A stretch of 64,000 bases of DNA from Hyphomicrobiales bacterium (GTDB taxonomy: Bacteria; Pseudomonadota; Alphaproteobacteria; Rhizobiales; Aestuariivirgaceae). The notes under the pieces were generated by a model that searched no databases, was not told the origin of the DNA, and saw only the letters and a program-made list of their open reading frames with translations. Positions within the stretch are counted from its first letter, which is position 1; every line of letters starts with the position of its first letter. A program made the translations under genes and the position numbers. Positions 1-64,000 of this stretch are shown in pieces. The stretch covers positions 62,001 through 126,000 of the forward strand of contig JACPNZ010000031.1 of assembly GCA_016185245.1 (NCBI GenBank). The letters are read 5' to 3'.

Positions 1-1089
1 CGGTTGGATCACCCAGTTCACGCCGACTTGCGACAGGGAGAGTCCGGTCCTCTGCAAGTTCTGCTGAAGCAATTCGAGCGAACTGGTATAGGCCAGCCGG
101 ATCACCGCGCCATTGACCTCAAGCGAGGACACATCGACACCCGTGACACTCGGCGTGGCCAGGATGCGGCTCCTGATGCCGTTCCATTGGGTTGGGCTGG
201 CGAACGGCACCGACACGGAAATCGACTGGGAAACGATCCCGCCGCCATTGGCGGCGAGCTTGGCTTCGTCGTCCTTGTATTTGGTGGTGAGCGCCGAATA
301 GACCCGCTGCACCGCGGCTGTGGCTGCTCCCGGCAGGGTTTTGTCCTCGCCCTGGTAGACCTTGTCGAAGGTCACCTTGCCGAGCATGGTTTCGCCCGAG
401 ATCATCACATGCAGGCCGCCGCCTTCGGCCGGCTCGGCAATGGCGATGAGGAGGCTCTGGGCCCCGTAGCGCCGGCGGAGCGCCTCGAGCCGGATGGGAT
501 CGGCGGCAAGCGCATCCTCGACCGACATGGTCCCGGTATCCTCGAGATCGCCGAGCGGCACGATGAGCGGCACCAGCAACTGCTCGGCATGGAGATCGAG
601 CCAGGCCTTGCGCCAGATATTGTCCTCCCACAGCTGCGACACGGTGGCGTCGCGGTAAACCGGCAGCACGATGATCGGCGAGGCCTGCTGAGTCGGCACC
701 CGGATACCGTAGCCGGTCAGGAGCTTGGTGATCTTGTCGGGCATGAAGCGCACGGTGAAGGTGCCGATGTAGCGGCCCGGCGCCGAGCTCTCCTGCTCGA
801 TCGACAGGGACTTGAGATAGGGCGCGATGTCGCCAGGTTTCAGCTTGGCGAGATCGCCGGCGATCTGGGCCGAGCCCAGCCGTTCCACCAGGATGAAGAA
901 GGCCTTGACCTGCACGTCCATGAGGGCCTGGTTCTTGGCCGCCGCCGCATCGGTGGACGTCACATCGACCGGCACCCCCTGGACCGCGAAGATGTTGGTC
1001 TCGACCGGACCTGCCTGGACAGCCGAAAGCCCGCCGGCCAGGACCATCGCCGCTGCCGCGAACATCAAGCGCCAGGCGCGCGATATCAT
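1..1089 (-). CDS. DUF2066 domain-containing exported protein (3' end outside window)
   Basis: The minus-strand frame stays open for 363 codons from ATG at 1089 and runs off the left edge, so the C-terminus is missing. The N-terminus ([20 protein letters not shown], then an AxA-type end around residue 26) is a signal peptide, so the product is probably periplasmic. The body matches the DUF2066 pattern as I know it: an early segment with [20 protein letters not shown] and a later beta-rich half. The molecular role of DUF2066 is unknown; in alphaproteobacteria it commonly sits divergent to purM, as here. The 137 bp gap to purM must hold both promoters. Confident in the gene, moderate in the family name. 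Confidence 0.82.
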
Positions 1090-1226
1090 CGTTTCCGTCA
1101 CTCCACCGTCTCCGGCCTGCCCGTCAGGCAAAACCGGTTCAACCAATACGCTTTATTCGGAAAGCGCTTCGGGCTATGCACGCCGACACCGGCCATAACC
1201 ACAGAGAATTGGGGCAAACTAGCGGC

Positions 1227-2312
1227 ATGGGCGATGTGAAACAAGGCTCTCGCGGCGGCGTCACCTATGCCGAAGCAGGCGTTGATATTTCGGCCGGCAA
1301 CGCGCTGGTGGACGCAATCCGGCCCTTGGCCCGGGTGACCCGGCGCAAGGGTGCCGATTCGGCGCTCGGCGGCTTCGGCGGCCTCTTCGATCTCAAGGCC
1401 TGCGGCTACAAGGACCCGGTGCTGGTCGCCGCCAATGACGGGGTCGGCACCAAGCTGCGGCTGGCCATCGAAACCGGCCGCCACCATGGCGTCGGCATCG
1501 ATCTCGTCGCCATGTCGGTCAACGACCTGGTGGTCCAGGGCGCCGAGCCCCTCTTTTTTCTCGACTATTTCGCCACCGGCAAACTCGATGTCGGAGCCGC
1601 CCGCCAAGTGATCGCCGGCATCGCCGACGGCTGCAAGCAGGCGGGCTGTGCCTTGATCGGCGGCGAAACGGCGGAGATGCCCGGCATGTATCATGGGGCC
1701 GACTACGACCTCGCGGGCTTCGCCGTCGGTGCGGTCGAACGCAAGAATATCCTGCCGCGCCCGGATGTGGGAGCGGGCGATGCGATCCTCGGCCTCGCCT
1801 CCAGCGGGCCCCATTCCAACGGCTATTCGCTGGTGCGCCGGCTGGTGGAGATGAGCGGCGTCGGATATTCCGACCCCGCCCCCTTCGCCAAAGGCAAAAA
1901 CCTCGGCGAAGCGCTGCTCACACCCACCCGCATCTATGTCAAACCGATCCTCAAGGCGCTGAAAGCCGGCAGTGGCATCAAGGCACTGGCCCACATTACC
2001 GGCGGCGGCTTCACCGAGAACATTCCTCGCGTGCTGCCCAGAACCTCGGTGGCCGAGATCGATCTTGACGCGGTGCCTTTCACCAAGGTGTTCGGCTGGC
2101 TGCAACAGGTGGGCTCGGTGGCCGAGCATGAAATGCTGCGCACCTTCAACTGCGGCATCGGCATGATCGTGGTGGTCGCGGCCGGGAGCGCCAAACAAGT
2201 GGCCGCGGCGCTGACCAAATCCGGCGAAAGGGTCGTGACACTGGGTGCAATCCGCAAGCGCAAGGGCGGCGAAGCACAGGTGGCCGTCTGCGGTCGCCTG
2301 CGGGTGCGATGA
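1227..2312 (+). CDS. purM: Phosphoribosylformylglycinamidine cyclo-ligase (AIR synthetase)
   Basis: Closes the imidazole ring of FGAM with ATP to give aminoimidazole ribotide, step five of de novo purine synthesis, in the cytosol. The 361-residue protein starts [15 protein letters not shown], has the nucleotide-binding DGVGTK stretch near residue 70 and the C-terminal Gly-rich [10 protein letters not shown], all characteristic of PurM. An in-frame ATG 51 bp upstream exists, but family alignments begin close to the chosen one, and a GGGG stretch lies about 12 nt before it. It overlaps purN by ATGA, so the two are translationally coupled. Confidence 0.96.
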
Positions 2313-2902
2313 AAAAGGCCCGCGTCGGCGTTCTCATTTCCGGCCGGGGCTCCAATCTGAAGGCACTGGTCGAGGCGGCGCGCGGCCCAGACTATCCCGC
2401 CGAGATCGTCTGTGTCGTATCGAACCGGGCCGACGCTGCCGGGCTGGACTTCGCCGCCGCCAATGGCATCGCCATCCGGGTCATCGATCACAAGGCCTAT
2501 CCAACACGCGAGACCTTCGACCAGGCGCTGCACGACCATCTCGTCTCGCAGAAAATCGAGATCGTCGCCCTGGCGGGCTTCATGCGCATCCTGAGCCCGG
2601 CTTTCGTCGCGGCGTGGGCCGGGCGGATGCTCAACATCCATCCGTCCCTGCTGCCCGCCTACCGGGGCCTCGACACCCACGCACGCGCGCTTGGCGACGG
2701 CGCCAAGGTCCACGGCTGCACCGTGCATCTGGTGACCGAGGGCCTCGACGAGGGTCCGGTCCTCCTGCGGGCGGAAGTGCCCGTGCTGGCCGGCGATACG
2801 CCAGAAACCCTCGCCGCCCGCGTGCTGAAGGAGGAACACCGCCTCTATCCGCGGGCGCTGGCCATGCTGGCCCGCCAGCTTCAGGCGAAGACGTCGACCT
2901 GA
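2309..2902 (+). CDS. purN: Phosphoribosylglycinamide formyltransferase
   Basis: Transfers a formyl group from 10-formyl-THF to GAR, step three of purine synthesis. The 197-residue protein has the phosphate-binding GRGSNLKAL near the N-terminus and the [10 protein letters not shown] loop. The catalytic triad corresponds to N109, H111 and D147 (DEGP motif). Start ATG overlaps the purM stop by four bases. The 3' end overlaps the convergent WYL regulator by 22 bp, so the two share transcription termination space. Confidence 0.96.
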
Positions 2903-3594
2903 GGACCGCCCGCCTCGCGCTCGCTCTCCTCGCGCCATTGCTTGAGCAGCGCCTTGCGGCGGGCCGGATACTTCTCGTCGAGCACCGCCATGGACAGCAT
3001 CCGGTCGGTGCGGAACGAGCGGAAGGCCTGGCGCAGTTCGCACCAGGCGACGATCAGCCGCTGGGCATCGAAGTAAGCCACCGCGATGGGCCAGATCACT
3101 CTCTTGGTCTGGCGCCCGTCTTCGCTGCGATAGGCGAGATCGACCTTGCGGCCCTCGCGGATGGCGCAGCGCAGCTGGGCCACATTCACCATGTCTTCGA
3201 CCATGCGGAACTGCGGCGGCACCAGAAGGGCGGCGTCGAAGAGAAAGGGCCTGAGCCGTTCGGGAAGGACCGAGCCGATCTTGGCGACCGTGTCCTGGGC
3301 GGCGCGGGAGAGATCGGCATCGCCGCGGCGCGCCACCCAGCGCAGGCCGAGCATCACCGCTTCCAGTTCGTCGGGCGTGAACATCAGGGGCGGCAGGTCG
3401 AAGCCCGCGCCCAGCACATAGCCGATGCCGGCCTCGCCGCGGATCGGCACCCGGTCGGCGATCAAGGCTGCGATGTCGCGATAGACGGTGCGCAGCGACA
3501 CTTCGAGCTCGCGCGCCATCGTGTCACCCGTCACCGGCCGGCGATGGCGGCGCAGGATCTGGATCATCTGCAACAGTCGTTCGGCGCGGCGCAT
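2881..3594 (-). CDS. HTH-WYL (YafY-like) transcriptional regulator
   Basis: A 237-residue DeoR/YafY-type regulator. Residues about 5-60 form a winged HTH (MARELEVSLRTVYRDIAAL) and residues about 140-210 a WYL domain, ending with the RSFRTDRM stretch typical of these ligand-sensing modules. WYL domains are thought to bind nucleic acids or nucleotides; the ligand here is unknown. It is divergent from the nucleoside hydrolase at 3715 with about 120 bp between, which makes that gene a plausible target, by inference only. Confidence 0.86.
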   Translation of the reverse strand: MRRAERLLQMIQILRRHRRPVTGDTMARELEVSLRTVYRDIAALIADRVPIRGEAGIGYVLGAGFDLPPLMFTPDELEAVMLGLRWVARRGDADLSRAAQDTVAKIGSVLPERLRPFLFDAALLVPPQFRMVEDMVNVAQLRCAIREGRKVDLAYRSEDGRQTKRVIWPIAVAYFDAQRLIVAWCELRQAFRSFRTDRMLSMAVLDEKYPARRKALLKQWREESEREAGGPQVDVFA

Positions 3595-3714
3595 GGCAGG
3601 AGCCTAGACTAGGCTTGCTGACAGCAGTTGTCAGCAGGACGCCATCGATCATCCACATTGCTTTTGACCGATTGGACAAATAGAAGGCAGGGGAATGACA
3701 GCGAGTGCCTCCCT

Positions 3715-4659
3715 ATGCCCAAGCCCCTGCCCATCATCATCGATACCGATCCCGGACAGGACGACGCCGTCGCTATCCTGCTGGCGCTCGCCTCGCCGGA
3801 ACTCGAGGTTTTGGGCATCACCGCGGTTGCCGGCAACGTGGCGCTGGCGCTGACCGAGATCAACGCCCGCAAGATCTGCGAACTCGCCGGCCGGCCCGAC
3901 ATCAAGGTCTATTCCGGCGCCATCCGCCCGATGGTGCGAAACCTGGTCACCGCCGAGAATGTGCATGGCAAGACCGGCCTCGACGGCCCGGTGCTGCCCG
4001 AGCCCACCATGAAACTGCAAGCCCGGCATGGCGTCGACTTTTTGATCGAGACGCTGATGTCGCGCGATGCCGGCACGGTGACGCTATGCGCCCTGGGACC
4101 TCTCACCAACATCGGACTCGCCTTGGTGCGCGAGCCGCGGATTGCCTCGCGCATTGCCCAGATCGTCGCCATGGGCGGCGGCTTCTTCGAGGGCGGCAAT
4201 GTGACACCAGCCGCCGAATTTAATATCTATGTCGATCCGCATGCCGCACGCCTGGTCTTCGAAGCGGGCATTCCGATCACCCTCATCCCGCTCGACTGCA
4301 CCCACCAGGCGCTGACCACCGCCGCCCGGATCGAGAAGTTCCGCGCCCTGCCCAACCGGGCGGGTCCCGCCACCGCGGCAATGCTCGATTTCTACGAGCG
4401 CTTCGACGTGCAGAAATACGGCACCGACGGCGGCCCGCTGCACGACCCCTGCGTCATCGCCTGGCTCTTGAAGCCGGACTTGTTCAAGGGCCGCCATGTC
4501 AATGTCGCGATCGAATGCCAGTCGGAGCTGACCATGGGCATGACCGTCATCGACTGGTGGCGGGTGACCGACCGGGCGCCCAACGCCACCGTCCTCCGCG
4601 ACATCGACGCGCAAGGCTTCTTCGATCTCCTGGCCGAGCGCCTGGCCCGTCTGCCATAG
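3715..4659 (+). CDS. Nucleoside hydrolase (IunH/Rih family)
   Basis: Cleaves the N-glycosidic bond of ribonucleosides to base plus ribose for salvage; cytosolic. The 314-residue protein opens with PIIIDTDPGQDDAVAILLAL, the Asp-rich Ca2+-binding signature of the family, and has the conserved AEFNIYVDPHAA segment and a late GGPLHDPC metal-site motif. The start was placed on the ATG just before PKPLPIII; an upstream in-frame ATG would add 29 residues without homology. Substrate preference (inosine/uridine or pyrimidine) cannot be read off. It ends 9 bp before the convergent rarA. Confidence 0.93.
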   Translation: MPKPLPIIIDTDPGQDDAVAILLALASPELEVLGITAVAGNVALALTEINARKICELAGRPDIKVYSGAIRPMVRNLVTAENVHGKTGLDGPVLPEPTMKLQARHGVDFLIETLMSRDAGTVTLCALGPLTNIGLALVREPRIASRIAQIVAMGGGFFEGGNVTPAAEFNIYVDPHAARLVFEAGIPITLIPLDCTHQALTTAARIEKFRALPNRAGPATAAMLDFYERFDVQKYGTDGGPLHDPCVIAWLLKPDLFKGRHVNVAIECQSELTMGMTVIDWWRVTDRAPNATVLRDIDAQGFFDLLAERLARLP

Positions 4660-4668
4660 GGACAGTCG

Positions 4669-5976
4669 CTACTGCCGCTCGCGCCGGAGCTTGGCCCAGT
4701 AGTCGAGGCGCTTGCGGATTTCGCGCTCGAAGCCGCGCTCGGGCGGATTGTAGTAGGTCTCGCGCGCCATCCCGTCAGGAAAATAGTTCTGGCCGGAAAA
4801 TGCCTCGGGCTGATCGTGATCGTATTTGTAGCCGGAGCCGTATTCCTGCTCCTTCATCAGCCGGGTGGGAGCGTTGAGGATGATCTTGGGCGGCGCCAGC
4901 GATCCCGTCTGCTTGGCCCTTTGGCTGGCGGCAGCAAATGCGGTGTAGAGTGCGTTCGACTTGGGTGCTGCGGCGATATAGACGCAAGCCTGGGCCAGCG
5001 CCAGTTCGCCTTCCGGCGAACCGAGAAAATCGAAGGCGTCCTTGGCGGCAAGCGCCTGATGCAGCGCTTGCGGATCGGCGAGCCCCACATCCTCGATTGC
5101 CATGCGCACCAGACGCCTGGCCAGGAACAGCGGGTCCTCGCCGGCCACCAGCATGCGGGCGAGGTAGTAGAGGGCCGCATCGGGATCGGAGCCACGCACC
5201 GACTTATGCAGCGCCGAGATCAGATTGTAGTGGCCGTCGGCGGCCTTGTCATAGAGCGGCATGCGTTGCTGCACGGTGCGGGCTAGGCCTGCGGAATCGA
5301 GCGGGGCTGCATCTTCCGGCACGGCGGCGAAAATGTCTTCGGCGAGGTTCAGCACATAGCGGCCGTCGCCGTCGGCCATGGCGATCAAAGCCGTGCGCGC
5401 TGCATCGTCAAGGGGCAAGCGCCGCTTGTGGAACAGTTCGGCCCGCGCCACGAGGGCTTCAAGGGCCGCCGCGTCGAGCCGGTTGAGCACCAGGACCTGG
5501 CAGCGCGACAGCACCGCGCCATTCAGTTCGAAGGAAGGATTTTCGGTGGTCGCCCCCACCAGAATGATCGTTCCATCCTCGACATAGGGCAGGAAGCTAT
5601 CCTGTTGCGACTTGTTGAAGCGATGGATTTCGTCGACGAAGAGCAGCGTGCCGCGCCCCTGCTCGCGCCGGATGCGGGCCTGTTCGAAGGTCTTCTTCAG
5701 GTCGGCAACGCCCGAGAAGATGGCCGACATCTGCTCGAAGGCAAGCCCGGTCTCGCCGGCGAGCAGTCGGGCGATGGTCGTCTTGCCGGTGCCGGGCGGG
5801 CCCCACAGGATGATCGAGGCAAGGCGTCCCGCCGCCAGCATGCGGGTGAGCACGCCATCGGGCCCGACCAGGTGATCCTGGCCCACCACGTCGGAAAGCC
5901 GCTGGGGCCGCAGACGGTCGGCCAGCGGGCGTGGCCCCTCGCGCCCCAGACCTGCCGCTTCGAACAAGTTCGTCAT
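4669..5976 (-). CDS. rarA: Replication-associated recombination protein A (MgsA/RarA AAA+ ATPase)
   Basis: A clamp-loader-related AAA+ ATPase acting at stalled replication forks. The 435-residue product carries Walker A GPPGTGKTT at about 59-67, Walker B LLFVDEIHRFNKSQQD near 107, a sensor region ATTENPSFELN, and the C-terminal tetramerisation half with RMAIEDVGLADPQA and YGSGYKYDHDQPE typical of RarA. The start codon shares one base with the stop of the upstream protease gene (TGATG), so they are likely co-transcribed and coupled. Confidence 0.95.
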   Translation of the reverse strand: MTNLFEAAGLGREGPRPLADRLRPQRLSDVVGQDHLVGPDGVLTRMLAAGRLASIILWGPPGTGKTTIARLLAGETGLAFEQMSAIFSGVADLKKTFEQARIRREQGRGTLLFVDEIHRFNKSQQDSFLPYVEDGTIILVGATTENPSFELNGAVLSRCQVLVLNRLDAAALEALVARAELFHKRRLPLDDAARTALIAMADGDGRYVLNLAEDIFAAVPEDAAPLDSAGLARTVQQRMPLYDKAADGHYNLISALHKSVRGSDPDAALYYLARMLVAGEDPLFLARRLVRMAIEDVGLADPQALHQALAAKDAFDFLGSPEGELALAQACVYIAAAPKSNALYTAFAAASQRAKQTGSLAPPKIILNAPTRLMKEQEYGSGYKYDHDQPEAFSGQNYFPDGMARETYYNPPERGFEREIRKRLDYWAKLRRERQ

Positions 5977-7376
5977 CAGCCGCCAACGGTGAGTTTGAGC
6001 AGCTGGCCGCCGCGATCGACGGCGATTTCCCAATAGCCGGGAACGCTGGTAAGCGCCTTCTTCAGCGTCGCGGTGGTATCGATGGCGGTGCCGTTCACCG
6101 CGCGGATGATGTCGCCCTTGCGGAAGAAGCGCTGGGCCGGGCCGCCCTTGATGGCGGTGATTGCAACGCCGGTCGAATCGGCCTTGAGGCCGAGCTCGTC
6201 AGCGACCGCCGGCGACAGGTTGGCGGCGACGACACCGGTGAGTGGGGTTGTCCCGCCGATCAGCAGTTCCTGGCGGGCGACCGATTCGGGCGCGGCAATG
6301 AGGGTGATCGCGGTTTCGGTGCGCTTGCCGCCGCGCTGGTATTCGATGATCGGGGTGGAGCCGATCGGCTGGGTGGCCACCCGGTAGCCCAGCTCGCGGG
6401 CATTCTCGACCGGCTTTCCTTCGATCGCCAGGACCACATCGCCGCGCTTCAGCCCCGCCTTGGCCAGCGGACTTTCAGCATGGAGGCTGACGATCAGGGC
6501 GCCTTCGGGCCTTGCGAAGCCCAGGCTGTCGGCGATCTCCTGGGTCACGTCCTGTAACTCGGCGCCGAGCCAGGGACGTTTCACCGCCTGGCCGGTCTCG
6601 GCCGAGCGCACCACCGTCTTCACCATGTTGACCGGGATGGCAAAGCCGATGCCGATCGACCCGCCGCTCCTCGAGAAGATTGCCGTATTGATGCCGACCA
6701 GCTCTCCGGCCAGGTTGACCAGCGCGCCCCCGGAATTGCCGGGATTGATGGCGGCGTCGGTCTGGATGAAGAACTGATAGTCGGAGATGCCGACATCGGT
6801 GCGGGCCAGCGCCGAGACGATGCCGCTGGTCACCGTCTGGCCGACGCCGAAGGGATTGCCGATCGCCAGCACCAGGTCGCCCACCTGCAGATTGTCGCTG
6901 TCGCCCATGGCAAGCGCCGGCAGTTTCTCGTCAGCGGCTTCGATCTTGAGGACGGCGAGGTCGGTGCGTTCGTCGGTGAGCAGCAGCTTGGCGGGGAACT
7001 CGCGATTGTCGGCCAGCACGACGCGGATGCTCGTTCCGCCCTGCACCACGTGGTTGTTGGTGATGATGAGGCCCATGGGATCGACGATGACGCCGGAGCC
7101 CAGCGAATTCTGCACCCGCTCGCGCGGTGCCCCGAAGCCGCCTTCGCCGCCGAAAAACTGCCGGAAGAAAGGATCGTCGAAAAGCCCCATGTCGCGCTGG
7201 GCCACCAGCTGCTGGGCATAGACATTGACCACGGCGGGCGCGGTGTTCTTCACCACGGGCGCGAAGGAAAGGCGGATCTGTCCCTGGCTCTCGGGCACCG
7301 TGGCTTGGCCAGCCCAGGCCACCCCGCCCCACGCCAGGGCTAGAACCGTCGTCACAATAGCCAATGCCGCACGCAT
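5976..7376 (-). CDS. Do/HtrA family periplasmic serine protease
   Basis: Quality-control protease/chaperone of the cell envelope. The 466-residue protein has a signal peptide (MRAALAIVTTVLALAWGGVAWA), a trypsin-like domain with catalytic triad H109 (TNNHVV), D139 (ERTDLAVLK) and S215 (NPGNSGG), and two PDZ domains (about 265-350 and 375-466). The linker LFDDPFFRQFFGG before the protease domain is typical of DegP/DegQ. The ATG at 7376 gives a proper signal peptide and is preceded by AGAGG/AAGG; an in-frame ATG 42 bp upstream is less likely. rarA follows with a one-base overlap. Confidence 0.95.
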   Translation of the reverse strand: MRAALAIVTTVLALAWGGVAWAGQATVPESQGQIRLSFAPVVKNTAPAVVNVYAQQLVAQRDMGLFDDPFFRQFFGGEGGFGAPRERVQNSLGSGVIVDPMGLIITNNHVVQGGTSIRVVLADNREFPAKLLLTDERTDLAVLKIEAADEKLPALAMGDSDNLQVGDLVLAIGNPFGVGQTVTSGIVSALARTDVGISDYQFFIQTDAAINPGNSGGALVNLAGELVGINTAIFSRSGGSIGIGFAIPVNMVKTVVRSAETGQAVKRPWLGAELQDVTQEIADSLGFARPEGALIVSLHAESPLAKAGLKRGDVVLAIEGKPVENARELGYRVATQPIGSTPIIEYQRGGKRTETAITLIAAPESVARQELLIGGTTPLTGVVAANLSPAVADELGLKADSTGVAITAIKGGPAQRFFRKGDIIRAVNGTAIDTTATLKKALTSVPGYWEIAVDRGGQLLKLTVGG

Positions 7377-7404
7377 GTAAGCCTTACCTCTCGAATTCAG
7401 TCCG

Positions 7405-7869
7405 CTATCTGCGATCAAGCTTTGTCGACAAGATGACCGAGGTTTCGGTGCGAATGACGCCGGGGATCGCCCCCAGTTCGTCGATCAGGCGGTCCATGTC
7501 CTCGGCCGAAGCGGTCTTGACCATGCCCACCAGGTCGACCTTGCCGCTGACCGTGTAGAGCATTTCGAACTGCGGGAAACGGGCAAGAAGCCGCGCCACT
7601 TCCACCTGGCGGCGGGGTTCGACGGCGATCGTCACCATGGCGCGGATGCCGGCCTTTTCGACATCCTGGGCCAACTTGACCGAATAGCCGGCGATGACAC
7701 CGCTTTCCTCCAGCCGCCGCAGCCGGTCCTGTACTGTGGTTCGCGACAGGCCAAGCTTGCGGGCAAGGGCCGCCACCGGCTCCCGGGCATTGACCCGCAG
7801 GAGAGCGATCAGGTCCTCGTCCTTGGAGGTAATCTGGCTCACCCGGCGTTTGTCGGCTCTGTCAGTCAT
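7405..7869 (-). CDS. Lrp/AsnC family transcriptional regulator
   Basis: 154 residues: N-terminal HTH (KDEDLIALLRVNAREPVAAL then LGLSRTTVQDRLRRLEESGV) and a C-terminal RAM/AsnC ligand domain (RAMVTIAVEPRR, LYTVSGKVDLVGMV). Such proteins sense amino acids and commonly control the adjacent divergent gene, here a decarboxylase of the ornithine/lysine type. The start at 7869 is preferred over one 30 bp upstream because a clean palindrome lies directly in front of it. It ends 28 bp before the HtrA gene on the same strand. Confidence 0.93.
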   Translation of the reverse strand: MTDRADKRRVSQITSKDEDLIALLRVNAREPVAALARKLGLSRTTVQDRLRRLEESGVIAGYSVKLAQDVEKAGIRAMVTIAVEPRRQVEVARLLARFPQFEMLYTVSGKVDLVGMVKTASAEDMDRLIDELGAIPGVIRTETSVILSTKLDRR

Positions 7870-7890
7870 TGTGACGACTCGTCCGTCACA
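7870..7890. promoter_or_regulatory. Candidate Lrp-type operator between the regulator and the decarboxylase
   Basis: TGTGACG (7870-7876) and CGTCACA (7884-7890) form a perfect 7-bp inverted repeat around 7 bp, with a second dyad GACGA-C-TCGTC inside it. It abuts the regulator's start codon and sits about 80 bp before the decarboxylase ATG. Position and symmetry suit autoregulation and control of the divergent gene. This is inference; no binding data. Confidence 0.5.
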
Positions 7891-7971
7891 TTTCAGCACA
7901 ATGCCGTGTGTTATCCAACCGACTCAGGGGTTATCAGCGTAAACTCTCAATCGCCCGCCGAGGAGCGCCCG

Positions 7972-9156
7972 ATGCCCAAGACCCTGCCCTTCCGTGCCCC
8001 CGCTCTCCTTCCTGCCAATGCGCTGGCGGTCAATCCCGCCCTTGCCGCCGACGACGCCCTGTTCTGTTTCAGCGCCGCCACCCTCAAGGCGAAGCTCGAG
8101 GAATTCCGCAAGGGCTTTCCGGGCGAAGTGAGCTTTGCCGTCAAGTCGAATCCCGCAGCCGAGATTCTCAGCACCCTGGCGGCCGGCGGCCTGACCCACT
8201 GGGACGTGGCCTCGGTCAAAGAAATGACGGCGGTGAGTACCGTTTCCACCGCCCCCGTCTTCCACTACCACAATCCGGTGAAGTCGCGGCGCGAGATCGC
8301 CGAGGCCTACAGGACCTATGGCTGCCGGCGCTTCGCCGTCGACTGCCGCGAGGAACTGGCCAAGATCGGCGACGTGGCCGGGGGCGATGTTTCGGTCGAG
8401 ATCGCCGTGCGCTTCGTACTGCCACGCGAGCGCACCGCCGCGGCCCACGACTTCTCCACCAAGTTCGGAGCCCCCGAACACATCTGCATCGAGCTCCTCA
8501 AGGACGCCGCGGCCCGCGGCTTCAAGCCGATGCTGACCTTCCACCCGGGTTCCCAGAGCCGCGAACCGCAGACCTATGTGCGCCATATCGAAGCGGCGGC
8601 CCGCATCGCCGGCGCCGCCGGCGTGAGCCTCGCCAGGCTCAATGTCGGCGGCGGCTTCCCGGCAAGCTATCCCCTAAGCCGGCCGGCGCCGCTTGCGGCC
8701 TTCTTCACGGCCATCGCCGAGGCGACGACCAGGACCTTCGGCAAAGGCCATGAGCCGCGGCTGGAATGCGAGCCGGGCCGGGGCCTCGTTGCCACCTGCA
8801 TGTCGCTCCTCTGCTCGGTCAAGCTGGTGTGCACCGATGGCGATGACATCTTCATCAACGACGGCATCTATGGCGGGTTGATGGAATGCATGCAGGTACC
8901 GGAACTGATGCCGCCCTACCGGGTGATCCGCGCCGGCAAGGTGCTTAGCGGTCCAACCAAGTCGTGGAAGGTCTTCGGCCCCACCTGCGATCCCCTCGAC
9001 GTGCTGCCGCACCGGCTCGACCTGCCGGCTTCTCTCCGCGAGGACGATCTCATCGAGTTCGGAACTCTCGGCGCCTATGGGCTTGCCACCACCACCCGGT
9101 TCAACGGCTATGGCGGCCACCAAGTGCTGGCGGTGGGCGAAGTCTACAACGGGTAA
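7972..9156 (+). CDS. Type III PLP-dependent decarboxylase (ornithine/lysine decarboxylase-like)
   Basis: 394-residue alanine-racemase-fold decarboxylase producing a polyamine (putrescine or cadaverine) or a related amine. Seen: the PLP lysine in SFAVKSNPAAE, the Gly-rich phosphate loop NVGGGFPASY, the EPGRGLVA arginine motif and the catalytic Cys-containing FGPTCDPLDVLP near the C-terminus. The start has an AGGAG Shine-Dalgarno sequence at 7961-7965. Divergent from the Lrp-type regulator. Whether it prefers ornithine, lysine or another substrate cannot be decided by eye. Confidence 0.9.
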   Translation: MPKTLPFRAPALLPANALAVNPALAADDALFCFSAATLKAKLEEFRKGFPGEVSFAVKSNPAAEILSTLAAGGLTHWDVASVKEMTAVSTVSTAPVFHYHNPVKSRREIAEAYRTYGCRRFAVDCREELAKIGDVAGGDVSVEIAVRFVLPRERTAAAHDFSTKFGAPEHICIELLKDAAARGFKPMLTFHPGSQSREPQTYVRHIEAAARIAGAAGVSLARLNVGGGFPASYPLSRPAPLAAFFTAIAEATTRTFGKGHEPRLECEPGRGLVATCMSLLCSVKLVCTDGDDIFINDGIYGGLMECMQVPELMPPYRVIRAGKVLSGPTKSWKVFGPTCDPLDVLPHRLDLPASLREDDLIEFGTLGAYGLATTTRFNGYGGHQVLAVGEVYNG

Positions 9157-9164
9157 GAGCGAAT

Positions 9165-9210
9165 AGGGAGTAGCGAGTAGTTAAGAGCCTTCACTATTCG
9201 CTACTTCCCT
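9165..9210. terminator. Inverted repeat between convergent genes, possible bidirectional terminator
   Basis: AGGGAGTAGCGAGTAG (9165-9180) and CTATTCGCTACTTCCCT (9194-9210) are near-perfect inverted arms. The right arm lies inside the last codons of the sufA-like gene. No long T-run follows, so it may act as an mRNA-end stabiliser rather than an intrinsic terminator. Confidence 0.45.
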
Positions 9211-9570
9211 TGGCTTCAGCAGCACGCTCTCGCCGCAGCCGCAGGCTGAGGTCTGGTTGGGATTGTTGAAGATGAATCCCGCCTTCAAGGCCGAAGTCTG
9301 GTAATCCATCTCGGTGCCGATCAGGAACATGATCGCCTTGGCGTCGATCAGCACGGTCACACCCTTGTCCTCGATCGCCTCGTCGAAGGGCTTTTTCTCG
9401 GCCGCCCATTCCATGGTGTATTCCATGCCGGCGCAGCCGCCGTTCTTGACGCCGATGCGGAGCCCGACGACCGGCTGGTCGGCCCTGGCCATGATGTCGC
9501 GCACCCGCGCTGCGGCGGCTTCGGTGAGGCGCATCGCCTTGGGCAGAGGGCGGGGAGTTGCGGTTGCCAT
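9181..9570 (-). CDS. sufA: A-type Fe-S carrier (SufA/IscA/ErpA family)
   Basis: 129-residue carrier that receives Fe-S clusters from the SufBCD scaffold and passes them to apoproteins. The three cluster-ligand cysteines are present: C46 in NGGCAGMEY and C110/C112 in SACGCGES. Last gene of the suf operon, 9 bp downstream of sufT. Assignment to the A-type family is firm; sufA rather than iscA rests on operon context. Confidence 0.93.
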   Translation of the reverse strand: MATATPRPLPKAMRLTEAAAARVRDIMARADQPVVGLRIGVKNGGCAGMEYTMEWAAEKKPFDEAIEDKGVTVLIDAKAIMFLIGTEMDYQTSALKAGFIFNNPNQTSACGCGESVLLKPREVANSEGS

Positions 9571-9579
9571 TGTCTCTCC

Positions 9580-9951
9580 TTACCACATATTGAGCGCCAC
9601 GCGTGCTTCATCCGACATGCGGCTATGATCCCACGGAGGATCGAACACCACCGTCGCCTTGGCCGACTTGACGCCGGCCACCGTCGAGACGGCATTCTCG
9701 ACCCAGCCCGGCATGTCGCCGGCGACCGGGCAGCCCGGCGCGGTCAAGGTCATTTCGATCGCCACATTGCGGTCGTCGTCGATGTCGACCTTGTAGACGA
9801 GGCCCAGCTCGTAGATGTCGACGGGGATTTCCGGATCGTAGACGGTCTTCAGCGCCGCCACGATGTCGTCGGTCATGCGGGCGAGTTCATCGGGCGGAAT
9901 GGCCGACGGATCGGGGGCGTGGGGCTTGGTCTCGAGCAGGGCTTCGGTCAC
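9580..9951 (-). CDS. sufT: SUF system Fe-S assembly factor SufT (MIP18/DUF59 family)
   Basis: 123 residues with the DUF59 signature: DDIVAALKTVYDPEIPVDIYELGLVY, then MTLTAPGCPVAGDMP containing the conserved Cys, and VVFDPPWDHSRMSDEARVALN. These proteins help maturation of Fe-S proteins under demand. The start overlaps the sufS stop by four bases, so it is a coupled member of the suf operon. Confidence 0.94.
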   Translation of the reverse strand: MTEALLETKPHAPDPSAIPPDELARMTDDIVAALKTVYDPEIPVDIYELGLVYKVDIDDDRNVAIEMTLTAPGCPVAGDMPGWVENAVSTVAGVKSAKATVVFDPPWDHSRMSDEARVALNMW

Positions 9952-11168
9952 AGGAAGATCCTCTGGGCTGAGATAAGTGCATCGGCGAGAACGTCAACTT
10001 CTTCGTGGGTGTTGTACATGGCAAAGGACGCCCGGCAGGTGGCGGTGACGCCGAAGCGCTGTAAAAGCGGCTGGGTACAGTGGGTGCCGGCCCTGACTGC
10101 AACACCGGCCCGGTCGATGACGGTCGCAACATCATGGGCATGCGCCCCTTGCATGTTGAAGGAGACAATGGCGCCCTTCTCGCGCGCCCTTCCGAAGATG
10201 CGCAGCGAATTGATCTCGGAGAGCCGCTGCATGGCATGATCGCGCAGCGTGGCCTCATGGGCCGCGATATTCGAAATGCCGACGCCCCGCATGTAATCGA
10301 GGGCGGCACCGAGGCCGATGGCTTGGACGATGGCCGGCGTTCCCGCCTCGAAGCGGTGCGGCGGGTCGTTGTAGGTGATGGTGTCGAGCGTCACCTCGTT
10401 GATCATCTCGCCGCCCCCCTGATAGGGCGGCATGCGCTTCAGATGCTCGGCCTTGCCGTAGAGTACCCCGATACCGGTCGGCCCATAGGTCTTGTGGCCG
10501 GTGAAGGCGTAGAAATCCGCATCGAGGGCCTGAACATCGATCGCCATGTGCACCGCCGCCTGGCTGCCGTCGACCAGCACCGGAATGCCTTTGGCATGGG
10601 CGAGTTTGATCACTTCGGCCACCGGCACGATGGTTCCGAGGGCATTCGACATGTGGGTGATCGCCACCATTTTGGTGCGAGGCCCCAGCAACTTGTCGAA
10701 TTCGTCGAGCAGGAAATTGCCGTCGTCGTCGACCGGCGCCCATTTGATCACCGCACCGCGCCGCTCGCGGTGAAAGTGCCAGGGCACGATGTTGGAGTGA
10801 TGCTCCATGATTGATAGCAGGATCTCGTCGTCCTCACCGATCACCAGCCCGCCGAAGCTCTGGGCCACCAGGTTGATCGCTTCGGTGGCATTGCGGGTGA
10901 AGACGATCTGCTCCTTGGACGGCGCATTGATGAAACGCCGGACGCTTTCGCGGGCATCCTCGAAGCCTTGCGTCGCCGCATTGGAGAGGAAATGCAGCCC
11001 GCGATGGACGTTGGCGTATTCTTCCGTATAGCTCTTCATCATAGCATCGAGCACGCGCTTGGGTTTCTGGGCCGAAGCGGCGTTGTCGAGATAAACGAGC
11101 GGCTTACCGTAGACCTCCCGCGACAGAATGGGGAAATCGCCACGGATGGCGTGAACGTCGAAGGCCAT
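9948..11168 (-). CDS. sufS: Cysteine desulfurase SufS
   Basis: 406-residue PLP enzyme releasing sulfur from cysteine to the SUF scaffold. PLP lysine sits in FTGHKTYGPTG; the class II active-site Cys is in RAGTHCTQPLLQRFG, the usual SufS/CsdA context. The ATG at 11168 begins MAFDVHAIRGDFPIL, the normal family start, one base after the sufD stop. An upstream in-frame ATG would add 24 residues of sufD antiphase sequence. Second of two desulfurases in this operon. Confidence 0.96.
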   Translation of the reverse strand: MAFDVHAIRGDFPILSREVYGKPLVYLDNAASAQKPKRVLDAMMKSYTEEYANVHRGLHFLSNAATQGFEDARESVRRFINAPSKEQIVFTRNATEAINLVAQSFGGLVIGEDDEILLSIMEHHSNIVPWHFHRERRGAVIKWAPVDDDGNFLLDEFDKLLGPRTKMVAITHMSNALGTIVPVAEVIKLAHAKGIPVLVDGSQAAVHMAIDVQALDADFYAFTGHKTYGPTGIGVLYGKAEHLKRMPPYQGGGEMINEVTLDTITYNDPPHRFEAGTPAIVQAIGLGAALDYMRGVGISNIAAHEATLRDHAMQRLSEINSLRIFGRAREKGAIVSFNMQGAHAHDVATVIDRAGVAVRAGTHCTQPLLQRFGVTATCRASFAMYNTHEEVDVLADALISAQRIFL

Positions 11169-11169
11169 C

Positions 11170-12345
11170 TCAGTTGCCTCTCCGGTGGCTGGTGAGCCAG
11201 CCTGCGGCGAAGGCCCCAAGCGCTTCGCGCAACCCGTCATGGGCGATGGTATCGAAGGCCTCGCCCACGAAGGCGGCGATCAGCAGGGACTTGGCCTCGG
11301 CCGTGGGAAGCCCACGGGACATGAGATAGAACAGCTGATCGTGATCGAGATCGCCGGACGTGGCGCCATGGCCGCAGACCACATCGTCGGCGAAGATCTC
11401 GAGTTCCGGCTTGGCGTCGAATTCGGCGGTCTCGGAAAGAAGGAGGCCGTGGCTCGACTGCTTGCCGTCGGTCTTCTGGGCGTGCGGACGGACGATGACC
11501 TTGCCCTGGAAGATGCCGCGGGCCTGGTCGTCCATCACGCATTTGAACAGTTCCCGGCTCACACAGCGCGGCACGGCGTGATCGACGACAAGCCGCGTGT
11601 CGGCATGCTGGCGGCCGCCCAGAAGATAAGCGCCGGAAATCTTTGCTTCGGCACCCGCGCCGGCAAAGACGCAAGTGCCGTTCTGGCGGCTGACCCGGGC
11701 CCCCGAGGTCAGCGTGAAATCGCGGAAGTTGGCGCCATCGGCCAGCGTCACCTGGGTATGGGAGAGGTGAAGGGCGGCGGGTCCCTCGCACTCGGCCTTG
11801 ACCCGGTCGAGGCGCGCCGCCCTGCCCACCCGGTATTCGCCGACGCTGTTGGCAAGGTAGTCGCCTTCGCCGAGATAGGTCTCGATCACCGTCGCGGCGG
11901 CGCCTGCCGCCACCTCGATCACATTGCGGGTGGCGATGGTGCGGGCCTCGCCGGCGGTGGCGACAAAGACCATTTCGACCGGCAGGTCGGTGGTGCCGGT
12001 GAGCGAGAGTTGTGCGCCGTCGTCGGCGAAACTCGCGTTCATGTCGAGGATGGGCTCTCCGGTGAGCTTCGTTGCCACCACCGATCCGTTGGCAAGCCTC
12101 GAGTGGGCGGCATCGTAGCGCCCGTTGACGAAGACGAGCCGCGTTGCCGCGATGGCGGCGAAGGGCGAGGCTGCGACAAGCCGGGCGACATCGGCGGGCC
12201 TTGCTTCAACGGCGCGGCGCGGCGGAAAGGGCCGGTCGATCAGGGTGCGGAGGTTGGTCCACTTCCAATCTTCCAGGCGCGGATTGGGCAGGAGCGCCCC
12301 GCCATAGGCTTCCTCGGCCGCAGTTCTGGCGACAGCCGTGGTCAT
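11170..12345 (-). CDS. sufD: Fe-S cluster assembly protein SufD
   Basis: 391-residue beta-helix partner of SufB in the SufBC2D scaffold. The C-terminal half has the SufBD core: LFKCVMDDQARGIFQGKVIV, AQKTDGKQSSHGLLLSE, ADDVVCGHGATSGDLDHDQL and SRGLPTAEAKSLLI. The N-terminus carries the LPNPRLEDWKWTNL stretch typical of SufD. It overlaps sufC by ATGA. Confidence 0.96.
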   Translation of the reverse strand: MTTAVARTAAEEAYGGALLPNPRLEDWKWTNLRTLIDRPFPPRRAVEARPADVARLVAASPFAAIAATRLVFVNGRYDAAHSRLANGSVVATKLTGEPILDMNASFADDGAQLSLTGTTDLPVEMVFVATAGEARTIATRNVIEVAAGAAATVIETYLGEGDYLANSVGEYRVGRAARLDRVKAECEGPAALHLSHTQVTLADGANFRDFTLTSGARVSRQNGTCVFAGAGAEAKISGAYLLGGRQHADTRLVVDHAVPRCVSRELFKCVMDDQARGIFQGKVIVRPHAQKTDGKQSSHGLLLSETAEFDAKPELEIFADDVVCGHGATSGDLDHDQLFYLMSRGLPTAEAKSLLIAAFVGEAFDTIAHDGLREALGAFAAGWLTSHRRGN

Positions 12346-13097
12346 GCCTCTTCCTTCTCGAATTCGGCATAGCCCTTCTCCTCGAGCTCGAGGGCCAGAT
12401 GCCTGTCGCCCGACTTAACGATGCGGCCCTTCGACAGGACATGCACATGGTCCGGCACGATGTAATCGAGGAGCCGCTGATAATGGGTGATGACCACCAT
12501 GGCGCGATCGGGCGAACGGAGCGCGTTGACGCCGTCGGCCACCACGCGCAGCGCGTCGATATCGAGGCCAGAGTCGGTTTCATCGAGAATGCACAGTGAG
12601 GGTTCCAGCACCGCCATCTGCAGGATCTCGGCGCGCTTCTTCTCGCCGCCCGAGAAGCCGACATTGACCGGCCGCTTCAGCATGTCCTGCGAAATACCAA
12701 GCTTCGCCGACCGGTCCTTCACCAGGCGCATGAAATCTGGGGTCAATAGCTCTTTTGCCCCGCGCGCTTTGCGCTGGGCGTTGAGCGCCACTTTCAGGAA
12801 CTGCATGGTGGCCACACCGGGAATTTCGATCGGGTACTGGAAGGCGAGGAACACGCCCCTGGCGGCGCGCTGGTCGGGTTCGAGCGCCAAGAGGTCCTCG
12901 CCCTTGTAGGTGACCGAGCCCTGGGTCACCTCATAGCCTTCGCGGCCGGCCAGCACATAGGAGAGTGTCGACTTGCCCGAGCCGTTCGGCCCCATGATGG
13001 CATGGACTTCGCCGGGCTTCACGGACAGCGTCAGCCCACGGATGATCTCGCGATCCTCGTCGGCGAGCTTGACGTGAAGGTTGTCGATGTCGAGCAT
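12342..13097 (-). CDS. sufC: Fe-S cluster assembly ATPase SufC
   Basis: 251-residue ABC-type ATPase that drives the SufBCD scaffold in the cytosol. Walker A is MGPNGSGKST, the Q-loop region FLAFQYPIEIPGV, the signature NVGFSGGEKKRAEILQM and Walker B LCILDETDSGLDIDAL, all SufC-typical. The start was set at MLDIDNLHVK; the open frame extends further upstream through the cupin gene in another phase but without homology. Confidence 0.96.
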   Translation of the reverse strand: MLDIDNLHVKLADEDREIIRGLTLSVKPGEVHAIMGPNGSGKSTLSYVLAGREGYEVTQGSVTYKGEDLLALEPDQRAARGVFLAFQYPIEIPGVATMQFLKVALNAQRKARGAKELLTPDFMRLVKDRSAKLGISQDMLKRPVNVGFSGGEKKRAEILQMAVLEPSLCILDETDSGLDIDALRVVADGVNALRSPDRAMVVITHYQRLLDYIVPDHVHVLSKGRIVKSGDRHLALELEEKGYAEFEKEEA

Positions 13098-13147
13098 ATT
13101 TTTCACTTCATTCCCTGTCTCGTTGTGTGACAAGCCGCGACTGCGCG

Positions 13148-13635
13148 TCACTTCTCCCCGTCGAAATAGTCGAGCCCGGTGCCGGTCCGGGCGATGTGGC
13201 GGATGCCACCCTGGCCGGTCGCCCAATCGTAGCGCGAGGTCACCCCGAACTTGCCCGAGTCCGGATATTCGACGACCTCCGTATCCGCCGCCGTCGACAG
13301 ACCGAGATATTTCATCACCGTCTTGCCGGTGTTGATGATCTGGTGGGCCACTTCCGGGCCGCCGGTCGGGGCGGCCAGCACATCGTCCGCCTTCACCTTG
13401 TAGCGTTCGCCGCCGAAGCGGTATTCGCCCTCGCCCTCGAGGATGATAAAGAGTTCGTGGATCTGGTGATGGACATGGAACGGGAAAGCCTTCTGCCCCG
13501 GTTCCACCACATGCAGCATGCAGCCGATTCCGGTCGAACCGATGAGATTGCCGAAAGAACCGACCTTGGCATTGAAACCCTTGCCATTGCCGGCTTCGTG
13601 CAGCGGTACATCGGCCAGGTTGATGATGGGCTTGG

Positions 13636-13639
<4 letters not shown>
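13148..13639 (-). CDS. Cupin domain-containing protein inside the suf operon
   Basis: 163-residue single-domain cupin. Motif 1 is visible as [26 protein letters not shown], with the metal-ligand pattern HxH...E, and motif 2 near [11 protein letters not shown]. It overlaps sufB by four bases and lies 50 bp before sufC, so it is expressed with the SUF machinery. Its function is not known; a metal- or sugar-binding role is possible. A cupin between sufB and sufC is not part of the classic suf operon. Confidence 0.86.
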
Positions 13640-15153
<1,514 letters not shown>

Positions 15154-15160
15154 CCTGGTC

Positions 15161-16246
15161 CTATGCAGCCTGTCGTGCCTTGTGGCGGGCGCGGATTGCA
15201 GCCCACGCGGTGATGAAACGGTCGATGTCGTCGGCGGTCGTGGTCCAGCCGAGGCTCACCCGGATGGCGGCGCCCGAAACCTCAGGCGGAAAGCCCATGG
15301 CGGCGAGCACATGGGAGCGGGCGACCTTGCCGGAAGAGCACGCCGCGCCCGACGAGACGGCGACGCCGGCCAGATCGAAGGCGATGAGCACGGTCTCGGC
15401 GATCATGCCGGGGACGGCAAAGCAGGTGGTGTTGGGCAGGCGCTCGGCCGCGCGGCCGAAGACAATTGCATCCTCGAGTGCCGCTTCGAGCCGGTCGCGA
15501 AGTGCTGCGGTACTCTCCAGCGTCGCATCGGCAATGGCGGCGAAGCCCGCAACGCCAGCAAGGTTCTCCGTGCCGGCGCGACGGCGCAGTTCCTGGGCCC
15601 CGCCATGGATGAGCGGTGTCAGCTTGACGCCATCGCGGACAATGAGCGCTCCCGCCCCTTGCGGTCCGCCGAGCTTATGAGCCGAGACGGTCATCAGATC
15701 GCAGCCGAGAAGTGCGAAATTGACCGGCACCTTGCCGAGGCCCTGTACGGCGTCGACATGGGTGAGAGCATCATGCTCGGCGGCGAGTGCTATCGCCTGG
15801 CGCACCGGCTGGATGACGCCGGTTTCGTTGTTGGCGAGCATCAGGCTGACCAGCGCCCGCGGTCCCGGCAGCATGAGGCGCAGGGCTTCGAGATCGGCCA
15901 CGCCATCCGCGCCCACCGGAATCAGTTCGATGGGTTTGCCGGTCGTCTTGGCCGCTTCGATCACCGACGGGTGCTCGATCGCCGAGAGGATGAGGCGCTC
16001 GACCGGGGTTCCCTTGAGCGCCAGATTATTGGCCTCGCTGCCACCCGAGGTGAACACCACCATGGGGGCGAGCGCGCCAAGGGCCCGGGCCACGGCCTCT
16101 CGGGCGCTGTCAAGATGGGCGTGGGCGGCACGGCCTTCCTCGTGGACCGAAGACGCGTTGCCACAATGATCGAGCACCGCCGCCATGGCGGCCCGCGCTT
16201 CAGGCCGCAGCGGAGAGGTGGCGTTATGGTCGAGATAGGTTCTCAA
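15161..16246 (-). CDS. Cysteine desulfurase, NifS/IscS (class I) type, TTG start
   Basis: 361-residue PLP enzyme. It begins [20 protein letters not shown], has the PLP lysine in [14 protein letters not shown] and the class I flexible-loop cysteine in [18 protein letters not shown]. No ATG is placed sensibly. A TTG at 16246 overlaps the iscR stop as TTGA, is preceded by GAGG and gives the family's usual N-terminus. It sits directly after iscR, so the operon encodes both a class I and a class II desulfurase. Confidence 0.93.
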
Positions 16247-16710
16247 CTCGCCGGCCTCACATAGCGGTCCTTGGCCTGCTTGATCGAGGCGGCAAGGGCC
16301 AGATTGCGGTTCGACACCACGTCGTCGAGAGTAATCGAATCGAGGAAATACATCATCTGGCGGCCCAGGGATGACCAAAGGTCATGGGCGCAGCAGCGTA
16401 TCCCCTTGACGCAGCCGTTAATCGCATCGCCCTCGCAGCGGGTCACCCGCAGGGGCTCGTCCACGGCGCCGATGATGCTGGCCATGGAAATCGCGGAAGC
16501 ATCGCTGGCCAGCCGGTAGCCGCCGCCCGGTCCCCGGGCGCTTTCGACCAGCCCCGCCTTGCGCAGCTTGCCGAACAGCTGTTCGAGATATTCCTGGCTG
16601 ATCTCCTGGCGTTCGGCGATCTCGGCAAGCGCCACCGGGGCACCGCCCGAGTGCTGGGCGATGTCGATCATCGCCATCACCGCATAGCGTCCCTTGGTGC
16701 TCATTTTCAT
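16243..16710 (-). CDS. iscR: Rrf2-family Fe-S sensing regulator IscR
   Basis: 155 residues. The N-terminus MKMSTKGRYAVMAMIDIAQ is the Rrf2/IscR start; the winged helix has QEISQEYLEQLFGKLRKAGLVES and the wing GPGGGYRLA. Cysteines in CEGDAINGCVKGIRCC supply the three cluster ligands expected for IscR. As first gene of the suf operon it most likely represses or tunes its own operon according to Fe-S status; a matching operator lies at 16836-16860. The ATG at 16710 was chosen over 16704 and over a GTG further upstream by alignment to the family start. Confidence 0.94.
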   Translation of the reverse strand: MKMSTKGRYAVMAMIDIAQHSGGAPVALAEIAERQEISQEYLEQLFGKLRKAGLVESARGPGGGYRLASDASAISMASIIGAVDEPLRVTRCEGDAINGCVKGIRCCAHDLWSSLGRQMMYFLDSITLDDVVSNRNLALAASIKQAKDRYVRPAS

Positions 16711-16827
16711 GGGTTTAGCCCCGTCCATCGCCACGAAAAGCTTGCTTTTTCACCCCCCACCCATGCTAAAGGCGTGAACCGCCTGGGATGGCGAAAAACA
16801 GCACTTCTCGAAAGCTTCTAAACAACC

Positions 16828-16860
16828 CATATAGAAAACCCGAGTGCGGGAGTCAACTAT
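16828..16860 (-). promoter_or_regulatory. suf operon promoter with overlapping IscR type 1-like site
   Basis: On the minus strand TTGACT (16851-16856) is followed after 17 bp by TATATG (16828-16833), a good sigma-70-type promoter. The same DNA reads ATAGTTGACT then CTCGGGTTT (16836-16860). The first half fits the IscR type 1 half-site consensus ATASYYGACT exactly and the second fits GTCRRSTAT at seven of nine positions. The site covers the -35 element, as expected for repression. The transcript would have a roughly 110-nt leader before iscR. Confidence 0.68.
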
Positions 16861-16894
16861 TCGGCTCCAGGGTTTCGGACGAGGTCGCCAGCCA

Positions 16895-17548
16895 ATGCCA
16901 GAAGTGATTTTCAACGGCCCAGCCGGCCGCATCGAAGCCCGCTATCACCAGTCCCGGGCTCCGGCTTCGCCCATCGCCATCCTGCTGCATCCCCATCCAA
17001 CCTTCGGCGGCACGATGAACAATCCGATCGTGCATTCGCTCTACCAGGTGTTCGTCAGCCGCGGCTTCTCGGTGCTGCGTTTCAATTTTCGCGGCGTTGG
17101 CCGCAGCCAGGGCATTTTCGAGAACGGGGCGGGCGAACTTTCCGACGCCGCTTCGGCACTGGACTGGCTGCAAAGCTTCAACCGCGAAGCCAAGGTGTGC
17201 TGGATCGCCGGGGTGTCCTTCGGCGCCTGGATTTCCATGCAGCTGCTCATGCGCCGGCCGGAGATTTCCGGCTTCATCTCGGTGGCGCCGCTGGCCAAGC
17301 ACTACGACTTCTCCTTCTTGGCGCCCTGCCCCGCCTCGGGGCTCTTCGTCAACGGCGAGAAGGATACGGTGACCGCGCCCGAAGCGGTTCACAGTCTGGT
17401 GTCGAAGCTCAAAACCCAGAAGGGCATCGTCATCGAGCACAGGGTCATCGCCGGCGCCAACCACTTCTTCCAGGACAAGATCGACGAGCTGACCAAGATC
17501 TGCTCCTCTTACCTCGACAAGCGGATGGCGCGTGAAGGTCAGATCTAG
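16895..17548 (+). CDS. Alpha/beta hydrolase (COG2945-like)
   Basis: 217-residue soluble hydrolase. Seen: ILLHPHPTFGGTMNNPIVHSL at the oxyanion-hole side, RFNFRGVGRSQG, the nucleophile elbow IAGVSFGAWISMQ (Ser in GVSFG), and a C-terminal GANHFF with the catalytic His. This small family is often found beside iscR/suf in alphaproteobacteria, but its substrate is unknown. It is divergent from iscR, so its promoter lies in the same intergenic region as the IscR site. Confidence 0.87.
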   Translation: MPEVIFNGPAGRIEARYHQSRAPASPIAILLHPHPTFGGTMNNPIVHSLYQVFVSRGFSVLRFNFRGVGRSQGIFENGAGELSDAASALDWLQSFNREAKVCWIAGVSFGAWISMQLLMRRPEISGFISVAPLAKHYDFSFLAPCPASGLFVNGEKDTVTAPEAVHSLVSKLKTQKGIVIEHRVIAGANHFFQDKIDELTKICSSYLDKRMAREGQI

Positions 17549-17593
17549 GAGTCGCGGTCGCTTTTCGGGTCGACGCCGGCCGGCGTCTGCGGC

Positions 17594-18520
17594 ATGCCGA
17601 TGGCCATGGCAAACTCCGAAACCAGGATCGGCGTCAACGACTGGCTGCTGCTCACTCTGCTGTCGGTCCTATGGGGCGGCACCTATTTCTTCATTGCGAT
17701 TGCGGTGAAGGAGCTGCCGCCTTTCACCATCGTGTTCGCGCGCGTGGCAGTGGCCGCGCTGGTCCTCATCCCGATTCACTGGCTGGTCGAGGGCCCATTG
17801 CCCCGAAGCCCGAGCGCCTGGCGGCGATTCTTGGTCATGGCGGTGTTGAACAACATCGTTCCCTTTTCGCTGATCGTGACCGGCCAGCAATATGTTGCCA
17901 GCGGTCTGGCATCAATCATCAACGCCACAACGCCACTGTTCGCCACTATCATCATGGCCGGGTTCGGCGATGAAAGGCTGATCGCCCGCAAACTCGCCGG
18001 CATTCTTCTCGGCGTCCTCGGCGTCGCGATCCTGCATGGCGAGGCAGTGGTCGGTGGATCGGGTGCCGCTTTTGGCATCCTATTATTCCTCGGCGCTGCC
18101 GCGAGCTATGGCTTCGCCGGGCTGTGGGCGAAGCGGCAACTGGCCGGAGTGGCACCACTCACGCTTGCCACCTGCCAGCTCTCCTGTTCGGCCATCGTCA
18201 TGGCAGTCCTGACCGCGACGGCCGACCGGCCCTGGCAGTTGCCGCTGCCAAGTGCGCCTGTCTGGGCTTCGCTCGCAGGCCTTGCGGTGCTTTCGACCGC
18301 CCTGGCCTACATCATCTTTTTCAAGGTCCTGGCCCGGTCGGGCCCCTCCAACGTATTGCTGGTAACCCTGATGATTCCGCTGACGGCGATCCTGCTCGGC
18401 CACTTTCTGCTGGGTGAGACACTGGGCTACGCCGAGTTGCTGGGAGCGGCGGTAATCGCCAGTTCGCTCCTACTGATCGACGGTCGTGTCATCGCGGTGC
18501 TGGCACACCGCTCAGGTTGA
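17594..18520 (+). CDS. DMT superfamily transporter (EamA domains)
   Basis: 308-residue inner-membrane protein with about ten hydrophobic segments and the two-fold EamA repeat. The first half starts WLLLTLLSVLWGGTYFFIAIAVKELPP and the second half around GILLFLGAAASYGFAGLWAKR. Members export or import metabolites such as amino acids or nucleobases; the substrate is unknown. Its last 9 bp overlap the convergent anmK. Confidence 0.9.
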   Translation: MPMAMANSETRIGVNDWLLLTLLSVLWGGTYFFIAIAVKELPPFTIVFARVAVAALVLIPIHWLVEGPLPRSPSAWRRFLVMAVLNNIVPFSLIVTGQQYVASGLASIINATTPLFATIIMAGFGDERLIARKLAGILLGVLGVAILHGEAVVGGSGAAFGILLFLGAAASYGFAGLWAKRQLAGVAPLTLATCQLSCSAIVMAVLTATADRPWQLPLPSAPVWASLAGLAVLSTALAYIIFFKVLARSGPSNVLLVTLMIPLTAILLGHFLLGETLGYAELLGAAVIASSLLLIDGRVIAVLAHRSG

Positions 18521-19630
18521 CGGGCGGGCCAGCACCCCGCCGGTCAGCGGACGCGGCACACCGGTGGTCATCGGAAACGAGATGGGCAGGCCCTTGAGGC
18601 TGCGCACGGCGAGATAGGCCCAGGCTTCCGCCTCCATGGCATCGCCATCGAAGCCTGCCTCCTCGGCGAGCAGCATGTGATCTCCGAGTGGCTCAAGCAG
18701 GCCGCGCAGAACCTTCATCAGCGTCGGATTAAGCCGGCCGCCGCCGGTTACGACCCAAATCTTCGGACGCTCCGGCACCCAGGCCGGAGCCCGGGCAATC
18801 GCGGTGGCAGTGAAGTGAACCAGCGTCATGGCACCGTCGGCGGGGCTCAAGCCATCGAGGCAGGAAATGTCGAAGGCATCGCGGTCGAGCGACTTGGGCG
18901 CCGGTCTTTCGAAATAGGGATGAAGGGCCAGGGTCTTGAAGGCGGGCCCATTGAGAAAACCCTTCGCCGCCAGCGCTCCGTTCCGGTCGAAGGGCTCCCC
19001 CACATGGCGTTCGCACCAGTCGTTGAGGAGGGCGTTGCCGGGGCCGGTATCGAAGGCGATGAGACTGCCATCGGCGCCGATCCAGGTGAGATTGGCGACG
19101 CCGCCGATATTGACGATGGCAACAGGCCTCTCCGTGAGGCCAGCCGCCAGGGCCCGGTGGTAGACGGGAACCAGGGGCGCGCCCTGCCCGCCGGCGGCCA
19201 CGTCCGCTGCCCGCAGGTCGTAGACCACCGGTCGCCCGAGGGCCTGCGCCAGGGCAGCACCATCGCCCAGCTGGACCGTCAGCCGGGCTTCCGGGCGGTG
19301 GATGACCGTCTGGCCGTGAAAACCGATTACGTCTATATCACCAATACTTACACTGCATTCCAGACAGAACCGTTCAACCGCCTCGGCGTTCCAGCGGGTG
19401 AGTTTCGCCTCGGCCTCCGGCAATCTCTCCGGGCGGGCGGTGCGGTCGGTCAGGGCAGTCGCCTGGGCAATCGCCTGTCGCAGCACCAGGCGCTGGGCCT
19501 CGTCATAGGAATAGGTGCGAGCCGGGCCGCGCTGGATCACCGCCTCGCCATCGGTCTCGACCAGCGCCGCGTCGATGCCGTCGAGCGAAGTGCCCGACAT
19601 GAGGCCCAGTGCCTTCAGCGGTTTTGACAC
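18512..19630 (-). CDS. anmK: Anhydro-N-acetylmuramic acid kinase, GTG start
   Basis: Phosphorylates and hydrolyses 1,6-anhydro-MurNAc to MurNAc-6-P in cell-wall recycling. The 372-residue product has [20 protein letters not shown] at the N-terminus, [12 protein letters not shown], a nucleotide-binding [12 protein letters not shown] and the C-terminal [13 protein letters not shown]. The GTG at 19630 follows GGGAAG at good spacing and gives the family's usual length. A longer frame would start inside the divergent tyrS promoter. Confidence 0.93.
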
Positions 19631-19679
19631 GCAATCTTCCCGTGGTAAGAGCCGCCATCCCTTCCGAGAGTACCGCTCC

Positions 19680-20924
19680 ATGAGCCAATTCAAATCCGAA
19701 TTTCTCAATACTCTCGCAACCCGCGGATTCGTGCACCAGATTTCCGATGCCGAGGGGCTCGACGCCGCCGCGGTAGCCGGACCGATCACCGGCTATATCG
19801 GTTTCGACGCCACGGCGTCGAGCCTGCATGCCGGTTCGCTGGTGCAGATCATGATGCTGCGCTGGATGCAGAAGACCGGCCACCGGCCGATTGCGCTGAT
19901 GGGCGGCGGTACCACCAAGATCGGCGATCCTTCCGGTAAGGACGAAGCGCGCAAGCTCCTCACCGTCGCGCAGATCAACGCCAATCTCGACGGCATCAGC
20001 CGCGTGTTCGGCAGGTTCCTGCGCTTTGGCCAGGGCCCGACCGATGCCCTTATGATCAATAACGCCGACTGGCTCGACCGGCTCAACTACATCGACTTCC
20101 TGCGCGACTATGGCACCCATTTCACCATCAACCGGATGCTGTCCTTCGATTCGGTGAAGCTGCGGCTCGACCGCGAGCAGCCCCTCACCCTCCTCGAATT
20201 CAACTACATGATCCTGCAGGCCTATGATTTCCTCGAACTGTCGCGCCGCCAGGCCTGCGTCTTGCAGATGGGCGGCTCGGACCAGTGGGGCAACATCGTC
20301 AACGGCATCGAACTCGGCCGGCGGGTCGACGGCCGCCAGCTCCATGGGCTGACCACGCCGCTTCTCACCACCGCATCGGGGGCCAAGATGGGCAAGACGG
20401 CGGCGGGGGCCGTTTGGCTCAGTGCCGACCTGCTTTCGCCCTACGACTACTGGCAGTACTGGCGCAATGCCGAGGATGCCGATGTCGGCCGCTTTCTCAA
20501 GCTCTACACCGAACTGCCGCTGGCCGAGATCGCGCGGCTTGCAGCATTGGGCGGATCGGAGATCAACGAGGCCAAGAAGCTGCTGGCGAATGAGGCAACC
20601 GCCCTGCTCCATGGCCACGCCGCCGCGGTCGCCGCCGCCGAAACGGCGCGCCAGACCTTCGAGGAAGGAGCGAGTGCCGCAGGCCTTCCCACCATCAGCC
20701 TCGATCTCAAGGCCGGTGTCGGCCTGTTGCAGGCCTGCGTGACGGCGGGATTTGCCTCTTCCAATGGCGAAGCCAGGCGCCATGTCCAGGGCGGTGCCAT
20801 CCGCGTCAACGACCTCGCGGTGTCGGACGAGAAGATGACGCTCGGTCTCGGCCATCTCAACGCCGACGGCGCGATCAAGCTGTCGATGGGCAAGAAGAAG
20901 CACGTCCTGATCAAGCCGCTCTGA
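19680..20924 (+). CDS. tyrS: Tyrosyl-tRNA synthetase
   Basis: 414-residue class I synthetase charging tRNA-Tyr. The HIGH-type motif appears as [13 protein letters not shown], the tyrosine pocket includes [15 protein letters not shown], and the KMSKS-type motif is [15 protein letters not shown]-terminal S4 domain follows ([16 protein letters not shown]). Only 49 bp separates it from the divergent anmK start. Confidence 0.96.
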
Positions 20925-20928
20925 AGGC

Positions 20929-23900
20929 TCAGCCGCTCTTGTCGGAATTGCGGCTGGTCGGCATCGGCGTGCCGGGTCCGCCATATTCGAAGAACCGCCG
21001 TAGAATGCCGGGGGCGATCGCCGACACCGGGTTCACCTGGAAGCGCGGGCGCTCGATACTGCCGCCAAGCGCGAAGGTGAGGCCGATCACCCCCTGACCC
21101 CGGCCGCCGGCCAGGATATCGCCGACCAGCGGAATACCGCTCAGCGCCGAATTGAGGGCATAGGCCGGAATGACCGTGCCGGTGATGTCGATGGCGCCAT
21201 CCGACTTGCGGATCAAACCGCCGGCGGTGGCGCCGAGATCGCTGCCGCGAATGAGCGACTCGCCGATGCGCACGAAACGGCTGTCGGCGGTGAACGGCAG
21301 CGTCAGCTTGGCAAAGGCCGTGCCGTTGCTTCGCGGCCCCGTCTGCATCGGCTTGCCCTTGGTGTCGAGCTGGGCCAGCGCCGCCTCGTTGCGGACCTCG
21401 AAGTTTCGCAACACCAGCTGGCCGTTCTGCACCGAGGAATTGGCATCGTCGGCGAGCAAGGCATAGAACTCGATCTGGCCGCCGGCCACCTTGGAATAGA
21501 GATTGGCGGCGCGCAGGGCGGCTCCGCCGTCGCGCCCGGTGACGCGCAATTCGCGCCCGCCGGCGACCGGCGTGACGCGCAGCACCACCGGCTGACCCGA
21601 CAGGAAGTTTCCGGAAACTTCCGCCGCCTGCACCCGGCCGTTGCGGGTGCGGATATCGCCGGAAACGCCGGTGACGATCTCGCCACGCTGCGCGTAGATG
21701 CGGTCGATATTGGCATTGATCGACAACGTCGAGCCGTCAGCCGAACTGTCGCCCCGCAACCCGGGCGCCGGCTCGAACATCGACTTGATCAACGGCCTGG
21801 CATCGAAACTGTCGCCGGTCATGGCGAGCGATGTGCCGTTGTCGCCGGACTTGATGGCCAGGGCGAAGCGGTTCTCGTCGCTCAATTGCACTTCGCCGAA
21901 TTTCGCCTCGGCAATTCCGCCAGCCGCGGTAAGACCGATACCGCCTTTGATGCTGATGTCGGGCCCGGCAATGACCAGATTGTCGATGCGGCGGCCCTTC
22001 GGCCCCTTGCTGCGATAGACGAAACTGGCACTGGTCTTGGGCGTGGCGGGCCGCGACCAGCCAATGGCGTCGATCTTCATGGCCACTTTCGCCAGGTTGG
22101 CATCGACCGTGACGGTTCCGCTCGGATCGGCAAGATCGTCGATCGTCGCCGTCACCGCAATGGGTCCGGCGAGGTAGCCACTGAGATCGGCGCCGATCGC
22201 CTTGCGATCGTCGTCGGCGAGCACCGTCTCGATCACTGCCGATTGACGGCCGGCAGTACCGGGTTCCTTGTGCCAGGCAATCTTTCCGTCAACGCCGTTA
22301 ATCCTGGCGGGACCGGTGGCATCGATGGCGCCCTTGGCGATGCTGATGTCGAACTGGCCATTGCTGATATCGACCTTGGGCAGAGCGCCCTTGAGGCTGG
22401 CATCGGTGAGTTTGGCTTCGCCGGTGACGATCACCTGGTCGGGGGGAGCGTCCTTGATCAGAGGCAGCTTGATGGCGACCGAGACGCGGGCATTGCCGCC
22501 AAGCTTGCTGCCGTCGATCCCCGAACCGCTGGCCACGGCAAGATCGGGCAGGCCGAGATATTCGATCATGACGGAGGCGGCGGCGGCGGCGTTCACCGTG
22601 ATGGTGGCCGGTGGCGCGTTGGTCAGAATGTCATTGGCGACGAGCTGCCCGGATTCGAGTCGCAGTGGCCTGCCGGAGGGAAGCTGGACATCGGCGCCAT
22701 CGACCGTAACGGTGAAGGTATTGCCGACAAGTTCCGCCGTTCCCGAGGCGCTTTGCATTGCCGGGAGGTCGCGGTAGTAGCCGCTGGTCACGTCGGCCAG
22801 TTGAAACTTGAGACGAACCGCCGTGTCGGCGAGGCGGCGGTTGCGGGTGGCTTCGGCCATGGCGTTGACCGGCAGATTGATCTGGAACTCGCCGGCGGAG
22901 ATGCGGCCAGCGCGGATGTTGGCGTTCACCCAGTTGCGGGCGTCGGGCGCCAGCACCGGTGGCCACAGCTTCTTCAGCACCGCCGCCGACAGGTCGCGGA
23001 TGCGTCCCGAGATCAACAGCCCGGCGGACCGATCTCCGCCGGTGACAACCCCCCGTAGCCTGATGCCGGTCTCGCCCGACATGATGAGCAGATCGTCGAT
23101 GTCGAGACGTGCCGAATTGATCGCCGCCAGGCCGGAGAAATCGATGCGATCGACCGCCACCGGCGAAGTTATCGTGCCCTGGGCGTCGATCGCCACATTG
23201 TTGGCCTTGAGGTCGATCTTCAGCGCCGACAGACGGCCATCGGCGGTACGCACCGGCCGCACCGTGCCGGTGATCTCGGCGCGGGAACTCCCGGCCAGCA
23301 GAATGGAATCGGTGATCAGCACACCGCCGGTCGCCGGATCGTAGTCGGCCCTGAGCGAACCCTCATCGACGATGATGGGCTCTGCCAGATAGTCGGGCAG
23401 GTCCACTTCCCCGGCGGCGGCCGAAAATTCCGCCGAAGCGCTGGTGAGCGTGCCCTGGTCGGTCACTTCGGCCACCGCCTTGCCCGACAGGGGAACCTTG
23501 ACCCGGGCGAACTGCGACAGGGCGAAGATCTCGTCCGAGACGTTGGCCGGCACCAGATCGTTGATCCGCGCCGTGATTGCGAAGGACTTGGTGTCGCGGC
23601 GATAGGTGGCCGAGGCTTCGGCACGCCAGCTTCCACCCTCGCGGCCATTGGCGATCGTGGCATCGCTCATCACGACGAAGCCGTAGGGCATGCGCTTGAA
23701 CACCAGTTCCGATTTGGGCGAATACCAGATGGCATCATTGGCCTCATCGTAGAGCTGGATCGAGGCGTCGGTGACCCGGATGTTCTCGATCGTCCCGGCA
23801 AGGGCGGTGTGGTCGGCACCGTCGCCGGCCAGAATGGCGATCAATTCGCCGCCGGTTACCCCCTCGATGCCGGCAAAGGTCGGGGTCTGCTGGTCGCTCT

Positions 23901-24384
23901 TGCCGGCGGTTTCCGCAGTTCCCAGCGGTTCGCCGGTCGGCGCAGCCTGACTGGCATCGCCAGAGGTTGCGCCGAAACCCAGTTCGATGCCACCGGCCAA
24001 GGTGCGCTTGACAAAGAGATGGGGGCCGATCAGGTCAAGCGACTTGGCCACCACGCTGCCGGTCAGCAAGGGCCACTCCTCGATGCCGATGGCGGCGCGC
24101 GGCGCCCGGGCGATCATATTGCCGTGGGCGTTGCGAACGGTGATGCCGCTCAGCCGGAAATGCGGGATGCCGCTGCCGGGGGCGCGCTCGATCAAGGCGC
24201 CGTCGATATCCACCGTGAGGCCGCCGAGATTGCGGTTGATCACGGACTTAATGGTGCCCGACATGAAATTGAGCGACACCGGGCCTTGCGACAGGCGCAC
24301 ATAGAAGGCCGCAATCACGATCAATACGGCAGCCAGCACCGTCATCGTGCCAAAGGCGGTTATCCTGATGAGCTTACGCCGCAC
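20929..24384 (-). CDS. Large AsmA-like/DUF3971 envelope protein, GTG start
   Basis: 1151 residues: a short cytosolic N-terminus, one membrane anchor (about residues 9-29, TAFGTMTVLAAVLIVIAAFY) and a very long beta-rich periplasmic body ending in the AsmA_2-type segment DITGTVIPAYALNSALSGIP ... GVIGLTFALGGSIERPRFQV. This architecture is that of the AsmA/TamB/YhdP group, thought to bridge the periplasm for lipid transport; that function is by family analogy. The GTG start follows AGGAAG. It ends 4 bp after the convergent tyrS. Confidence 0.86.
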   Translation of the reverse strand: MRRKLIRITAFGTMTVLAAVLIVIAAFYVRLSQGPVSLNFMSGTIKSVINRNLGGLTVDIDGALIERAPGSGIPHFRLSGITVRNAHGNMIARAPRAAIGIEEWPLLTGSVVAKSLDLIGPHLFVKRTLAGGIELGFGATSGDASQAAPTGEPLGTAETAGKSDQQTPTFAGIEGVTGGELIAILAGDGADHTALAGTIENIRVTDASIQLYDEANDAIWYSPKSELVFKRMPYGFVVMSDATIANGREGGSWRAEASATYRRDTKSFAITARINDLVPANVSDEIFALSQFARVKVPLSGKAVAEVTDQGTLTSASAEFSAAAGEVDLPDYLAEPIIVDEGSLRADYDPATGGVLITDSILLAGSSRAEITGTVRPVRTADGRLSALKIDLKANNVAIDAQGTITSPVAVDRIDFSGLAAINSARLDIDDLLIMSGETGIRLRGVVTGGDRSAGLLISGRIRDLSAAVLKKLWPPVLAPDARNWVNANIRAGRISAGEFQINLPVNAMAEATRNRRLADTAVRLKFQLADVTSGYYRDLPAMQSASGTAELVGNTFTVTVDGADVQLPSGRPLRLESGQLVANDILTNAPPATITVNAAAAASVMIEYLGLPDLAVASGSGIDGSKLGGNARVSVAIKLPLIKDAPPDQVIVTGEAKLTDASLKGALPKVDISNGQFDISIAKGAIDATGPARINGVDGKIAWHKEPGTAGRQSAVIETVLADDDRKAIGADLSGYLAGPIAVTATIDDLADPSGTVTVDANLAKVAMKIDAIGWSRPATPKTSASFVYRSKGPKGRRIDNLVIAGPDISIKGGIGLTAAGGIAEAKFGEVQLSDENRFALAIKSGDNGTSLAMTGDSFDARPLIKSMFEPAPGLRGDSSADGSTLSINANIDRIYAQRGEIVTGVSGDIRTRNGRVQAAEVSGNFLSGQPVVLRVTPVAGGRELRVTGRDGGAALRAANLYSKVAGGQIEFYALLADDANSSVQNGQLVLRNFEVRNEAALAQLDTKGKPMQTGPRSNGTAFAKLTLPFTADSRFVRIGESLIRGSDLGATAGGLIRKSDGAIDITGTVIPAYALNSALSGIPLVGDILAGGRGQGVIGLTFALGGSIERPRFQVNPVSAIAPGILRRFFEYGGPGTPMPTSRNSDKSG

Positions 24385-24727
24385 GCAATCTACTTCCTGC
24401 CCCCGATCCCCTCGTTTCTGGCCCGCAGCCGCTGCCGGGCACAAGCGCAATTATCGTCGCCCCCGCCGGGGGCGACGCCGACTTGGCTTCTTTGGCCATC
24501 AAAGAAGGGCCAAAGCGTGGCCAAAGGCCCTGCAGCCGTCCCGGCCGACCGATGCTAAACGCCTCTACGTCAGTTGCAAGACCGGTCTTTGTGGGCATTC
24601 GGCAATAGGCAATGACAGGAGCAACGCCCCGACGTATCCTCGATCCCGGAGTGATTCTTGACGCGGCCGGGGACAGGGTTGCGCCGGGTTACCGCCACCA
24701 GTCCTTTCAACTGCAGTTCGGGCCGCC
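24385..24727. other. Hairpin-rich intergenic region between the AsmA-like gene and bactofilin
   Basis: 343 bp without a coding frame I can support. It holds a 10-bp perfect stem with triloop (arms 24455-24464 and 24468-24477, CGTCGCCCCC/GGGGGCGACG) and an 8-bp stem CTTCTTTG/CAAAGAAG (24487-24494, 24500-24507). It also has outward arms TTTGGCC/GGCCAAA and a repeated GGCCAAAG (24508-24515, 24519-24526). Promoters for both divergent genes must lie here; I could not fix them. Confidence 0.6.
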
Positions 24728-25240
24728 ATGCTGTTCAGACGCTCCAGACGCGCTGCCAACGACGACGGGGAAGCCGTCGTATCCCAGACCACGGTGATCG
24801 GCCGCGACAGCCATCTCGAGGGCATTATTTCAGCCGCCGGAACCCTCCGGATCGAGGGCACGGTGCGCGGCACCGTCACCGCCAAGGTCTGCGTGATCGA
24901 TGAGGACGGCCTGGTCGAAGGCGAAGTCAGTGCCGACGAGATCGTGGTGCGCGGCCGGGTGGTCGGGCCGCTGCGGGCCTATCATGTGCATTTGCAGAAC
25001 GGCGCCCAGGTTGACGGCGATGTAATGAACGAGACGATCGCCATCGACAGTGGTGCCGCCCTCAACGGTGCGGTCCGGCAGAGCGACGATCCCCTCGGCG
25101 CCGGCTCGCCCGCCTCCGGCGCTCGCGAGACCGCCGAAGCACCGGACCGGCAGGGTGAACCGGCCTATCTGCGCTCGCCCTTATGGAATGGTGCCGACGA
25201 CGACGGCCGTCGGCCGCTCCGGGCCTTGCGCCTGCGCTGA
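24728..25240 (+). CDS. Bactofilin family cytoskeletal protein
   Basis: 170 residues. The centre (about 25-125) is the bactofilin beta-helix: TTVIGRDSHLEGIISAAGTL, RIEGTVRGTV, LVEGEVSADEIVVRGRVVGP and NGAQVDGDVMNETIAIDSGA, with the regular Gly/Asx turns every six or so residues. The N- and C-terminal tails are basic or disordered. Bactofilins polymerise without nucleotide and scaffold cell-wall enzymes. There is no M23 peptidase neighbour here, unlike many bactofilin loci. Confidence 0.9.
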   Translation: MLFRRSRRAANDDGEAVVSQTTVIGRDSHLEGIISAAGTLRIEGTVRGTVTAKVCVIDEDGLVEGEVSADEIVVRGRVVGPLRAYHVHLQNGAQVDGDVMNETIAIDSGAALNGAVRQSDDPLGAGSPASGARETAEAPDRQGEPAYLRSPLWNGADDDGRRPLRALRLR

Positions 25241-25254
25241 GCCGAAGGGTTCTC

Positions 25255-26196
25255 CTACACCTTGGTGTCGGGCGGCACGGTACCGGCAGCCTTCGCCACT
25301 TCGGCGGCGAAGTCGCCGTCCTTCTTCTCGATGCCTTCGCCAAGCTGCATGCGGACATAGCCCATGAGTTTGATCGCGGCGCCGGCCTTGGCCGAGGCCT
25401 CGGCGAGCGCCTGGGTCACGGTCTTGGCGCCGTCATGGACATAGGCCTGCTCGAGGAGGCAATTTTCCTTGGCATAGGTCTTGAGACCGGAGGCCACGAT
25501 CTTTTCCAGGACATGGGCGGGTTTGCCGGCGTTCTTCTCCTCGAGAATGGCTTTCTCGCGGGCGAGCGTCTCGGGCGGCACGGCGGAAAGTTCCATGGCC
25601 ACCGGGTTGGCGGCGGCGACATGCATGGCCAGCATGCGGCCAAACTGGGCGAGTTCTTCGGCTTTGCCGGTCGAGTCCAGCGCCACCAGCACGCCGATCT
25701 TGCCCATGCCGGGGGCCGCCTGGTTGTGCACATAGGAGCCGATGGCGCCCTGCTTCACCGAGAGCGCCGCGGTACGGCGCACCGTCATGTTCTCGCCGAT
25801 GCTCGCCACCATCTCGGCCACATATTCGGCGACCGCATGGTGCGAGCCCGGGAACTTCATGGTCTTGAGCTTCTCGAGATCGCCGCCGGCGGCCAGCGCC
25901 AGCCTGGAGATCTCCGCCACCATCGCCTGGAACTTGTCGTTGCGGGCGACGAAATCGGTTTCGGAATTGACCTCGACCACGGCTCCGGTAGTAACGGCAA
26001 CGGCCACGCCAACCAGGCCCTCGGCGGCAATGCGGGTCGATTTCTTGGCGGCCTTGGCCAGGCCCTTGGCCCTGAGCCAGTCGACGGCGGCGTCCATATC
26101 GCCCTTGGTGGCGGCGAGTGCCGCCTTGCAGTCCATCATTCCAACGCCGGTCTTCTCGCGTAGGTCCTTGACCATGCCAGCTGTAATATCAGCCAT
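25255..26196 (-). CDS. tsf: Elongation factor Ts
   Basis: 313-residue nucleotide exchange factor for EF-Tu. The N-terminal UBA-like domain MADITAGMVKDLREKTGVGMMDCKAALAA and the TDFVARN motif are diagnostic. It lies 60 bp downstream of rpsB in the usual rpsB-tsf pair. The next gene is a convergent bactofilin, so pyrH and frr, which often follow, are not here. Confidence 0.97.
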   Translation of the reverse strand: MADITAGMVKDLREKTGVGMMDCKAALAATKGDMDAAVDWLRAKGLAKAAKKSTRIAAEGLVGVAVAVTTGAVVEVNSETDFVARNDKFQAMVAEISRLALAAGGDLEKLKTMKFPGSHHAVAEYVAEMVASIGENMTVRRTAALSVKQGAIGSYVHNQAAPGMGKIGVLVALDSTGKAEELAQFGRMLAMHVAAANPVAMELSAVPPETLAREKAILEEKNAGKPAHVLEKIVASGLKTYAKENCLLEQAYVHDGAKTVTQALAEASAKAGAAIKLMGYVRMQLGEGIEKKDGDFAAEVAKAAGTVPPDTKV

Positions 26197-26256
26197 GTTC
26201 TTTGCCTTTCTTGAGGGGGTGGCGGAGCCGCCCGGATGGCGGTTCGGCCCAATACG

Positions 26257-27009
26257 TCAGGCCGGGACTTCCTCGACGACCGGATTTTCCGCCGCGCCGA
26301 CGTCGTGTCCGGCACCGGTCTGGGCCATCGAAATGCCCTCGATGCAGGCCCGGCTGATCAGCTCGCAGTAGAGTGCCACGGCGCGCCCGGCATCGTCGTT
26401 GCCGGGGATCGGATAGGTGACGCCGGTGGGATCGCTGTTGGTGTCGATGATGGCAATGACCGGAATGCCGAGACGGTTGGCCTCCTTGATCGCAAGGGCT
26501 TCCTTGTTGGTGTCGATGACGAATAACAGGTCGGGCGTGCCGCCCATGTCCTTGATGCCGCCCAAGGCCTTCTCGAGCTTGGCTTTCTCGCGCGTCAGAT
26601 TGAGGAGCTCGCGCTTGGTCAGGCCAACACCTTCCTTCGCCAGGGTCTCGTCGATCGTGCGCAGCGACTTGATCGAGTTGGAGATGGTCTTCCAGTTGGT
26701 CAGCATGCCGCCGAGCCAGCGGGCGTTGACATAATACTGGGCCGAACGCCTGGCGGCTTCGCTGATCTGCTCGGCGGCGGCCCGTTTGGTGCCGACGAAC
26801 AGCACGCGCCCGCCCTTGGCCACCGTCTCGGTGACGGCAACCAGCGCCTGGTGCAGCATCGGCACCGTCTGGGCCAGGTCGATGATGTGGATGCCATTGC
26901 GGCTGCCGTAGATGAAGGATTTCATCTTCGGGTTCCAGCGATGGGTCTGATGTCCGAAATGCACGCCCGCTTCCAAGAGCTGGCGCATGGTGAATTCTGG
27001 CACGGCCAT
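26257..27009 (-). CDS. rpsB: 30S ribosomal protein S2
   Basis: 250 residues. It has the S2 signature [33 protein letters not shown], and the second signature [20 protein letters not shown]. The start at MAVPEF is preceded by GGAGAAGGA. It is driven by a strong promoter at 27149-27177 through a 133-nt leader that folds into a long hairpin. Confidence 0.97.
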
Positions 27010-27142
27010 GTGCGTCGTTCCTTCTCCGGTTGATCCGCCGCGGGATGCTTGTGACCGGACGATCCGGCACCGGAAGGACCAGGCGCTATGGAGAGGGCAA
27101 GCCCTCGTGCGCCAGGTCCGACACCCGCGTGTGAGTTGACGG
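27010..27142 (-). promoter_or_regulatory. Structured 5' leader of rpsB
   Basis: Between the predicted transcription start and rpsB, the RNA can form an 11-bp stem with one mismatch (arms 27109-27119 and 27076-27086, GGACCTGGCGC with GCGCCTGGTCC). Inside it, GAGGG-CUUG-CCCTC is a stable CUUG tetraloop hairpin (27093-27106). Leaders in front of rpsB bind S2 in other bacteria to repress translation, so autoregulation is plausible but inferred. Confidence 0.5.
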
Positions 27143-27148
27143 CGCGGT

Positions 27149-27177
27149 CTATAGCGGCGGCGCGCCGCGAATGCAAG
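27149..27177 (-). promoter_or_regulatory. rpsB-tsf promoter
   Basis: On the minus strand CTTGCA (27172-27177), 17 bp, then CTATAG (27149-27154). This matches the alphaproteobacterial housekeeping consensus CTTGAC-N17-CTATAT closely and is placed correctly for the ribosomal operon. Confidence 0.7.
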
Positions 27178-27218
27178 GGCGCGCCGGAGCTGTCGTGAAA
27201 TTCGGCGTGAAGCGGCCA

Positions 27219-27506
27219 CTACTTCTGCAGGTTGTGAACCTCGAAGGCGGTTTCCTGCGGTGGCGCGGTAAACCCGCCCTTGATGCCCTTTTTCATCTGG
27301 GGCATCAGGATATCGTCGCGAAACCTCTCCCAACTTTCCTTGGACTCGTGCACCGCGACAATCGTCCAGCCGCCGGCCGACGGGCCGGCAACATGGAAGA
27401 CCTGGCCCTTTGGCAAGGTCTTTCTGCTAGGATGTACGGCGGCGATCGACGCTTCATACTGGTCCTTGGTGCCGCCGGGAAAGAAATGCATGATCCCGTA
27501 TGCCAT
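27219..27506 (-). CDS. Small dimeric alpha-beta barrel-like hypothetical protein
   Basis: 95 residues starting [20 protein letters not shown] with a GGAG ribosome site at proper spacing. The pattern (beta strand, [17 protein letters not shown] helix, [25 protein letters not shown]) resembles antibiotic-biosynthesis-monooxygenase-like ferredoxin folds, where the W-E-x-F helix is common. No catalytic residue can be assigned. Stands alone between rpsB and the O-methyltransferase. Confidence 0.72.
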
Positions 27507-27664
27507 TTTCGTGTTTCTCCGAGGTTGACTACGGCGCGTCGCGCGGTTCCGGACGGTGTCACGCCAATGATCGGCAGCGGATGGGGAGTCCGCCTGCCGG
27601 TGTCGAGCATCCCATGGGCGGGCATTGCGCACAAGCGGTAACCGCTGCGCCATTTGGGTTGAGA

Positions 27665-28324
27665 CTAACGCTTGCGCGCCATCGTCAGGCCGTCGCAGAT
27701 CGGCACTAGGCAATGCTCGACCCGGGCATCGCCGGCGATCTTGTCGTTGAGTGCCCGGATCGCCAGCGTATCGGTATCGGCGATGGCAGGGTTCGCCACT
27801 TCGCCGCCCCACAGGGTATTGTCGATCAGCACCAACCCGCCGGGACGCAGGAGCTTGAGCGCTCCCTCGTAATAGGCGTCGTAGGAGGACTTGTCGGCGT
27901 CGATGAAGGCAAGATCGAAGCTGGCCGCCCGGCTCTCCCGCAACAGCCTCGCGATCACCGCGGCGCCGCCATCGAGGTGGAGTTCGATGCGCTCGGCGAC
28001 GCCGGCCTTGCGCCAATAGCGGCGGCCGATGGCGGTCCACTCCTCGCTCACATCGGCGCAAACGATGCGCGCTTGCCCGGCAAGCGCCATGGCAAGGGCC
28101 GAATAGCCGGTAAAGGTGCCGATTTCGACAATGGATCTCGCACCCATGAGCTTGACCAGCAGTGCCATGAAGGCGCCCTGCTCCGGTCCGATCTGCATCT
28201 GAGCGGTGCCGCCGAGCTTGGCGGTTTCAGCCCTGAGCTCCGCCAGGACCGGCGGCTCGCGATAGGCACGAGTCCGGTAATAGTCTTCGAGACGCCCGGT
28301 GATGCCGATGGTCTTGCCCGTCAT
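27665..28324 (-). CDS. Class I SAM-dependent O-methyltransferase (catechol/CCoAOMT-like)
   Basis: 219 residues of the O-methyltransferase family 3: SAM motif ARSIVEIGTFTGYSALAMALAG, the acidic IVCADVSEEW, the metal-site-like FIDADKSSYDAYYEGALKLL with RPGGLVLIDNTLW, and the NDKI segment. Probably methylates a catechol- or caffeoyl-like hydroxyl; the substrate is unknown. The start at MTGKTIGITG avoids the tRNA that lies upstream. Confidence 0.9.
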   Translation of the reverse strand: MTGKTIGITGRLEDYYRTRAYREPPVLAELRAETAKLGGTAQMQIGPEQGAFMALLVKLMGARSIVEIGTFTGYSALAMALAGQARIVCADVSEEWTAIGRRYWRKAGVAERIELHLDGGAAVIARLLRESRAASFDLAFIDADKSSYDAYYEGALKLLRPGGLVLIDNTLWGGEVANPAIADTDTLAIRALNDKIAGDARVEHCLVPICDGLTMARKR

Positions 28325-28408
28325 GGATGCTCCGCTGTTGTAAGATCGAGGCGCACGAAAATGTGAGCCTTCCGTAGGTTTCTCAATCGGTCGGCCGCTC
28401 GCCAGGAC

Positions 28409-28494
28409 TGGTGCGGGCGGAGGGACTCGAACCCCCACGGGATTTCTCCCAACGGATTTTAAGTCCGTTGCGTCTACCGTTCCGCCACGCCCGC
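28409..28494 (-). tRNA. tRNA-Leu (anticodon UAA)
   Basis: Minus-strand cloverleaf with acceptor GCGGGCG/CGCCCGC, anticodon stem-loop ending ACTTAAAAT (anticodon TAA), the long variable arm of class II tRNA and T-arm GGTTCGAGTCC. The 3' CCA is encoded (28409-28411). Confidence 0.95.
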
Positions 28495-28624
28495 GGCGTC
28501 TCACCACTACACGGGAGAACCGCGGCTCGCCACAGTTTCACACGGTTAATGCCGGCTGAATGCCCCGCTCCGGCGCTGACCGCCCATGGGATCTGTCGCA
28601 AGCTTCCGCTAACCATGGGAAGCC

Positions 28625-28709
28625 TGGTGCGGCCAAGAGGACTCGAACCTCCACGGTGTTACCCGCTAGCACCTCAAGCTAGTGCGTCTACCAATTCCGC
28701 CATGGCCGC
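28625..28709 (-). tRNA. tRNA-Leu (anticodon GAG)
   Basis: Minus-strand cloverleaf with acceptor GCGGCCA/TGGCCGC, anticodon loop CTTGAGGT (anticodon GAG), a long variable arm and T-arm GGTTCGAGTCC; CCA is encoded at 28625-28627. It lies 130 bp upstream of the other tRNA-Leu on the same strand. Confidence 0.95.
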
Positions 28710-28913
28710 ATGCCAGATTGCGAAAGTGCGGCGTGAATATCAGGCACTTGGCCAATAATCAACCCCAAAGCACCGCCCCCTTGGGCCTTCGCATGGTTAC
28801 TGGTTCCTCACCCGATTCCAGCACCATTTCATCAACTTAAACCATGCCTCTGAACCTCATCTCAAAGCCTCTTAGCTAGTGTGACCGAAACAAGAAAACG
28901 GATGGGGCGTTAG

Positions 28914-29570
28914 ATGAAGTTCAAGATCGCTGTGGGGGCGGCACTTCTGGGGCTCTTGGTCGGAACGGGCACGGCATTCGCCGTCGGCTCGCCTGATAAA
29001 GGCCCGGGAAGCAAGCCGCAGAAGGAGACCGAGACCGAATTTGGCCGGACCCTGCCGCCTATCGGCTACGTGCAGTTCTGCGCACGCTTGCCCGATGACA
29101 ACGACTGCAAGCCTGCCTCCGCCCGCAAGGCCGAGGCGCTGACCATGTCGCCAGAGCGCTGGAACCTGCTCTACCAGGTCAACACTTATGTGAACGGCAA
29201 GATCGCGCCGGTGAGCGACCAGGATCTCTACGGCCAACCCGAATACTGGGCCTACCCGACGGACGCCGGCGATTGCGAGGACTACGTGCTGCTGAAGCGG
29301 CGCTTTCTGGAAAGCCTCGGCTTTCCCGCCGCGGCAATGCTGGTCACTGTGGTTCTCGACGAGAACAAGCAAGGCCACGCGGTGCTGACGGTGACGACCA
29401 AGGACGGCGACTACATTCTCGACAACCGGCGCAACGACGTGCGGCGCTGGAGCGACACGGGCTACACCTACCTCAAGCGCCAGTCGGCGAGCGACCCGCG
29501 AATCTGGGTATCGCTGTCGAAGGACGCGCCGCAGTCCTCGGGCTTCGTGGCCGGCGGAACCGGAAAGTAG
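28914..29570 (+). CDS. Transglutaminase-like cysteine peptidase (BTLCP/DUF920 family)
   Basis: 218-residue exported protein with signal peptide MKFKIAVGAALLGLLVGTGT. The catalytic triad is visible: C121 in DAGDCEDYVLL, H155 in KQGHAVLTV and D170 in YILDNRR. BTLCPs include LapG, which cleaves surface adhesins, but without an adhesin or LapD partner nearby the substrate is unknown. A perfect terminator hairpin follows at 29634. Confidence 0.92.
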   Translation: MKFKIAVGAALLGLLVGTGTAFAVGSPDKGPGSKPQKETETEFGRTLPPIGYVQFCARLPDDNDCKPASARKAEALTMSPERWNLLYQVNTYVNGKIAPVSDQDLYGQPEYWAYPTDAGDCEDYVLLKRRFLESLGFPAAAMLVTVVLDENKQGHAVLTVTTKDGDYILDNRRNDVRRWSDTGYTYLKRQSASDPRIWVSLSKDAPQSSGFVAGGTGK

Positions 29571-29633
29571 ACGAAACGGACAACAGGACAGGCCCGGTCG
29601 GCGTCCCCCCATCCCCCACCAGACCGGGCTTCA

Positions 29634-29675
29634 GGAGCCGGCACTGTCCCACCCAGTGCCGGCTCCACCCTTTTG
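29634..29675 (+). terminator. Intrinsic terminator after the BTLCP gene
   Basis: GGAGCCGGCACTG (29634-29646), 7-nt loop, CAGTGCCGGCTCC (29654-29666): 13 perfect base pairs, then ACCCTTTTG. A weaker stem GCCCGGTC/GACCGGGC (29592-29599, 29622-29629) precedes it. Confidence 0.75.
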
Positions 29676-29684
29676 CGAGGCCGC

Positions 29685-30206
29685 TTAACTCAACCCCGCC
29701 ATATAGCGCCGCCAGTTGCGCACATAGGTCTCGGCCGATTTGGGAAGCCTGGCGATGGCCGCGGCGTCGAGCTCGCGCACGATCCTGCCGGGCATGCCCA
29801 TCACCAGCGAATTGTCGGGGATCACTTTGCCTTCGGCGATGAGCGCATTGGCGCCGATCAGGCAGTTCCTCCCGACGACCGCGCCGTTGAGGATGATGGC
29901 ACCCATGCCGATCAGCGAATTGTCGTCGATCATGCAGCCATGCAGCATGGCGCGATGGCCGATGGTGCAGTCCCGGCCGATGGTCAGGGGAAAGCCCATG
30001 TCGGTATGCAGCACACAGTGGTCCTGCACATTGCTGTTTTCGCCGACGACGATCGGCTCGTTGTCGCCGCGCAGCACCGCGCCGAACCAGACGCTGGCGT
30101 TGCGCTCCAGCCTGACCTTGCCGATGAGCCTCGCATCGGGGGCGATCCAGTAGGCTCCCTCCTCCGGCAGTTCTGGCGAAATGCCGTCGAGCGCATGGAG
30201 GGGCAT
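29685..30206 (-). CDS. Gamma carbonic anhydrase family protein (YrdA/PaaY-like)
   Basis: 173-residue left-handed beta-helix. The hexapeptide periodicity is clear ([22 protein letters not shown], then [18 protein letters not shown]). The three zinc histidines of the family fit NVQDHCVLH and IGHRAMLHG. Whether it hydrates CO2 or acts as an acyltransferase-like zinc enzyme is unclear. It is followed in the same direction by a small membrane protein gene whose start lies upstream, suggesting a two-gene unit. Confidence 0.9.
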
Positions 30207-30218
30207 GGGGTTAACCTC

Positions 30219-30527
30219 TCAAGTGTAGCCGAAGAAGGTGGTCAGGATAAACACTCCCTGCAGGAAGCTCCAGCCCAGGCCGAGGCCGAGCACGGCCAGG
30301 GCGAAAATCGGATTGTATTCGAGATACCACAGGCCCAGCCGGACGACGCTCATGGGCGCGTAGAGGCACAGCGCCAGCACCTTGAGGGGAGTTAGAAAAT
30401 CCAGCCGGTGCAATATGCCGAGCCGCGGCGGATCGCCGGCCACCATCGCCCAGCTCGTCCCCGCCAGTCCGGCCGAGACCAGCCCCGTCGCCGCCGCCAT
30501 GGCATAGATGAAGTAATAGGTCTGCAT
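30219..30527 (-). CDS. Small membrane protein, function unknown
   Basis: 102 residues with three hydrophobic segments (about 6-28, 48-66 and 76-98), starting MQTYYFIYAMAAATGLVSAG. The start has a GGGAGG ribosome site 5-7 nt upstream. It lies 12 bp upstream of the carbonic anhydrase gene on the same strand. I do not recognise the family with certainty; the pair is common in Rhizobiales as I recall. Confidence 0.75.
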   Translation of the reverse strand: MQTYYFIYAMAAATGLVSAGLAGTSWAMVAGDPPRLGILHRLDFLTPLKVLALCLYAPMSVVRLGLWYLEYNPIFALAVLGLGLGWSFLQGVFILTTFFGYT

Positions 30528-30607
30528 GTCGCCCTCCCGGTTGCGGCCCGTGCCGAAACGGCACAGCCGGGTTACCTGGGCGAAAGCTTTGCAAGGGAAA
30601 TGCCGGG

Positions 30608-30651
30608 GCATATTCCGCCAAAGCGCGCGCGCTTTGGCGACAAGAATATGC
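30608..30651. repeat. Palindromic intergenic repeat, copy A
   Basis: Outer arms GCATATTC/GAATATGC enclose a perfect 24-bp palindrome (30616-30639, CGCCAAAGCGCG and its complement). The same build, with base changes, recurs at 36090-36131. These are REP-like elements of a kind widespread in Rhizobiales. Confidence 0.8.
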
Positions 30652-30663
30652 CGAGACAATCTG

Positions 30664-30711
30664 GAGCGTTTCCTTGTCGGCGAAGCGATGCCAATTCGCC
30701 GGGAAACGCTC
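30664..30711. repeat. Second palindromic element overlapping the DUF3126 stop codon
   Basis: GAGCGTTTCC (30664-30673) and GGGAAACGCTC (30701-30711) are outer arms; GGCGAA (30679-30684) and TTCGCC (30695-30700) are inner arms. It directly follows copy A and reaches the stop codon of the gene at 30711. It may end the cysE transcript. Confidence 0.65.
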
Positions 30712-30920
30712 TACTCCAGGTCGAAGTCGAGGATCGCCATGGAGAAATTGTAGGAGAGCTCGCCGTCCTCCTCGTCACGGAAGATGACGCCAATGAACTC
30801 CTCGCCGATATAGACTTCGGCCGAGTCCGATTTCTGCGGCCGCTTCCGGACCGAGATCGAGGCAAGCTCGAACTTGCTCCTCAGGAACTTGGTCAGCTTG
30901 GCGATTTCTTCGGGCTTCAA
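30711..30920 (-). CDS. DUF3126 family protein, TTG start
   Basis: 69 residues, KPEEIAKLTKFLRSKFELAS then RPQKSDSAEVYIGEEFIGVIFRDEEDGELSYNFSMAIL, the whole DUF3126 family length. The only start matching the family's N-terminus is a TTG with AGGAG 6-7 nt upstream. It lies 31 bp downstream of cysE, its usual neighbour in Hyphomicrobiales. Function unknown. Confidence 0.88.
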   Translation of the reverse strand: MKPEEIAKLTKFLRSKFELASISVRKRPQKSDSAEVYIGEEFIGVIFRDEEDGELSYNFSMAILDFDLE

Positions 30921-30951
30921 GGGGCGCTCCTCGGGCGGGTTCCCGTGGGGT

Positions 30952-31803
30952 CTAGCCGCTCTCCGCTTCCTCCGCAACCGGCTCGACATTGTGGTCCATG
31001 ACCAGCGCCGGCTCGCTGCAACCGGCCCGGCCCACGACCTTGGCCGGAACGCCGGCGACTGTTGTATTGGGCGGTACGTCGTGGAGGACGACCGAGCAGG
31101 CGGCGATCCGCGAGCAATGGCCGATCTCGATGTTGCCGAGGATCTTGGCGCCTGCCCCCACCAGCACGCCCCAGCGCACTTTGGGATGACGGTCACCTTC
31201 GTCCTTGCCGGTGCCGCCGAGGGTTACCCCCTGCATGATCGAGACATTGTCCTCAACCACCGCCGTCTCGCCGATGACAATGTCGTGGCCGTGGTCGACC
31301 ATCAGCCCCTTGCCGATGCGGGCCGCCGGATGGATGTCGACCGAGGCGATGATCGACGAGCGGCTCTGCAAATAATAGGCGAAGTCCTTGCGCCCCATTT
31401 CCCACAGCCGGTGCGCCATGCGGTAGGTCTGGATCGCCTGGTAGCCTTTGAAATAGAGGAGCGGATCGACATAGCGGTGGCAGGCGGGATCGCGCTCGTA
31501 GGTCGCGAGAATGTCGGCGCGCGCCGCAACCCCGATCTCCGGCTCGGCCTCGACGGCATCCTCGAAGGCCTGCACCACCAGATCAGCCCCGATATCGGCA
31601 TTGCCAAGCCGCTGGGCCAGGCGATGGATCAGCGCATCCTCGAAACTCGAATGGTTCAAGACCGAGGAGAAGATGAAGCCGCCGAGCACCGGCTCGAGCC
31701 GCGCTACCTCCTCGGCCTCGCCGCGGATGCGGTTCCAAACGGGGTCGAGGCGTTGGACGGATTGGGTCTTGGCGGCCTGGCGCATGGGCAATTCCTTGTT
31801 CAT
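30952..31803 (-). CDS. cysE: Serine O-acetyltransferase
   Basis: Makes O-acetylserine from serine and acetyl-CoA, the entry to cysteine synthesis. 283 residues: a helical N-terminal domain (LEPVLGGFIFSSVLNHSSFEDA, DPACHRYVDPLLYFKGYQAIQ) and a hexapeptide beta-helix (VDIHPAARIGKGLMVDHGHDIVIG, SIMQGVTLGGTGK). A GAGGG ribosome site precedes the ATG at 31803. The C-terminal tail is longer and more acidic than in E. coli. Confidence 0.95.
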   Translation of the reverse strand: MNKELPMRQAAKTQSVQRLDPVWNRIRGEAEEVARLEPVLGGFIFSSVLNHSSFEDALIHRLAQRLGNADIGADLVVQAFEDAVEAEPEIGVAARADILATYERDPACHRYVDPLLYFKGYQAIQTYRMAHRLWEMGRKDFAYYLQSRSSIIASVDIHPAARIGKGLMVDHGHDIVIGETAVVEDNVSIMQGVTLGGTGKDEGDRHPKVRWGVLVGAGAKILGNIEIGHCSRIAACSVVLHDVPPNTTVAGVPAKVVGRAGCSEPALVMDHNVEPVAEEAESG

Positions 31804-31805
31804 TC

Positions 31806-31890
31806 TGCCCTCGCCCGTGGCGAAGCCATGGGAGAGGAGCTTGCCCTCGGGCCCGACCCGAGGGTGGCGCGCATGCGCCGGGTGAGGGCA
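31806..31890. repeat. Inverted-repeat element upstream of cysE
   Basis: TGCCCTCGCCCG (31806-31817) and CGGGTGAGGGCA (31879-31890) are 12-bp arms with one mismatch. A separate perfect 16-bp palindrome CTCCCCATATGGGGAG lies at 31906-31921. It belongs to the same CCCTCACCC/GGGTGAGGG type as the element at 32819-32959. Confidence 0.6.
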
Positions 31891-31976
31891 GTATAGCGGC
31901 GATCTCCCCATATGGGGAGACGGCTACGGCTTTGCGAAGCCGTTGCGTTGAAACATTCGCCGGTGTAGCCGGGGCT

Positions 31977-32774
31977 ATGCAAGAGCTTGTCTCCCCCACC
32001 CCACACATGCGGGCTTTCCTCGACGGATCAATCGGTTGGCTGGTGCTCAACCGGCCCGAGCGGCGCAACGCGCTCGCTACGCCCATGTGGGCGGCGATCC
32101 CGCCATTGATGAAATTGCTTGATGACAGCCTTGATGTGAAGGCGATCGTCATCCGGGGCGCGGGCTCGGAAGCCTTCGCCGCCGGCGCCGATATTTCCGA
32201 ATTTGGCAGCGCCCGCAGCGATGCCGAGGCGGCCAAATCCTATGAGCAACTGAATGGTGCCGCCTTCGCCGCCATCCGCGGTGCGGCAAAATCGGTCATC
32301 GCCCTGATCGAGGGCTTTTGCATCGGCGGCGGCCTCGCCATTGTCTTGGCTTGCGACCTCCGCGTGGCCGCCCCCTCGGCCCTCTTTGCGCTCCCCCCGG
32401 CGAGGCTCGGCCTTGCCTACCCGCTCGACGGCTTGCGCGATCTGGTGGCGACGGTGGGAGCCCCTGCGGCTAAGGAGCTTCTCTTCACCGCCCGCCGCAT
32501 TGGCACCGAAGAGGCTCTCCGCATCGGCCTCATCAACCGCATCGCGTCCGACGCTGAGGCCGAGACCCGCGCCCTCTGCGCCGAGATCGCCGACGGCGCC
32601 CCCCTTTCGATCGCCCACGCCAAGCGCGCCATCGATCTCATCGCCGAAAAGCCCGGCCACCTCTCCCAAGCGGAAGTCATGGACCTTGCTACCCGCTGCT
32701 TCAACAGCACCGACTACGCCGAAGGCCGCGCCGCCTTTGCCGAGAAAAGGAAACCGAGGTTTGGGGGCACTTAG
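31977..32774 (+). CDS. Enoyl-CoA hydratase/isomerase family protein
   Basis: 265-residue crotonase. Seen: GWLVLNRPERRNALATPMW, the oxyanion stretch AFAAGADISEFG, and GFCIGGGLAIVLACDLRVAA with the second oxyanion Gly. The glutamate usual at the catalytic position 'PExxxG' is replaced here by PPARLGLAYPLDG, so it may be a hydratase variant, isomerase or decarboxylase-like member. ATG at 31977 chosen; 32007 is an alternative. No pathway partner is adjacent. Confidence 0.88.
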   Translation: MQELVSPTPHMRAFLDGSIGWLVLNRPERRNALATPMWAAIPPLMKLLDDSLDVKAIVIRGAGSEAFAAGADISEFGSARSDAEAAKSYEQLNGAAFAAIRGAAKSVIALIEGFCIGGGLAIVLACDLRVAAPSALFALPPARLGLAYPLDGLRDLVATVGAPAAKELLFTARRIGTEEALRIGLINRIASDAEAETRALCAEIADGAPLSIAHAKRAIDLIAEKPGHLSQAEVMDLATRCFNSTDYAEGRAAFAEKRKPRFGGT

Positions 32775-32818
32775 CATTCTTGTGCATTCTTGCCATGGCC
32801 ACACTCAGCACAGTAAGA

Positions 32819-32959
32819 GCCCTCACCCGACCTGCGTTCGCTTCGCTCACCCCTCTCCCACGCCTTCGGTGCGGGCGAAGGTACAAGACGACCATGGCCT
32901 TCGCCCGTCCCGGACTTGATCCGGGATGGGAGAAGGTGGCCGACAGGCCGGATGAGGGC
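32819..32959. repeat. Composite inverted-repeat element between the crotonase and the hydrolase
   Basis: Fills most of the gene-free stretch 32775-33008. GCCCTCACCCGACCTG (32819-32834) pairs with CAGGCCGGATGAGGGC (32944-32959) at 14 of 16 positions. Inner stems are CCTTCG/CGAAGG (32864-32881) and TCCCGGA-CTTGA-TCCGGGA (32908-32926). This mosaic is typical of dispersed non-coding repeats in alphaproteobacteria. I see no gene in it. Confidence 0.65.
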
Positions 32960-33008
32960 CCTTTGGCAGCCGCCAGGAAAATATTTCGATTCCGTCGTCG
33001 ATTCCTTC

Positions 33009-33036
33009 TTGACACTGTTTTCCTATGATGTATATT
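33009..33036 (+). promoter_or_regulatory. Strong orphan promoter facing the hydrolase gene
   Basis: TTGACA (33009-33014), 16-bp spacer, TATATT (33031-33036), in an unusually AT-rich patch; an alternative -10 TATGAT lies at 33024-33029. Transcription would run rightwards from about 33043 into a structured RNA and then antisense to the hydrolase. No normal-length coding sequence follows. Confidence 0.6.
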
Positions 33037-33042
33037 CGATCC

Positions 33043-33208
33043 TGTCTCCTTCCCATGGAGGGGCGGTTCGCGAGCCGTCGAAGACCGGGGAAGAAGATGC
33101 GGGGCCTGAAGTGGAAAGCGACGGACGCTTTCCTAACCAGGGACCGCTCACACTCCCCGGATTGCCCGCCGGGCAATCCCTCCTTCGGTGGATAAAGGAG
33201 GCCGAACC
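33043..33208 (+). ncRNA. Candidate structured leader or small RNA
   Basis: Three strong stems in a row: GGAAAGCG/CGCTTTCC (33113-33120, 33126-33133); a 9-bp perfect stem with triloop GGATTGCCC/GGGCAATCC (33159-33167, 33171-33179); and CCTCCTT/AAGGAGG (33179-33185, 33195-33201). The last one hides an AAAGGAGG ribosome site 7 nt before an ATG at 33209. That ATG opens a frame of only 37 codons. This looks like a translational-control leader separated from its gene, or a stable RNA. No known class was recognised. Confidence 0.4.
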
Positions 33209-34005
33209 ATGGTTTCGAGTGGAAAGCCTCTGGAAGTCGGGTGTGGGCAATGGTCACCGGCGTTGCCGAGAAATTCCACGACTGCCTGCTTGAAGCCCTT
33301 GTCGCCCACCGCATTCATATGATTGCGGCCGGGGAGTGTGACGCCTCTCGCGCCGGGAATGGCGGCAACCAGAGTTGCCACATCTCCGGCGATATCGTCC
33401 TTCTCGCCCGCCACCACCAGGACCGGGCAGGTGATGTGGCTCAAGTCTTCGGCGGTAATCTTCACCCGCGACGAGCGCATGCAGGCGGCGAGCGCCTTCA
33501 AGTCGCTCTTGGTCTGTTCGGCAAAGATACGAAACGAACGGGCGCCGGGGTCGCTGACGTCATCGCGGTTCGGCGCCTCCAGCCCTTTGGCAACCGCTTC
33601 GCCGCCGCCCACCCCGGTGATCATGCGCGACGCCAATCCGGCAAAGACGGCGCGCCGCACCTGTTCCGGATGGCGCATTGCGAGGAACGCGGCAATCCTG
33701 GTACCCATGGAATAGCCCATGACATCGATGCGGCTAAGACCCAGATGGGTGATGAGACGGCTTGCGTCATCAGCCATGGTGGCGGCCGGATAGAAGGCGG
33801 GGTCGTAGAGCTTCTGGCTCGAGCCATGGCCGCGATTGTCGATGGTTATAACCCGGCGGCCCGCCTCACTCAAAGTCTTGACCCAGCCCGTATCCCACCA
33901 GTTGACCCGGCCGTTCGAGGCAAAGCCGTGGATCAACAGGATCGCCGGCCCCTCGCCCGCCTCGCGCCAGGCGATCTCCACGCCTGCCGAATTGAATCTG
34001 TGCAT
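33148..34005 (-). CDS. Alpha/beta hydrolase with an unusual C-terminal extension
   Basis: 285 residues. Core: AILLIHGFASNGRVNWWDTGW (oxyanion region), TIDNRGHGSSQK, nucleophile elbow DVMGYSMGTRIAAF (Ser in GYSMG), and the catalytic His in LPGRNHMNAVGD. The domain normally ends about where FKQAVVEFLGNAG lies; the remaining 34 or so residues (from DHCPHPTSRG) are the antisense of the leader region at 33148-33250 and look non-native. The ATG at 34005 fits the family; one four codons upstream is possible. Substrate unknown. Confidence 0.85.
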   Translation of the reverse strand: MHRFNSAGVEIAWREAGEGPAILLIHGFASNGRVNWWDTGWVKTLSEAGRRVITIDNRGHGSSQKLYDPAFYPAATMADDASRLITHLGLSRIDVMGYSMGTRIAAFLAMRHPEQVRRAVFAGLASRMITGVGGGEAVAKGLEAPNRDDVSDPGARSFRIFAEQTKSDLKALAACMRSSRVKITAEDLSHITCPVLVVAGEKDDIAGDVATLVAAIPGARGVTLPGRNHMNAVGDKGFKQAVVEFLGNAGDHCPHPTSRGFPLETMVRPPLSTEGGIARRAIRGV

Positions 34006-34058
34006 GGCGCGAAACATATGCTAATCGCCCGGTCACTCAAGGCTTTTCGAGGTTCACC

Positions 34059-34304
34059 ATGGCATCGGGCGCTACTCCGCATTTCCACAACGACATGGGG
34101 CTTGCAGCAATCGAAATCGGGGCCCGCGAATTCATGTGCGTGGGAGCCAAGCCGCCCTTCGACCACCCGCATGTGTTCCTCGACATGGGCACCGATGCCG
34201 AGATCGTCTGCCCCTATTGCTCAACCCTCTACAAGTTCAATGCGAGCCTCGGGGCCGGCGAGGCGAAGCCCGCCGAGGCCATCTGGCAGGACGAGGCCGC
34301 ATAG
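34059..34304 (+). CDS. Zinc-finger CHCC domain protein (NDUFS6-like)
   Basis: 81 residues, the usual length of the family. Zinc ligands are C27, a His of DHPHVFLDMG (H36 or H38), C51 and C54 (VCPYCSTLYKF). The family is related to the complex I accessory subunit NDUFS6. Divergent from the hydrolase; the YcaQ-like gene follows after 82 bp. Confidence 0.92.
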   Translation: MASGATPHFHNDMGLAAIEIGAREFMCVGAKPPFDHPHVFLDMGTDAEIVCPYCSTLYKFNASLGAGEAKPAEAIWQDEAA

Positions 34305-34386
34305 TTCCGAGCCTCACCATCCGCAATTACGAGGACCGCGACGAGGTGAAACTTGTGGCCCCCGTCCTCCTCGAAAAACCGCTCTC

Positions 34387-35604
34387 ATGAAGACTTCGCT
34401 ATCCATCGCCGAAGCGCGCCGCATAGCACTCGCCGCTCAGGGCTTTGCTGGCCCGCCGCGTACCGCGAAAATCGGCTGGGCCGCCATGGCGCGCACCATC
34501 GCCCAACTTAATCTCTTGCAGATCGACAGCGTCAACGTGCTGGTGCGGTCCCACTATCTGCCGCTCTTCTCGCGGCTCGGCGCTTACGACCGCGAGCTTC
34601 TCGACGCCCGCGCCTTCGGCGGCAAGAGGCGGGCGCTGTTCGAGTGCTGGGCCCATGAGGCGAGCCTGTTGCCGCTCGAGCTTCATCCGCTGATGCGCTG
34701 GCGCATGGCGCGGGCGCGGGACGGACGCGGCACCTATGGCTCGATGGATGGCTTCGCCGCCGGCGAGCGCGCCTATGTCGATGGCGTGCTCGATTTCGTC
34801 ACCCGCCATGGCCCGACGGCGGTAAGCGATCTTCCCGATAGGGGAAAGAGTGCTGGCGGCTGGTGGGGCTGGTCGAAAGGCAAGATGGCGCTCGAGTGCC
34901 TGTTCGACAGAGGGCAAGTCACCACCGCCACGCGCCAGGGCTTCGAGCGCATCTATGACATCCCGGAAAGAGTCATTCCGGCCGAAACCCTGGCGCTGGC
35001 AACGCCTGACGAAGCCGACAGCATTCGCCGGCTCATGGATTTGGGGGCGCTGGCCCTCGGCATCGGCACGGAAACCGATATCCGCGATTATTTCCGCCTG
35101 CCGGTGGCGGAGGCCAAACGGGCGCTCGCCGAACTGGTCGAGGACGGGCTCTTGCTCCCCGTCGCAGTCGAAAGCTGGAAGCAGCCGGCCTATCTGCACC
35201 GGGACGCGAGAATCCCCAGAAAGGCCGGGGCGCAGGCCCTGGTGTCGCCCTTCGATCCGCTCGTCTGGGAGCGGTCGCGGACCGAGCGCTTATTCGACTT
35301 TCACTATAGGATCGAAATCTATACCCCTGCACATAAAAGGAAATTCGGTTACTACGTGCTGCCATTCCTGGCTGGCGACCGGCTCGCCGCCAGGGTCTGC
35401 CTCAAGGCCGACCGGCAGGCGGGCGTACTGCGCGTCAATGCTACCCATCTCGAAGCGGGTGCCGATGCGGGCGAAACCGCCGCAAGGCTGGCGGAGGACT
35501 TGCGTTCCATGGCCTTATGGCTCGGCCTCGCCGAGTTGGCGGTGGGTTCGAAAGGCAATCTCGCCCGGGACCTGCGCGCCGCCGCCAAGATGAACGGCAG
35601 ATAA
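34387..35604 (+). CDS. Winged-helix DNA glycosylase of the YcaQ/AlkX (HTH_42) family
   Basis: 405 residues. The opening SIAEARRIALAAQGFAG, the LLQIDSVNVLVRSHYLPLFSRLG segment with the Gln-x-Asp catalytic-type motif, and later YLHRDARIP, FDPLVWERSRTERLFDFHYRIEIYTP and YYVLPFLAGDRLAARVCLKAD are family marks. Members excise alkylated bases and unhook inter-strand crosslinks. The open frame continues upstream as antisense of the hydrolase, but homology starts at this ATG. Confidence 0.9.
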   Translation: MKTSLSIAEARRIALAAQGFAGPPRTAKIGWAAMARTIAQLNLLQIDSVNVLVRSHYLPLFSRLGAYDRELLDARAFGGKRRALFECWAHEASLLPLELHPLMRWRMARARDGRGTYGSMDGFAAGERAYVDGVLDFVTRHGPTAVSDLPDRGKSAGGWWGWSKGKMALECLFDRGQVTTATRQGFERIYDIPERVIPAETLALATPDEADSIRRLMDLGALALGIGTETDIRDYFRLPVAEAKRALAELVEDGLLLPVAVESWKQPAYLHRDARIPRKAGAQALVSPFDPLVWERSRTERLFDFHYRIEIYTPAHKRKFGYYVLPFLAGDRLAARVCLKADRQAGVLRVNATHLEAGADAGETAARLAEDLRSMALWLGLAELAVGSKGNLARDLRAAAKMNGR

Positions 35605-35700
35605 CTTCCGGGCTCAGATTGGGTTCAGGGCGGGTCCTGTAGAAAGGCTGCCAACAACGGTGATTGGCACCGCTGCACCAAACCAGGAAGGAACCACCCC

Positions 35701-35991
35701 ATGCTTCGCAAGACCCTGATCGCCCTCTCCGCCGCCGCCGTCCTCGGTATCGGCGCCGCCGCCACCGCCTCGACCGCGGAGGCCAAAACCAAAATCCAGA
35801 TCGGCTTCGGCTTCGGCGGTGGCTGGCATGATGGCGGCTACGGCGGCTGGTATGACGGTGGCTACGGCGGATACGGCGGATACGGCGGATACGGCGGCTA
35901 TGACTGCGGCTATCACTATGTGACTGTCCAGAAGTGGCGCTATGGCCGCCTGGTCCTGAAGACCAAGCTCGTCCCCAACGTTTGCTATTGA
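35701..35991 (+). CDS. Small exported Gly/Tyr-rich protein
   Basis: 96 residues. A signal peptide (MLRKTLIALSAAAVLGIGAA ... AEA) is followed by a low-complexity centre with GGYGG repeats (about residues 47-67) and a Cys-containing C-terminal part YDCGYHYVTVQKWRYGRLVLK ending NVCY, so two cysteines could form a disulfide. It has a strong GGAAGGAA ribosome site. Related small proteins are common in Rhizobiales; function unknown. Confidence 0.85.
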   Translation: MLRKTLIALSAAAVLGIGAAATASTAEAKTKIQIGFGFGGGWHDGGYGGWYDGGYGGYGGYGGYGGYDCGYHYVTVQKWRYGRLVLKTKLVPNVCY

Positions 35992-36089
35992 CCTCCAACG
36001 GCGTCTGCGCTGGTCAGGCTCCGCAACCCTGGCCAGTGCAGAGACGGGCCGGCCGCGACTTCCTCCGCGGCCGGCTTTCGGCGTTGGAA

Positions 36090-36131
36090 CATGTTCCGCC
36101 AAAGTGTGTGCACTTTGGCGATAAGAACATG
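36090..36131. repeat. Palindromic intergenic repeat, copy B
   Basis: CATGTTC/GAACATG outer arms and the inner CGCCAAAGTG...CACTTTGGCG hairpin (36097-36120). It shares layout and most bases with copy A at 30608-30651, and the base changes are compensated across the stem, which preserves pairing. Confidence 0.8.
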
Positions 36132-36150
36132 CTCCATGCCAACGAGCTGG

Positions 36151-36197
36151 CGCATTTTCTTTTCCGGAAAGTGGATTCCACTTTCCGGGGAAATGCG
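36151..36197. repeat. Hairpin element abutting the aminotransferase 3' end
   Basis: CCGGAAAGTGG-ATT-CCACTTTCCGG (36164-36188) is an 11-bp perfect stem, flanked by CGCATTT/AAATGCG outer arms. It touches the stop codon of the minus-strand aminotransferase and may end its transcript. The motif is common in Rhizobiales intergenic space. Confidence 0.7.
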
Positions 36198-37634
36198 TTA
36201 GTTTCCGCCGCGCTGGAACGGCCGCGGCAGGGCCGGCAACAGGCCGCCCTTGACCAGATCGCGGGTTACTTCCTCGATTGCACCGCGCAGCGTGTCGACC
36301 AGGAAATCGGCCTGCTTCAGCGACAGGGTGAGCGGCGGCGACATGACGTCGAGATGGCCCAAGGGGCGCACCAGAAGTCCCCGCTCCCCGCACAGGCTGG
36401 AGATGCGCTTGGAAATGTTGATCTCCTCGGGGAGGTGAGCCTTGGTCTGCTTGTCGGCGACATATTCGACACACATCATCAGCCGCTTACCGCGCACATC
36501 GCCGACCAGCCGCAGGTCCGACAGCTCGCGCAGCCGCGTCTCGAAGTGATCGCCGACCTGGCGCGCATGGTCAAGCAGGCCCTCGCGCTCGATGATCTCG
36601 ATATTCTTGTTGGCAACCGCACAGCACACCGGATGACCTGAATAGGTAAAACCGTGGGCAAACCAGACATCGTGTCCCGGCTGGCTGATCGCTTCGTAGA
36701 TATCATCCGAGAAGATGGTGGCGCCAAGCGGCAGATAGCCCGAGGTGAGGCCCTTGGCCGAGACGATCATGTCGGGCTCGACGCCGAACACGTCCTGGCT
36801 GGCGAACCAGTGGCCGAGCCGGCCGAAACCGGTCACCACCTCGTCGGCGATGAACAGGATGCCGTTTTCCTTCGCCACCTCGGCCATGCGCCTGAGATAA
36901 TCCCTGGGCGGCACCACGACCCCGCCCGAGCCCTGGATCGGCTCGGCGATGAAGGCGGCGATATTTTCCGCACCCAGTTCGCGAATCTTGGCCTTGAATT
37001 CGTCGACCAGATGATCGGTGAACCGATCTTCACTCATTCCCTCCGGCCGTCGGTAGGGATAGGGCGCCGACAGGTGATGGATGAAATCGGTGATGTAATG
37101 GAACTCCGGCGTCCGATCGCCCACGCGGTTGCCCACCGACATCGCCAGATAGGTCGAGCCGTGATAGGAATTGTGCCGCGAGATGATGTTCTTGCGCGTA
37201 GGTTCACCGCGGCGCGCGTGGTAGAAATGGGCGAGCCGGATCGCCGTATCGTTGGCGCACGAGCCCGAGGTCGAGAACGCCACGCGGTTGAGATTGCCGG
37301 GCGCGATTTCGGCCAGTTTGGCCGCCAGTTCGGCGGCTGGTGCATTGCTCATGTCGACGAAGGCATTGGCATAGGGCAGCAAACGAGCCTGCTCGGCCAT
37401 GGCTTCGGCCATCTCGTTGCGGCCATAACCCACATTCACGCACCACATGCCGCCGAGGCCGTCGAGGTAGCGCTTGCCGTTGACATCGGTGATGTAACAA
37501 CCCTCGGCCTCGGCAATGATGAGCGAGCCTTCCTTCTTGAAGCTGTCGAAATGGGTCCAGGGGTGAAGAAAGTGGTCATGGTCCTTCTGCCAGAGTTCCT
37601 GGGCGTTGAAACGGTTGCCAACCCGCTTAAGCAT
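36198..37634 (-). CDS. Class III aminotransferase (omega-amino acid type)
   Basis: 478 residues. Seen: ITDVNGKRYLDGLGGMWCVNVGYG at the N-terminal side, SGSCANDTAIRLA, NSYHGSTYLAMSVG, FIADEVVTGFGRLG, and the PLP lysine in IVSAKGLTSGYLPLGA. The start at MLKRVGNRFN has GGAGG upstream. It resembles beta-alanine/omega-amino acid:pyruvate or putrescine-type transaminases; the amine donor cannot be fixed by reading. Confidence 0.93.
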   Translation of the reverse strand: MLKRVGNRFNAQELWQKDHDHFLHPWTHFDSFKKEGSLIIAEAEGCYITDVNGKRYLDGLGGMWCVNVGYGRNEMAEAMAEQARLLPYANAFVDMSNAPAAELAAKLAEIAPGNLNRVAFSTSGSCANDTAIRLAHFYHARRGEPTRKNIISRHNSYHGSTYLAMSVGNRVGDRTPEFHYITDFIHHLSAPYPYRRPEGMSEDRFTDHLVDEFKAKIRELGAENIAAFIAEPIQGSGGVVVPPRDYLRRMAEVAKENGILFIADEVVTGFGRLGHWFASQDVFGVEPDMIVSAKGLTSGYLPLGATIFSDDIYEAISQPGHDVWFAHGFTYSGHPVCCAVANKNIEIIEREGLLDHARQVGDHFETRLRELSDLRLVGDVRGKRLMMCVEYVADKQTKAHLPEEINISKRISSLCGERGLLVRPLGHLDVMSPPLTLSLKQADFLVDTLRGAIEEVTRDLVKGGLLPALPRPFQRGGN

Positions 37635-37763
37635 GATAGCCTCCAATAATGACTGAACATCCATTCAATAGCATGGCCAGAGGCACACGGCAAGCGGAGG
37701 GCTGGAAACCATCTCCGGCCCTTGTGAATAGATTCTATGGGAATCATCGGTCTACCCCGGAGC

Positions 37764-37895
37764 CCGGCCGATTGGCCCGTCATCCCCGGCGAGAGGCTGT
37801 TGGTGGTAATCGCCGCCGGCAACTACAACGCCGCCGATCAGTGGAAGATGCCGGTGCAGGTGATGAGCAAGCTGGTTGTCCCGGCGCTGGCCTGA
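37764..37895 (+). pseudogene. C-terminal remnant of a class C beta-lactamase-like serine hydrolase
   Basis: A plus-strand frame ending in TGA at 37893 reads W-x-VIPGERLLVVIAAGNYN, then QWKMPVQVMSKLVVPALA. This is the usual tail of the serine hydrolase/AmpC-like family (the VVVVTAGNYD strand and final helix). Nothing upstream encodes the catalytic domain: the frame has no start and no SxxK motif. It is a gene fragment left between two aminotransferase genes. Confidence 0.6.
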
Positions 37896-37896
37896 G

Positions 37897-39186
37897 CTAC
37901 ACCAGGAACTCCCGCCGCCTGCCTATGAACTTCTCCACGGCGGCCACCACTCCACGGCAATCATCGTCGGTCACCATCAGCGACAGGGCCATGAAGCCCC
38001 GTTCGGCGATGTAGATGCCGTCGTCGAGAAGGTCGAGGAACAGCAATTGGCGCAGCCGCTTGTCGGCGTGGGTCAGATCGTCCGGCGAGGTGACGTCGCC
38101 GGTCACCGGGTGGAGGGTGATCATCGACCCCATGCCGGTTGCCTTCATCCGCACCTGATAGCGCATGAACAGGTCGTTGAGGGAACGGCGCAGTCCGTCG
38201 CCTCGCCCATTGAGCGCCACGCAGGCTTCAGGCGTGAACACCCCGGTGAGCCCGGTCAATCCCGCGGTCATGGTGAGAGTGTTGTTGTTGAAGGTCCCGG
38301 CATGGGGCAATGCGTCGGGGCGGCGCGGATCGAATTGCAGCATGATCTCGCGCTTGCCGCCGAAGGCGCCGAAGCTCATACCGCCGCCGATGTATTTGCC
38401 CAGCGTCTTGAGATCGGGCTCGATGCCGTAGTGGGCCGCCAGCCCCTTGGGGTGGAGCCGCGAGGTCATCACTTCGTCGAAGATGAGCACGATGCCGCGC
38501 TCCTTCGTCTCCTGGCGCAGCATCGCGAGAAACTCGGGATCCGCAGGAATGCAACCGCCACCGCCCAACATGGGTTCGAGGATCACGGCGGCGAGATCGT
38601 CCGCCTCCCGGGCCATAAGGGCGGCAGTCTCCGTGATGCCGTTGTAGCGGCCGAGCACGCAATCGAAGGGCGCGTTCACCGGCGACGCCCCGTGGCTGAA
38701 ATAGAGGGTGCCGCCGTGATAGCCGCCATGCATCGGCATGATCTTGCCGCGCCTGGTGAAGCAGCGGGCGGCGGCCAGAGCCATCATGTTGGCCTCGGTG
38801 CCGGAATTGGTGAAGCGCACCAGATCGAGGTCGAAGCGGCGCGTCACCGCAGCGGCGAATTCGACCTCGCGGGCGTGGCTCGCCCCCAGATTAACGCCCA
38901 TCGCCAAGGCATCCGCCACGGCCTCCCGGATCGCCGGATGGGAATGGCCGTAAATCCCGGCCGAATATTCGCCGAGGAGATCGAGATAACGGTGACCGTC
39001 GAGGTCGGTGATGCGCGCGCCTTCGGCACTGGCGGCGCGGATCGGAAACGGCTGAGTATAGAGCACCGTGCGGGTGTTGCCGCCGGGCATGACGGCTTCA
39101 GCCCGGGCCTGCAGCGCCTTGCTGGCGGGCCGCTTGGCCGCATAGGCCGCCGCCGCCTCGGAGAGAGCTTTGTCGAGACCATCCAT
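37897..39186 (-). CDS. Glutamate-1-semialdehyde aminotransferase-like class III PLP enzyme
   Basis: 429 residues. It begins near AAYAAKRPASKALQARAEAVMPGGNTRTVLY, the GSA-aminotransferase-like opening, with FTNSGTEANMMALAAAR, VLIFDEVMTSRLHPKG and the PLP lysine in LKTLGKYIGGGMSFGAFGG. It lacks the HemL signature in full and has another function in amino-group transfer or isomerisation. It is 17 bp downstream of the DUF3307 gene, so likely expressed with it and the phosphoribosyltransferase. Confidence 0.9.
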   Translation of the reverse strand: MDGLDKALSEAAAAYAAKRPASKALQARAEAVMPGGNTRTVLYTQPFPIRAASAEGARITDLDGHRYLDLLGEYSAGIYGHSHPAIREAVADALAMGVNLGASHAREVEFAAAVTRRFDLDLVRFTNSGTEANMMALAAARCFTRRGKIMPMHGGYHGGTLYFSHGASPVNAPFDCVLGRYNGITETAALMAREADDLAAVILEPMLGGGGCIPADPEFLAMLRQETKERGIVLIFDEVMTSRLHPKGLAAHYGIEPDLKTLGKYIGGGMSFGAFGGKREIMLQFDPRRPDALPHAGTFNNNTLTMTAGLTGLTGVFTPEACVALNGRGDGLRRSLNDLFMRYQVRMKATGMGSMITLHPVTGDVTSPDDLTHADKRLRQLLFLDLLDDGIYIAERGFMALSLMVTDDDCRGVVAAVEKFIGRRREFLV

Positions 39187-39203
39187 GGTGAGCGGCTCCC
39201 GGC

Positions 39204-39596
39204 CTATCGTGCCAACAGGACCACGGCTGCCGCCATGGCGATATAGGTGAAATGGTGCAGCGACTGATCGCCGGCGAGCGTCCACCAGAACAGCCGGTCG
39301 CGCACCGTCCAGCCGGCCCAGCGGACCAGGTTTTCCTTGAAGAAGTCGATGTGGTAGTGGATCGCTCCCTCGGCGAGTGCGATGGGGAGCGCCGGCCACC
39401 AGCTCATGCCGAAGAGGTCGAGCACGATCAGGCTCGCCACGCCATGTAGCCCGGCATGGATGAGGCCAAAGACGTTCCCGTAGATTGCCTTGCCGACCAC
39501 CATCTTGCTCGTCTGCAGGGGCCCGTCGCAGACGAAATGCTTCATTTCCAGAAAGAAGACCAGGAGCAGGATACCGAGGGCGGTTGGCTCTGCCAT
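39204..39596 (-). CDS. DUF3307 family membrane protein
   Basis: 130 residues with four hydrophobic segments and conserved charged/His positions of the family: LLVFFLEMKHFVCDGPLQT, HAGLHGVASLIVLDLFG, EGAIHYHIDFFKENL, DQSLHHFTYIAM. An enzyme-like inner-membrane protein of unknown role. Tight spacing (6 bp) to the upstream phosphoribosyltransferase. Confidence 0.86.
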   Translation of the reverse strand: MAEPTALGILLLVFFLEMKHFVCDGPLQTSKMVVGKAIYGNVFGLIHAGLHGVASLIVLDLFGMSWWPALPIALAEGAIHYHIDFFKENLVRWAGWTVRDRLFWWTLAGDQSLHHFTYIAMAAAVVLLAR

Positions 39597-39602
39597 AGGC
39601 GG

Positions 39603-40106
39603 TCAACCCGTCGCCCGGTCACGAATGGGCGGGGTGAACTGCAATCCCATGTCCCAGGGGAGGTAGATCCAGGTGTCCTGGCTCACCTCGGTGACGAAGG
39701 TATCAACCAGGGGCCGGCCTGCCGGCTTGGCATAGACCGTGGCGAAATGGGCCTTGGGAAGCATTTCCCGCACCACCTTGGCGGTGGCGCCGGTATCGAC
39801 CAGGTCGTCGACGATCAGCACCGCAGCACCGCCGTCCGTGCCGACGATCTCGGCGGAAATCGTCTTCAGGACTTGGATTTCGCCCTGCTTGTCATAGTCA
39901 TAGGAGGCAACACCAACAGTTTCGATCACCCGGATGCCAAGTTCCCGGGCAACCACCGCCGCCGGTACCAGGCCGCCGCGGGCCACCGCCACCACCGCCC
40001 GGAAGGGGCCCGCGCCGTTGAGCCGCCAGGCGAGGGCGCGCGCGTCCCGGTGGAACTGGTCCCAGGATACCGGAAAGCTCTTTTGCCACTTTTCGTCCAT
40101 CGGCAT
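39603..40106 (-). CDS. gpt: Xanthine(-guanine) phosphoribosyltransferase
   Basis: 167 residues. PRPP-binding motif [21 protein letters not shown], early [20 protein letters not shown], and the C-terminal [17 protein letters not shown], which matches Gpt rather than Xpt. Salvages xanthine and guanine to nucleotides. First gene of the run gpt-DUF3307-aminotransferase. Confidence 0.93.
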
Positions 40107-40240
40107 TCCCTGCAGTGCCTGTTTTTCAGTCTTATGCCGCGCCGCCGGGCCGGGCGCAATCGGGCATTAACCTTCCGTGCGCTATTCATAATGTTTTCAC
40201 CGTCAGCCCTGCTGGCAGGCGGGGCAAGGGAGCGGAATTG

Positions 40241-42574
40241 ATGGTCGCGGCCACCGGAGTGATCGCCGAATTGGCAAGGGCCTTCGAAACGGCCAATGTG
40301 GAGATGTTCGCGGTCCAGCTGCCGGAGGCGCGGATCGTCGAGGCGACCAGCGCTGTCCTGCGCAAATGGAACGCGGCGCGCGAGGAGATTGTCGGGCGCC
40401 AGCTGGTAAAATTTGGAACCGGATCGCTTTCGGCACGCTACATACAGGACGATCTCTCGCCCGGAAACGAACGCAAGGTGGAGATTTCTTACATTCCGCC
40501 ACTCGGCACCACCCGTTCAATTCTCTTCAACCAGCAGACCTGGAGCGACGGCGGCCGCCAGTACATGGTGCTGATCGGCCAGCACGCCGGGGCCGAACAG
40601 GCGGAAGCCGTCCTGCAGAATGAGCGGCGGCTCAGCCTGGCGCTGCGTTCGGGCGGCTATGCCGTGTGGGATCACGACTACCGTACCGGCAAGACCTACA
40701 ATTCGCCGGAAATGTACGATCTCGTCGGCTTCGAGCGCGGCAGCCCCGATCTCGACTTCAACAGCTTCAACGAACTCGTCCACCCCGATGACCGCGACAA
40801 GACACTGGAGGGTCAGATCAAGGACGCACCCTTCGGTTCCGACGTGTTCCAGACCCGCTACCGGGTGAAAACCAGGGCCGGCAACTATGTGTGGATTGAA
40901 TCGATTGCCGGCGTTACCCGTAACCCAATCGACGGCAAGCCGGCGAAATGCGTTGGGCTCTCCCGCAACATCGGCGACCAGATGGCGGCCCTCGAAAAAA
41001 TGCAGGCCTCCGAGCGGGTGCTGAAGCGCTCGCAGCAGGCCGCCCGCCTCGGCAGCTTCACCATCCAGGCCGACACCGGCGCCAGCCGGCTTTCGGCTGA
41101 GATGATCGCGCTCATCGACATGGCCGATGCCATCGTGCAGCCCAATCTGACGATCTTCGAGACGATGATCGAGCCGGCCGATCTTCCGCGCTTCCGCAAG
41201 GCGATCGAGGAGGCCCGTCTCGGCCACAACATTCCGGTGTTCGAGATCGCCTACAAGACCATGGTGGCCCGCGAACTCAATCACTTCGAGGTCAAGATCG
41301 AGGCCGACCGCAATGACCAGGGCGAGGTCGAAACGATTTTCGGCACCTGCCAGTGCATCACGGCGCGCAAGCTCCTCGAGCGCAAGTACTTGCAGGCCCA
41401 GAAGATGGAAGCGGTCGGTCAGCTCACTGGCGGGGTCGCCCACGACTTCAACAATCTGCTGATGGTGGTTTTGGGCAATCTGCAGCTAGTCGAGCAGCTG
41501 GTGAAATCGGACGAGCGGGCGCTGAAGCGCATCCGGGCGGCCTCAGAGGCGGCCGAAAGAGGCTCCGAACTCACCAAGCGCATGCTGGCCTTCTCGCGCC
41601 AGCAGACCCTGCAGAACAAGGACATCGACGTCAACGGCCTGATCGGCCGCATGGCGGGTATTCTCGGTCACGCGGTGGGCGGCGATATCGATCTGCGCAT
41701 GGTACAAGGCGAGGCGATCTGGCCGATCCGGGCCGATGCCACCATGCTCGAAACCGCCATCCTCAACCTGTCGCTCAACGCCCGCGACGCCATGAAGCCC
41801 AAGGGCGGCAAGCTGACGATCGAGACCGCCAACCGACGGATCGACGAGACCCTCGCCAAGGCGATGGAGGACGTGCAGCCCGGCGATTATGTCGAGATTT
41901 CGGTCACCGACACGGGCTGCGGCATAGCACCCGAAAACATCGAGAGAGTGTTCCAGCCGTTCTTCACCACCAAGGGCCCGGAGGCGGGCTCAGGGCTCGG
42001 CCTGTCGATGATCTACGGCTTCGCCAAGCAATCGGGCGGCCACATCAAGATCTATTCGGAAGTGGGCCACGGCACCTCGATGAAGATGTACCTGCCACGG
42101 CTCAAGACCGCCGCCGATGCTGACGCGGAAGCGGTGGCTGCTTCCCCTGCCCCGCCGGAGCCGGTTGCGGTGATTCCCGAGCCCCAGCCGGAACCGGTTC
42201 CGCGCAAGCCACTGGTGCTGGTGGTCGAGGACAACCCATCGGTGCGCGAAGTCGCCTCCGCCATGATCGAGGACATGGGCTATGAGGTGATCGCTGCTGC
42301 CAACGGCCATGAGGGCCTGAAGATGATCGAGACTCGCCAAGACATCGACCTGGTGCTCTCCGATGTGATCATGGCGGGCGGCATGAATGGCCCTGAGATG
42401 GCGCTGAAGGCCTTATCGGTGAGACCAGGACTCAAGGTCCTGTTCATGACCGGCTATGCGCCGGGTTCGCTACGCCAAATGCAGGCCGAACTCCCCAACG
42501 CTGTCGACCTGGTCAACAAGCCCTTCACCCGCACCGACCTTGCCGCCAAGGTGAGGCGGGCGCTGGCGGCGTAG
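40241..42574 (+). CDS. Cytosolic hybrid histidine kinase with PAS domains and receiver
   Basis: 777 residues, no membrane segment. PAS-like domains at about 15-115, 125-250 (VWDHDYRTGKTYNSPEMYDLVGFERG then the PAC FQTRYRVKTRAGNYVWIE) and 265-385. The HWE/HisKA region has phospho-His H401 in TGGVAHDFNNLLM. The HATPase includes NLSLNARDAM, DTGCGIAP and GSGLGLSMIYGF. A Pro/Glu linker leads to a receiver with phospho-Asp D708 (VLSDVIMAGG). No output gene is adjacent, so the partner is unknown. The start GTTGATGG has GGGAG upstream. Confidence 0.93.
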   Translation: MVAATGVIAELARAFETANVEMFAVQLPEARIVEATSAVLRKWNAAREEIVGRQLVKFGTGSLSARYIQDDLSPGNERKVEISYIPPLGTTRSILFNQQTWSDGGRQYMVLIGQHAGAEQAEAVLQNERRLSLALRSGGYAVWDHDYRTGKTYNSPEMYDLVGFERGSPDLDFNSFNELVHPDDRDKTLEGQIKDAPFGSDVFQTRYRVKTRAGNYVWIESIAGVTRNPIDGKPAKCVGLSRNIGDQMAALEKMQASERVLKRSQQAARLGSFTIQADTGASRLSAEMIALIDMADAIVQPNLTIFETMIEPADLPRFRKAIEEARLGHNIPVFEIAYKTMVARELNHFEVKIEADRNDQGEVETIFGTCQCITARKLLERKYLQAQKMEAVGQLTGGVAHDFNNLLMVVLGNLQLVEQLVKSDERALKRIRAASEAAERGSELTKRMLAFSRQQTLQNKDIDVNGLIGRMAGILGHAVGGDIDLRMVQGEAIWPIRADATMLETAILNLSLNARDAMKPKGGKLTIETANRRIDETLAKAMEDVQPGDYVEISVTDTGCGIAPENIERVFQPFFTTKGPEAGSGLGLSMIYGFAKQSGGHIKIYSEVGHGTSMKMYLPRLKTAADADAEAVAASPAPPEPVAVIPEPQPEPVPRKPLVLVVEDNPSVREVASAMIEDMGYEVIAAANGHEGLKMIETRQDIDLVLSDVIMAGGMNGPEMALKALSVRPGLKVLFMTGYAPGSLRQMQAELPNAVDLVNKPFTRTDLAAKVRRALAA

Positions 42575-42578
42575 AGCC

Positions 42579-43340
42579 TTACGACCAGCCTCGCGCCTTG
42601 CCCTCGGCCACCAGATCGGTGGCGATGGCCTGCACTTCGGCCAGCGCCTTGTCGAGGGCTGCGACGTCGCGCGAACGCAAGACCAGGTTGGTGGCGAAGC
42701 CGTCGGGGGCCTGGAAGGGATAGGAGCCGATCACCACGGAAGGATAGCGGTCCTGTACTTGGCTTAGGGGCTTGGCCACGTCGCCTTCGCCGCCGCGGAA
42801 CTCGATGTTGCGCACCGCCATGGGAACGCCCTTGGCAAGACGCGGCGCAATCTCGTCCATCATCGCCTGCATAATCCTGGGGACACCGGCCATGACGAAG
42901 ACGTTCGCCATTTGAAATCCCGGCGCCTTGGAGACGGGATTCTCGATGAGGACCGCGCCTTTCGGTATGCGGGCCATGCGCATGCGCGCCTCGTTGGCCT
43001 CGCGGCCGATCTCGGCGAAATAGGCGGTGAGGATCGCCACCGCCTTCGGGTTATGGTCGATCGGAACATCAAAGGCAGCGGCCACCGATTCCGCCGTGAT
43101 GTCGTCATGGGTGGGGCCGATGCCGCCGGTGGTGAAGAGATAGGTGTAGCGGGCCCTAAGCGCGTTGACCGCCGCCACAATCTCGGCCTCGATATCGGGC
43201 ACCACCCGGGCTTCCTTCAGGTCGATGCCGAGGGCGGCGAGGTAGTCGGCGATGTAGCCGAGATTCCTGTCCTTGGTGCGGCCGGAGAGGATTTCATCGC
43301 CGATGAGCAGCACGGCTGCGGTCGGGATTGTTGCTGACAT
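42579..43340 (-). CDS. Competence/damage-inducible protein CinA-like, molybdopterin-binding domain only
   Basis: 253 residues corresponding to the N-terminal MoCF-binding domain: AVLLIGDEILSGRTKDRNLGYIA, FTTGGIGPTHDDITAESVA, PKAVAILTAYFAEIGREANEARMRMARIP, and MANVFVMAGVPRIMQAM. The C-terminal nicotinamide-nucleotide amidase domain of full CinA is absent, as in many alphaproteobacteria. Possibly a nucleotide pyrophosphatase; role uncertain. Confidence 0.91.
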   Translation of the reverse strand: MSATIPTAAVLLIGDEILSGRTKDRNLGYIADYLAALGIDLKEARVVPDIEAEIVAAVNALRARYTYLFTTGGIGPTHDDITAESVAAAFDVPIDHNPKAVAILTAYFAEIGREANEARMRMARIPKGAVLIENPVSKAPGFQMANVFVMAGVPRIMQAMMDEIAPRLAKGVPMAVRNIEFRGGEGDVAKPLSQVQDRYPSVVIGSYPFQAPDGFATNLVLRSRDVAALDKALAEVQAIATDLVAEGKARGWS

Positions 43341-43398
43341 GGTGGGCTGATCCTTGCTCTATGTTCATCTGCCACCGCACCCCGGGACTGTCAAAGCC

Positions 43399-44109
43399 AT
43401 GCACTTCGCCTCGCCTCTCATCGCCGGAAGCCTCGTCAAGAGGTACAAGAGATTTCTCGCCGATATCATTCTGGATACAGGCGAAACCGTCACGGCAGCC
43501 TGCCCCAACACGGGCGCCATGCTGGGCCTCAATGAGCCTGGCTCGCGGGTTTTCCTGTCACGCTCGGAACGCCCAACACGGAAGTATCCACACAGTTGGG
43601 AACTGGTGGAACTGCCGGGCCGCGGTCTCGTTGGCGTTAATACGGGAGCACCCAACCGCATCGCCGCCGAAGCGATCGGCGTCGGCTTGTTGTCGGCGCT
43701 TGCCGGCTATTCCTCGCTCCGGCAGGAGGTCAAATACGGTCGCAACAGCCGCATCGACATCCTGCTCGAAGGCGAGGGCCGGAGCCCCTGCTATGTCGAG
43801 GTCAAGAACGCTCATTTGTTCCGGAAACCCGGATTGGTCGAGTTCCCCGACTGCGTCACCGAGCGCGGCACCAAACACCTGCATGAACTTGCCGATATGG
43901 TCCGGGCCGGCCACCGGGCGGTGATGGTCTATCTGGTCCAGGCCCACTTCCCCAGCCGCTTTGCCCTTGCCGAAGACCTCGATCCCACCTATTTCAAGGC
44001 CTTTCGCCAGGCGCGGCAGGCCGGTGTTGAGGCTTACGCCCTTTGCTGTAATGTCACCCCAGAGGCCATAACCGCCGCCCGGGCGCTTCCGGTCGAGGAT
44101 TGTGAATGA
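43399..44109 (+). CDS. sfsA: DNA/RNA nuclease SfsA
   Basis: 236 residues: FLADIILDTGETVTAACPNTGAM at the N-terminus, the nuclease-like core RIDILLEGEGRSPCYVEVKNAHL and PDCVTERGTKHLHELADMV. The family was named sugar fermentation stimulation protein and now is regarded as a nuclease. The ATG before HFASPLIAG was chosen. It overlaps map by ATGA. Confidence 0.95.
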   Translation: MHFASPLIAGSLVKRYKRFLADIILDTGETVTAACPNTGAMLGLNEPGSRVFLSRSERPTRKYPHSWELVELPGRGLVGVNTGAPNRIAAEAIGVGLLSALAGYSSLRQEVKYGRNSRIDILLEGEGRSPCYVEVKNAHLFRKPGLVEFPDCVTERGTKHLHELADMVRAGHRAVMVYLVQAHFPSRFALAEDLDPTYFKAFRQARQAGVEAYALCCNVTPEAITAARALPVEDCE

Positions 44110-44924
44110 GCTATACCGACGAAGGCACCACATCGCGCCCGACCCGCATCCAGCTGCATGGGCCGGAGGATTTCGAAGGGATGCGCAAGGCCGGCCGGCT
44201 CGCCGCCGAGGCCCTCGACCTTCTGGTGCCGGAGGTGCGGCCGGGAGTTTCCACCCAGCACCTCGACCGCCTGGTCAGCGAATTCGCCCGCGATCACCGG
44301 GCGGTGCCGGCACCGCTCAACTACCGGGGCTATCCCAAGGCCATCTGCACCTCGCTCAATCACGTGGTCTGTCACGGCATTCCCAACGACAAGCCGATGC
44401 GCGAGGGCGATATCGTCAACATCGACGTGACGCTCATCGTCGACGGCTGGCACGGCGATTCGAGCCGCATGTATTGCGTCGGCGAAGTGGCCCGCAAGGC
44501 CGAGCGCCTGATCGAGGTCACCTACGAAAGCCTGATGCACGGCATCGCGGTGGTGAAGCCCGGCGGCCATCTCGGCGACATCGGCCACGCCATCCAGGCC
44601 TATGCCGAGGGCGAGCGCTGCTCGGTGGTGCGCGATTTCTGCGGCCACGGGCTGGGCCGCTCCTTCCACGACCATCCCAATGTGCTGCATTACGGCCGCG
44701 CCGGCGAGGGCGTCGAGCTCAAGCCCGGCATGTTTTTCACCATCGAGCCGATGATCAATTTGGGGCGGTCGCACGTGAAGATCCTCAGCGACGGCTGGAC
44801 CGCCGTCACCCGCGACCGGTCGCTGTCGGCACAGTTCGAACACACGGTGGCCGTCACCGAGACGGGGGTTGAAATCTTCACGCTCTCTCCCAAGGGCTAT
44901 CACTGCCCACCCTACGGGGTCTAG
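44106..44924 (+). CDS. map: Type I methionyl aminopeptidase
   Basis: 272 residues; removes the initiator Met. Metal ligands are seen as the Asp pair in VNIDVTLIVDGWHGDSSR, His in FCGHGLGRSFHDHPNV, Glu in FFTIEPMINLG and Glu in AQFEHTVAVTE. The NHVVCHGIP stretch carries the substrate-binding His. Coupled to sfsA by overlap; radC starts 4 bp after its stop. Confidence 0.96.
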   Translation: MSYTDEGTTSRPTRIQLHGPEDFEGMRKAGRLAAEALDLLVPEVRPGVSTQHLDRLVSEFARDHRAVPAPLNYRGYPKAICTSLNHVVCHGIPNDKPMREGDIVNIDVTLIVDGWHGDSSRMYCVGEVARKAERLIEVTYESLMHGIAVVKPGGHLGDIGHAIQAYAEGERCSVVRDFCGHGLGRSFHDHPNVLHYGRAGEGVELKPGMFFTIEPMINLGRSHVKILSDGWTAVTRDRSLSAQFEHTVAVTETGVEIFTLSPKGYHCPPYGV

Positions 44925-44927
44925 CTC

Positions 44928-45635
44928 GTGGCGGGCTTTGACGACGCCGGTGCTGGTAAACCGCCGCCGCATTTTCTAGGCCACCGCGAGCGCCTGAAGA
45001 ATCGCTTCCGCGATGGCGGGGCCGATGCGGTTCCCGATTACGAGCTGCTCGAGATGGTGCTCTACCGCGCCATCCGCCGCGGCGACACCAAGCCCATCGC
45101 CAAGCAGCTCATGGCCCGCTTCGGCACCTTCGCCGAGGTGCTGAGCGCCGAGCCCGAGCGGTTGATGGAGGTGAAGGGGGTGGGCGAGGCGGTGGCAACC
45201 GAGATCAAGATTGTCCACGCCGCCGCCATGCGGCTGATGAAGGGCCAGGTGATCGACCGGCCGGTGCTCGCCAGTTGGAACGCCATCCTCGCCTATGTTC
45301 GCGCCGCCATGGCCTTCAACGACATCGAGCAGTTCCGGGTGCTCTTCCTCGACAAGAAGAACCAGCTGATCGCCGACGAGGTGCAGCAGGAAGGCACTAT
45401 CGACCACACGCCGGTTTACCCTCGTGAAGTGGTGAAACGAGCCTTGGAACTCGGCGCCTCGGCCATCGTGCTGGTGCACAACCACCCGTCGGGCGATCCG
45501 ACGCCGTCGCTGGCCGACATCGAGATGACCAAGAAGGTGGTGGATGCCGGCACCCGTCTCGGCGTCATGGTGCATGACCACATCATCGTCGGCCGCAAGG
45601 GCCACGTGAGCTTCAGGTCGCTGACGCTGATCTGA
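44928..45635 (+). CDS. radC: RadC/UPF0758 family JAB-domain protein, GTG start
   Basis: 235 residues. An HhH-like N-terminal half ([32 protein letters not shown]) and a JAMM metalloprotease-like half with [22 protein letters not shown]. The old DNA-repair name is not supported by function; it is used only as the family label. GTG start 4 bp after map. The last 23 bp overlap the convergent fusion gene. Confidence 0.94.
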
Positions 45636-47229
45636 GCCGGGCGAGGCCTTCGGGCGTGTCGGCATCGAGTATGACGCCTTCGTTCGCCGCGTCGATCTCC
45701 ACTACTTCGTCGGCTAGTTCGGCCATTAGACGTTTCGCCCCCCGGTCGCCGGCGAGCCCGGCAATCGCGGCGAAATGCTCCCTGCCCCACAGCACCGGGT
45801 TGCCGCGCTGCCCCTGATATGCCGGCACGCAGATCGTCCGGTGCTCGTCTGGATTGAAGCCGGCAATGAGCCGCCGCACGGTGGCCGGATCGACGAGCGG
45901 CATGTCGCCCAGGAAGACCAGGGCTGCATCGATGTTGTCCGGAAGTGCGGCAAGGCCGCGCTGCAGCGAGGTGGCCATGCCCGCCGCATAATCGGCGTTG
46001 TGGACGATGGCAACGGCAAAATCCTCGAGTGCCTCGGCGATGCGCGACGCCTCGTGGCCCACCACCACGATCACCCTTTCCAGCCCAGAGCCCATGGCTG
46101 CCTCGACCGTCCGGCGGATGAGGGGCGCGCCGTTCAAATCGGCCAACAGCTTGTTCGAACCCATGCGGGTCGACTTGCCGGCGGCGAGCACGATGCCGGC
46201 GACGCGCGGCGCCCGCTGCACCTTCGGTCTGCCCTCGCGGGGGCTGGGCCGGGTCGGGATTTCGGCCAAAAGGCCGCCTGCCCCCATGTCCATGATGTCG
46301 GAACTTGATACGTGGACGCCGGCCATCACGCGCTCCAACACCCAGTCGAAGCCGTTGACCTTGGGCGAGCGGGCACAGGAGGGCACGCCGATCACCGGCA
46401 CGCCATCGAGCCTGCCGTACATCATCAGGTTTCCCGGATCGACCGGCATGCCGAGGTGCAGGACTTCGCCGCCAGCCGCCACCAGACCGGCGGGAATCAC
46501 ATCGCCGCGGTCGACGATAGCCGAGGCGCCGAAGACGAGAATCGGGTGGCAGTGTTCGCGATGTAGTTCAGCCACGCTGGCGCGCACCGCGGCGATTGCG
46601 TGATCGACGACGAGGACGTGGGCCAGGTCGCCGCCCAGGGCTGCTACCCGCTCGCGCATCGTCTGTTCCGACTTGGCGATAAGCGTGGATCTGGTCTGCG
46701 GCAGCCTGGTGATGACCAGACCTACGCGCCGATGGCGGAAGACCTCGATGCGAACCAGTGGCTCGTTGGCGATGATCCCCAGCGCCCGCGCCAGCACCTC
46801 GCGCGGCACGGCGAAGGGGATGACCTTCACCGTCGCAACCATCTGGCGCGTCTCGACTACCGCATAGTTGGCGACGGTGGCAATGGTCAAACTCTCATCC
46901 AGCCGGTTGAGCGCCCGCACCCGTTCCACATCGACCAGCCCCAGGCCCGGCGCCTTGGCATGAAGATTGGCCCGGCCGGTGAACGGCGCCTGGGCCACGG
47001 TGCCGGCGCCGCCAGCCACCTCGGCGATCGCCGCCGCTGCCTCATCCTCGGGCACGTCGTCGGGGCCGAGCCGGGCGGCAAAGACCCTGGCAATTCCTGC
47101 CGCAGCAAGCGCCTCGACGTCGGCGGCCGAAAGCACCCGACCCTTCTTGAAGGGTGCAGCCCCGAGCTTCACCGAATGGGCAAGGATGGTTCCGGCGGCA
47201 TGGGAAACGGGGATTTCGCCAAACTGCAT
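45613..47229 (-). CDS. MoeA-like molybdopterin-binding domain fused to a MocA-like cytidylyltransferase
   Basis: 538 residues. The first 330 or so are molybdopterin-binding, MoeA-type ([59 protein letters not shown]). After a linker, residues about 345-538 form an NTP transferase ([47 protein letters not shown]) of the type that makes molybdopterin cytosine dinucleotide. Last gene of the Cox cluster, so it probably supplies the MCD cofactor to the CoxL-type subunit. Confidence 0.9.
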
Positions 47230-47230
47230 G

Positions 47231-47899
47231 TCAGGTCCCGAGACGCAGGGCTCGCGTCATTTCCGCCATGATCGCGATGGCGATCTCGCGCGCACCCCTG
47301 GCGCCGATGGCAAGGCCGATGGGACCGTGGATGCGGCCGATTTCGGCTTCGCTGAAACCTTTCTCCTTCAGGCGGGCGATGCGCGATCCTTGGGTCTTCT
47401 TCGATCCGAGCGCGCCGATGTAGAAGGGATTGGCCTTCAGCGCCGCCGTGAGCGCCGGATCGTCGATCTTGGGATCGTGGGTGAGGGCAATCATGGCGGT
47501 GCGTTGGTCAAGTGCCACCTGGGGCAGCACCTCGTCGGGCCATTCGACGTGGAGCGCCACACCGGGAAAGCGGGCGCCGGTAGCAAAAGCGCCGCGCGGA
47601 TCGATGACGACAATATCGTAGCCCGCCTGCTGGGCTATCGGAATCACCGCCTGGGCAATATGCACCGCCCCGATGATGACGAGCCGGAGCGGCGGGTTCT
47701 GGACGGCGACGAATTGCCCGTCATGGGTGCCCGACTGGTCGAAGCGGAAGGCTTCGTCGAGCACCGAGGCCAGCGGGTCGCGTGCGGCCTGCTCGCGGGC
47801 CACAATACGCTGGGTGCCGGTCGCCAGCTCGGTCACCAGCGCCACCGCCCGGCGCTCGGCCCTCGCGGCAAGGAGTTGCTCGAGCGTTTCGCGTTTCAA
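47231..47899 (-). CDS. XdhC C-terminal (Rossmann) domain protein, TTG start
   Basis: 222 residues: TELATGTQRIVAREQ, then a Rossmann fold (PPLRLVIIGAVHIAQAVIPIAQ; IVVIDPRGAFATGARFP; ALTHDPKIDDPALTAAL; YIGALGSKKTQGSRIARL). Such XdhC/CoxI proteins bind molybdenum cofactor and hand it to the hydroxylase. A TTG start overlaps the previous XdhC stop as TTGA; no ATG fits. Its start is 1 to 2 codons uncertain. Confidence 0.88.
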   Translation of the reverse strand: MKRETLEQLLAARAERRAVALVTELATGTQRIVAREQAARDPLASVLDEAFRFDQSGTHDGQFVAVQNPPLRLVIIGAVHIAQAVIPIAQQAGYDIVVIDPRGAFATGARFPGVALHVEWPDEVLPQVALDQRTAMIALTHDPKIDDPALTAALKANPFYIGALGSKKTQGSRIARLKEKGFSEAEIGRIHGPIGLAIGARGAREIAIAIMAEMTRALRLGT

Positions 47900-48219
47900 A
47901 CGACGGGCTCCACATAGACACCGATCCTGCCGCCACAGGCGAGCCCCACTTTCCAGGCGGTCTCGTCGGCCACGCCGAAGTTGAGCAGCTTCGGCTTGCC
48001 CGCGGCGATCACGTCGACGGCCTCGGTGACGACCGCACCCTCGACGCAGCCGCCCGATACCGAGCCGATGAAGTTTCCTTCCTGGTCGATCACCAACTGG
48101 CTGCCGATGGGTTGCGGCGCCGAGCCCCAGGTTTCGACCACCGTGGCGATGGCAATGCGTCGGCCGGCCTTCAGCCACTCGGAAGCCTGTTCGAGTACGG
48201 TGTGATCGGGTGCGGCCAT
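47896..48219 (-). CDS. XdhC/CoxI N-terminal domain protein
   Basis: 107 residues covering only the XdhC_CoxI domain: ASEWLKAGRRIAIATVVETWGSAPQPIGSQLVID and GSVSGGCVEGAVVTEAVDVI, GLACGGRIGVYVEPV. The conserved GGCVE Cys is present. Together with the following 222-residue protein it makes one complete XdhC in two chains; splitting is common in Cox-type clusters. It lies 9 bp downstream of coxE. Confidence 0.9.
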   Translation of the reverse strand: MAAPDHTVLEQASEWLKAGRRIAIATVVETWGSAPQPIGSQLVIDQEGNFIGSVSGGCVEGAVVTEAVDVIAAGKPKLLNFGVADETAWKVGLACGGRIGVYVEPVV

Positions 48220-48228
48220 GGTGACCTC

Positions 48229-49470
48229 CTAATGCAGCGTATTCGTCCGCCACTTGCGCGGATCATGCGCCGGTCCGGCGGCACCGGCAAGCGAGTGGGC
48301 GAGATCGGTAAGGCTCTCGAGCGAGTGTACGGGGCGGAACTCGTCGACATGCGGCATCATGGCGCGAATGCCGCCGGCCAGTGCCTTGAAGCCACCGTAC
48401 CGGAGCAGCGGATTAAGCCAAGTTACGTGCTTGGTCTGGCGTCTGAGCCGCTGCATTTCGTGGGCGAGCAGTTCGGTGTCCTCGCGCTCCAGGCCATCGG
48501 TCATCAACAGCACATGGGCTCCCTGCGTTAGGACCCGCCTGGCCCAGCGGTAGTTGAATTCCTTCAGCGACGAACCGATGCGGGTGCCGCCGGACCAGTC
48601 CTGCACCGCGCCCGAAACCTTTCCCATGGCCTCGTCGATGTCGCGGCGCGAGAGTTCGCGGGTGATGTTGGTGAGCCTCGTTCCGAACAGGAACACGCTG
48701 ACCCGGTCGCGGTCGTTGGTCAGCGCATGAAGAAAATGCAGGAACATGCGGCTGTAGCTGGAGCACGATCCGGAGATATCGCACAGCACCACGAGCGGTG
48801 GCTCGCGGGTGCGCCTTCGGCGGCGTTCGAGATCGATGAAGTGCCCGCCGGCGCGGAGCGAGCCCTTGAGCGTGCGGCGCATGTCGATGGCCGGGCCGTT
48901 ACGGGCTGGTTCGAAGCGGCGGGTCAACATCGTTGGCCGGTTGAGCCTGAGCCTAGCGATCGCCGCCTTCGCCTCGGCCTGTTCGGCCACCGTCATCTGC
49001 TCGAAATCCTTGCGGCGTAGAACTTCGTCGGCGGAGGCGGTGAAGGAAGCATCGATTTCGAGCTCGTCCTTGCCCTGTTCGGCCCTGCTTTGCGCCGGCT
49101 GGTCGAACATCGCCTCGGCGAGTCGGCGGAAACCGGCTTGCTTGGCGCGCTCGTCGGCCTTGCGCGCTATCTGATGAAACATCAGCTGCATCAGCTGTTC
49201 GAGCATCTTGGGCTTCTTCCAGAACACATGGAAAGCCTGGTCGAACAGCTCCTTGTGGTCACGGCGTTTGACGAAAACAGCATGTAGCGTCCAGTAGAAG
49301 TCGTCGCGGGTGTGGAGCGAGCCGGAGAGAGCCGCATCGAGCGCATCGATCACCGCCCCCGGCCCCACCGGCAGGCCGGCCTGGCGCAGTACCCGGGCAA
49401 AATGCATGATATTGTAGGCGAGCCTTCCCGAAGGGGCTTGCGCGTTCTGGTTGCTGGCGAAGGGCTGCAT
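48229..49470 (-). CDS. coxE: VWA-domain protein CoxE
   Basis: 413 residues. N-terminal GRLAYNIMHFARVLRQAGLPVGPG is the CoxE opening. The C-terminal von Willebrand A domain has the MIDAS DxSxS in VVLCDISGSCSSYSRMF, then GGTRIGSSLKEFN and LLMTDGLEREDTE. CoxE works with the MoxR-type ATPase CoxD to insert sulfur and copper in the Oligotropha CO dehydrogenase; in form II systems its exact job is unknown. Confidence 0.93.
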   Translation of the reverse strand: MQPFASNQNAQAPSGRLAYNIMHFARVLRQAGLPVGPGAVIDALDAALSGSLHTRDDFYWTLHAVFVKRRDHKELFDQAFHVFWKKPKMLEQLMQLMFHQIARKADERAKQAGFRRLAEAMFDQPAQSRAEQGKDELEIDASFTASADEVLRRKDFEQMTVAEQAEAKAAIARLRLNRPTMLTRRFEPARNGPAIDMRRTLKGSLRAGGHFIDLERRRRRTREPPLVVLCDISGSCSSYSRMFLHFLHALTNDRDRVSVFLFGTRLTNITRELSRRDIDEAMGKVSGAVQDWSGGTRIGSSLKEFNYRWARRVLTQGAHVLLMTDGLEREDTELLAHEMQRLRRQTKHVTWLNPLLRYGGFKALAGGIRAMMPHVDEFRPVHSLESLTDLAHSLAGAAGPAHDPRKWRTNTLH

Positions 49471-49475
49471 CGGCC

Positions 49476-50396
49476 TTATGTAAGCGCCATTGCCCGGATT
49501 TCATCCTTGATCTGGTCGAGAATGCGCTTGGCTTCGGAACCCTCCATGCGCACGATGTCGTCCTGGTATTTGAGCAGCACGCCAAGGGTGTCATTGACCG
49601 TCTGCGGATCGAGGGTGACGCTGTCGAGCTCGTGCAGGGCCGTCACCCAGTCGAGCGTCTCGGCCACCCCCGGCGACTTGAACAGGTCCTGCCCGCGCAG
49701 GGCCTGGACGAATAGCACCACCTCTTTGGCCAGCGCCGCCGAGGCCTGGGGCCGCCGCGCCTGCACGATCTCCATTTCGCGCTTGGCATCAGGATAGCCC
49801 ACCCAGTGGTAGAGGCAGCGGCGCTTGAGCGCGTCATGCACCTCGCGGGTGCGGTTGGAGGTGATGACGACGATCGGCGGCTCCTCGGCCCGGATGGTGC
49901 CGAGCTCGGGGATGGTCACCTGGAAGTCCGACAGCACTTCGAGAAGAAAGGCCTCGAAGGCCTCGTCAGTGCGGTCGATCTCGTCGATGAGAAGCACCGG
50001 GGCCGCGCCCCTGGGTGCCTCCAGCGCCTGCAAGAGCGCCCGCTTGATAAGAAACTTCTCGGCGAAGATGTCGTGACCCAGTCGTTCCCTGTCAAGCTCG
50101 CCTGAGGCCTCGGCCAGCCTGATCTCGATCATCTGGGCCGAATAGTTCCACTCATAGACGGCGGAGTTGACGTCGAGCCCCTCGTAGCATTGGAGCCGGA
50201 TGAGCTTGCGTCCGAGGCCTTCGGCCAGCACCTTGGCGATCTCGGTCTTGCCCACCCCGGCCTCGCCCTCGAGGAACAGGGGCCGGCCCATGCGAAGTGC
50301 CAGATAGACGACCGTCGCCAGATCGCGGCCGGCGATGTAGCCCGTTTGCCTCAGGAGGCTGACGGTCTGGTCGATTGAGTCCGGTAGCTGGCTCAT
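49476..50396 (-). CDS. coxD: MoxR-family AAA+ ATPase CoxD
   Basis: 306 residues. Walker A LEGEAGVGKTEIAKVLAEGL, Walker B APVLLIDEIDRTDEAFEAFL, sensor VVITSNRTREVHDALKRRCLYHWVGYP, typical of CoxD/MoxR. It is a maturation chaperone for the molybdenum hydroxylase with its partner CoxE, whose start is 5 bp downstream. Confidence 0.94.
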   Translation of the reverse strand: MSQLPDSIDQTVSLLRQTGYIAGRDLATVVYLALRMGRPLFLEGEAGVGKTEIAKVLAEGLGRKLIRLQCYEGLDVNSAVYEWNYSAQMIEIRLAEASGELDRERLGHDIFAEKFLIKRALLQALEAPRGAAPVLLIDEIDRTDEAFEAFLLEVLSDFQVTIPELGTIRAEEPPIVVITSNRTREVHDALKRRCLYHWVGYPDAKREMEIVQARRPQASAALAKEVVLFVQALRGQDLFKSPGVAETLDWVTALHELDSVTLDPQTVNDTLGVLLKYQDDIVRMEGSEAKRILDQIKDEIRAMALT

Positions 50397-50462
50397 GATC
50401 CCTCGAAGAAATTGGCCCGCGAGCTTGCACCCGCGGGCCGTAATAGAGGCGTCTGGCGGATC

Positions 50463-51257
50463 TTACTTCGCCACCTCGACCGCCCGCTTCGCCATGACGC
50501 CGATCAAATGGGCGCGATAGGTGGCGGAGGCGTGCATGTCGGTGTTGAGGGTCTTGGCATCTACCGTGACACCCGCCAGGGCCTTGGCCGAGAAGTCCCT
50601 GGCGAGGGCCGCTTCCATGGCGGGCACGCGAAATACGGCGGGACCAGCACCCGTCACCGCCACCCGCACCGAGCCGTCTTTGAGCTTCGCCACGAACACG
50701 CCGACCATCGCATAACGCGACGCCGGGTTGGGAAACTTGGCGTAGCCCGCCTTGGCCGGCACCGGGAATTCCACCGCCGTCACCACTTCGGCGGGCTTCA
50801 AGGCCGTGGTGAACATGCCGGTAAAGAACTCGCCGGCGGCGAGCTTGCGGTCGCTGGTGTGGATGGTGGCACCGAGGCCCAGGCAGGCAGCGGGATAGTC
50901 GGCCGCCGGGTCGTTGTTGGATATCGAGCCGCCGATGGTGCCGCGGTTTCTGACCGCCGGATCGCCGATGCTCAAAGCCAGCGCCGACAAAGCCGGAACA
51001 ACCTGCCGGATGCCCTTGTCGGTCGCCACATCAACGTGGGTGGTGCCGGCCTTGACCGTGACCGAAGAGCCCGACACCGAGATGCCGGAGTTTTTCAGCC
51101 CGGTCAGGTCGATCACGTCGGAGGGCGCGGCCAGGCCCTGCTTCACCGTCGGCAAAAGCGTCATGCCGCCCGACATGAACTTGCCGTCCTTGGCCTTCTT
51201 CATGGCCGCGACGGCGTCCGCCACCGAGGCGGGACGATGATATGCGAAGTTTTCCAT
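50463..51257 (-). CDS. coxM: FAD-binding medium subunit CoxM
   Basis: 264 residues. The FAD-binding motifs are FMSGGMTLLPTVKQGLAAP and the double-Gly segment RGTIGGSISNNDPAADYPAA, with FFTGMFTTALKPAEVVTAVEFP later. It passes electrons from the Fe-S subunit to the acceptor. It follows coxL, giving the S-L-M order characteristic of form II clusters. Confidence 0.94.
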   Translation of the reverse strand: MENFAYHRPASVADAVAAMKKAKDGKFMSGGMTLLPTVKQGLAAPSDVIDLTGLKNSGISVSGSSVTVKAGTTHVDVATDKGIRQVVPALSALALSIGDPAVRNRGTIGGSISNNDPAADYPAACLGLGATIHTSDRKLAAGEFFTGMFTTALKPAEVVTAVEFPVPAKAGYAKFPNPASRYAMVGVFVAKLKDGSVRVAVTGAGPAVFRVPAMEAALARDFSAKALAGVTVDAKTLNTDMHASATYRAHLIGVMAKRAVEVAK

Positions 51258-51272
51258 GATTTTCCTCCCGCC

Positions 51273-53636
51273 CTATTCGGCAGCCTTCTTCATCGGTTGC
51301 ATGACCTGCCACACGACCTGGGGTGTTGCCGGCATCGGCACATCGCGCACGCCGAGCGCATCGGTGACCGCGTTCATCACCGCAGCCGGCGAGGCGATGG
51401 CGCCGGCTTCGCCGCAGCCCTTCATTCCCAAGGGATTGGACGGGCACGGGGTGCAGATAAAGCCGAGCTTGAACGACGGTACATTGTCGGCCCGCGGCAT
51501 GCAGTAGTCCATGTAGGAGCCGGTCAAGAGCTGGCCCGACTCCTTATCATAGACGCAACCTTCGGTCAGCGCCTGGCCGATGCCCTGGACGATGCCGCCG
51601 TGGACCTGGCCCTCGACGATCATCGGGTTGATGATGTTACCGAAGTCGTCGACCGCCGTGTAACTTGCCACCTCTGTGACGCCGGTGTCGGCATCGATCT
51701 CCACTTCGCAGATGTGGACGCCCGCCGGGAACACGAAGTTCGACGGATCGTGGAAGGCGCTCTCCTTGAGGCCCGGCTCGATCTCGGCAGAGTTGAACTT
51801 GTGGGCCACATAGGCCGCCAGCGCCACTTCGCCGAAGGCCATCTTCTTGTCGGTGCCCTTGACCGTGAAAGTACCGTTCTTGAACTCCACGTCATTGGTC
51901 GAAGCCTCCATCACCGCAGCGGCGACGCGCTTGGCCTTGGCCTCGATCTTGTCGAGGGCCTTGGAAATAGCCGTCATGCCGACGGCACCCGAGCGCGAGC
52001 CATAGGTGCCCATGCCGAACTGCACCTTGTCGGTGTCGCCGTGGACGATCGCAACATTGTCGATGTCGATGCCGAGGCGGTCGGAGACGAGCTGGGCGAA
52101 GGTCGTCTCGTGACCCTGGCCGTGACTGTGGGAACCGGTGAGGACTTCCACCGTGCCCACCGGGTTGACGCGAACTTCGGCCGATTCCCACAAGCCCACA
52201 CCAGCGCCGAGCGAGCCCACCGCCGCCGAAGGCGCGATGCCGCAGGCCTCGATATAAGCCGAGAAACCCACTCCCCGCAGCTTGCCGCGCTTGGCCGATT
52301 CGGCCTTGCGCCCGGGGAAGCCTTTGTAGTCGGCAATCTGTAGGGCCTTGTCGAGGGCCGCCGCGTAGTCGCCCGCGTCGTAGCACATGATGACCGGCGT
52401 CTGGTGCGGGAAGCTCTTGATGAAGTTCTTCCGTCGGAATTCGCCCGGGTCCATCTTCAACTCGCGCGCCGCGGTCTCGACGATGCGCTCGACCACATAG
52501 GTAGCCTCGGGACGGCCGGCACCGCGATAGGCATCGACCGGTGCGGTGTTGGTATAGACCGCATCGACCTCAACATAGATGTTGGGGATCGCATACTGGC
52601 CGGACATCAGCGTACCGTAAAGATAGGTGGGCACGCAGGAGGCGAAAGTCGAGAGATAGCCGCCCATTGCCGCCTTGGTGTTGACGCGAAGCCCGGTGAT
52701 CTTGCCGGTGGCATCGGTGGCGAGCTCGGCGTGGGTCACGTGATCGCGGCCGTGGGCGTCGGCGAGGAAACTTTCGCTCCGCTCGGCCGTCCACTTGATC
52801 GGCCGGCCGCCGATCTTCTTCGAGGCCCAGACGCAGGCCACTTCTTCGGCATAGATGAAGATCTTCGAGCCGAACCCGCCGCCCACATCGGGAGCGATGA
52901 CGCGCAGCTTGTGCTCGGGGGCGAGCCCATGGAAGGCGGAGATCACTAGCCGCGCCACATGCGGGTTCTGGCTGGTAGTATAGAGTGTGAAGTGGTCGGA
53001 GCCCGAGTCATAGGAGCCGATTGCGGCGCGGGGCTCCATGGCGTTTGGGATCAGGCGGTTGTTGACCAGGTCGATCTTGGTCACATGGGCCGCCGCCTTG
53101 AAGGCTGCATCGGTGGCCGCCTGGTCACCCAGCGACCAGTTGAATACGCGATTGTCGGGCGCCACATCGTGGACTTGTGCTTTGGCGGTCATCGCCATTG
53201 CGGCGTCGACATTATGCGGCAGCACGGCATAGGAGACGTCGACCGCCGCCGCTGCGGCCTTGGCCTGCTCCTTGGTGGCAGCCACAACAAAGGCAACATG
53301 GTCGCCGACATAGCGCACCTTGCCCTGGGCCAGCACCGGATGGGGGCCCGCCTTCATCGGCGAGCCGTCCTTGGAATGGATCATCCAGCCGCAGATCAGG
53401 CCGCCGAGCTTGTCGTTGGCGATATCCTCGCCGGTGAAGATGCCGGCGACACCCGGCATTTTCTTCGCTGCCGACGTGTCGATTGACTTGATCGTCGCAT
53501 GGGCGTGCGGGCTTCTGAGGAAATAGCCATAGGTCTGGCCGGGAAGATTGATGTCGTCGGTATAGCGGCCCTTGCCGGTGATGAAGCGGTGGTCCTCCTT
53601 GCGCTTCACGCGCTGGCCGATTCCGGTCTCGCTCAT
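51273..53636 (-). CDS. coxL: Molybdopterin-binding large subunit, form II CoxL type
   Basis: 787 residues of the xanthine dehydrogenase family. N-terminal a/b hammerhead (GIGQRVKRKEDHRFITGKGR; DINLPGQTYGYFLRSPHAHA), molybdopterin-binding domains with GGGFGSKIFIYAEE, and the conserved late Glu in GCGEAGAIASPAAVMNAV. The active-site loop is AYRGAGR (residues about 369-375, 52512-52532), the form II signature, so the form I Cys that binds copper is absent. CO oxidation is therefore not proven; an aldehyde, nicotine-like or xanthine-like substrate is possible. Confidence 0.95.
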   Translation of the reverse strand: MSETGIGQRVKRKEDHRFITGKGRYTDDINLPGQTYGYFLRSPHAHATIKSIDTSAAKKMPGVAGIFTGEDIANDKLGGLICGWMIHSKDGSPMKAGPHPVLAQGKVRYVGDHVAFVVAATKEQAKAAAAAVDVSYAVLPHNVDAAMAMTAKAQVHDVAPDNRVFNWSLGDQAATDAAFKAAAHVTKIDLVNNRLIPNAMEPRAAIGSYDSGSDHFTLYTTSQNPHVARLVISAFHGLAPEHKLRVIAPDVGGGFGSKIFIYAEEVACVWASKKIGGRPIKWTAERSESFLADAHGRDHVTHAELATDATGKITGLRVNTKAAMGGYLSTFASCVPTYLYGTLMSGQYAIPNIYVEVDAVYTNTAPVDAYRGAGRPEATYVVERIVETAARELKMDPGEFRRKNFIKSFPHQTPVIMCYDAGDYAAALDKALQIADYKGFPGRKAESAKRGKLRGVGFSAYIEACGIAPSAAVGSLGAGVGLWESAEVRVNPVGTVEVLTGSHSHGQGHETTFAQLVSDRLGIDIDNVAIVHGDTDKVQFGMGTYGSRSGAVGMTAISKALDKIEAKAKRVAAAVMEASTNDVEFKNGTFTVKGTDKKMAFGEVALAAYVAHKFNSAEIEPGLKESAFHDPSNFVFPAGVHICEVEIDADTGVTEVASYTAVDDFGNIINPMIVEGQVHGGIVQGIGQALTEGCVYDKESGQLLTGSYMDYCMPRADNVPSFKLGFICTPCPSNPLGMKGCGEAGAIASPAAVMNAVTDALGVRDVPMPATPQVVWQVMQPMKKAAE

Positions 53637-53648
53637 GGCTTTCCTCCC

Positions 53649-54113
53649 TTACATCTTGGCGGCGCCGGCCTGAACGGCGGCGACGATGTTTTGGTAGCCG
53701 GTGCAGCGGCAGATATTGCCTTCGAGCTCGTGGCGGATGGTAGCCTCGTCGAGGGTCTTGCCCCTGCGGTTTACCGTGTCGATCGCCGACATGATCATGC
53801 CCGGGGTGCAAAATCCGCATTGTAGACCGTGGTGCTCGCGGAAAGCTTCCTGCATCGGATGCAGGGTGCCATTCCTGGCCAGCCCCTCGATGGTGGTGAC
53901 CGACGCGCCATCGCAGGCGATCGCCAGGGCAGTGCAGGATTTCACCGCCCGGCCATCGACATGGACGACACAGGCGCCGCACTGGCTGGTATCGCAGCCC
54001 ACATGGGTTCCGGTCAGACCGAGATTGCTGCGCAGGAAGTCGACCAGCAGGGTGCGGGCTTCAACCTCGCCCGTCACCACCTGGCCGTTCACTTTCATGG
54101 ATATTGCCGGCAT
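53649..54113 (-). CDS. coxS: [2Fe-2S] small subunit CoxS
   Basis: 154 residues with all eight cluster cysteines: plant-type ferredoxin [10 protein letters not shown] plus SC, and the helical-domain pairs LQCGFCTPG and NICRCTGYQ. First gene of the cluster, 12 bp before coxL. Carries electrons from the Mo centre to CoxM. Confidence 0.95.
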
Positions 54114-54136
54114 CGACGTCTCCTCCCAATCGGCCC

Positions 54137-54171
54137 CCGTTCAAACCGGAGTGCCACCGGCATTGAACCGG
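54137..54171. promoter_or_regulatory. Dyad in the coxS leader
   Basis: CCGTTCAAACCGG (54137-54149) and CCGGCATTGAACCGG (54157-54171) form an imperfect inverted repeat 24-58 bp upstream of the coxS start, and ACCGGCATTGAACCGGT is itself a dyad. It could be an operator or an mRNA hairpin. I found no convincing -35/-10 pair in this 235-bp gap. Confidence 0.35.
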
Positions 54172-54348
54172 TATGCTTCTCACCCAGGCGGAAGCTCCAA
54201 AATCTTCCCCAAATGCATACTCATACCGCTTCCTGCCACGGTCAAGTGCAAATGCCGGAGCAAAAAATCGGGTTGCGCCGCACGCCTGAACCCCGTTGGC
54301 AGGTTGACCCGTAGCTTCGGTGATGACAAGAAATCCTTGGTGCATCCA

Positions 54349-54774
54349 ATGCTCGCAAGATTGCTCGCCGCCTTGCTTCTCAGTCTGGTTGTTGTCGGTA
54401 CCGGTGCCAGAGCCGGCAGCGAGACCGACCGGCCGGCCATCGAGGCGGTGATCGCCGCCCAGATCGATGCCTTCCGGGCCGATGACGAAGCAACCGCCTA
54501 TGGCTTTGCCGCGCCCACCATCAAGCAGATATTCCCAACCGCCACGGTGTTCATGGACATGGTGCGGAAGGGCTATCCCCAGGTCTACCGGCCGCGGAGC
54601 TATCGCTTCGGCGCTTTGGTTCAGGACCCCCAGGGCCGTCCGGTGCTGCGCGTCACCATCGTGGGACCGGACGGCAGGACCTACGAGGCCGTTTACACCA
54701 TGGAGCACCAACCCGACGGCACCTGGAAGATCAACGGTTGCACCATCGTGCAGGTGCCGGGTGTGGATGCCTGA
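54349..54774 (+). CDS. DUF4864 exported protein
   Basis: 141 residues with signal peptide MLARLLAALLLSLVVVGTGA. The body, AAQIDAFRADDEATAYGFAAPTIKQIF, then YPQVYRPRSYRFGAL and WKINGCTIVQVPG, fits DUF4864, which resembles NTF2/SnoaL-like folds. Function unknown. Divergent from coxS, followed after 69 bp by the DUF2585 gene. Confidence 0.85.
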   Translation: MLARLLAALLLSLVVVGTGARAGSETDRPAIEAVIAAQIDAFRADDEATAYGFAAPTIKQIFPTATVFMDMVRKGYPQVYRPRSYRFGALVQDPQGRPVLRVTIVGPDGRTYEAVYTMEHQPDGTWKINGCTIVQVPGVDA

Positions 54775-54843
54775 TCAGCCGGATTGCCGGACCATTGGCC
54801 CCCTGTGGCCAGCTCAGCACATGATGTGTCATGGTCCAGTCTT

Positions 54844-55428
54844 ATGATATCCGATTCAGCGCAAGGCCGAAGGATCGACGCCGCTTCCTGGTCGCTGACG
54901 CTCGTCATCATCGCCCTCTCGGCTGTCGTCCTGCTGTTGATGGGCCGCACTGCCATCTGCAAGTGCGGCTATGTGAAGATCTGGGAAAACGAGGTCTTCA
55001 GTTCGGGAAATTCCCAGCATGTTGCCGACTGGTACACTCCGTCACATGTGATTCACGGGTTCCTGTTCTTCGCCGCCACCTGGGTGGTGGCGCGGCATTG
55101 GCCGCTGGGCTTGCGGCTGGTCATTGCTACCTTCCTCGAGGAGGCCTGGGAAATCGTCGAGAACAACCCCTTGATTATCGACCGCTATCGTCAAACCACC
55201 ATCTCGCTCGACTACTATGGCGACAGCGTCATCAACTCGACCTTCGACGTCCTGGCCATGGTGGCGGGCTTCTGGCTCGCCTCGCGCCTGCCGGTCTGGC
55301 TGTCGGTGGTGCTGGGCGTTGGAGCCGAGCTGTTCACCGGCTACATGGTGCGCGACAATCTCACCCTCAACATCATCATGCTGGTGTGGCCGGTCGAGGC
55401 GATCCGCCAGTGGCAGATGGGGGCCTGA
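54844..55428 (+). CDS. DUF2585 (UPF0314) family membrane protein
   Basis: 194 residues. Family marks: [58 protein letters not shown] and [17 protein letters not shown]. About four membrane segments. The ATG at 54844 fits the family start; an upstream ATG at 54784 would add 20 non-conserved residues. Function unknown; alphaproteobacteria-specific as far as I know. Confidence 0.92.
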
Positions 55429-55441
55429 GCGGCAGGCCCCC
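55419..55441. terminator. GC-rich hairpin between convergent genes
   Basis: GGGGGCCTG-AGCGG-CAGGCCCCC is a 9-bp perfect stem that includes the DUF2585 stop codon. No T-run follows on either strand, so termination strength is doubtful. Confidence 0.45.
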
Positions 55442-55455
55442 ATGCCGTCACACTG

Positions 55456-56019
55456 TTACTGGCAGGTGACGTATTTGAAGCTGTCGCATTCCGGATCGCT
55501 GCACACCTGGCCGGTCGACAAGATGCGGGTCAAACCGACGTTGACCGCCTCTTCGAAGGCCGTCGCCTTGTCGAAGCCCTTCCACTGGCAATAGGCGTTG
55601 GCAGCACCTTGACCGCAATCGGTGGCCCAGAGGCGGCACCAGTCGAGGCGCATCCCTTTGAATTTGGGCTTGTTGAAGGTCTCCTGGTCCGGGCTGCCGC
55701 CGCCCGCTCCAGTGCAGACGATCTGGGTATAGGCATCGCATTCGGGATCGTCGCAAACCTGGCTGGTTCCAATAAGCCTGGTCGAAATGCCGGGGTTCAC
55801 CCACTCGCTGAAGGACAGGGCCTTGTCAAAGCCGTTGAGCTGGCACCAGGCATCGGCCGGGACCTTGCCGCAGTTGGATCCCCAGGTCATGCACCAGTCG
55901 AGCAGGTGGCCCTTATAGCCGGGATTGGGGAACGCCTGCGTTGCGGCCCCCGCCGGGACCGTCGCAAACAGTGCTGAAATCAGCAATAGCGCAAGGAGTA
56001 ACAATCGCCTCAGGGACAT
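55456..56019 (-). CDS. Secreted Cys-rich protein with a tandem duplicated domain
   Basis: 187 residues: signal peptide (MSLRRLLLLALLLISALFA ... AGA) and two copies of a roughly 70-residue unit. Copy 1 runs NPGYKGHLLDWCMTWGSNCG...CDDPECDAYTQIVC; copy 2 runs KPKFKGMRLDWCRLWATDCG...CSDPECDSFKYVTC. Each has LDWCxxWxxxCG, a W/Y-CQ-x-GFDKA segment and C-x-DPECD-x(8)-C, giving six cysteines per copy at matched spacing. The domain looks like a disulfide-stabilised extracellular module; function unknown. Confidence 0.87.
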   Translation of the reverse strand: MSLRRLLLLALLLISALFATVPAGAATQAFPNPGYKGHLLDWCMTWGSNCGKVPADAWCQLNGFDKALSFSEWVNPGISTRLIGTSQVCDDPECDAYTQIVCTGAGGGSPDQETFNKPKFKGMRLDWCRLWATDCGQGAANAYCQWKGFDKATAFEEAVNVGLTRILSTGQVCSDPECDSFKYVTCQ

Positions 56020-56084
56020 GGGAGTCTCCCAACCAATACTCGCCCACCCTCGATGCGCGAGACTGTGCCTCCCCGTCGTCGCTG

Positions 56085-57029
56085 TCAATAGCGGCCGCGC
56101 CGGAAGGCGCTGGGCGAGATACCGCGCGAGGTGGCGAAGGCGCGCGAGAACTGCGCCAGCGACGAAAAGCCGACGGCGAGCGAGACATCGCGCACGCTCA
56201 ATTGCGAATAGTTGAGAAGTCGTTCGGCCTTCTCGAGTCTCAGTCCGAGATAGAAGCCCATCGGCCGTGCCCCTAGCTTCTCACGGAACAGGCGCTCCAT
56301 CTGGCGCTGCGAAACCCCGCCGATCCTCGCCAAGGCTTCGGCCGACAGCGGCTCCTCGCTCTGCTCCTCCATTGCCGCGATGACGGTGAGCAGCCGCGTG
56401 TCGTCGGTTCCGTAACGGGTGCCGGCCGGAACGCGGGCCGGTTCGCGCCCATCGGAAACGCGGAAATGCAGAAGTTGATCGGCCACCGTCACCGCCAGCG
56501 GTTTGCCGAGGAGCCTGCCGATCCAGTCGAGCATCATGTCGATCGCGGCAGCTCCGCCCGCACAGGTCATGCGGTCGCGGTCGATTACATAGAGCGCCTG
56601 AGTTACCTGCACACTGCCGAAACTTTCGCGAAACCCGGGCAGGCTTTCCCAATGGCAAGTGGCGCGGTATCCGTCGAGGACGCCAGCTGCGGCGAGCAGG
56701 AAAGGCCCGGTGTCGATACCGGTGAGCAGAACCCGCGCCGCGGCGAGTCGTCGGATCGCCATGAGCACGCCGCGACTGCGGCCACGCTCCGGCTCGTAGC
56801 TCGCCGAAACGACCGCCATGGCCGGCGTGCCAATATCCTTGAGGCCGCCCGAGACAGAAACGGGAATGTCATTCGATGCTGAAACTGGCCTGCCATCCAT
56901 GGAAATGAAGCGCCAGGAGAACACCGGTCCGGCAAAGCGATTGGCGATGCGCAACGGTTCGACTGCGCCATAGAGCGCAATCATCGAAAACCGCGGGACC
57001 AACAGGAAGGCGACGTCGTATTTGGCCAT
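56085..57029 (-). CDS. GlxA-family AraC regulator, probable carnitine-catabolism activator (CdhR-like)
   Basis: 314 residues. An N-terminal DJ-1/PfpI-like domain ([46 protein letters not shown]) and a C-terminal AraC double HTH ([42 protein letters not shown]). CdhR of Pseudomonas has this layout and activates carnitine dehydrogenase genes. It is divergent from the carnitine cluster with 87 bp between, so it very likely controls it. Confidence 0.9.
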
Positions 57030-57116
57030 TGGCGGATTATGAAAAGCAAATGGCGAAAAAAGTCAAATACAACCAGCTGCCTCGCCCTACTCTTCGGCCA
57101 TCAGGAGGAGCAGCCC

Positions 57117-58007
57117 ATGAATTCCAAGATCATCATCACCTGTGCGGTGACCGGTGCCGGCGACACGGTCGGCAAGCATCCGGCGATTCCGGTGACACCG
57201 GAGCAGATCGCCAATTCGGCGCTGGAGGCGGCTTCGGCCGGCGCCACCGTGGTGCATTGCCATGTCCGCGACCCCAAGACCGGCAAGGGGGCGCGTGGCG
57301 TGCACCTTTATCGAGACGTAATGGAGCACATCCGTGCCAGGAACAAGGAGGTCATCATCAACTTGACCGCCGGCATGGGCGGCGATCTCGATGTCGGCTC
57401 CGGCGAGACCCCGATGAAATGGGGGCCCGGCACCGATCTGGTTGGACCGGAGGAACGACTGATCCACGTCAAGGAGTTGCGGCCGGAGCTTTGCACCCTC
57501 GATTGCGGCTCGCTCAATTTCGGCGACGGCAATACACTCGTGGTGCAGACGCCGGCCCAGCTGCGCGAGCAGGCCCGGCTGATCAGGTCCTATGGCGTCA
57601 AGCCGGAGATGGAGATTTTCGACTCGGGCAATCTGTGGTTCGCTAAGCAGTTGTGCGCCGAGGGGCTGATCGACGGTCCGCCGATGTTCCAGCTCTGCCT
57701 CGGTATCCCATGGGGGGCGCCCTACGACACCGAGACCATGGCCTACCAGAGGGCGCAGCTTCCCAGGGATTCGGTCTGGGCCGCCTTCGGCATCGGCCGC
57801 AACGAGTTCCCGGCGGTGGCCCAGGCCGTGCTGCTCGGCGGCCATGTGCGCGTCGGCCTCGAAGACAATCTGTGGCTGGCGCGCGGCGTCCCCGCTTCCA
57901 ACGGCACACTGGTCGAGAAGGCGGTCAAGATCATCGAAATTCTCGGCACCAAGGTCGCCACCCCCGACGAGGGCCGCGACATCCTGAAGTTAAGCCCGAG
58001 GAAATAG
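57117..58007 (+). CDS. Beta-keto acid cleavage enzyme (BKACE), probable 3-dehydrocarnitine cleavage enzyme
   Basis: 296 residues of the DUF849/BKACE family: [21 protein letters not shown], the Zn ligands [20 protein letters not shown], the LDCGSLNFG loop and [17 protein letters not shown]. In carnitine catabolism the enzyme condenses 3-dehydrocarnitine with acetyl-CoA to give betainyl-CoA and acetoacetate. It is followed after 2 bp by the carnitine dehydrogenase, which fits. The ATG at 57117 has AGGAGGAG upstream. Confidence 0.93.
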
Positions 58008-58009
58008 CC

Positions 58010-59482
58010 ATGACCCCGATCAAGACCGTCGGCATCGCCGGCACCGGGCTGATCGGCGCCGGCTGGGCCGCCCGCCTGCTGATCCGCGGCTTCGACGTCG
58101 TGGCCTATGACGTGCAGCCCGCCGCCGAAGCGCGCCTCAAGGCCGCCATCGACGTGGCCTGGCCGTCGATGCAGCGCCTGCTGGGCAAGACCGGCCCGCG
58201 CGGTAAACTCACTTTTACCACCGATCTCAAGGAGATGGCCACGCGAGCTGACTTCGTGCATGAGGCCGCTCCCGAGCGCGAAGACCTGAAAATCAAGCTG
58301 TTCCGCGACATTGATGCGGTGGCGAGGCCGGAGGTGATCATTTCCTCGTCCTCCTCGGGGTTTCTGCCGTCCAGGCTCCAGTCCGAATGCCGGCACCCGG
58401 AGCGCGTGATCATCGGACATCCGTTCAATCCCGTGTACCTGTTGCCGCTGGTCGAGACCGTGCCGGGCGACAAGACGTCGAAAGAGGTCTTGGACCGGGC
58501 CGGCGTCTATTTCGAGGCGATCGGCATGCATGTGCTGCGCCTCAAGCGCGAGATCGACGGCTATATCTGCGACCGCCTGCAGGAGGCGCTGTGGCGCGAG
58601 GCGCTCCACATCCTCGACAAGGACATCGGAACAACCGGCGACATCGACGATTCGATCGTCTATTCGGCCGGCATGCGCTGGGCCTTCATGGGCTCGTTTC
58701 TCACCTATCACGTGGCCGGCGGCCCCGGCGGCATGCGCCACTTCATCTCGCAGTTCGATCCGACCCTGGAACTGCCATGGACCGACCTCAAATTCCCCAA
58801 GTGGAATGAGGCGCTCGAAAGGCGTCTGATCGAAGGCTGCGAAGCCCAGGCCGGTGGCCGCAGCGTCGCCGAGATCGAAGCCCGGCGCAATGACGTGCTG
58901 GTCGACATGATGAAACTGTTCAAGCAGCACAAGGTCGGAGCAGGACTGGTTCTGGCGCGCGAGGAAGAGAAGCAACGCTCCGCCTGTAAACGCTGGAACA
59001 AGGATATTGACGTGTCAAAGCCGCTCCGTCTGTGGGACGGCGAGGTGTTTACTTCGTGGCTCGACTACAACGGCCACATGACCGATGCCGCTTATCTCAT
59101 CGCCTTCGGCGACGGTCTCGATGCCTTCTTCCGCTTCATCGGCGACGACGAGGCCTATCGCGCCACCGGCAATACCTTCTTCACAGCCGAAACGCACCTT
59201 AACTACTACAAGGAACTCAAGGCGGGCGAACCGTTCCGCATCGAGACTCAGGTGGTGGGCGGCGATGAAAAGCGCATGCACCTCTTCCACCGTATGTATC
59301 ATGGGCGATCGGGCGAGCTTGTCGCGGTGAACGAGATCATGCAGCTTCACGTGAACCAGAAACGGGGCAAGGTGACGCCGATGGGGGCTTCTCTCTACGA
59401 GGCGCTGTCGGCGGTGTGGGCGGCGCACCAGAAGCTGGAAAAGCCGATCGAGCTCGGTCACGTGATGCAAGTGAAACGCTAG
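58010..59482 (+). CDS. L-carnitine dehydrogenase fused to betainyl-CoA thioesterase
   Basis: 490 residues. Residues 1-320 are a 3-hydroxyacyl-CoA dehydrogenase-like NAD enzyme: Rossmann GIAGTGLIGAGWAARL, SSSSSGFLPSRLQ, VIIGHPFNPVYLLPLVE and GPGGMRHFI. From about residue 335 a hotdog thioesterase follows (VFTSWLDYNGHMTDAAYLI, then NTFFTAETHLNYYKELKAGE). This fusion oxidises L-carnitine to 3-dehydrocarnitine and cleaves betainyl-CoA to glycine betaine in rhizobia. Strong fit to the preceding BKACE gene. Confidence 0.94.
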   Translation: MTPIKTVGIAGTGLIGAGWAARLLIRGFDVVAYDVQPAAEARLKAAIDVAWPSMQRLLGKTGPRGKLTFTTDLKEMATRADFVHEAAPEREDLKIKLFRDIDAVARPEVIISSSSSGFLPSRLQSECRHPERVIIGHPFNPVYLLPLVETVPGDKTSKEVLDRAGVYFEAIGMHVLRLKREIDGYICDRLQEALWREALHILDKDIGTTGDIDDSIVYSAGMRWAFMGSFLTYHVAGGPGGMRHFISQFDPTLELPWTDLKFPKWNEALERRLIEGCEAQAGGRSVAEIEARRNDVLVDMMKLFKQHKVGAGLVLAREEEKQRSACKRWNKDIDVSKPLRLWDGEVFTSWLDYNGHMTDAAYLIAFGDGLDAFFRFIGDDEAYRATGNTFFTAETHLNYYKELKAGEPFRIETQVVGGDEKRMHLFHRMYHGRSGELVAVNEIMQLHVNQKRGKVTPMGASLYEALSAVWAAHQKLEKPIELGHVMQVKR

Positions 59483-59497
59483 TAACGGGGAACACAC

Positions 59498-60223
59498 ATG
59501 GCACAACAGCGCGTCATGATCACCGCGGCGGCCGACGGCATCGGCCGGGCCATTGCCAAGGCCTTCGCCGCCGAAGGCGCCAAGGTTCATATCTGCGACG
59601 TCAACGAGATGGCCCTTGCCCGGTTCCGCGAAGACTTCCCGGAAATCGCCGCAACCCATGTGAACGTTCGCAACGAGGGTGAGATCGACGCCTGGTTCGA
59701 CGATGCCCTGGACGACATGGGCGGGCTCGATGTGATGGTCAATAACGCCGGCATCAAGGGGCCAACCGCCCCGGTTGACGACATCGACTATGCCGACTGG
59801 CGCGAGTGCATCGAAGTATGCCTCGACTCGCATTTCCTCTGTGCCAGGCGTGCCGCACCTGTAATGAAGGCGCAGAAATCGGGGGCCATCATCAATCTCT
59901 CGTCCAATGCCGGGCAATTCGGTTTCGGTAACCGTACCCCTTATGCGGCGGCCAAATGGGCAGTGATCGGATTGACCAAGTCGCTGGCCATCGAACTCGG
60001 CCCCCACAATGTTCGCTGCAACGCCATTTGCCCCGGCTCGGTACGCGGTGACCGTATCAACCGCGTCATCAAGGGCGAGGCGGAACTGCGCGGCGTGCCC
60101 TTCGAGGTGGTGGCCAAGGAAATAGTGTGGAACCAGTCGATTTCGCGTTTCGTCGAAGCCGACGAGGTGGCCGATCTCTGTGTCTTCCTCGCTTCGCCCA
60201 GGGCCGCCATGATCAACGGCTAG
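59498..60223 (+). CDS. SDR family oxidoreductase, ended by a TAG nonsense codon
   Basis: 241 residues of a classical short-chain dehydrogenase: TAAADGIGRAIAKAFAAEGA, VNNAG, and the Ser-Tyr-Lys set in INLSSNAGQFGFGNRTPYAAAK. The family normally continues ...MINGQDIAIDGH...; here the codon after MING is TAG (60221-60223), then the same frame runs on 14 more codons to a second TAG at 60266. A single CAG to TAG change explains this. The product may be unstable, since the C-terminus closes the NAD site. Role in the carnitine cluster unknown. Confidence 0.85.
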   Translation: MAQQRVMITAAADGIGRAIAKAFAAEGAKVHICDVNEMALARFREDFPEIAATHVNVRNEGEIDAWFDDALDDMGGLDVMVNNAGIKGPTAPVDDIDYADWRECIEVCLDSHFLCARRAAPVMKAQKSGAIINLSSNAGQFGFGNRTPYAAAKWAVIGLTKSLAIELGPHNVRCNAICPGSVRGDRINRVIKGEAELRGVPFEVVAKEIVWNQSISRFVEADEVADLCVFLASPRAAMING

Positions 60224-60273
60224 GACATCGCCATCGACGGCCATCTCGAAACTTTCCACATCCGGTAGCATCC

Positions 60274-61437
60274 ATGGATTTTTCTCTCTCCGAAGAACAG
60301 CAGATGATCGTCAAGACGACGCACGATTTCGTCGTCAACGAGCTTTACCCGCACGAGGCCGAAATCGAGGAGACGGGTGTGCTGCGCCACGATCTCCGCG
60401 ACGAACTCAGGAAGAAGGCGATGGAGGCGGGACTCTATGCCGCCAATATGCCGGCCGAAGTGGGCGGTGCCGGTCTCGACACCCTCACCTGGGTGCTCTA
60501 CGAAAAGGAGCTGGGCCGGGCCAATTACGCACTGCACTGGAACTGCGTGGCCAGACCGTCGAACATCCTCATGGCCTGCCAGGGCGAGCAGCGTGAGAAA
60601 TACCTGCTGCCATCGGTGCGCGGCGAGAAGTCCGACTGCCTCGCCATGACCGAGCCGGGCGTCGGCTCCGACGTGCGCGGCATGAAGACCTTCGCCCGGG
60701 CTGACGGCGACGATTTCGTCATCAACGGCACCAAGCATTTCATCAGCCACGCCGACGAGGCGTCCTTCGTCATCCTGTTTGCCGCCACCGGCGAGGAGGA
60801 TACGGCACGCGGCACAAAAAAGCTGATCACCGCCTTCCTGATCGACATGGGAACCCCCGGCTACACGGTGCGGAAAGGTTACAAGAACGTCTCGCACCGC
60901 GGCTACAATAACTGCATTCTCGAGTTCAACGATTGCCGCGTACACAAGTCGCAAATCCTGGGCGAACTGCACAGGGGTTTCGAGGTGGCCAACGACTGGC
61001 TGGGCGCCACCCGGCTTCAGGTCGCCGCCACCTGCATCGGCCGGGCCGAGCGGGCGCTGGAGCACGCCAAGCAATGGGCCGTCGACCGCAAGCAGTTCGG
61101 CCAACCGATCGGCAAGTTCCAGGGCGTGTCGTTCAAGCTTGCCGACATGGTGCTCGAACTGAAGGCGGCGGAGCTCTTGACTCTCGAAGCCGCCTGGAAG
61201 TTCGACCAGAAGACCGTGACTGACATGGACATGGCCATGGCCAAGCTCAAGGCCACCGAGATGCTGGCCTTCGTCGCCGACGAGGCCATTCAGATTCACG
61301 GCGGCATGGGGCTGATGTCGGACCTGCCGCTGGAACGCATCTGGCGTGACGCCAGGGTCGAGCGCATCTGGGAGGGCACGTCCGAGATCCAGCGGCACAT
61401 CATCTCGCGCGCCCTGCTCCGGCCACTCGGAGGCTGA
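60274..61437 (+). CDS. Acyl-CoA dehydrogenase, probable gamma-butyrobetainyl/crotonobetainyl-CoA type
   Basis: 387 residues: FSLSEEQQMIVKTTHDFVVNEL, the FAD-binding CLAMTEPGVGSDVRGMKT, and RKQFGQPIGKFQGVSFKLADM with C-terminal QIHGGMGLMSDLPLERIWRDARVERIWEGTSEIQR. The enzyme oxidises a CoA thioester with electron transfer to ETF. Context suggests conversion of gamma-butyrobetainyl-CoA to crotonobetainyl-CoA, inferred. It begins 5 bp after the second TAG of the SDR frame. Confidence 0.93.
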   Translation: MDFSLSEEQQMIVKTTHDFVVNELYPHEAEIEETGVLRHDLRDELRKKAMEAGLYAANMPAEVGGAGLDTLTWVLYEKELGRANYALHWNCVARPSNILMACQGEQREKYLLPSVRGEKSDCLAMTEPGVGSDVRGMKTFARADGDDFVINGTKHFISHADEASFVILFAATGEEDTARGTKKLITAFLIDMGTPGYTVRKGYKNVSHRGYNNCILEFNDCRVHKSQILGELHRGFEVANDWLGATRLQVAATCIGRAERALEHAKQWAVDRKQFGQPIGKFQGVSFKLADMVLELKAAELLTLEAAWKFDQKTVTDMDMAMAKLKATEMLAFVADEAIQIHGGMGLMSDLPLERIWRDARVERIWEGTSEIQRHIISRALLRPLGG

Positions 61438-61438
61438 G

Positions 61439-63478
61439 GTGCGGCGCGATCTTTCCCGTCTCCTCCACCCCACTTCCATTGCCTGTATCGGCGGGGCCGA
61501 GTGCGACATCGCCATCACCCGTACCCTGGCCCTGGGCTTCACCGGCAAGATCTGGGCCGTGCATCCCAAGCGTGAGCAGCTTGGCGGCGTCGCCACGGTG
61601 AAGTCGGTGGAAGAGATCGAAGGCCCCGTTGATGCCGCCTTCGTCGCGGTGAAACGCGAGCCCACCATCGATATCGTCCGCACCTTGCGCAAGAAGGGCT
61701 GCGGCGGCGCCGTCATCTATGCCTCGGGCTTTTCCGAAACCGGCGACAGCCGCCTGCAGGACGAGCTGCTGGCGGCGGCCGACGGCATGCCGCTCATCGG
61801 ACCCAACTGCTACGGCTATGTGAACGGCCTGGCCGGTGCCGCCCTGTGGCCCGACGAGCATGGCATCGAGCCTTGCTCTTCCGGCATCGCCATCGTCACC
61901 CAGTCGGGCAACATGGCCTGCAACTTCACCATGACCATGCGAGCCCTGCCGCTCGCCGCGGTTTTTGCCATCGGCAACCAGGCCGATGTCGAGATGGGCG
62001 CCATGGTCGAGGCCTTTGCCGCCGATCCGCGAGTTACCGCCATTGGCCTTCATATCGAGGGTCTACCCGATGTCGCGAATTTTGCCCGTGCCGCCGCCAT
62101 CGCGCGTCAATCTCGAAAGCCCATCGTGGCACTGAAGACCGGACGATCGGCGCAGGGTGCCAAGGTGGCGATGAGCCATACATCGTCGCTGGCCGGCGCC
62201 GATGCGCTCTATGACGCGCTGTTCGACCGCTATGGCATCGCCCGGGCCAGGTCTGTGACCGGTTTCGTCGAGATGCTGAAGTTCCTGCACCATGGCGGGC
62301 CACTGGCCGGCAACCGTCTCGTGTCGATGAGCTGCTCGGGCGGCGAGGCAGCTCTCGTTTCCGACCTGGCGATGGACCGCAATCTTGCCTTCCCGCCCTT
62401 CCCGGCGGCGCAGAAGCCGGTCATCGCCGCCACGCTCAACGAATTTGTCAACATCGACAATCCGCTCGACTATCACACCTTCATCTGGAACCAGGAGGAG
62501 AAGCTCATCGCTACCTTCAGCGCCGTGCTGGCGAGCGGTTTCGATGCGGCCATGCTGATCCTCGACACGCCGACCAATCCCAAGATGAATCCGGCGAACT
62601 GGAAGAAGACGGCGCGCGCGCTGGTCACGGCGGCGAAGGCAACTGGAGCTCGTGCCGCCGTGGTCTCGTCGCTGCCCGAAGGCATGCCCTACGATCTGGC
62701 GGTCGAGCTTTCGGCAAGTGGCGTGGCTCCCATGCTCGGCCTCGATGACGCCATGGCGGCTTTCGAAATGGCGGCGGCGATCGGCGCCAACTGGGCCCGC
62801 GTCGACGCCCCAGCCCCCATGTCGGCGGAGTTGAAGCGCGACGGCGTCGACATGGTGCTGACTGAGTTCACAGCCAAGCAGCTTCTGAAGTCGCATGGTC
62901 TGCCGGTGCCCGATGGCATCGTCTGCAAGGCCGGGGATGCGGCCGCCGCTGCTGACAAACTCGGCTATCCGGTGACGCTAAAGGTTTCGTCCGCTGCCAT
63001 CGTCCACAAGACGGAAGCGGCTGGTGTTGCCCTCAATCTCAGGACCGCCGATGATGTGCGAGCCGCCGCTGCGCGGATGGTGCGACTTGCGCCCGAGGTT
63101 CTGGTCGAGCGCATGGTAACGGGGGCGGTGGCCGAACTCATTGTCGGCCTCACCCGCGATCCGCAATTCGGCACCGCATTGGCGATCGGCGCCGGCGGTA
63201 TTCTTACCGAGCTACTGAAGGACTCGGTAACGCTGATCCTGCCGACCTCGCGACCCGAGATCGAGCGGGCGCTGAAATCGCTGAAAGTATGGAAGCTGGT
63301 CGAGGGTTTCAGAAACAGGCATGGCGATCAGGTCGCGGTCGTCAGGGCCGTGGAGGCGGTCGCCAGCTTTGCCGCCGCCCATCGCGGCCTGATCGAAGAA
63401 CTCGACGTCAACCCCCTGCTCGCCCTCCCCGATGGCGCCGTCGCCGTCGATGCCCTGATCAAGATGAGGAAGCCATGA
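61439..63478 (+). CDS. NDP-forming acyl-CoA synthetase (acetate--CoA ligase family), GTG start
   Basis: 679 residues in the order of this family: CoA-binding Rossmann domain ([35 protein letters not shown]), a succinyl-CoA ligase-like central part with the phospho-His region ([14 protein letters not shown]), and a C-terminal ATP-grasp domain ([58 protein letters not shown]). It would activate gamma-butyrobetaine or crotonobetaine to its CoA thioester. GTG start with GGAGG in the 3' end of the previous gene. Confidence 0.93.
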
Positions 63479-64000
63479 CCTCACCCATCCGCACCACCCG
63501 CCGCGGCCCGGTTCTGGAAGTGACCATCGACCGGCCCAAGGCCAATGCCATCGATGCCGCCACCAGCCGCATCATGGGCGAAACATTCGCAGGCTTCCGC
63601 GATGACCCATTGCTGCGGGTTGCCATCCTGACGGCGGCGGGCGAAAAATTCTTCTGTCCCGGCTGGGACCTCAAGGCAGCGGCGGCGGGTGAAACGCCCG
63701 ACTCGGACTATGGCGTCGGCGGTTTCGGCGGGTTGCAGGAACTCCCCGGCCTCGACAAGCCGGTGATCGCCGCGGTCAACGGCCTTGCTTTCGGCGGCGG
63801 CTTCGAAATCATGATCTCGGCCGACATCATCATTGCGGCGGAGCATGCGACCTTCGCGCTCCCCGAGATCAATTCCGGCACGCTGGCCGACGCCGCCACC
63901 ATCAAGCTGCCGCGCCGCATTCCCTATCATGTGGCAACCGAGATGCTGTTCACCGGAAGGCGCTTTGACGTGGTGGAAGCCAAGCACTGGGGCATTGTCA
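63475..64000 (+). CDS. Crotonobetainyl-CoA hydratase-like crotonase (3' end outside window)
   Basis: 175 codons read into the right edge. It resembles Cai[40 protein letters not shown] and [14 protein letters not shown]. The CaiD GxDLK-type oxyanion segment GWDLKAA is distinctive. It would hydrate crotonobetainyl-CoA to L-carnitinyl-CoA. Overlaps the synthetase stop by ATGA. Confidence 0.86.

Follow-up and report, generated by a model that had tools for sequence, protein, structure and literature searches.

The sequence described here lies within a window of 64 kb, the whole stretch of DNA that was analyzed, in the space between two convergent genes. To the left is a crotonase gene of the enoyl-CoA hydratase family (31932–32774, plus strand; PF00378, 3.5e-44), and to the right is an alpha/beta hydrolase gene (PF00561, 4.5e-26) whose minus-strand frame extends from 34017 down to 33148. 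The two genes are about 480 bp apart, and the gap is occupied first by a REP-like palindromic intergenic sequence (32815–32965, its extent in the gap between crotonase and repeat being set by eye) and then by a 3′-truncated copy of a repeat (33008–33256, plus strand) that contains a promoter, an RNA body, a Shine-Dalgarno (SD) sequence and the start of a small frame. The REP-like stretch, CCCTCACCC...GATGAGGGC, includes an inverted repeat (32867–32881/32898–32912), and its GATGAGGGCC end is also present just upstream of the repeat copies on contigs C33 and C13, such that REPs may be a favoured landing site.

Comparison with other genomes shows that this DNA is additional. Twenty-four loci from other genomes were considered, of which 22 were read and eight were compared with the window for gene spacing; four of the eight have no crotonase end beside the hydrolase. 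In four relatives of the same genus (L011, L016, L018 and L031) these two genes are also convergent and their stops stand 9, 4, 7 and 9 nt apart, leaving no room between them for the REP-like stretch, and the hydrolase frame is 252 codons long from the preceding stop and ends in FLA* or FLG*. The native part of the hydrolase gene in the window spans 33257–34017 (minus strand), as seen from Pfam and from the matches in other genomes, which begin at query position 260 (window position 33259) or beyond. Because the native stop is gone, the last ~36 codons of the hydrolase, stop included (33148–33256, minus strand), are read from the antisense strand of the repeat. We also note a 13-nt perfect inverted match between 33148–33160 in the repeat and 33329–33341 in the native hydrolase, perhaps a matter of chance.

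The left end of the repeat carries a sigma-70-like promoter, TTGACA-16-TATATT (33009–33036, plus strand), with TTGACA at 33009–33014 and, after a 16-nt spacer, TATATT at 33031–33036. It matches 11 of the 12 consensus bases and is the sole site with that score on either strand of the window (spacer 16–18, at least 5/6 matches in the -35 box). Upstream of it is GGAAAATATTTC (32976–32987, plus strand), an upstream element or UP-like site that occurs seven times in the genome, in all seven cases just upstream of a repeat copy (reversed control, 0). The structured RNA body (33043–33206, plus strand; model R1) follows, and the RNA from 33043 to 33230 has a predicted folding energy of -90.5 kcal/mol (z -3.75), lower than that of any of 200 dinucleotide shuffles, which average -73.0 (sd 4.7). 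The promoter, the strong fold and the 37-codon length of the frame starting at the ATG at 33209 (33209–33322 with stop, plus strand, within an ORF at 33188–33322 of the ORF list) are all as given in the first-pass annotation. Its further claim that the last of the leader's stems hides the SD is, by the predicted fold, correct as to the hiding and wrong as to the partner. The SD, AAAGGAGG (33194–33201, plus strand), is largely paired in the predicted fold, with a mean unpaired probability of 0.14; among 200 composition shuffles with the SD left intact the mean is 0.55, and 0.5% of them reach a value as low. Six of its eight bases (33195–33200) have their main partners at the RNA's 5′ terminus (33046–33051, probability 0.89–0.96), whereas the last local stem (33180–33185) pairs with the SD at a probability of only 0.02–0.04; base 33194 is unpaired, and 33201 is divided between partners 33045 and 33248. 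In this model the helix between the RNA 5′ end (its 5′ strand at 33044–33051, plus strand, with one of eight pairs broken in the C30 copy) and the SD would close the leader much as the first helix closes a riboswitch.

The leader is one cut-off copy of a short genome-specific repeat with a promoter-like sequence and, probably, a structured RNA, as emerges from a search of its own genome (3.5 Mb in 58 contigs, 97.2% complete), which to judge by its gene content probably belongs to an alphaproteobacterium. The 5′ part is present at 13 places including the window, the 12 others being 90–99% identical to it, and the 3′ part, which the window copy lacks, is present at 11 places of at least 140 nt, the same 11 being recovered with the other 3′ subtype as query. 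The copies share their left ends: in 10 of the 12 others the match begins with CTTGACA itself (33008) or with the base ahead of it (33007); in the C35 copy it starts six bases ahead of CTTGACA, and in the C31 copy well inside the promoter. There are two complete copies, one of 361 bp (C29:164484–164844) and one of 365 bp that holds a run of N (on C35), and the full repeat is about 360–400 bp long, with ~400 bp reached by summing if the central segment of the window copy is included. Its right boundary in the window (33256/33257) was set by alignment with the other copies, which continue past 33256 with AAAATCCGCGG..., where the window switches to the end of the hydrolase gene. Copies on C22, C2 and C31 are also truncated, and C56 and C35 carry 3′-only copies. 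Since the 3′ half is missing from the window copy, its transcript would run antisense into the 3′ end of the hydrolase mRNA. The first-pass annotation had offered, as one of two alternatives, that a deletion brought the leader up against the hydrolase 3′ end; that some event did so is supported, in the form of an insertion plus a truncation. Contig ends hold 6 of the 13 places with the 5′ part and 7 of the 11 with the 3′ part, and the stretch shared at such ends is often ~141 nt, which would be in keeping with repeats having interrupted a short-read assembly. Heptamer-like tracts, for instance CTACTCACTATTCGC, or near variants on either strand, flank the copies at L041, L047, L059, L062 and L065.

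The small frame varies among the copies. The SD and ATG are visible in three of them (window, C30 and C8), and on C30 they lead into a frame of only 23 codons ending in TGA, so the 37-codon frame of the window is a by-product of truncation. In the complete C29 copy the segment with SD and ATG is replaced by other sequence, and in the complete C35 copy it falls in the run of N; the small frame is thus no fixed part of the repeat. Neither the 23-codon frame nor a 46-codon frame in the RNA body (33055–33195) has a Pfam match or, with the latter extended to 56 codons, a PHROG match; one minus-strand frame of the repeat has a weak PHROG match of unknown function (0.008). Three differences are seen in the 46-codon frame among six aligned rows, each changing a residue by our reading, and in the RNAalifold structure one of these leaves its pair intact, another disrupts a C-G pair and the third falls in a loop. 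Protein coding by the 46- and 23-codon frames was rejected on the lack of Pfam and PHROG matches and, for the 46-codon frame, on these residue changes.

Most of the genes around the copies turn their 3′ ends to the repeat (17 of 24 flanking genes). On the upstream side 10 of 13 genes run towards it, and on the downstream side 7 of 11 are convergent with it (excluding the 3′ sides of truncated copies); orientation here is that of the best-scoring neighbouring frame, a heuristic, and two of the seven converging frames are 452 and 675 nt away, such that a nearer gene may have been missed. The repeat is thus found mainly at the 3′ ends of genes, and the antisense arrangement noted in the first-pass annotation is common in the family. 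The neighbours tested with Pfam include an amino acid kinase (pyrH by reading), ClpP, trigger factor, a CBS/CorC protein and hydrolases, and the protein beside the C35 copy has no Pfam match; the remaining neighbours are named by reading. The C30 copy (L047:1889–2165) lies between clpP and tig and supplies the last residues and the stop of trigger factor, which keeps nearly all of its C-terminal domain (Trigger_C positions 2–148 of 162), and a carboxylesterase-like gene on C22 follows a repeat frame as an in-frame fusion. About 0.5 kb from the doubly truncated copy on C31 is a gene for a ThsA-type protein of Thoeris defence (L043:67–1281; PADLOC, 5.5e-153). What appears by eye to be the 3′ end of a tRNA gene lies between the two, as at an island attachment site, and ARAGORN found no whole tRNA there.

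The repeat was found in its own genome only. Conservation of the sequence or stems outside this genome, the lack of which was one half of the refutation set in the first-pass annotation, failed to appear, the repeat part being present in 0 of 36 same-genus genomes both by BLAST and by covariance model. With a query of repeat plus hydrolase, BLAST gives matches in 25 of 61 genomes, all of which outside its own genome fall at the hydrolase part (query 260–331). In the order sample 2 of 397 genomes match, its own and one with a 35-nt match that is chance-like on reading, and no homologous leader was found in relatives either there or with the covariance model, which matches one of 80 genomes, its own. 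The 3′ half matches 5 of 100 genomes, its own and four with matches of 23–32 nt; the complete C29 copy as query matches 4 of 385 genomes in the class sample, its own and three with matches of 27–51 nt that fall in coding sequence by eye. These counts refer to the best candidates scored per genome: up to 11 for the same-genus BLAST, 2 for the order, 8 for the 3′ half, 36 for the covariance model and 2 for the class. In collections that may omit the window's own record, the 5′ part has no match among plasmids or phages, and L042:1770–2170 none among plasmids; among the contigs of the species genomes there are 198 pattern matches of which none was confirmed, and a 20-mer scan gave three matches of 21–22 nt overall; among viral contigs exact patterns gave 4, 7, 0 and 0 matches, with a longest aligned stretch of 37 nt. 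An Rfam search, one of the checks suggested at first pass, gave no family for the leader: only two tRNAs in the window exceed the gathering threshold, and the best of the sub-threshold matches for 32780–33350 scores 20.8 bits against the required 47.9. Readings of the IS110, IS200-leader and HEARO types were also considered, and HEARO is absent from the Rfam match lists. Among the titles listed in literature searches none concerns this repeat. Having no relative in the samples searched, the repeat looks either recent in the species or too fast-evolving to follow.

We compared the repeat with known classes of mobile DNA. In size and copy number it resembles a MITE (361 and 365 bp; 13 and 11 places), and the complete copies are too short for a transposase gene. 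Between the first 40 bases and the reverse-complemented last 40 bases of the two complete copies the longest exact word is 4 and 6 nt, and their 30-nt flanks share direct words of at most 4 and 5 nt (shuffling gives P values of 0.75 and 0.33). Assignment as a MITE was set aside for lack of terminal inverted repeats or target duplications on these two copies, the true ends of which may lie elsewhere because seven copies share sequence further upstream. With no terminal inverted repeat, target duplication or linked transposase, it is the distribution of the copies alone that points to mobility. As regards palindromic elements derived from IS200/IS605, hairpins are predicted in the repeat, and the single Y1_Tnp match in the genome (C11:115812–116090, L125; 31.3 bits, cut-off 23), in a 240-codon open frame, is unlinked to it. 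This frame may encode a REP-associated transposase, and it is a possible, unlinked candidate for the enzyme that mobilizes the repeat. It was judged unlikely that breaks between contigs conceal a longer form with a transposase at its centre, since the contig-end copies overlap at ~215–221 of the element and the window and C30 copies continue unbroken.

Conservation within the repeat is uneven. Across 12 copies, 19 of the 41 columns of the promoter segment are variable; across 10 copies, only 2 of the 96 columns of the RNA body are (Fisher p 3.9e-10). The body count leaves out two contig-end copies with 66–67 nt of body, and both counts leave out the copy on C31, in which the -35 box is missing. 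TTGAC is kept in 12 of 13 copies (as TTGACA in 11 and TTGACG in one of the 12 that retain that end), and by reading two of the promoter subtypes have a good -10 box (TATATT and TATAGT) and a third has a weaker one. Selection acting on the RNA would fit the low variation of the body, as would gene conversion, and the near-invariance of the body may be inflated by a short-read assembler that merges similar paths. The consensus of the three leader copies has 57 pairs, two of which are broken in one copy each, in both cases that on C30 (one in the SD-closing helix, one elsewhere), and no pair in the leader or 3′-half alignments has a two-sided compensatory change; the 3′ halves form two subtypes, in which variable predicted pairs are preserved by one-sided changes. 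A complete copy also folds strongly (z -3.60), and the 3′ half alone, predicted to form one long hairpin and shorter ones, barely beats its shuffles (z -1.36 and -1.97). The covariance model also matches the reverse strand of the genome's own copies and so leaves the strand unsettled. The RNA of the repeat may have a role of its own, the other of the two alternatives in the first-pass annotation.

We consider it probable that 33008–33256 represents the 5′ portion of a single copy of a non-autonomous dispersed repeat that is specific to this genome, bears a promoter and encodes an RNA. A full copy would consist of a sigma-70-like promoter at the left end, a structured RNA body of ~150 nt and a hairpin-bearing 3′ half. 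We infer that the repeat is transcribed, from its own promoter, and is mobile, having presumably spread through an enzyme acting in trans, with selection tolerating it mainly at gene 3′ ends. The same copies could instead be the functional genes of a host-encoded, multi-copy small RNA family that is kept alike by selection or gene conversion and is not selfish, as might be suggested by an RNA body far more conserved than the promoter region, the retention of TTGAC, and the restriction of GGAAAATATTTC to seven repeat copies; however, the failure of BLAST and covariance model to find it in any of 36 same-genus genomes, the several truncated copies and the sub-threshold Rfam scores make this unlikely. 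We regard as quite improbable a mobile element that lacks terminal repeats and transposase and whose promoter-made, structured RNA is recognized by the spreading machinery (retro-insertion or an RNA-guided recombinase), although a near-invariant RNA body beside a diverged promoter, with copies truncated at either end, is compatible with it. The first-pass annotation saw a leader without its gene. The gene is indeed absent, and a hidden SD, a good promoter and a strong fold are what a translation-controlled, riboswitch-like mRNA leader would have; but loss of the gene by deletion is very improbable given the TGA after 23 codons on C30, the complete copy without SD and ATG, and the searches of relatives, which found no homologous leader. 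No conserved gene, or class of gene, lies behind the leader, the neighbours differing at each copy, and the leader of a lost gene was rejected since the other copies precede no common gene. Least probable of all is a misjoining of short repeat reads to the hydrolase end in assembly, for although many copies lie at the ends of contigs and one contains a run of N, the flanking crotonase and hydrolase are the neighbours expected from the relatives, the window's contig is 235 kb long, and similar joins of repeat to gene end occur at tig (on C30) and other genes.

Reading the locus as a truncated dispersed repeat implies that a riboswitch-like promoter and SD-hiding leader without a gene can be a repeat fragment, and copy number in the genome of origin is the first check for such orphan leaders. 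If transcribed, the family would place antisense promoters at the 3′ ends of many genes within a single species, and it would exemplify the recent spread of a repeat that encodes an RNA and bears no visible mobility signals.

The family is best read as a new one of a kind already known, the non-autonomous, promoter-bearing, RNA-encoding intergenic repeat; the comparisons below follow those portions of the published accounts on which we draw. The closest in description is QMITE1 of Coxiella burnetii, which is 300–400 bp long, occupies 45 full and partial ranges, and has sigma-70 promoters, a structured RNA, small frames and overlaps with gene C-termini, with no orthologue reported in other genomes in that portion of the account (PMC5896051). 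Compared by description, the two are alike in length, sigma-70 promoter, small frames and gene-end overlap. However, QMITE1 RNA is made in Coxiella whereas that of our repeat is predicted from sequence, and QMITE1 has terminal inverted repeats of 21–28 nt and direct repeats of 2–4 bp (PMC5896051), neither of which was found on our two complete copies. The Correia elements of Neisseria are likewise short and dispersed and have sigma-70-like promoters able to act on neighbours, but in the account used they are treated as MITEs and lie mainly upstream of genes (PMC10969869), whereas our repeat lies mainly at gene 3′ ends. Br-REP1 and Br-REP2 of Bradyrhizobium are intergenic and structured, are found in 3′-UTRs (Br-REP1 between convergent genes), and evolve fast between related alphaproteobacteria, as our repeat may also do; they are much shorter palindromes, at ~200 (Br-REP1) and at least 50 (Br-REP2) sites, and a promoter of their own is not among the features described in the portion of the source used (PMC5082802), in contrast to the promoter-like sequence here. 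Finally, the Rickettsia palindromic elements, as described in part of the source, supply codons to host genes as our repeat does, but are ~150 bp long and inserted in frame inside genes (PMC10969869), whereas in the cases examined here it is the ends of genes that are rewritten.
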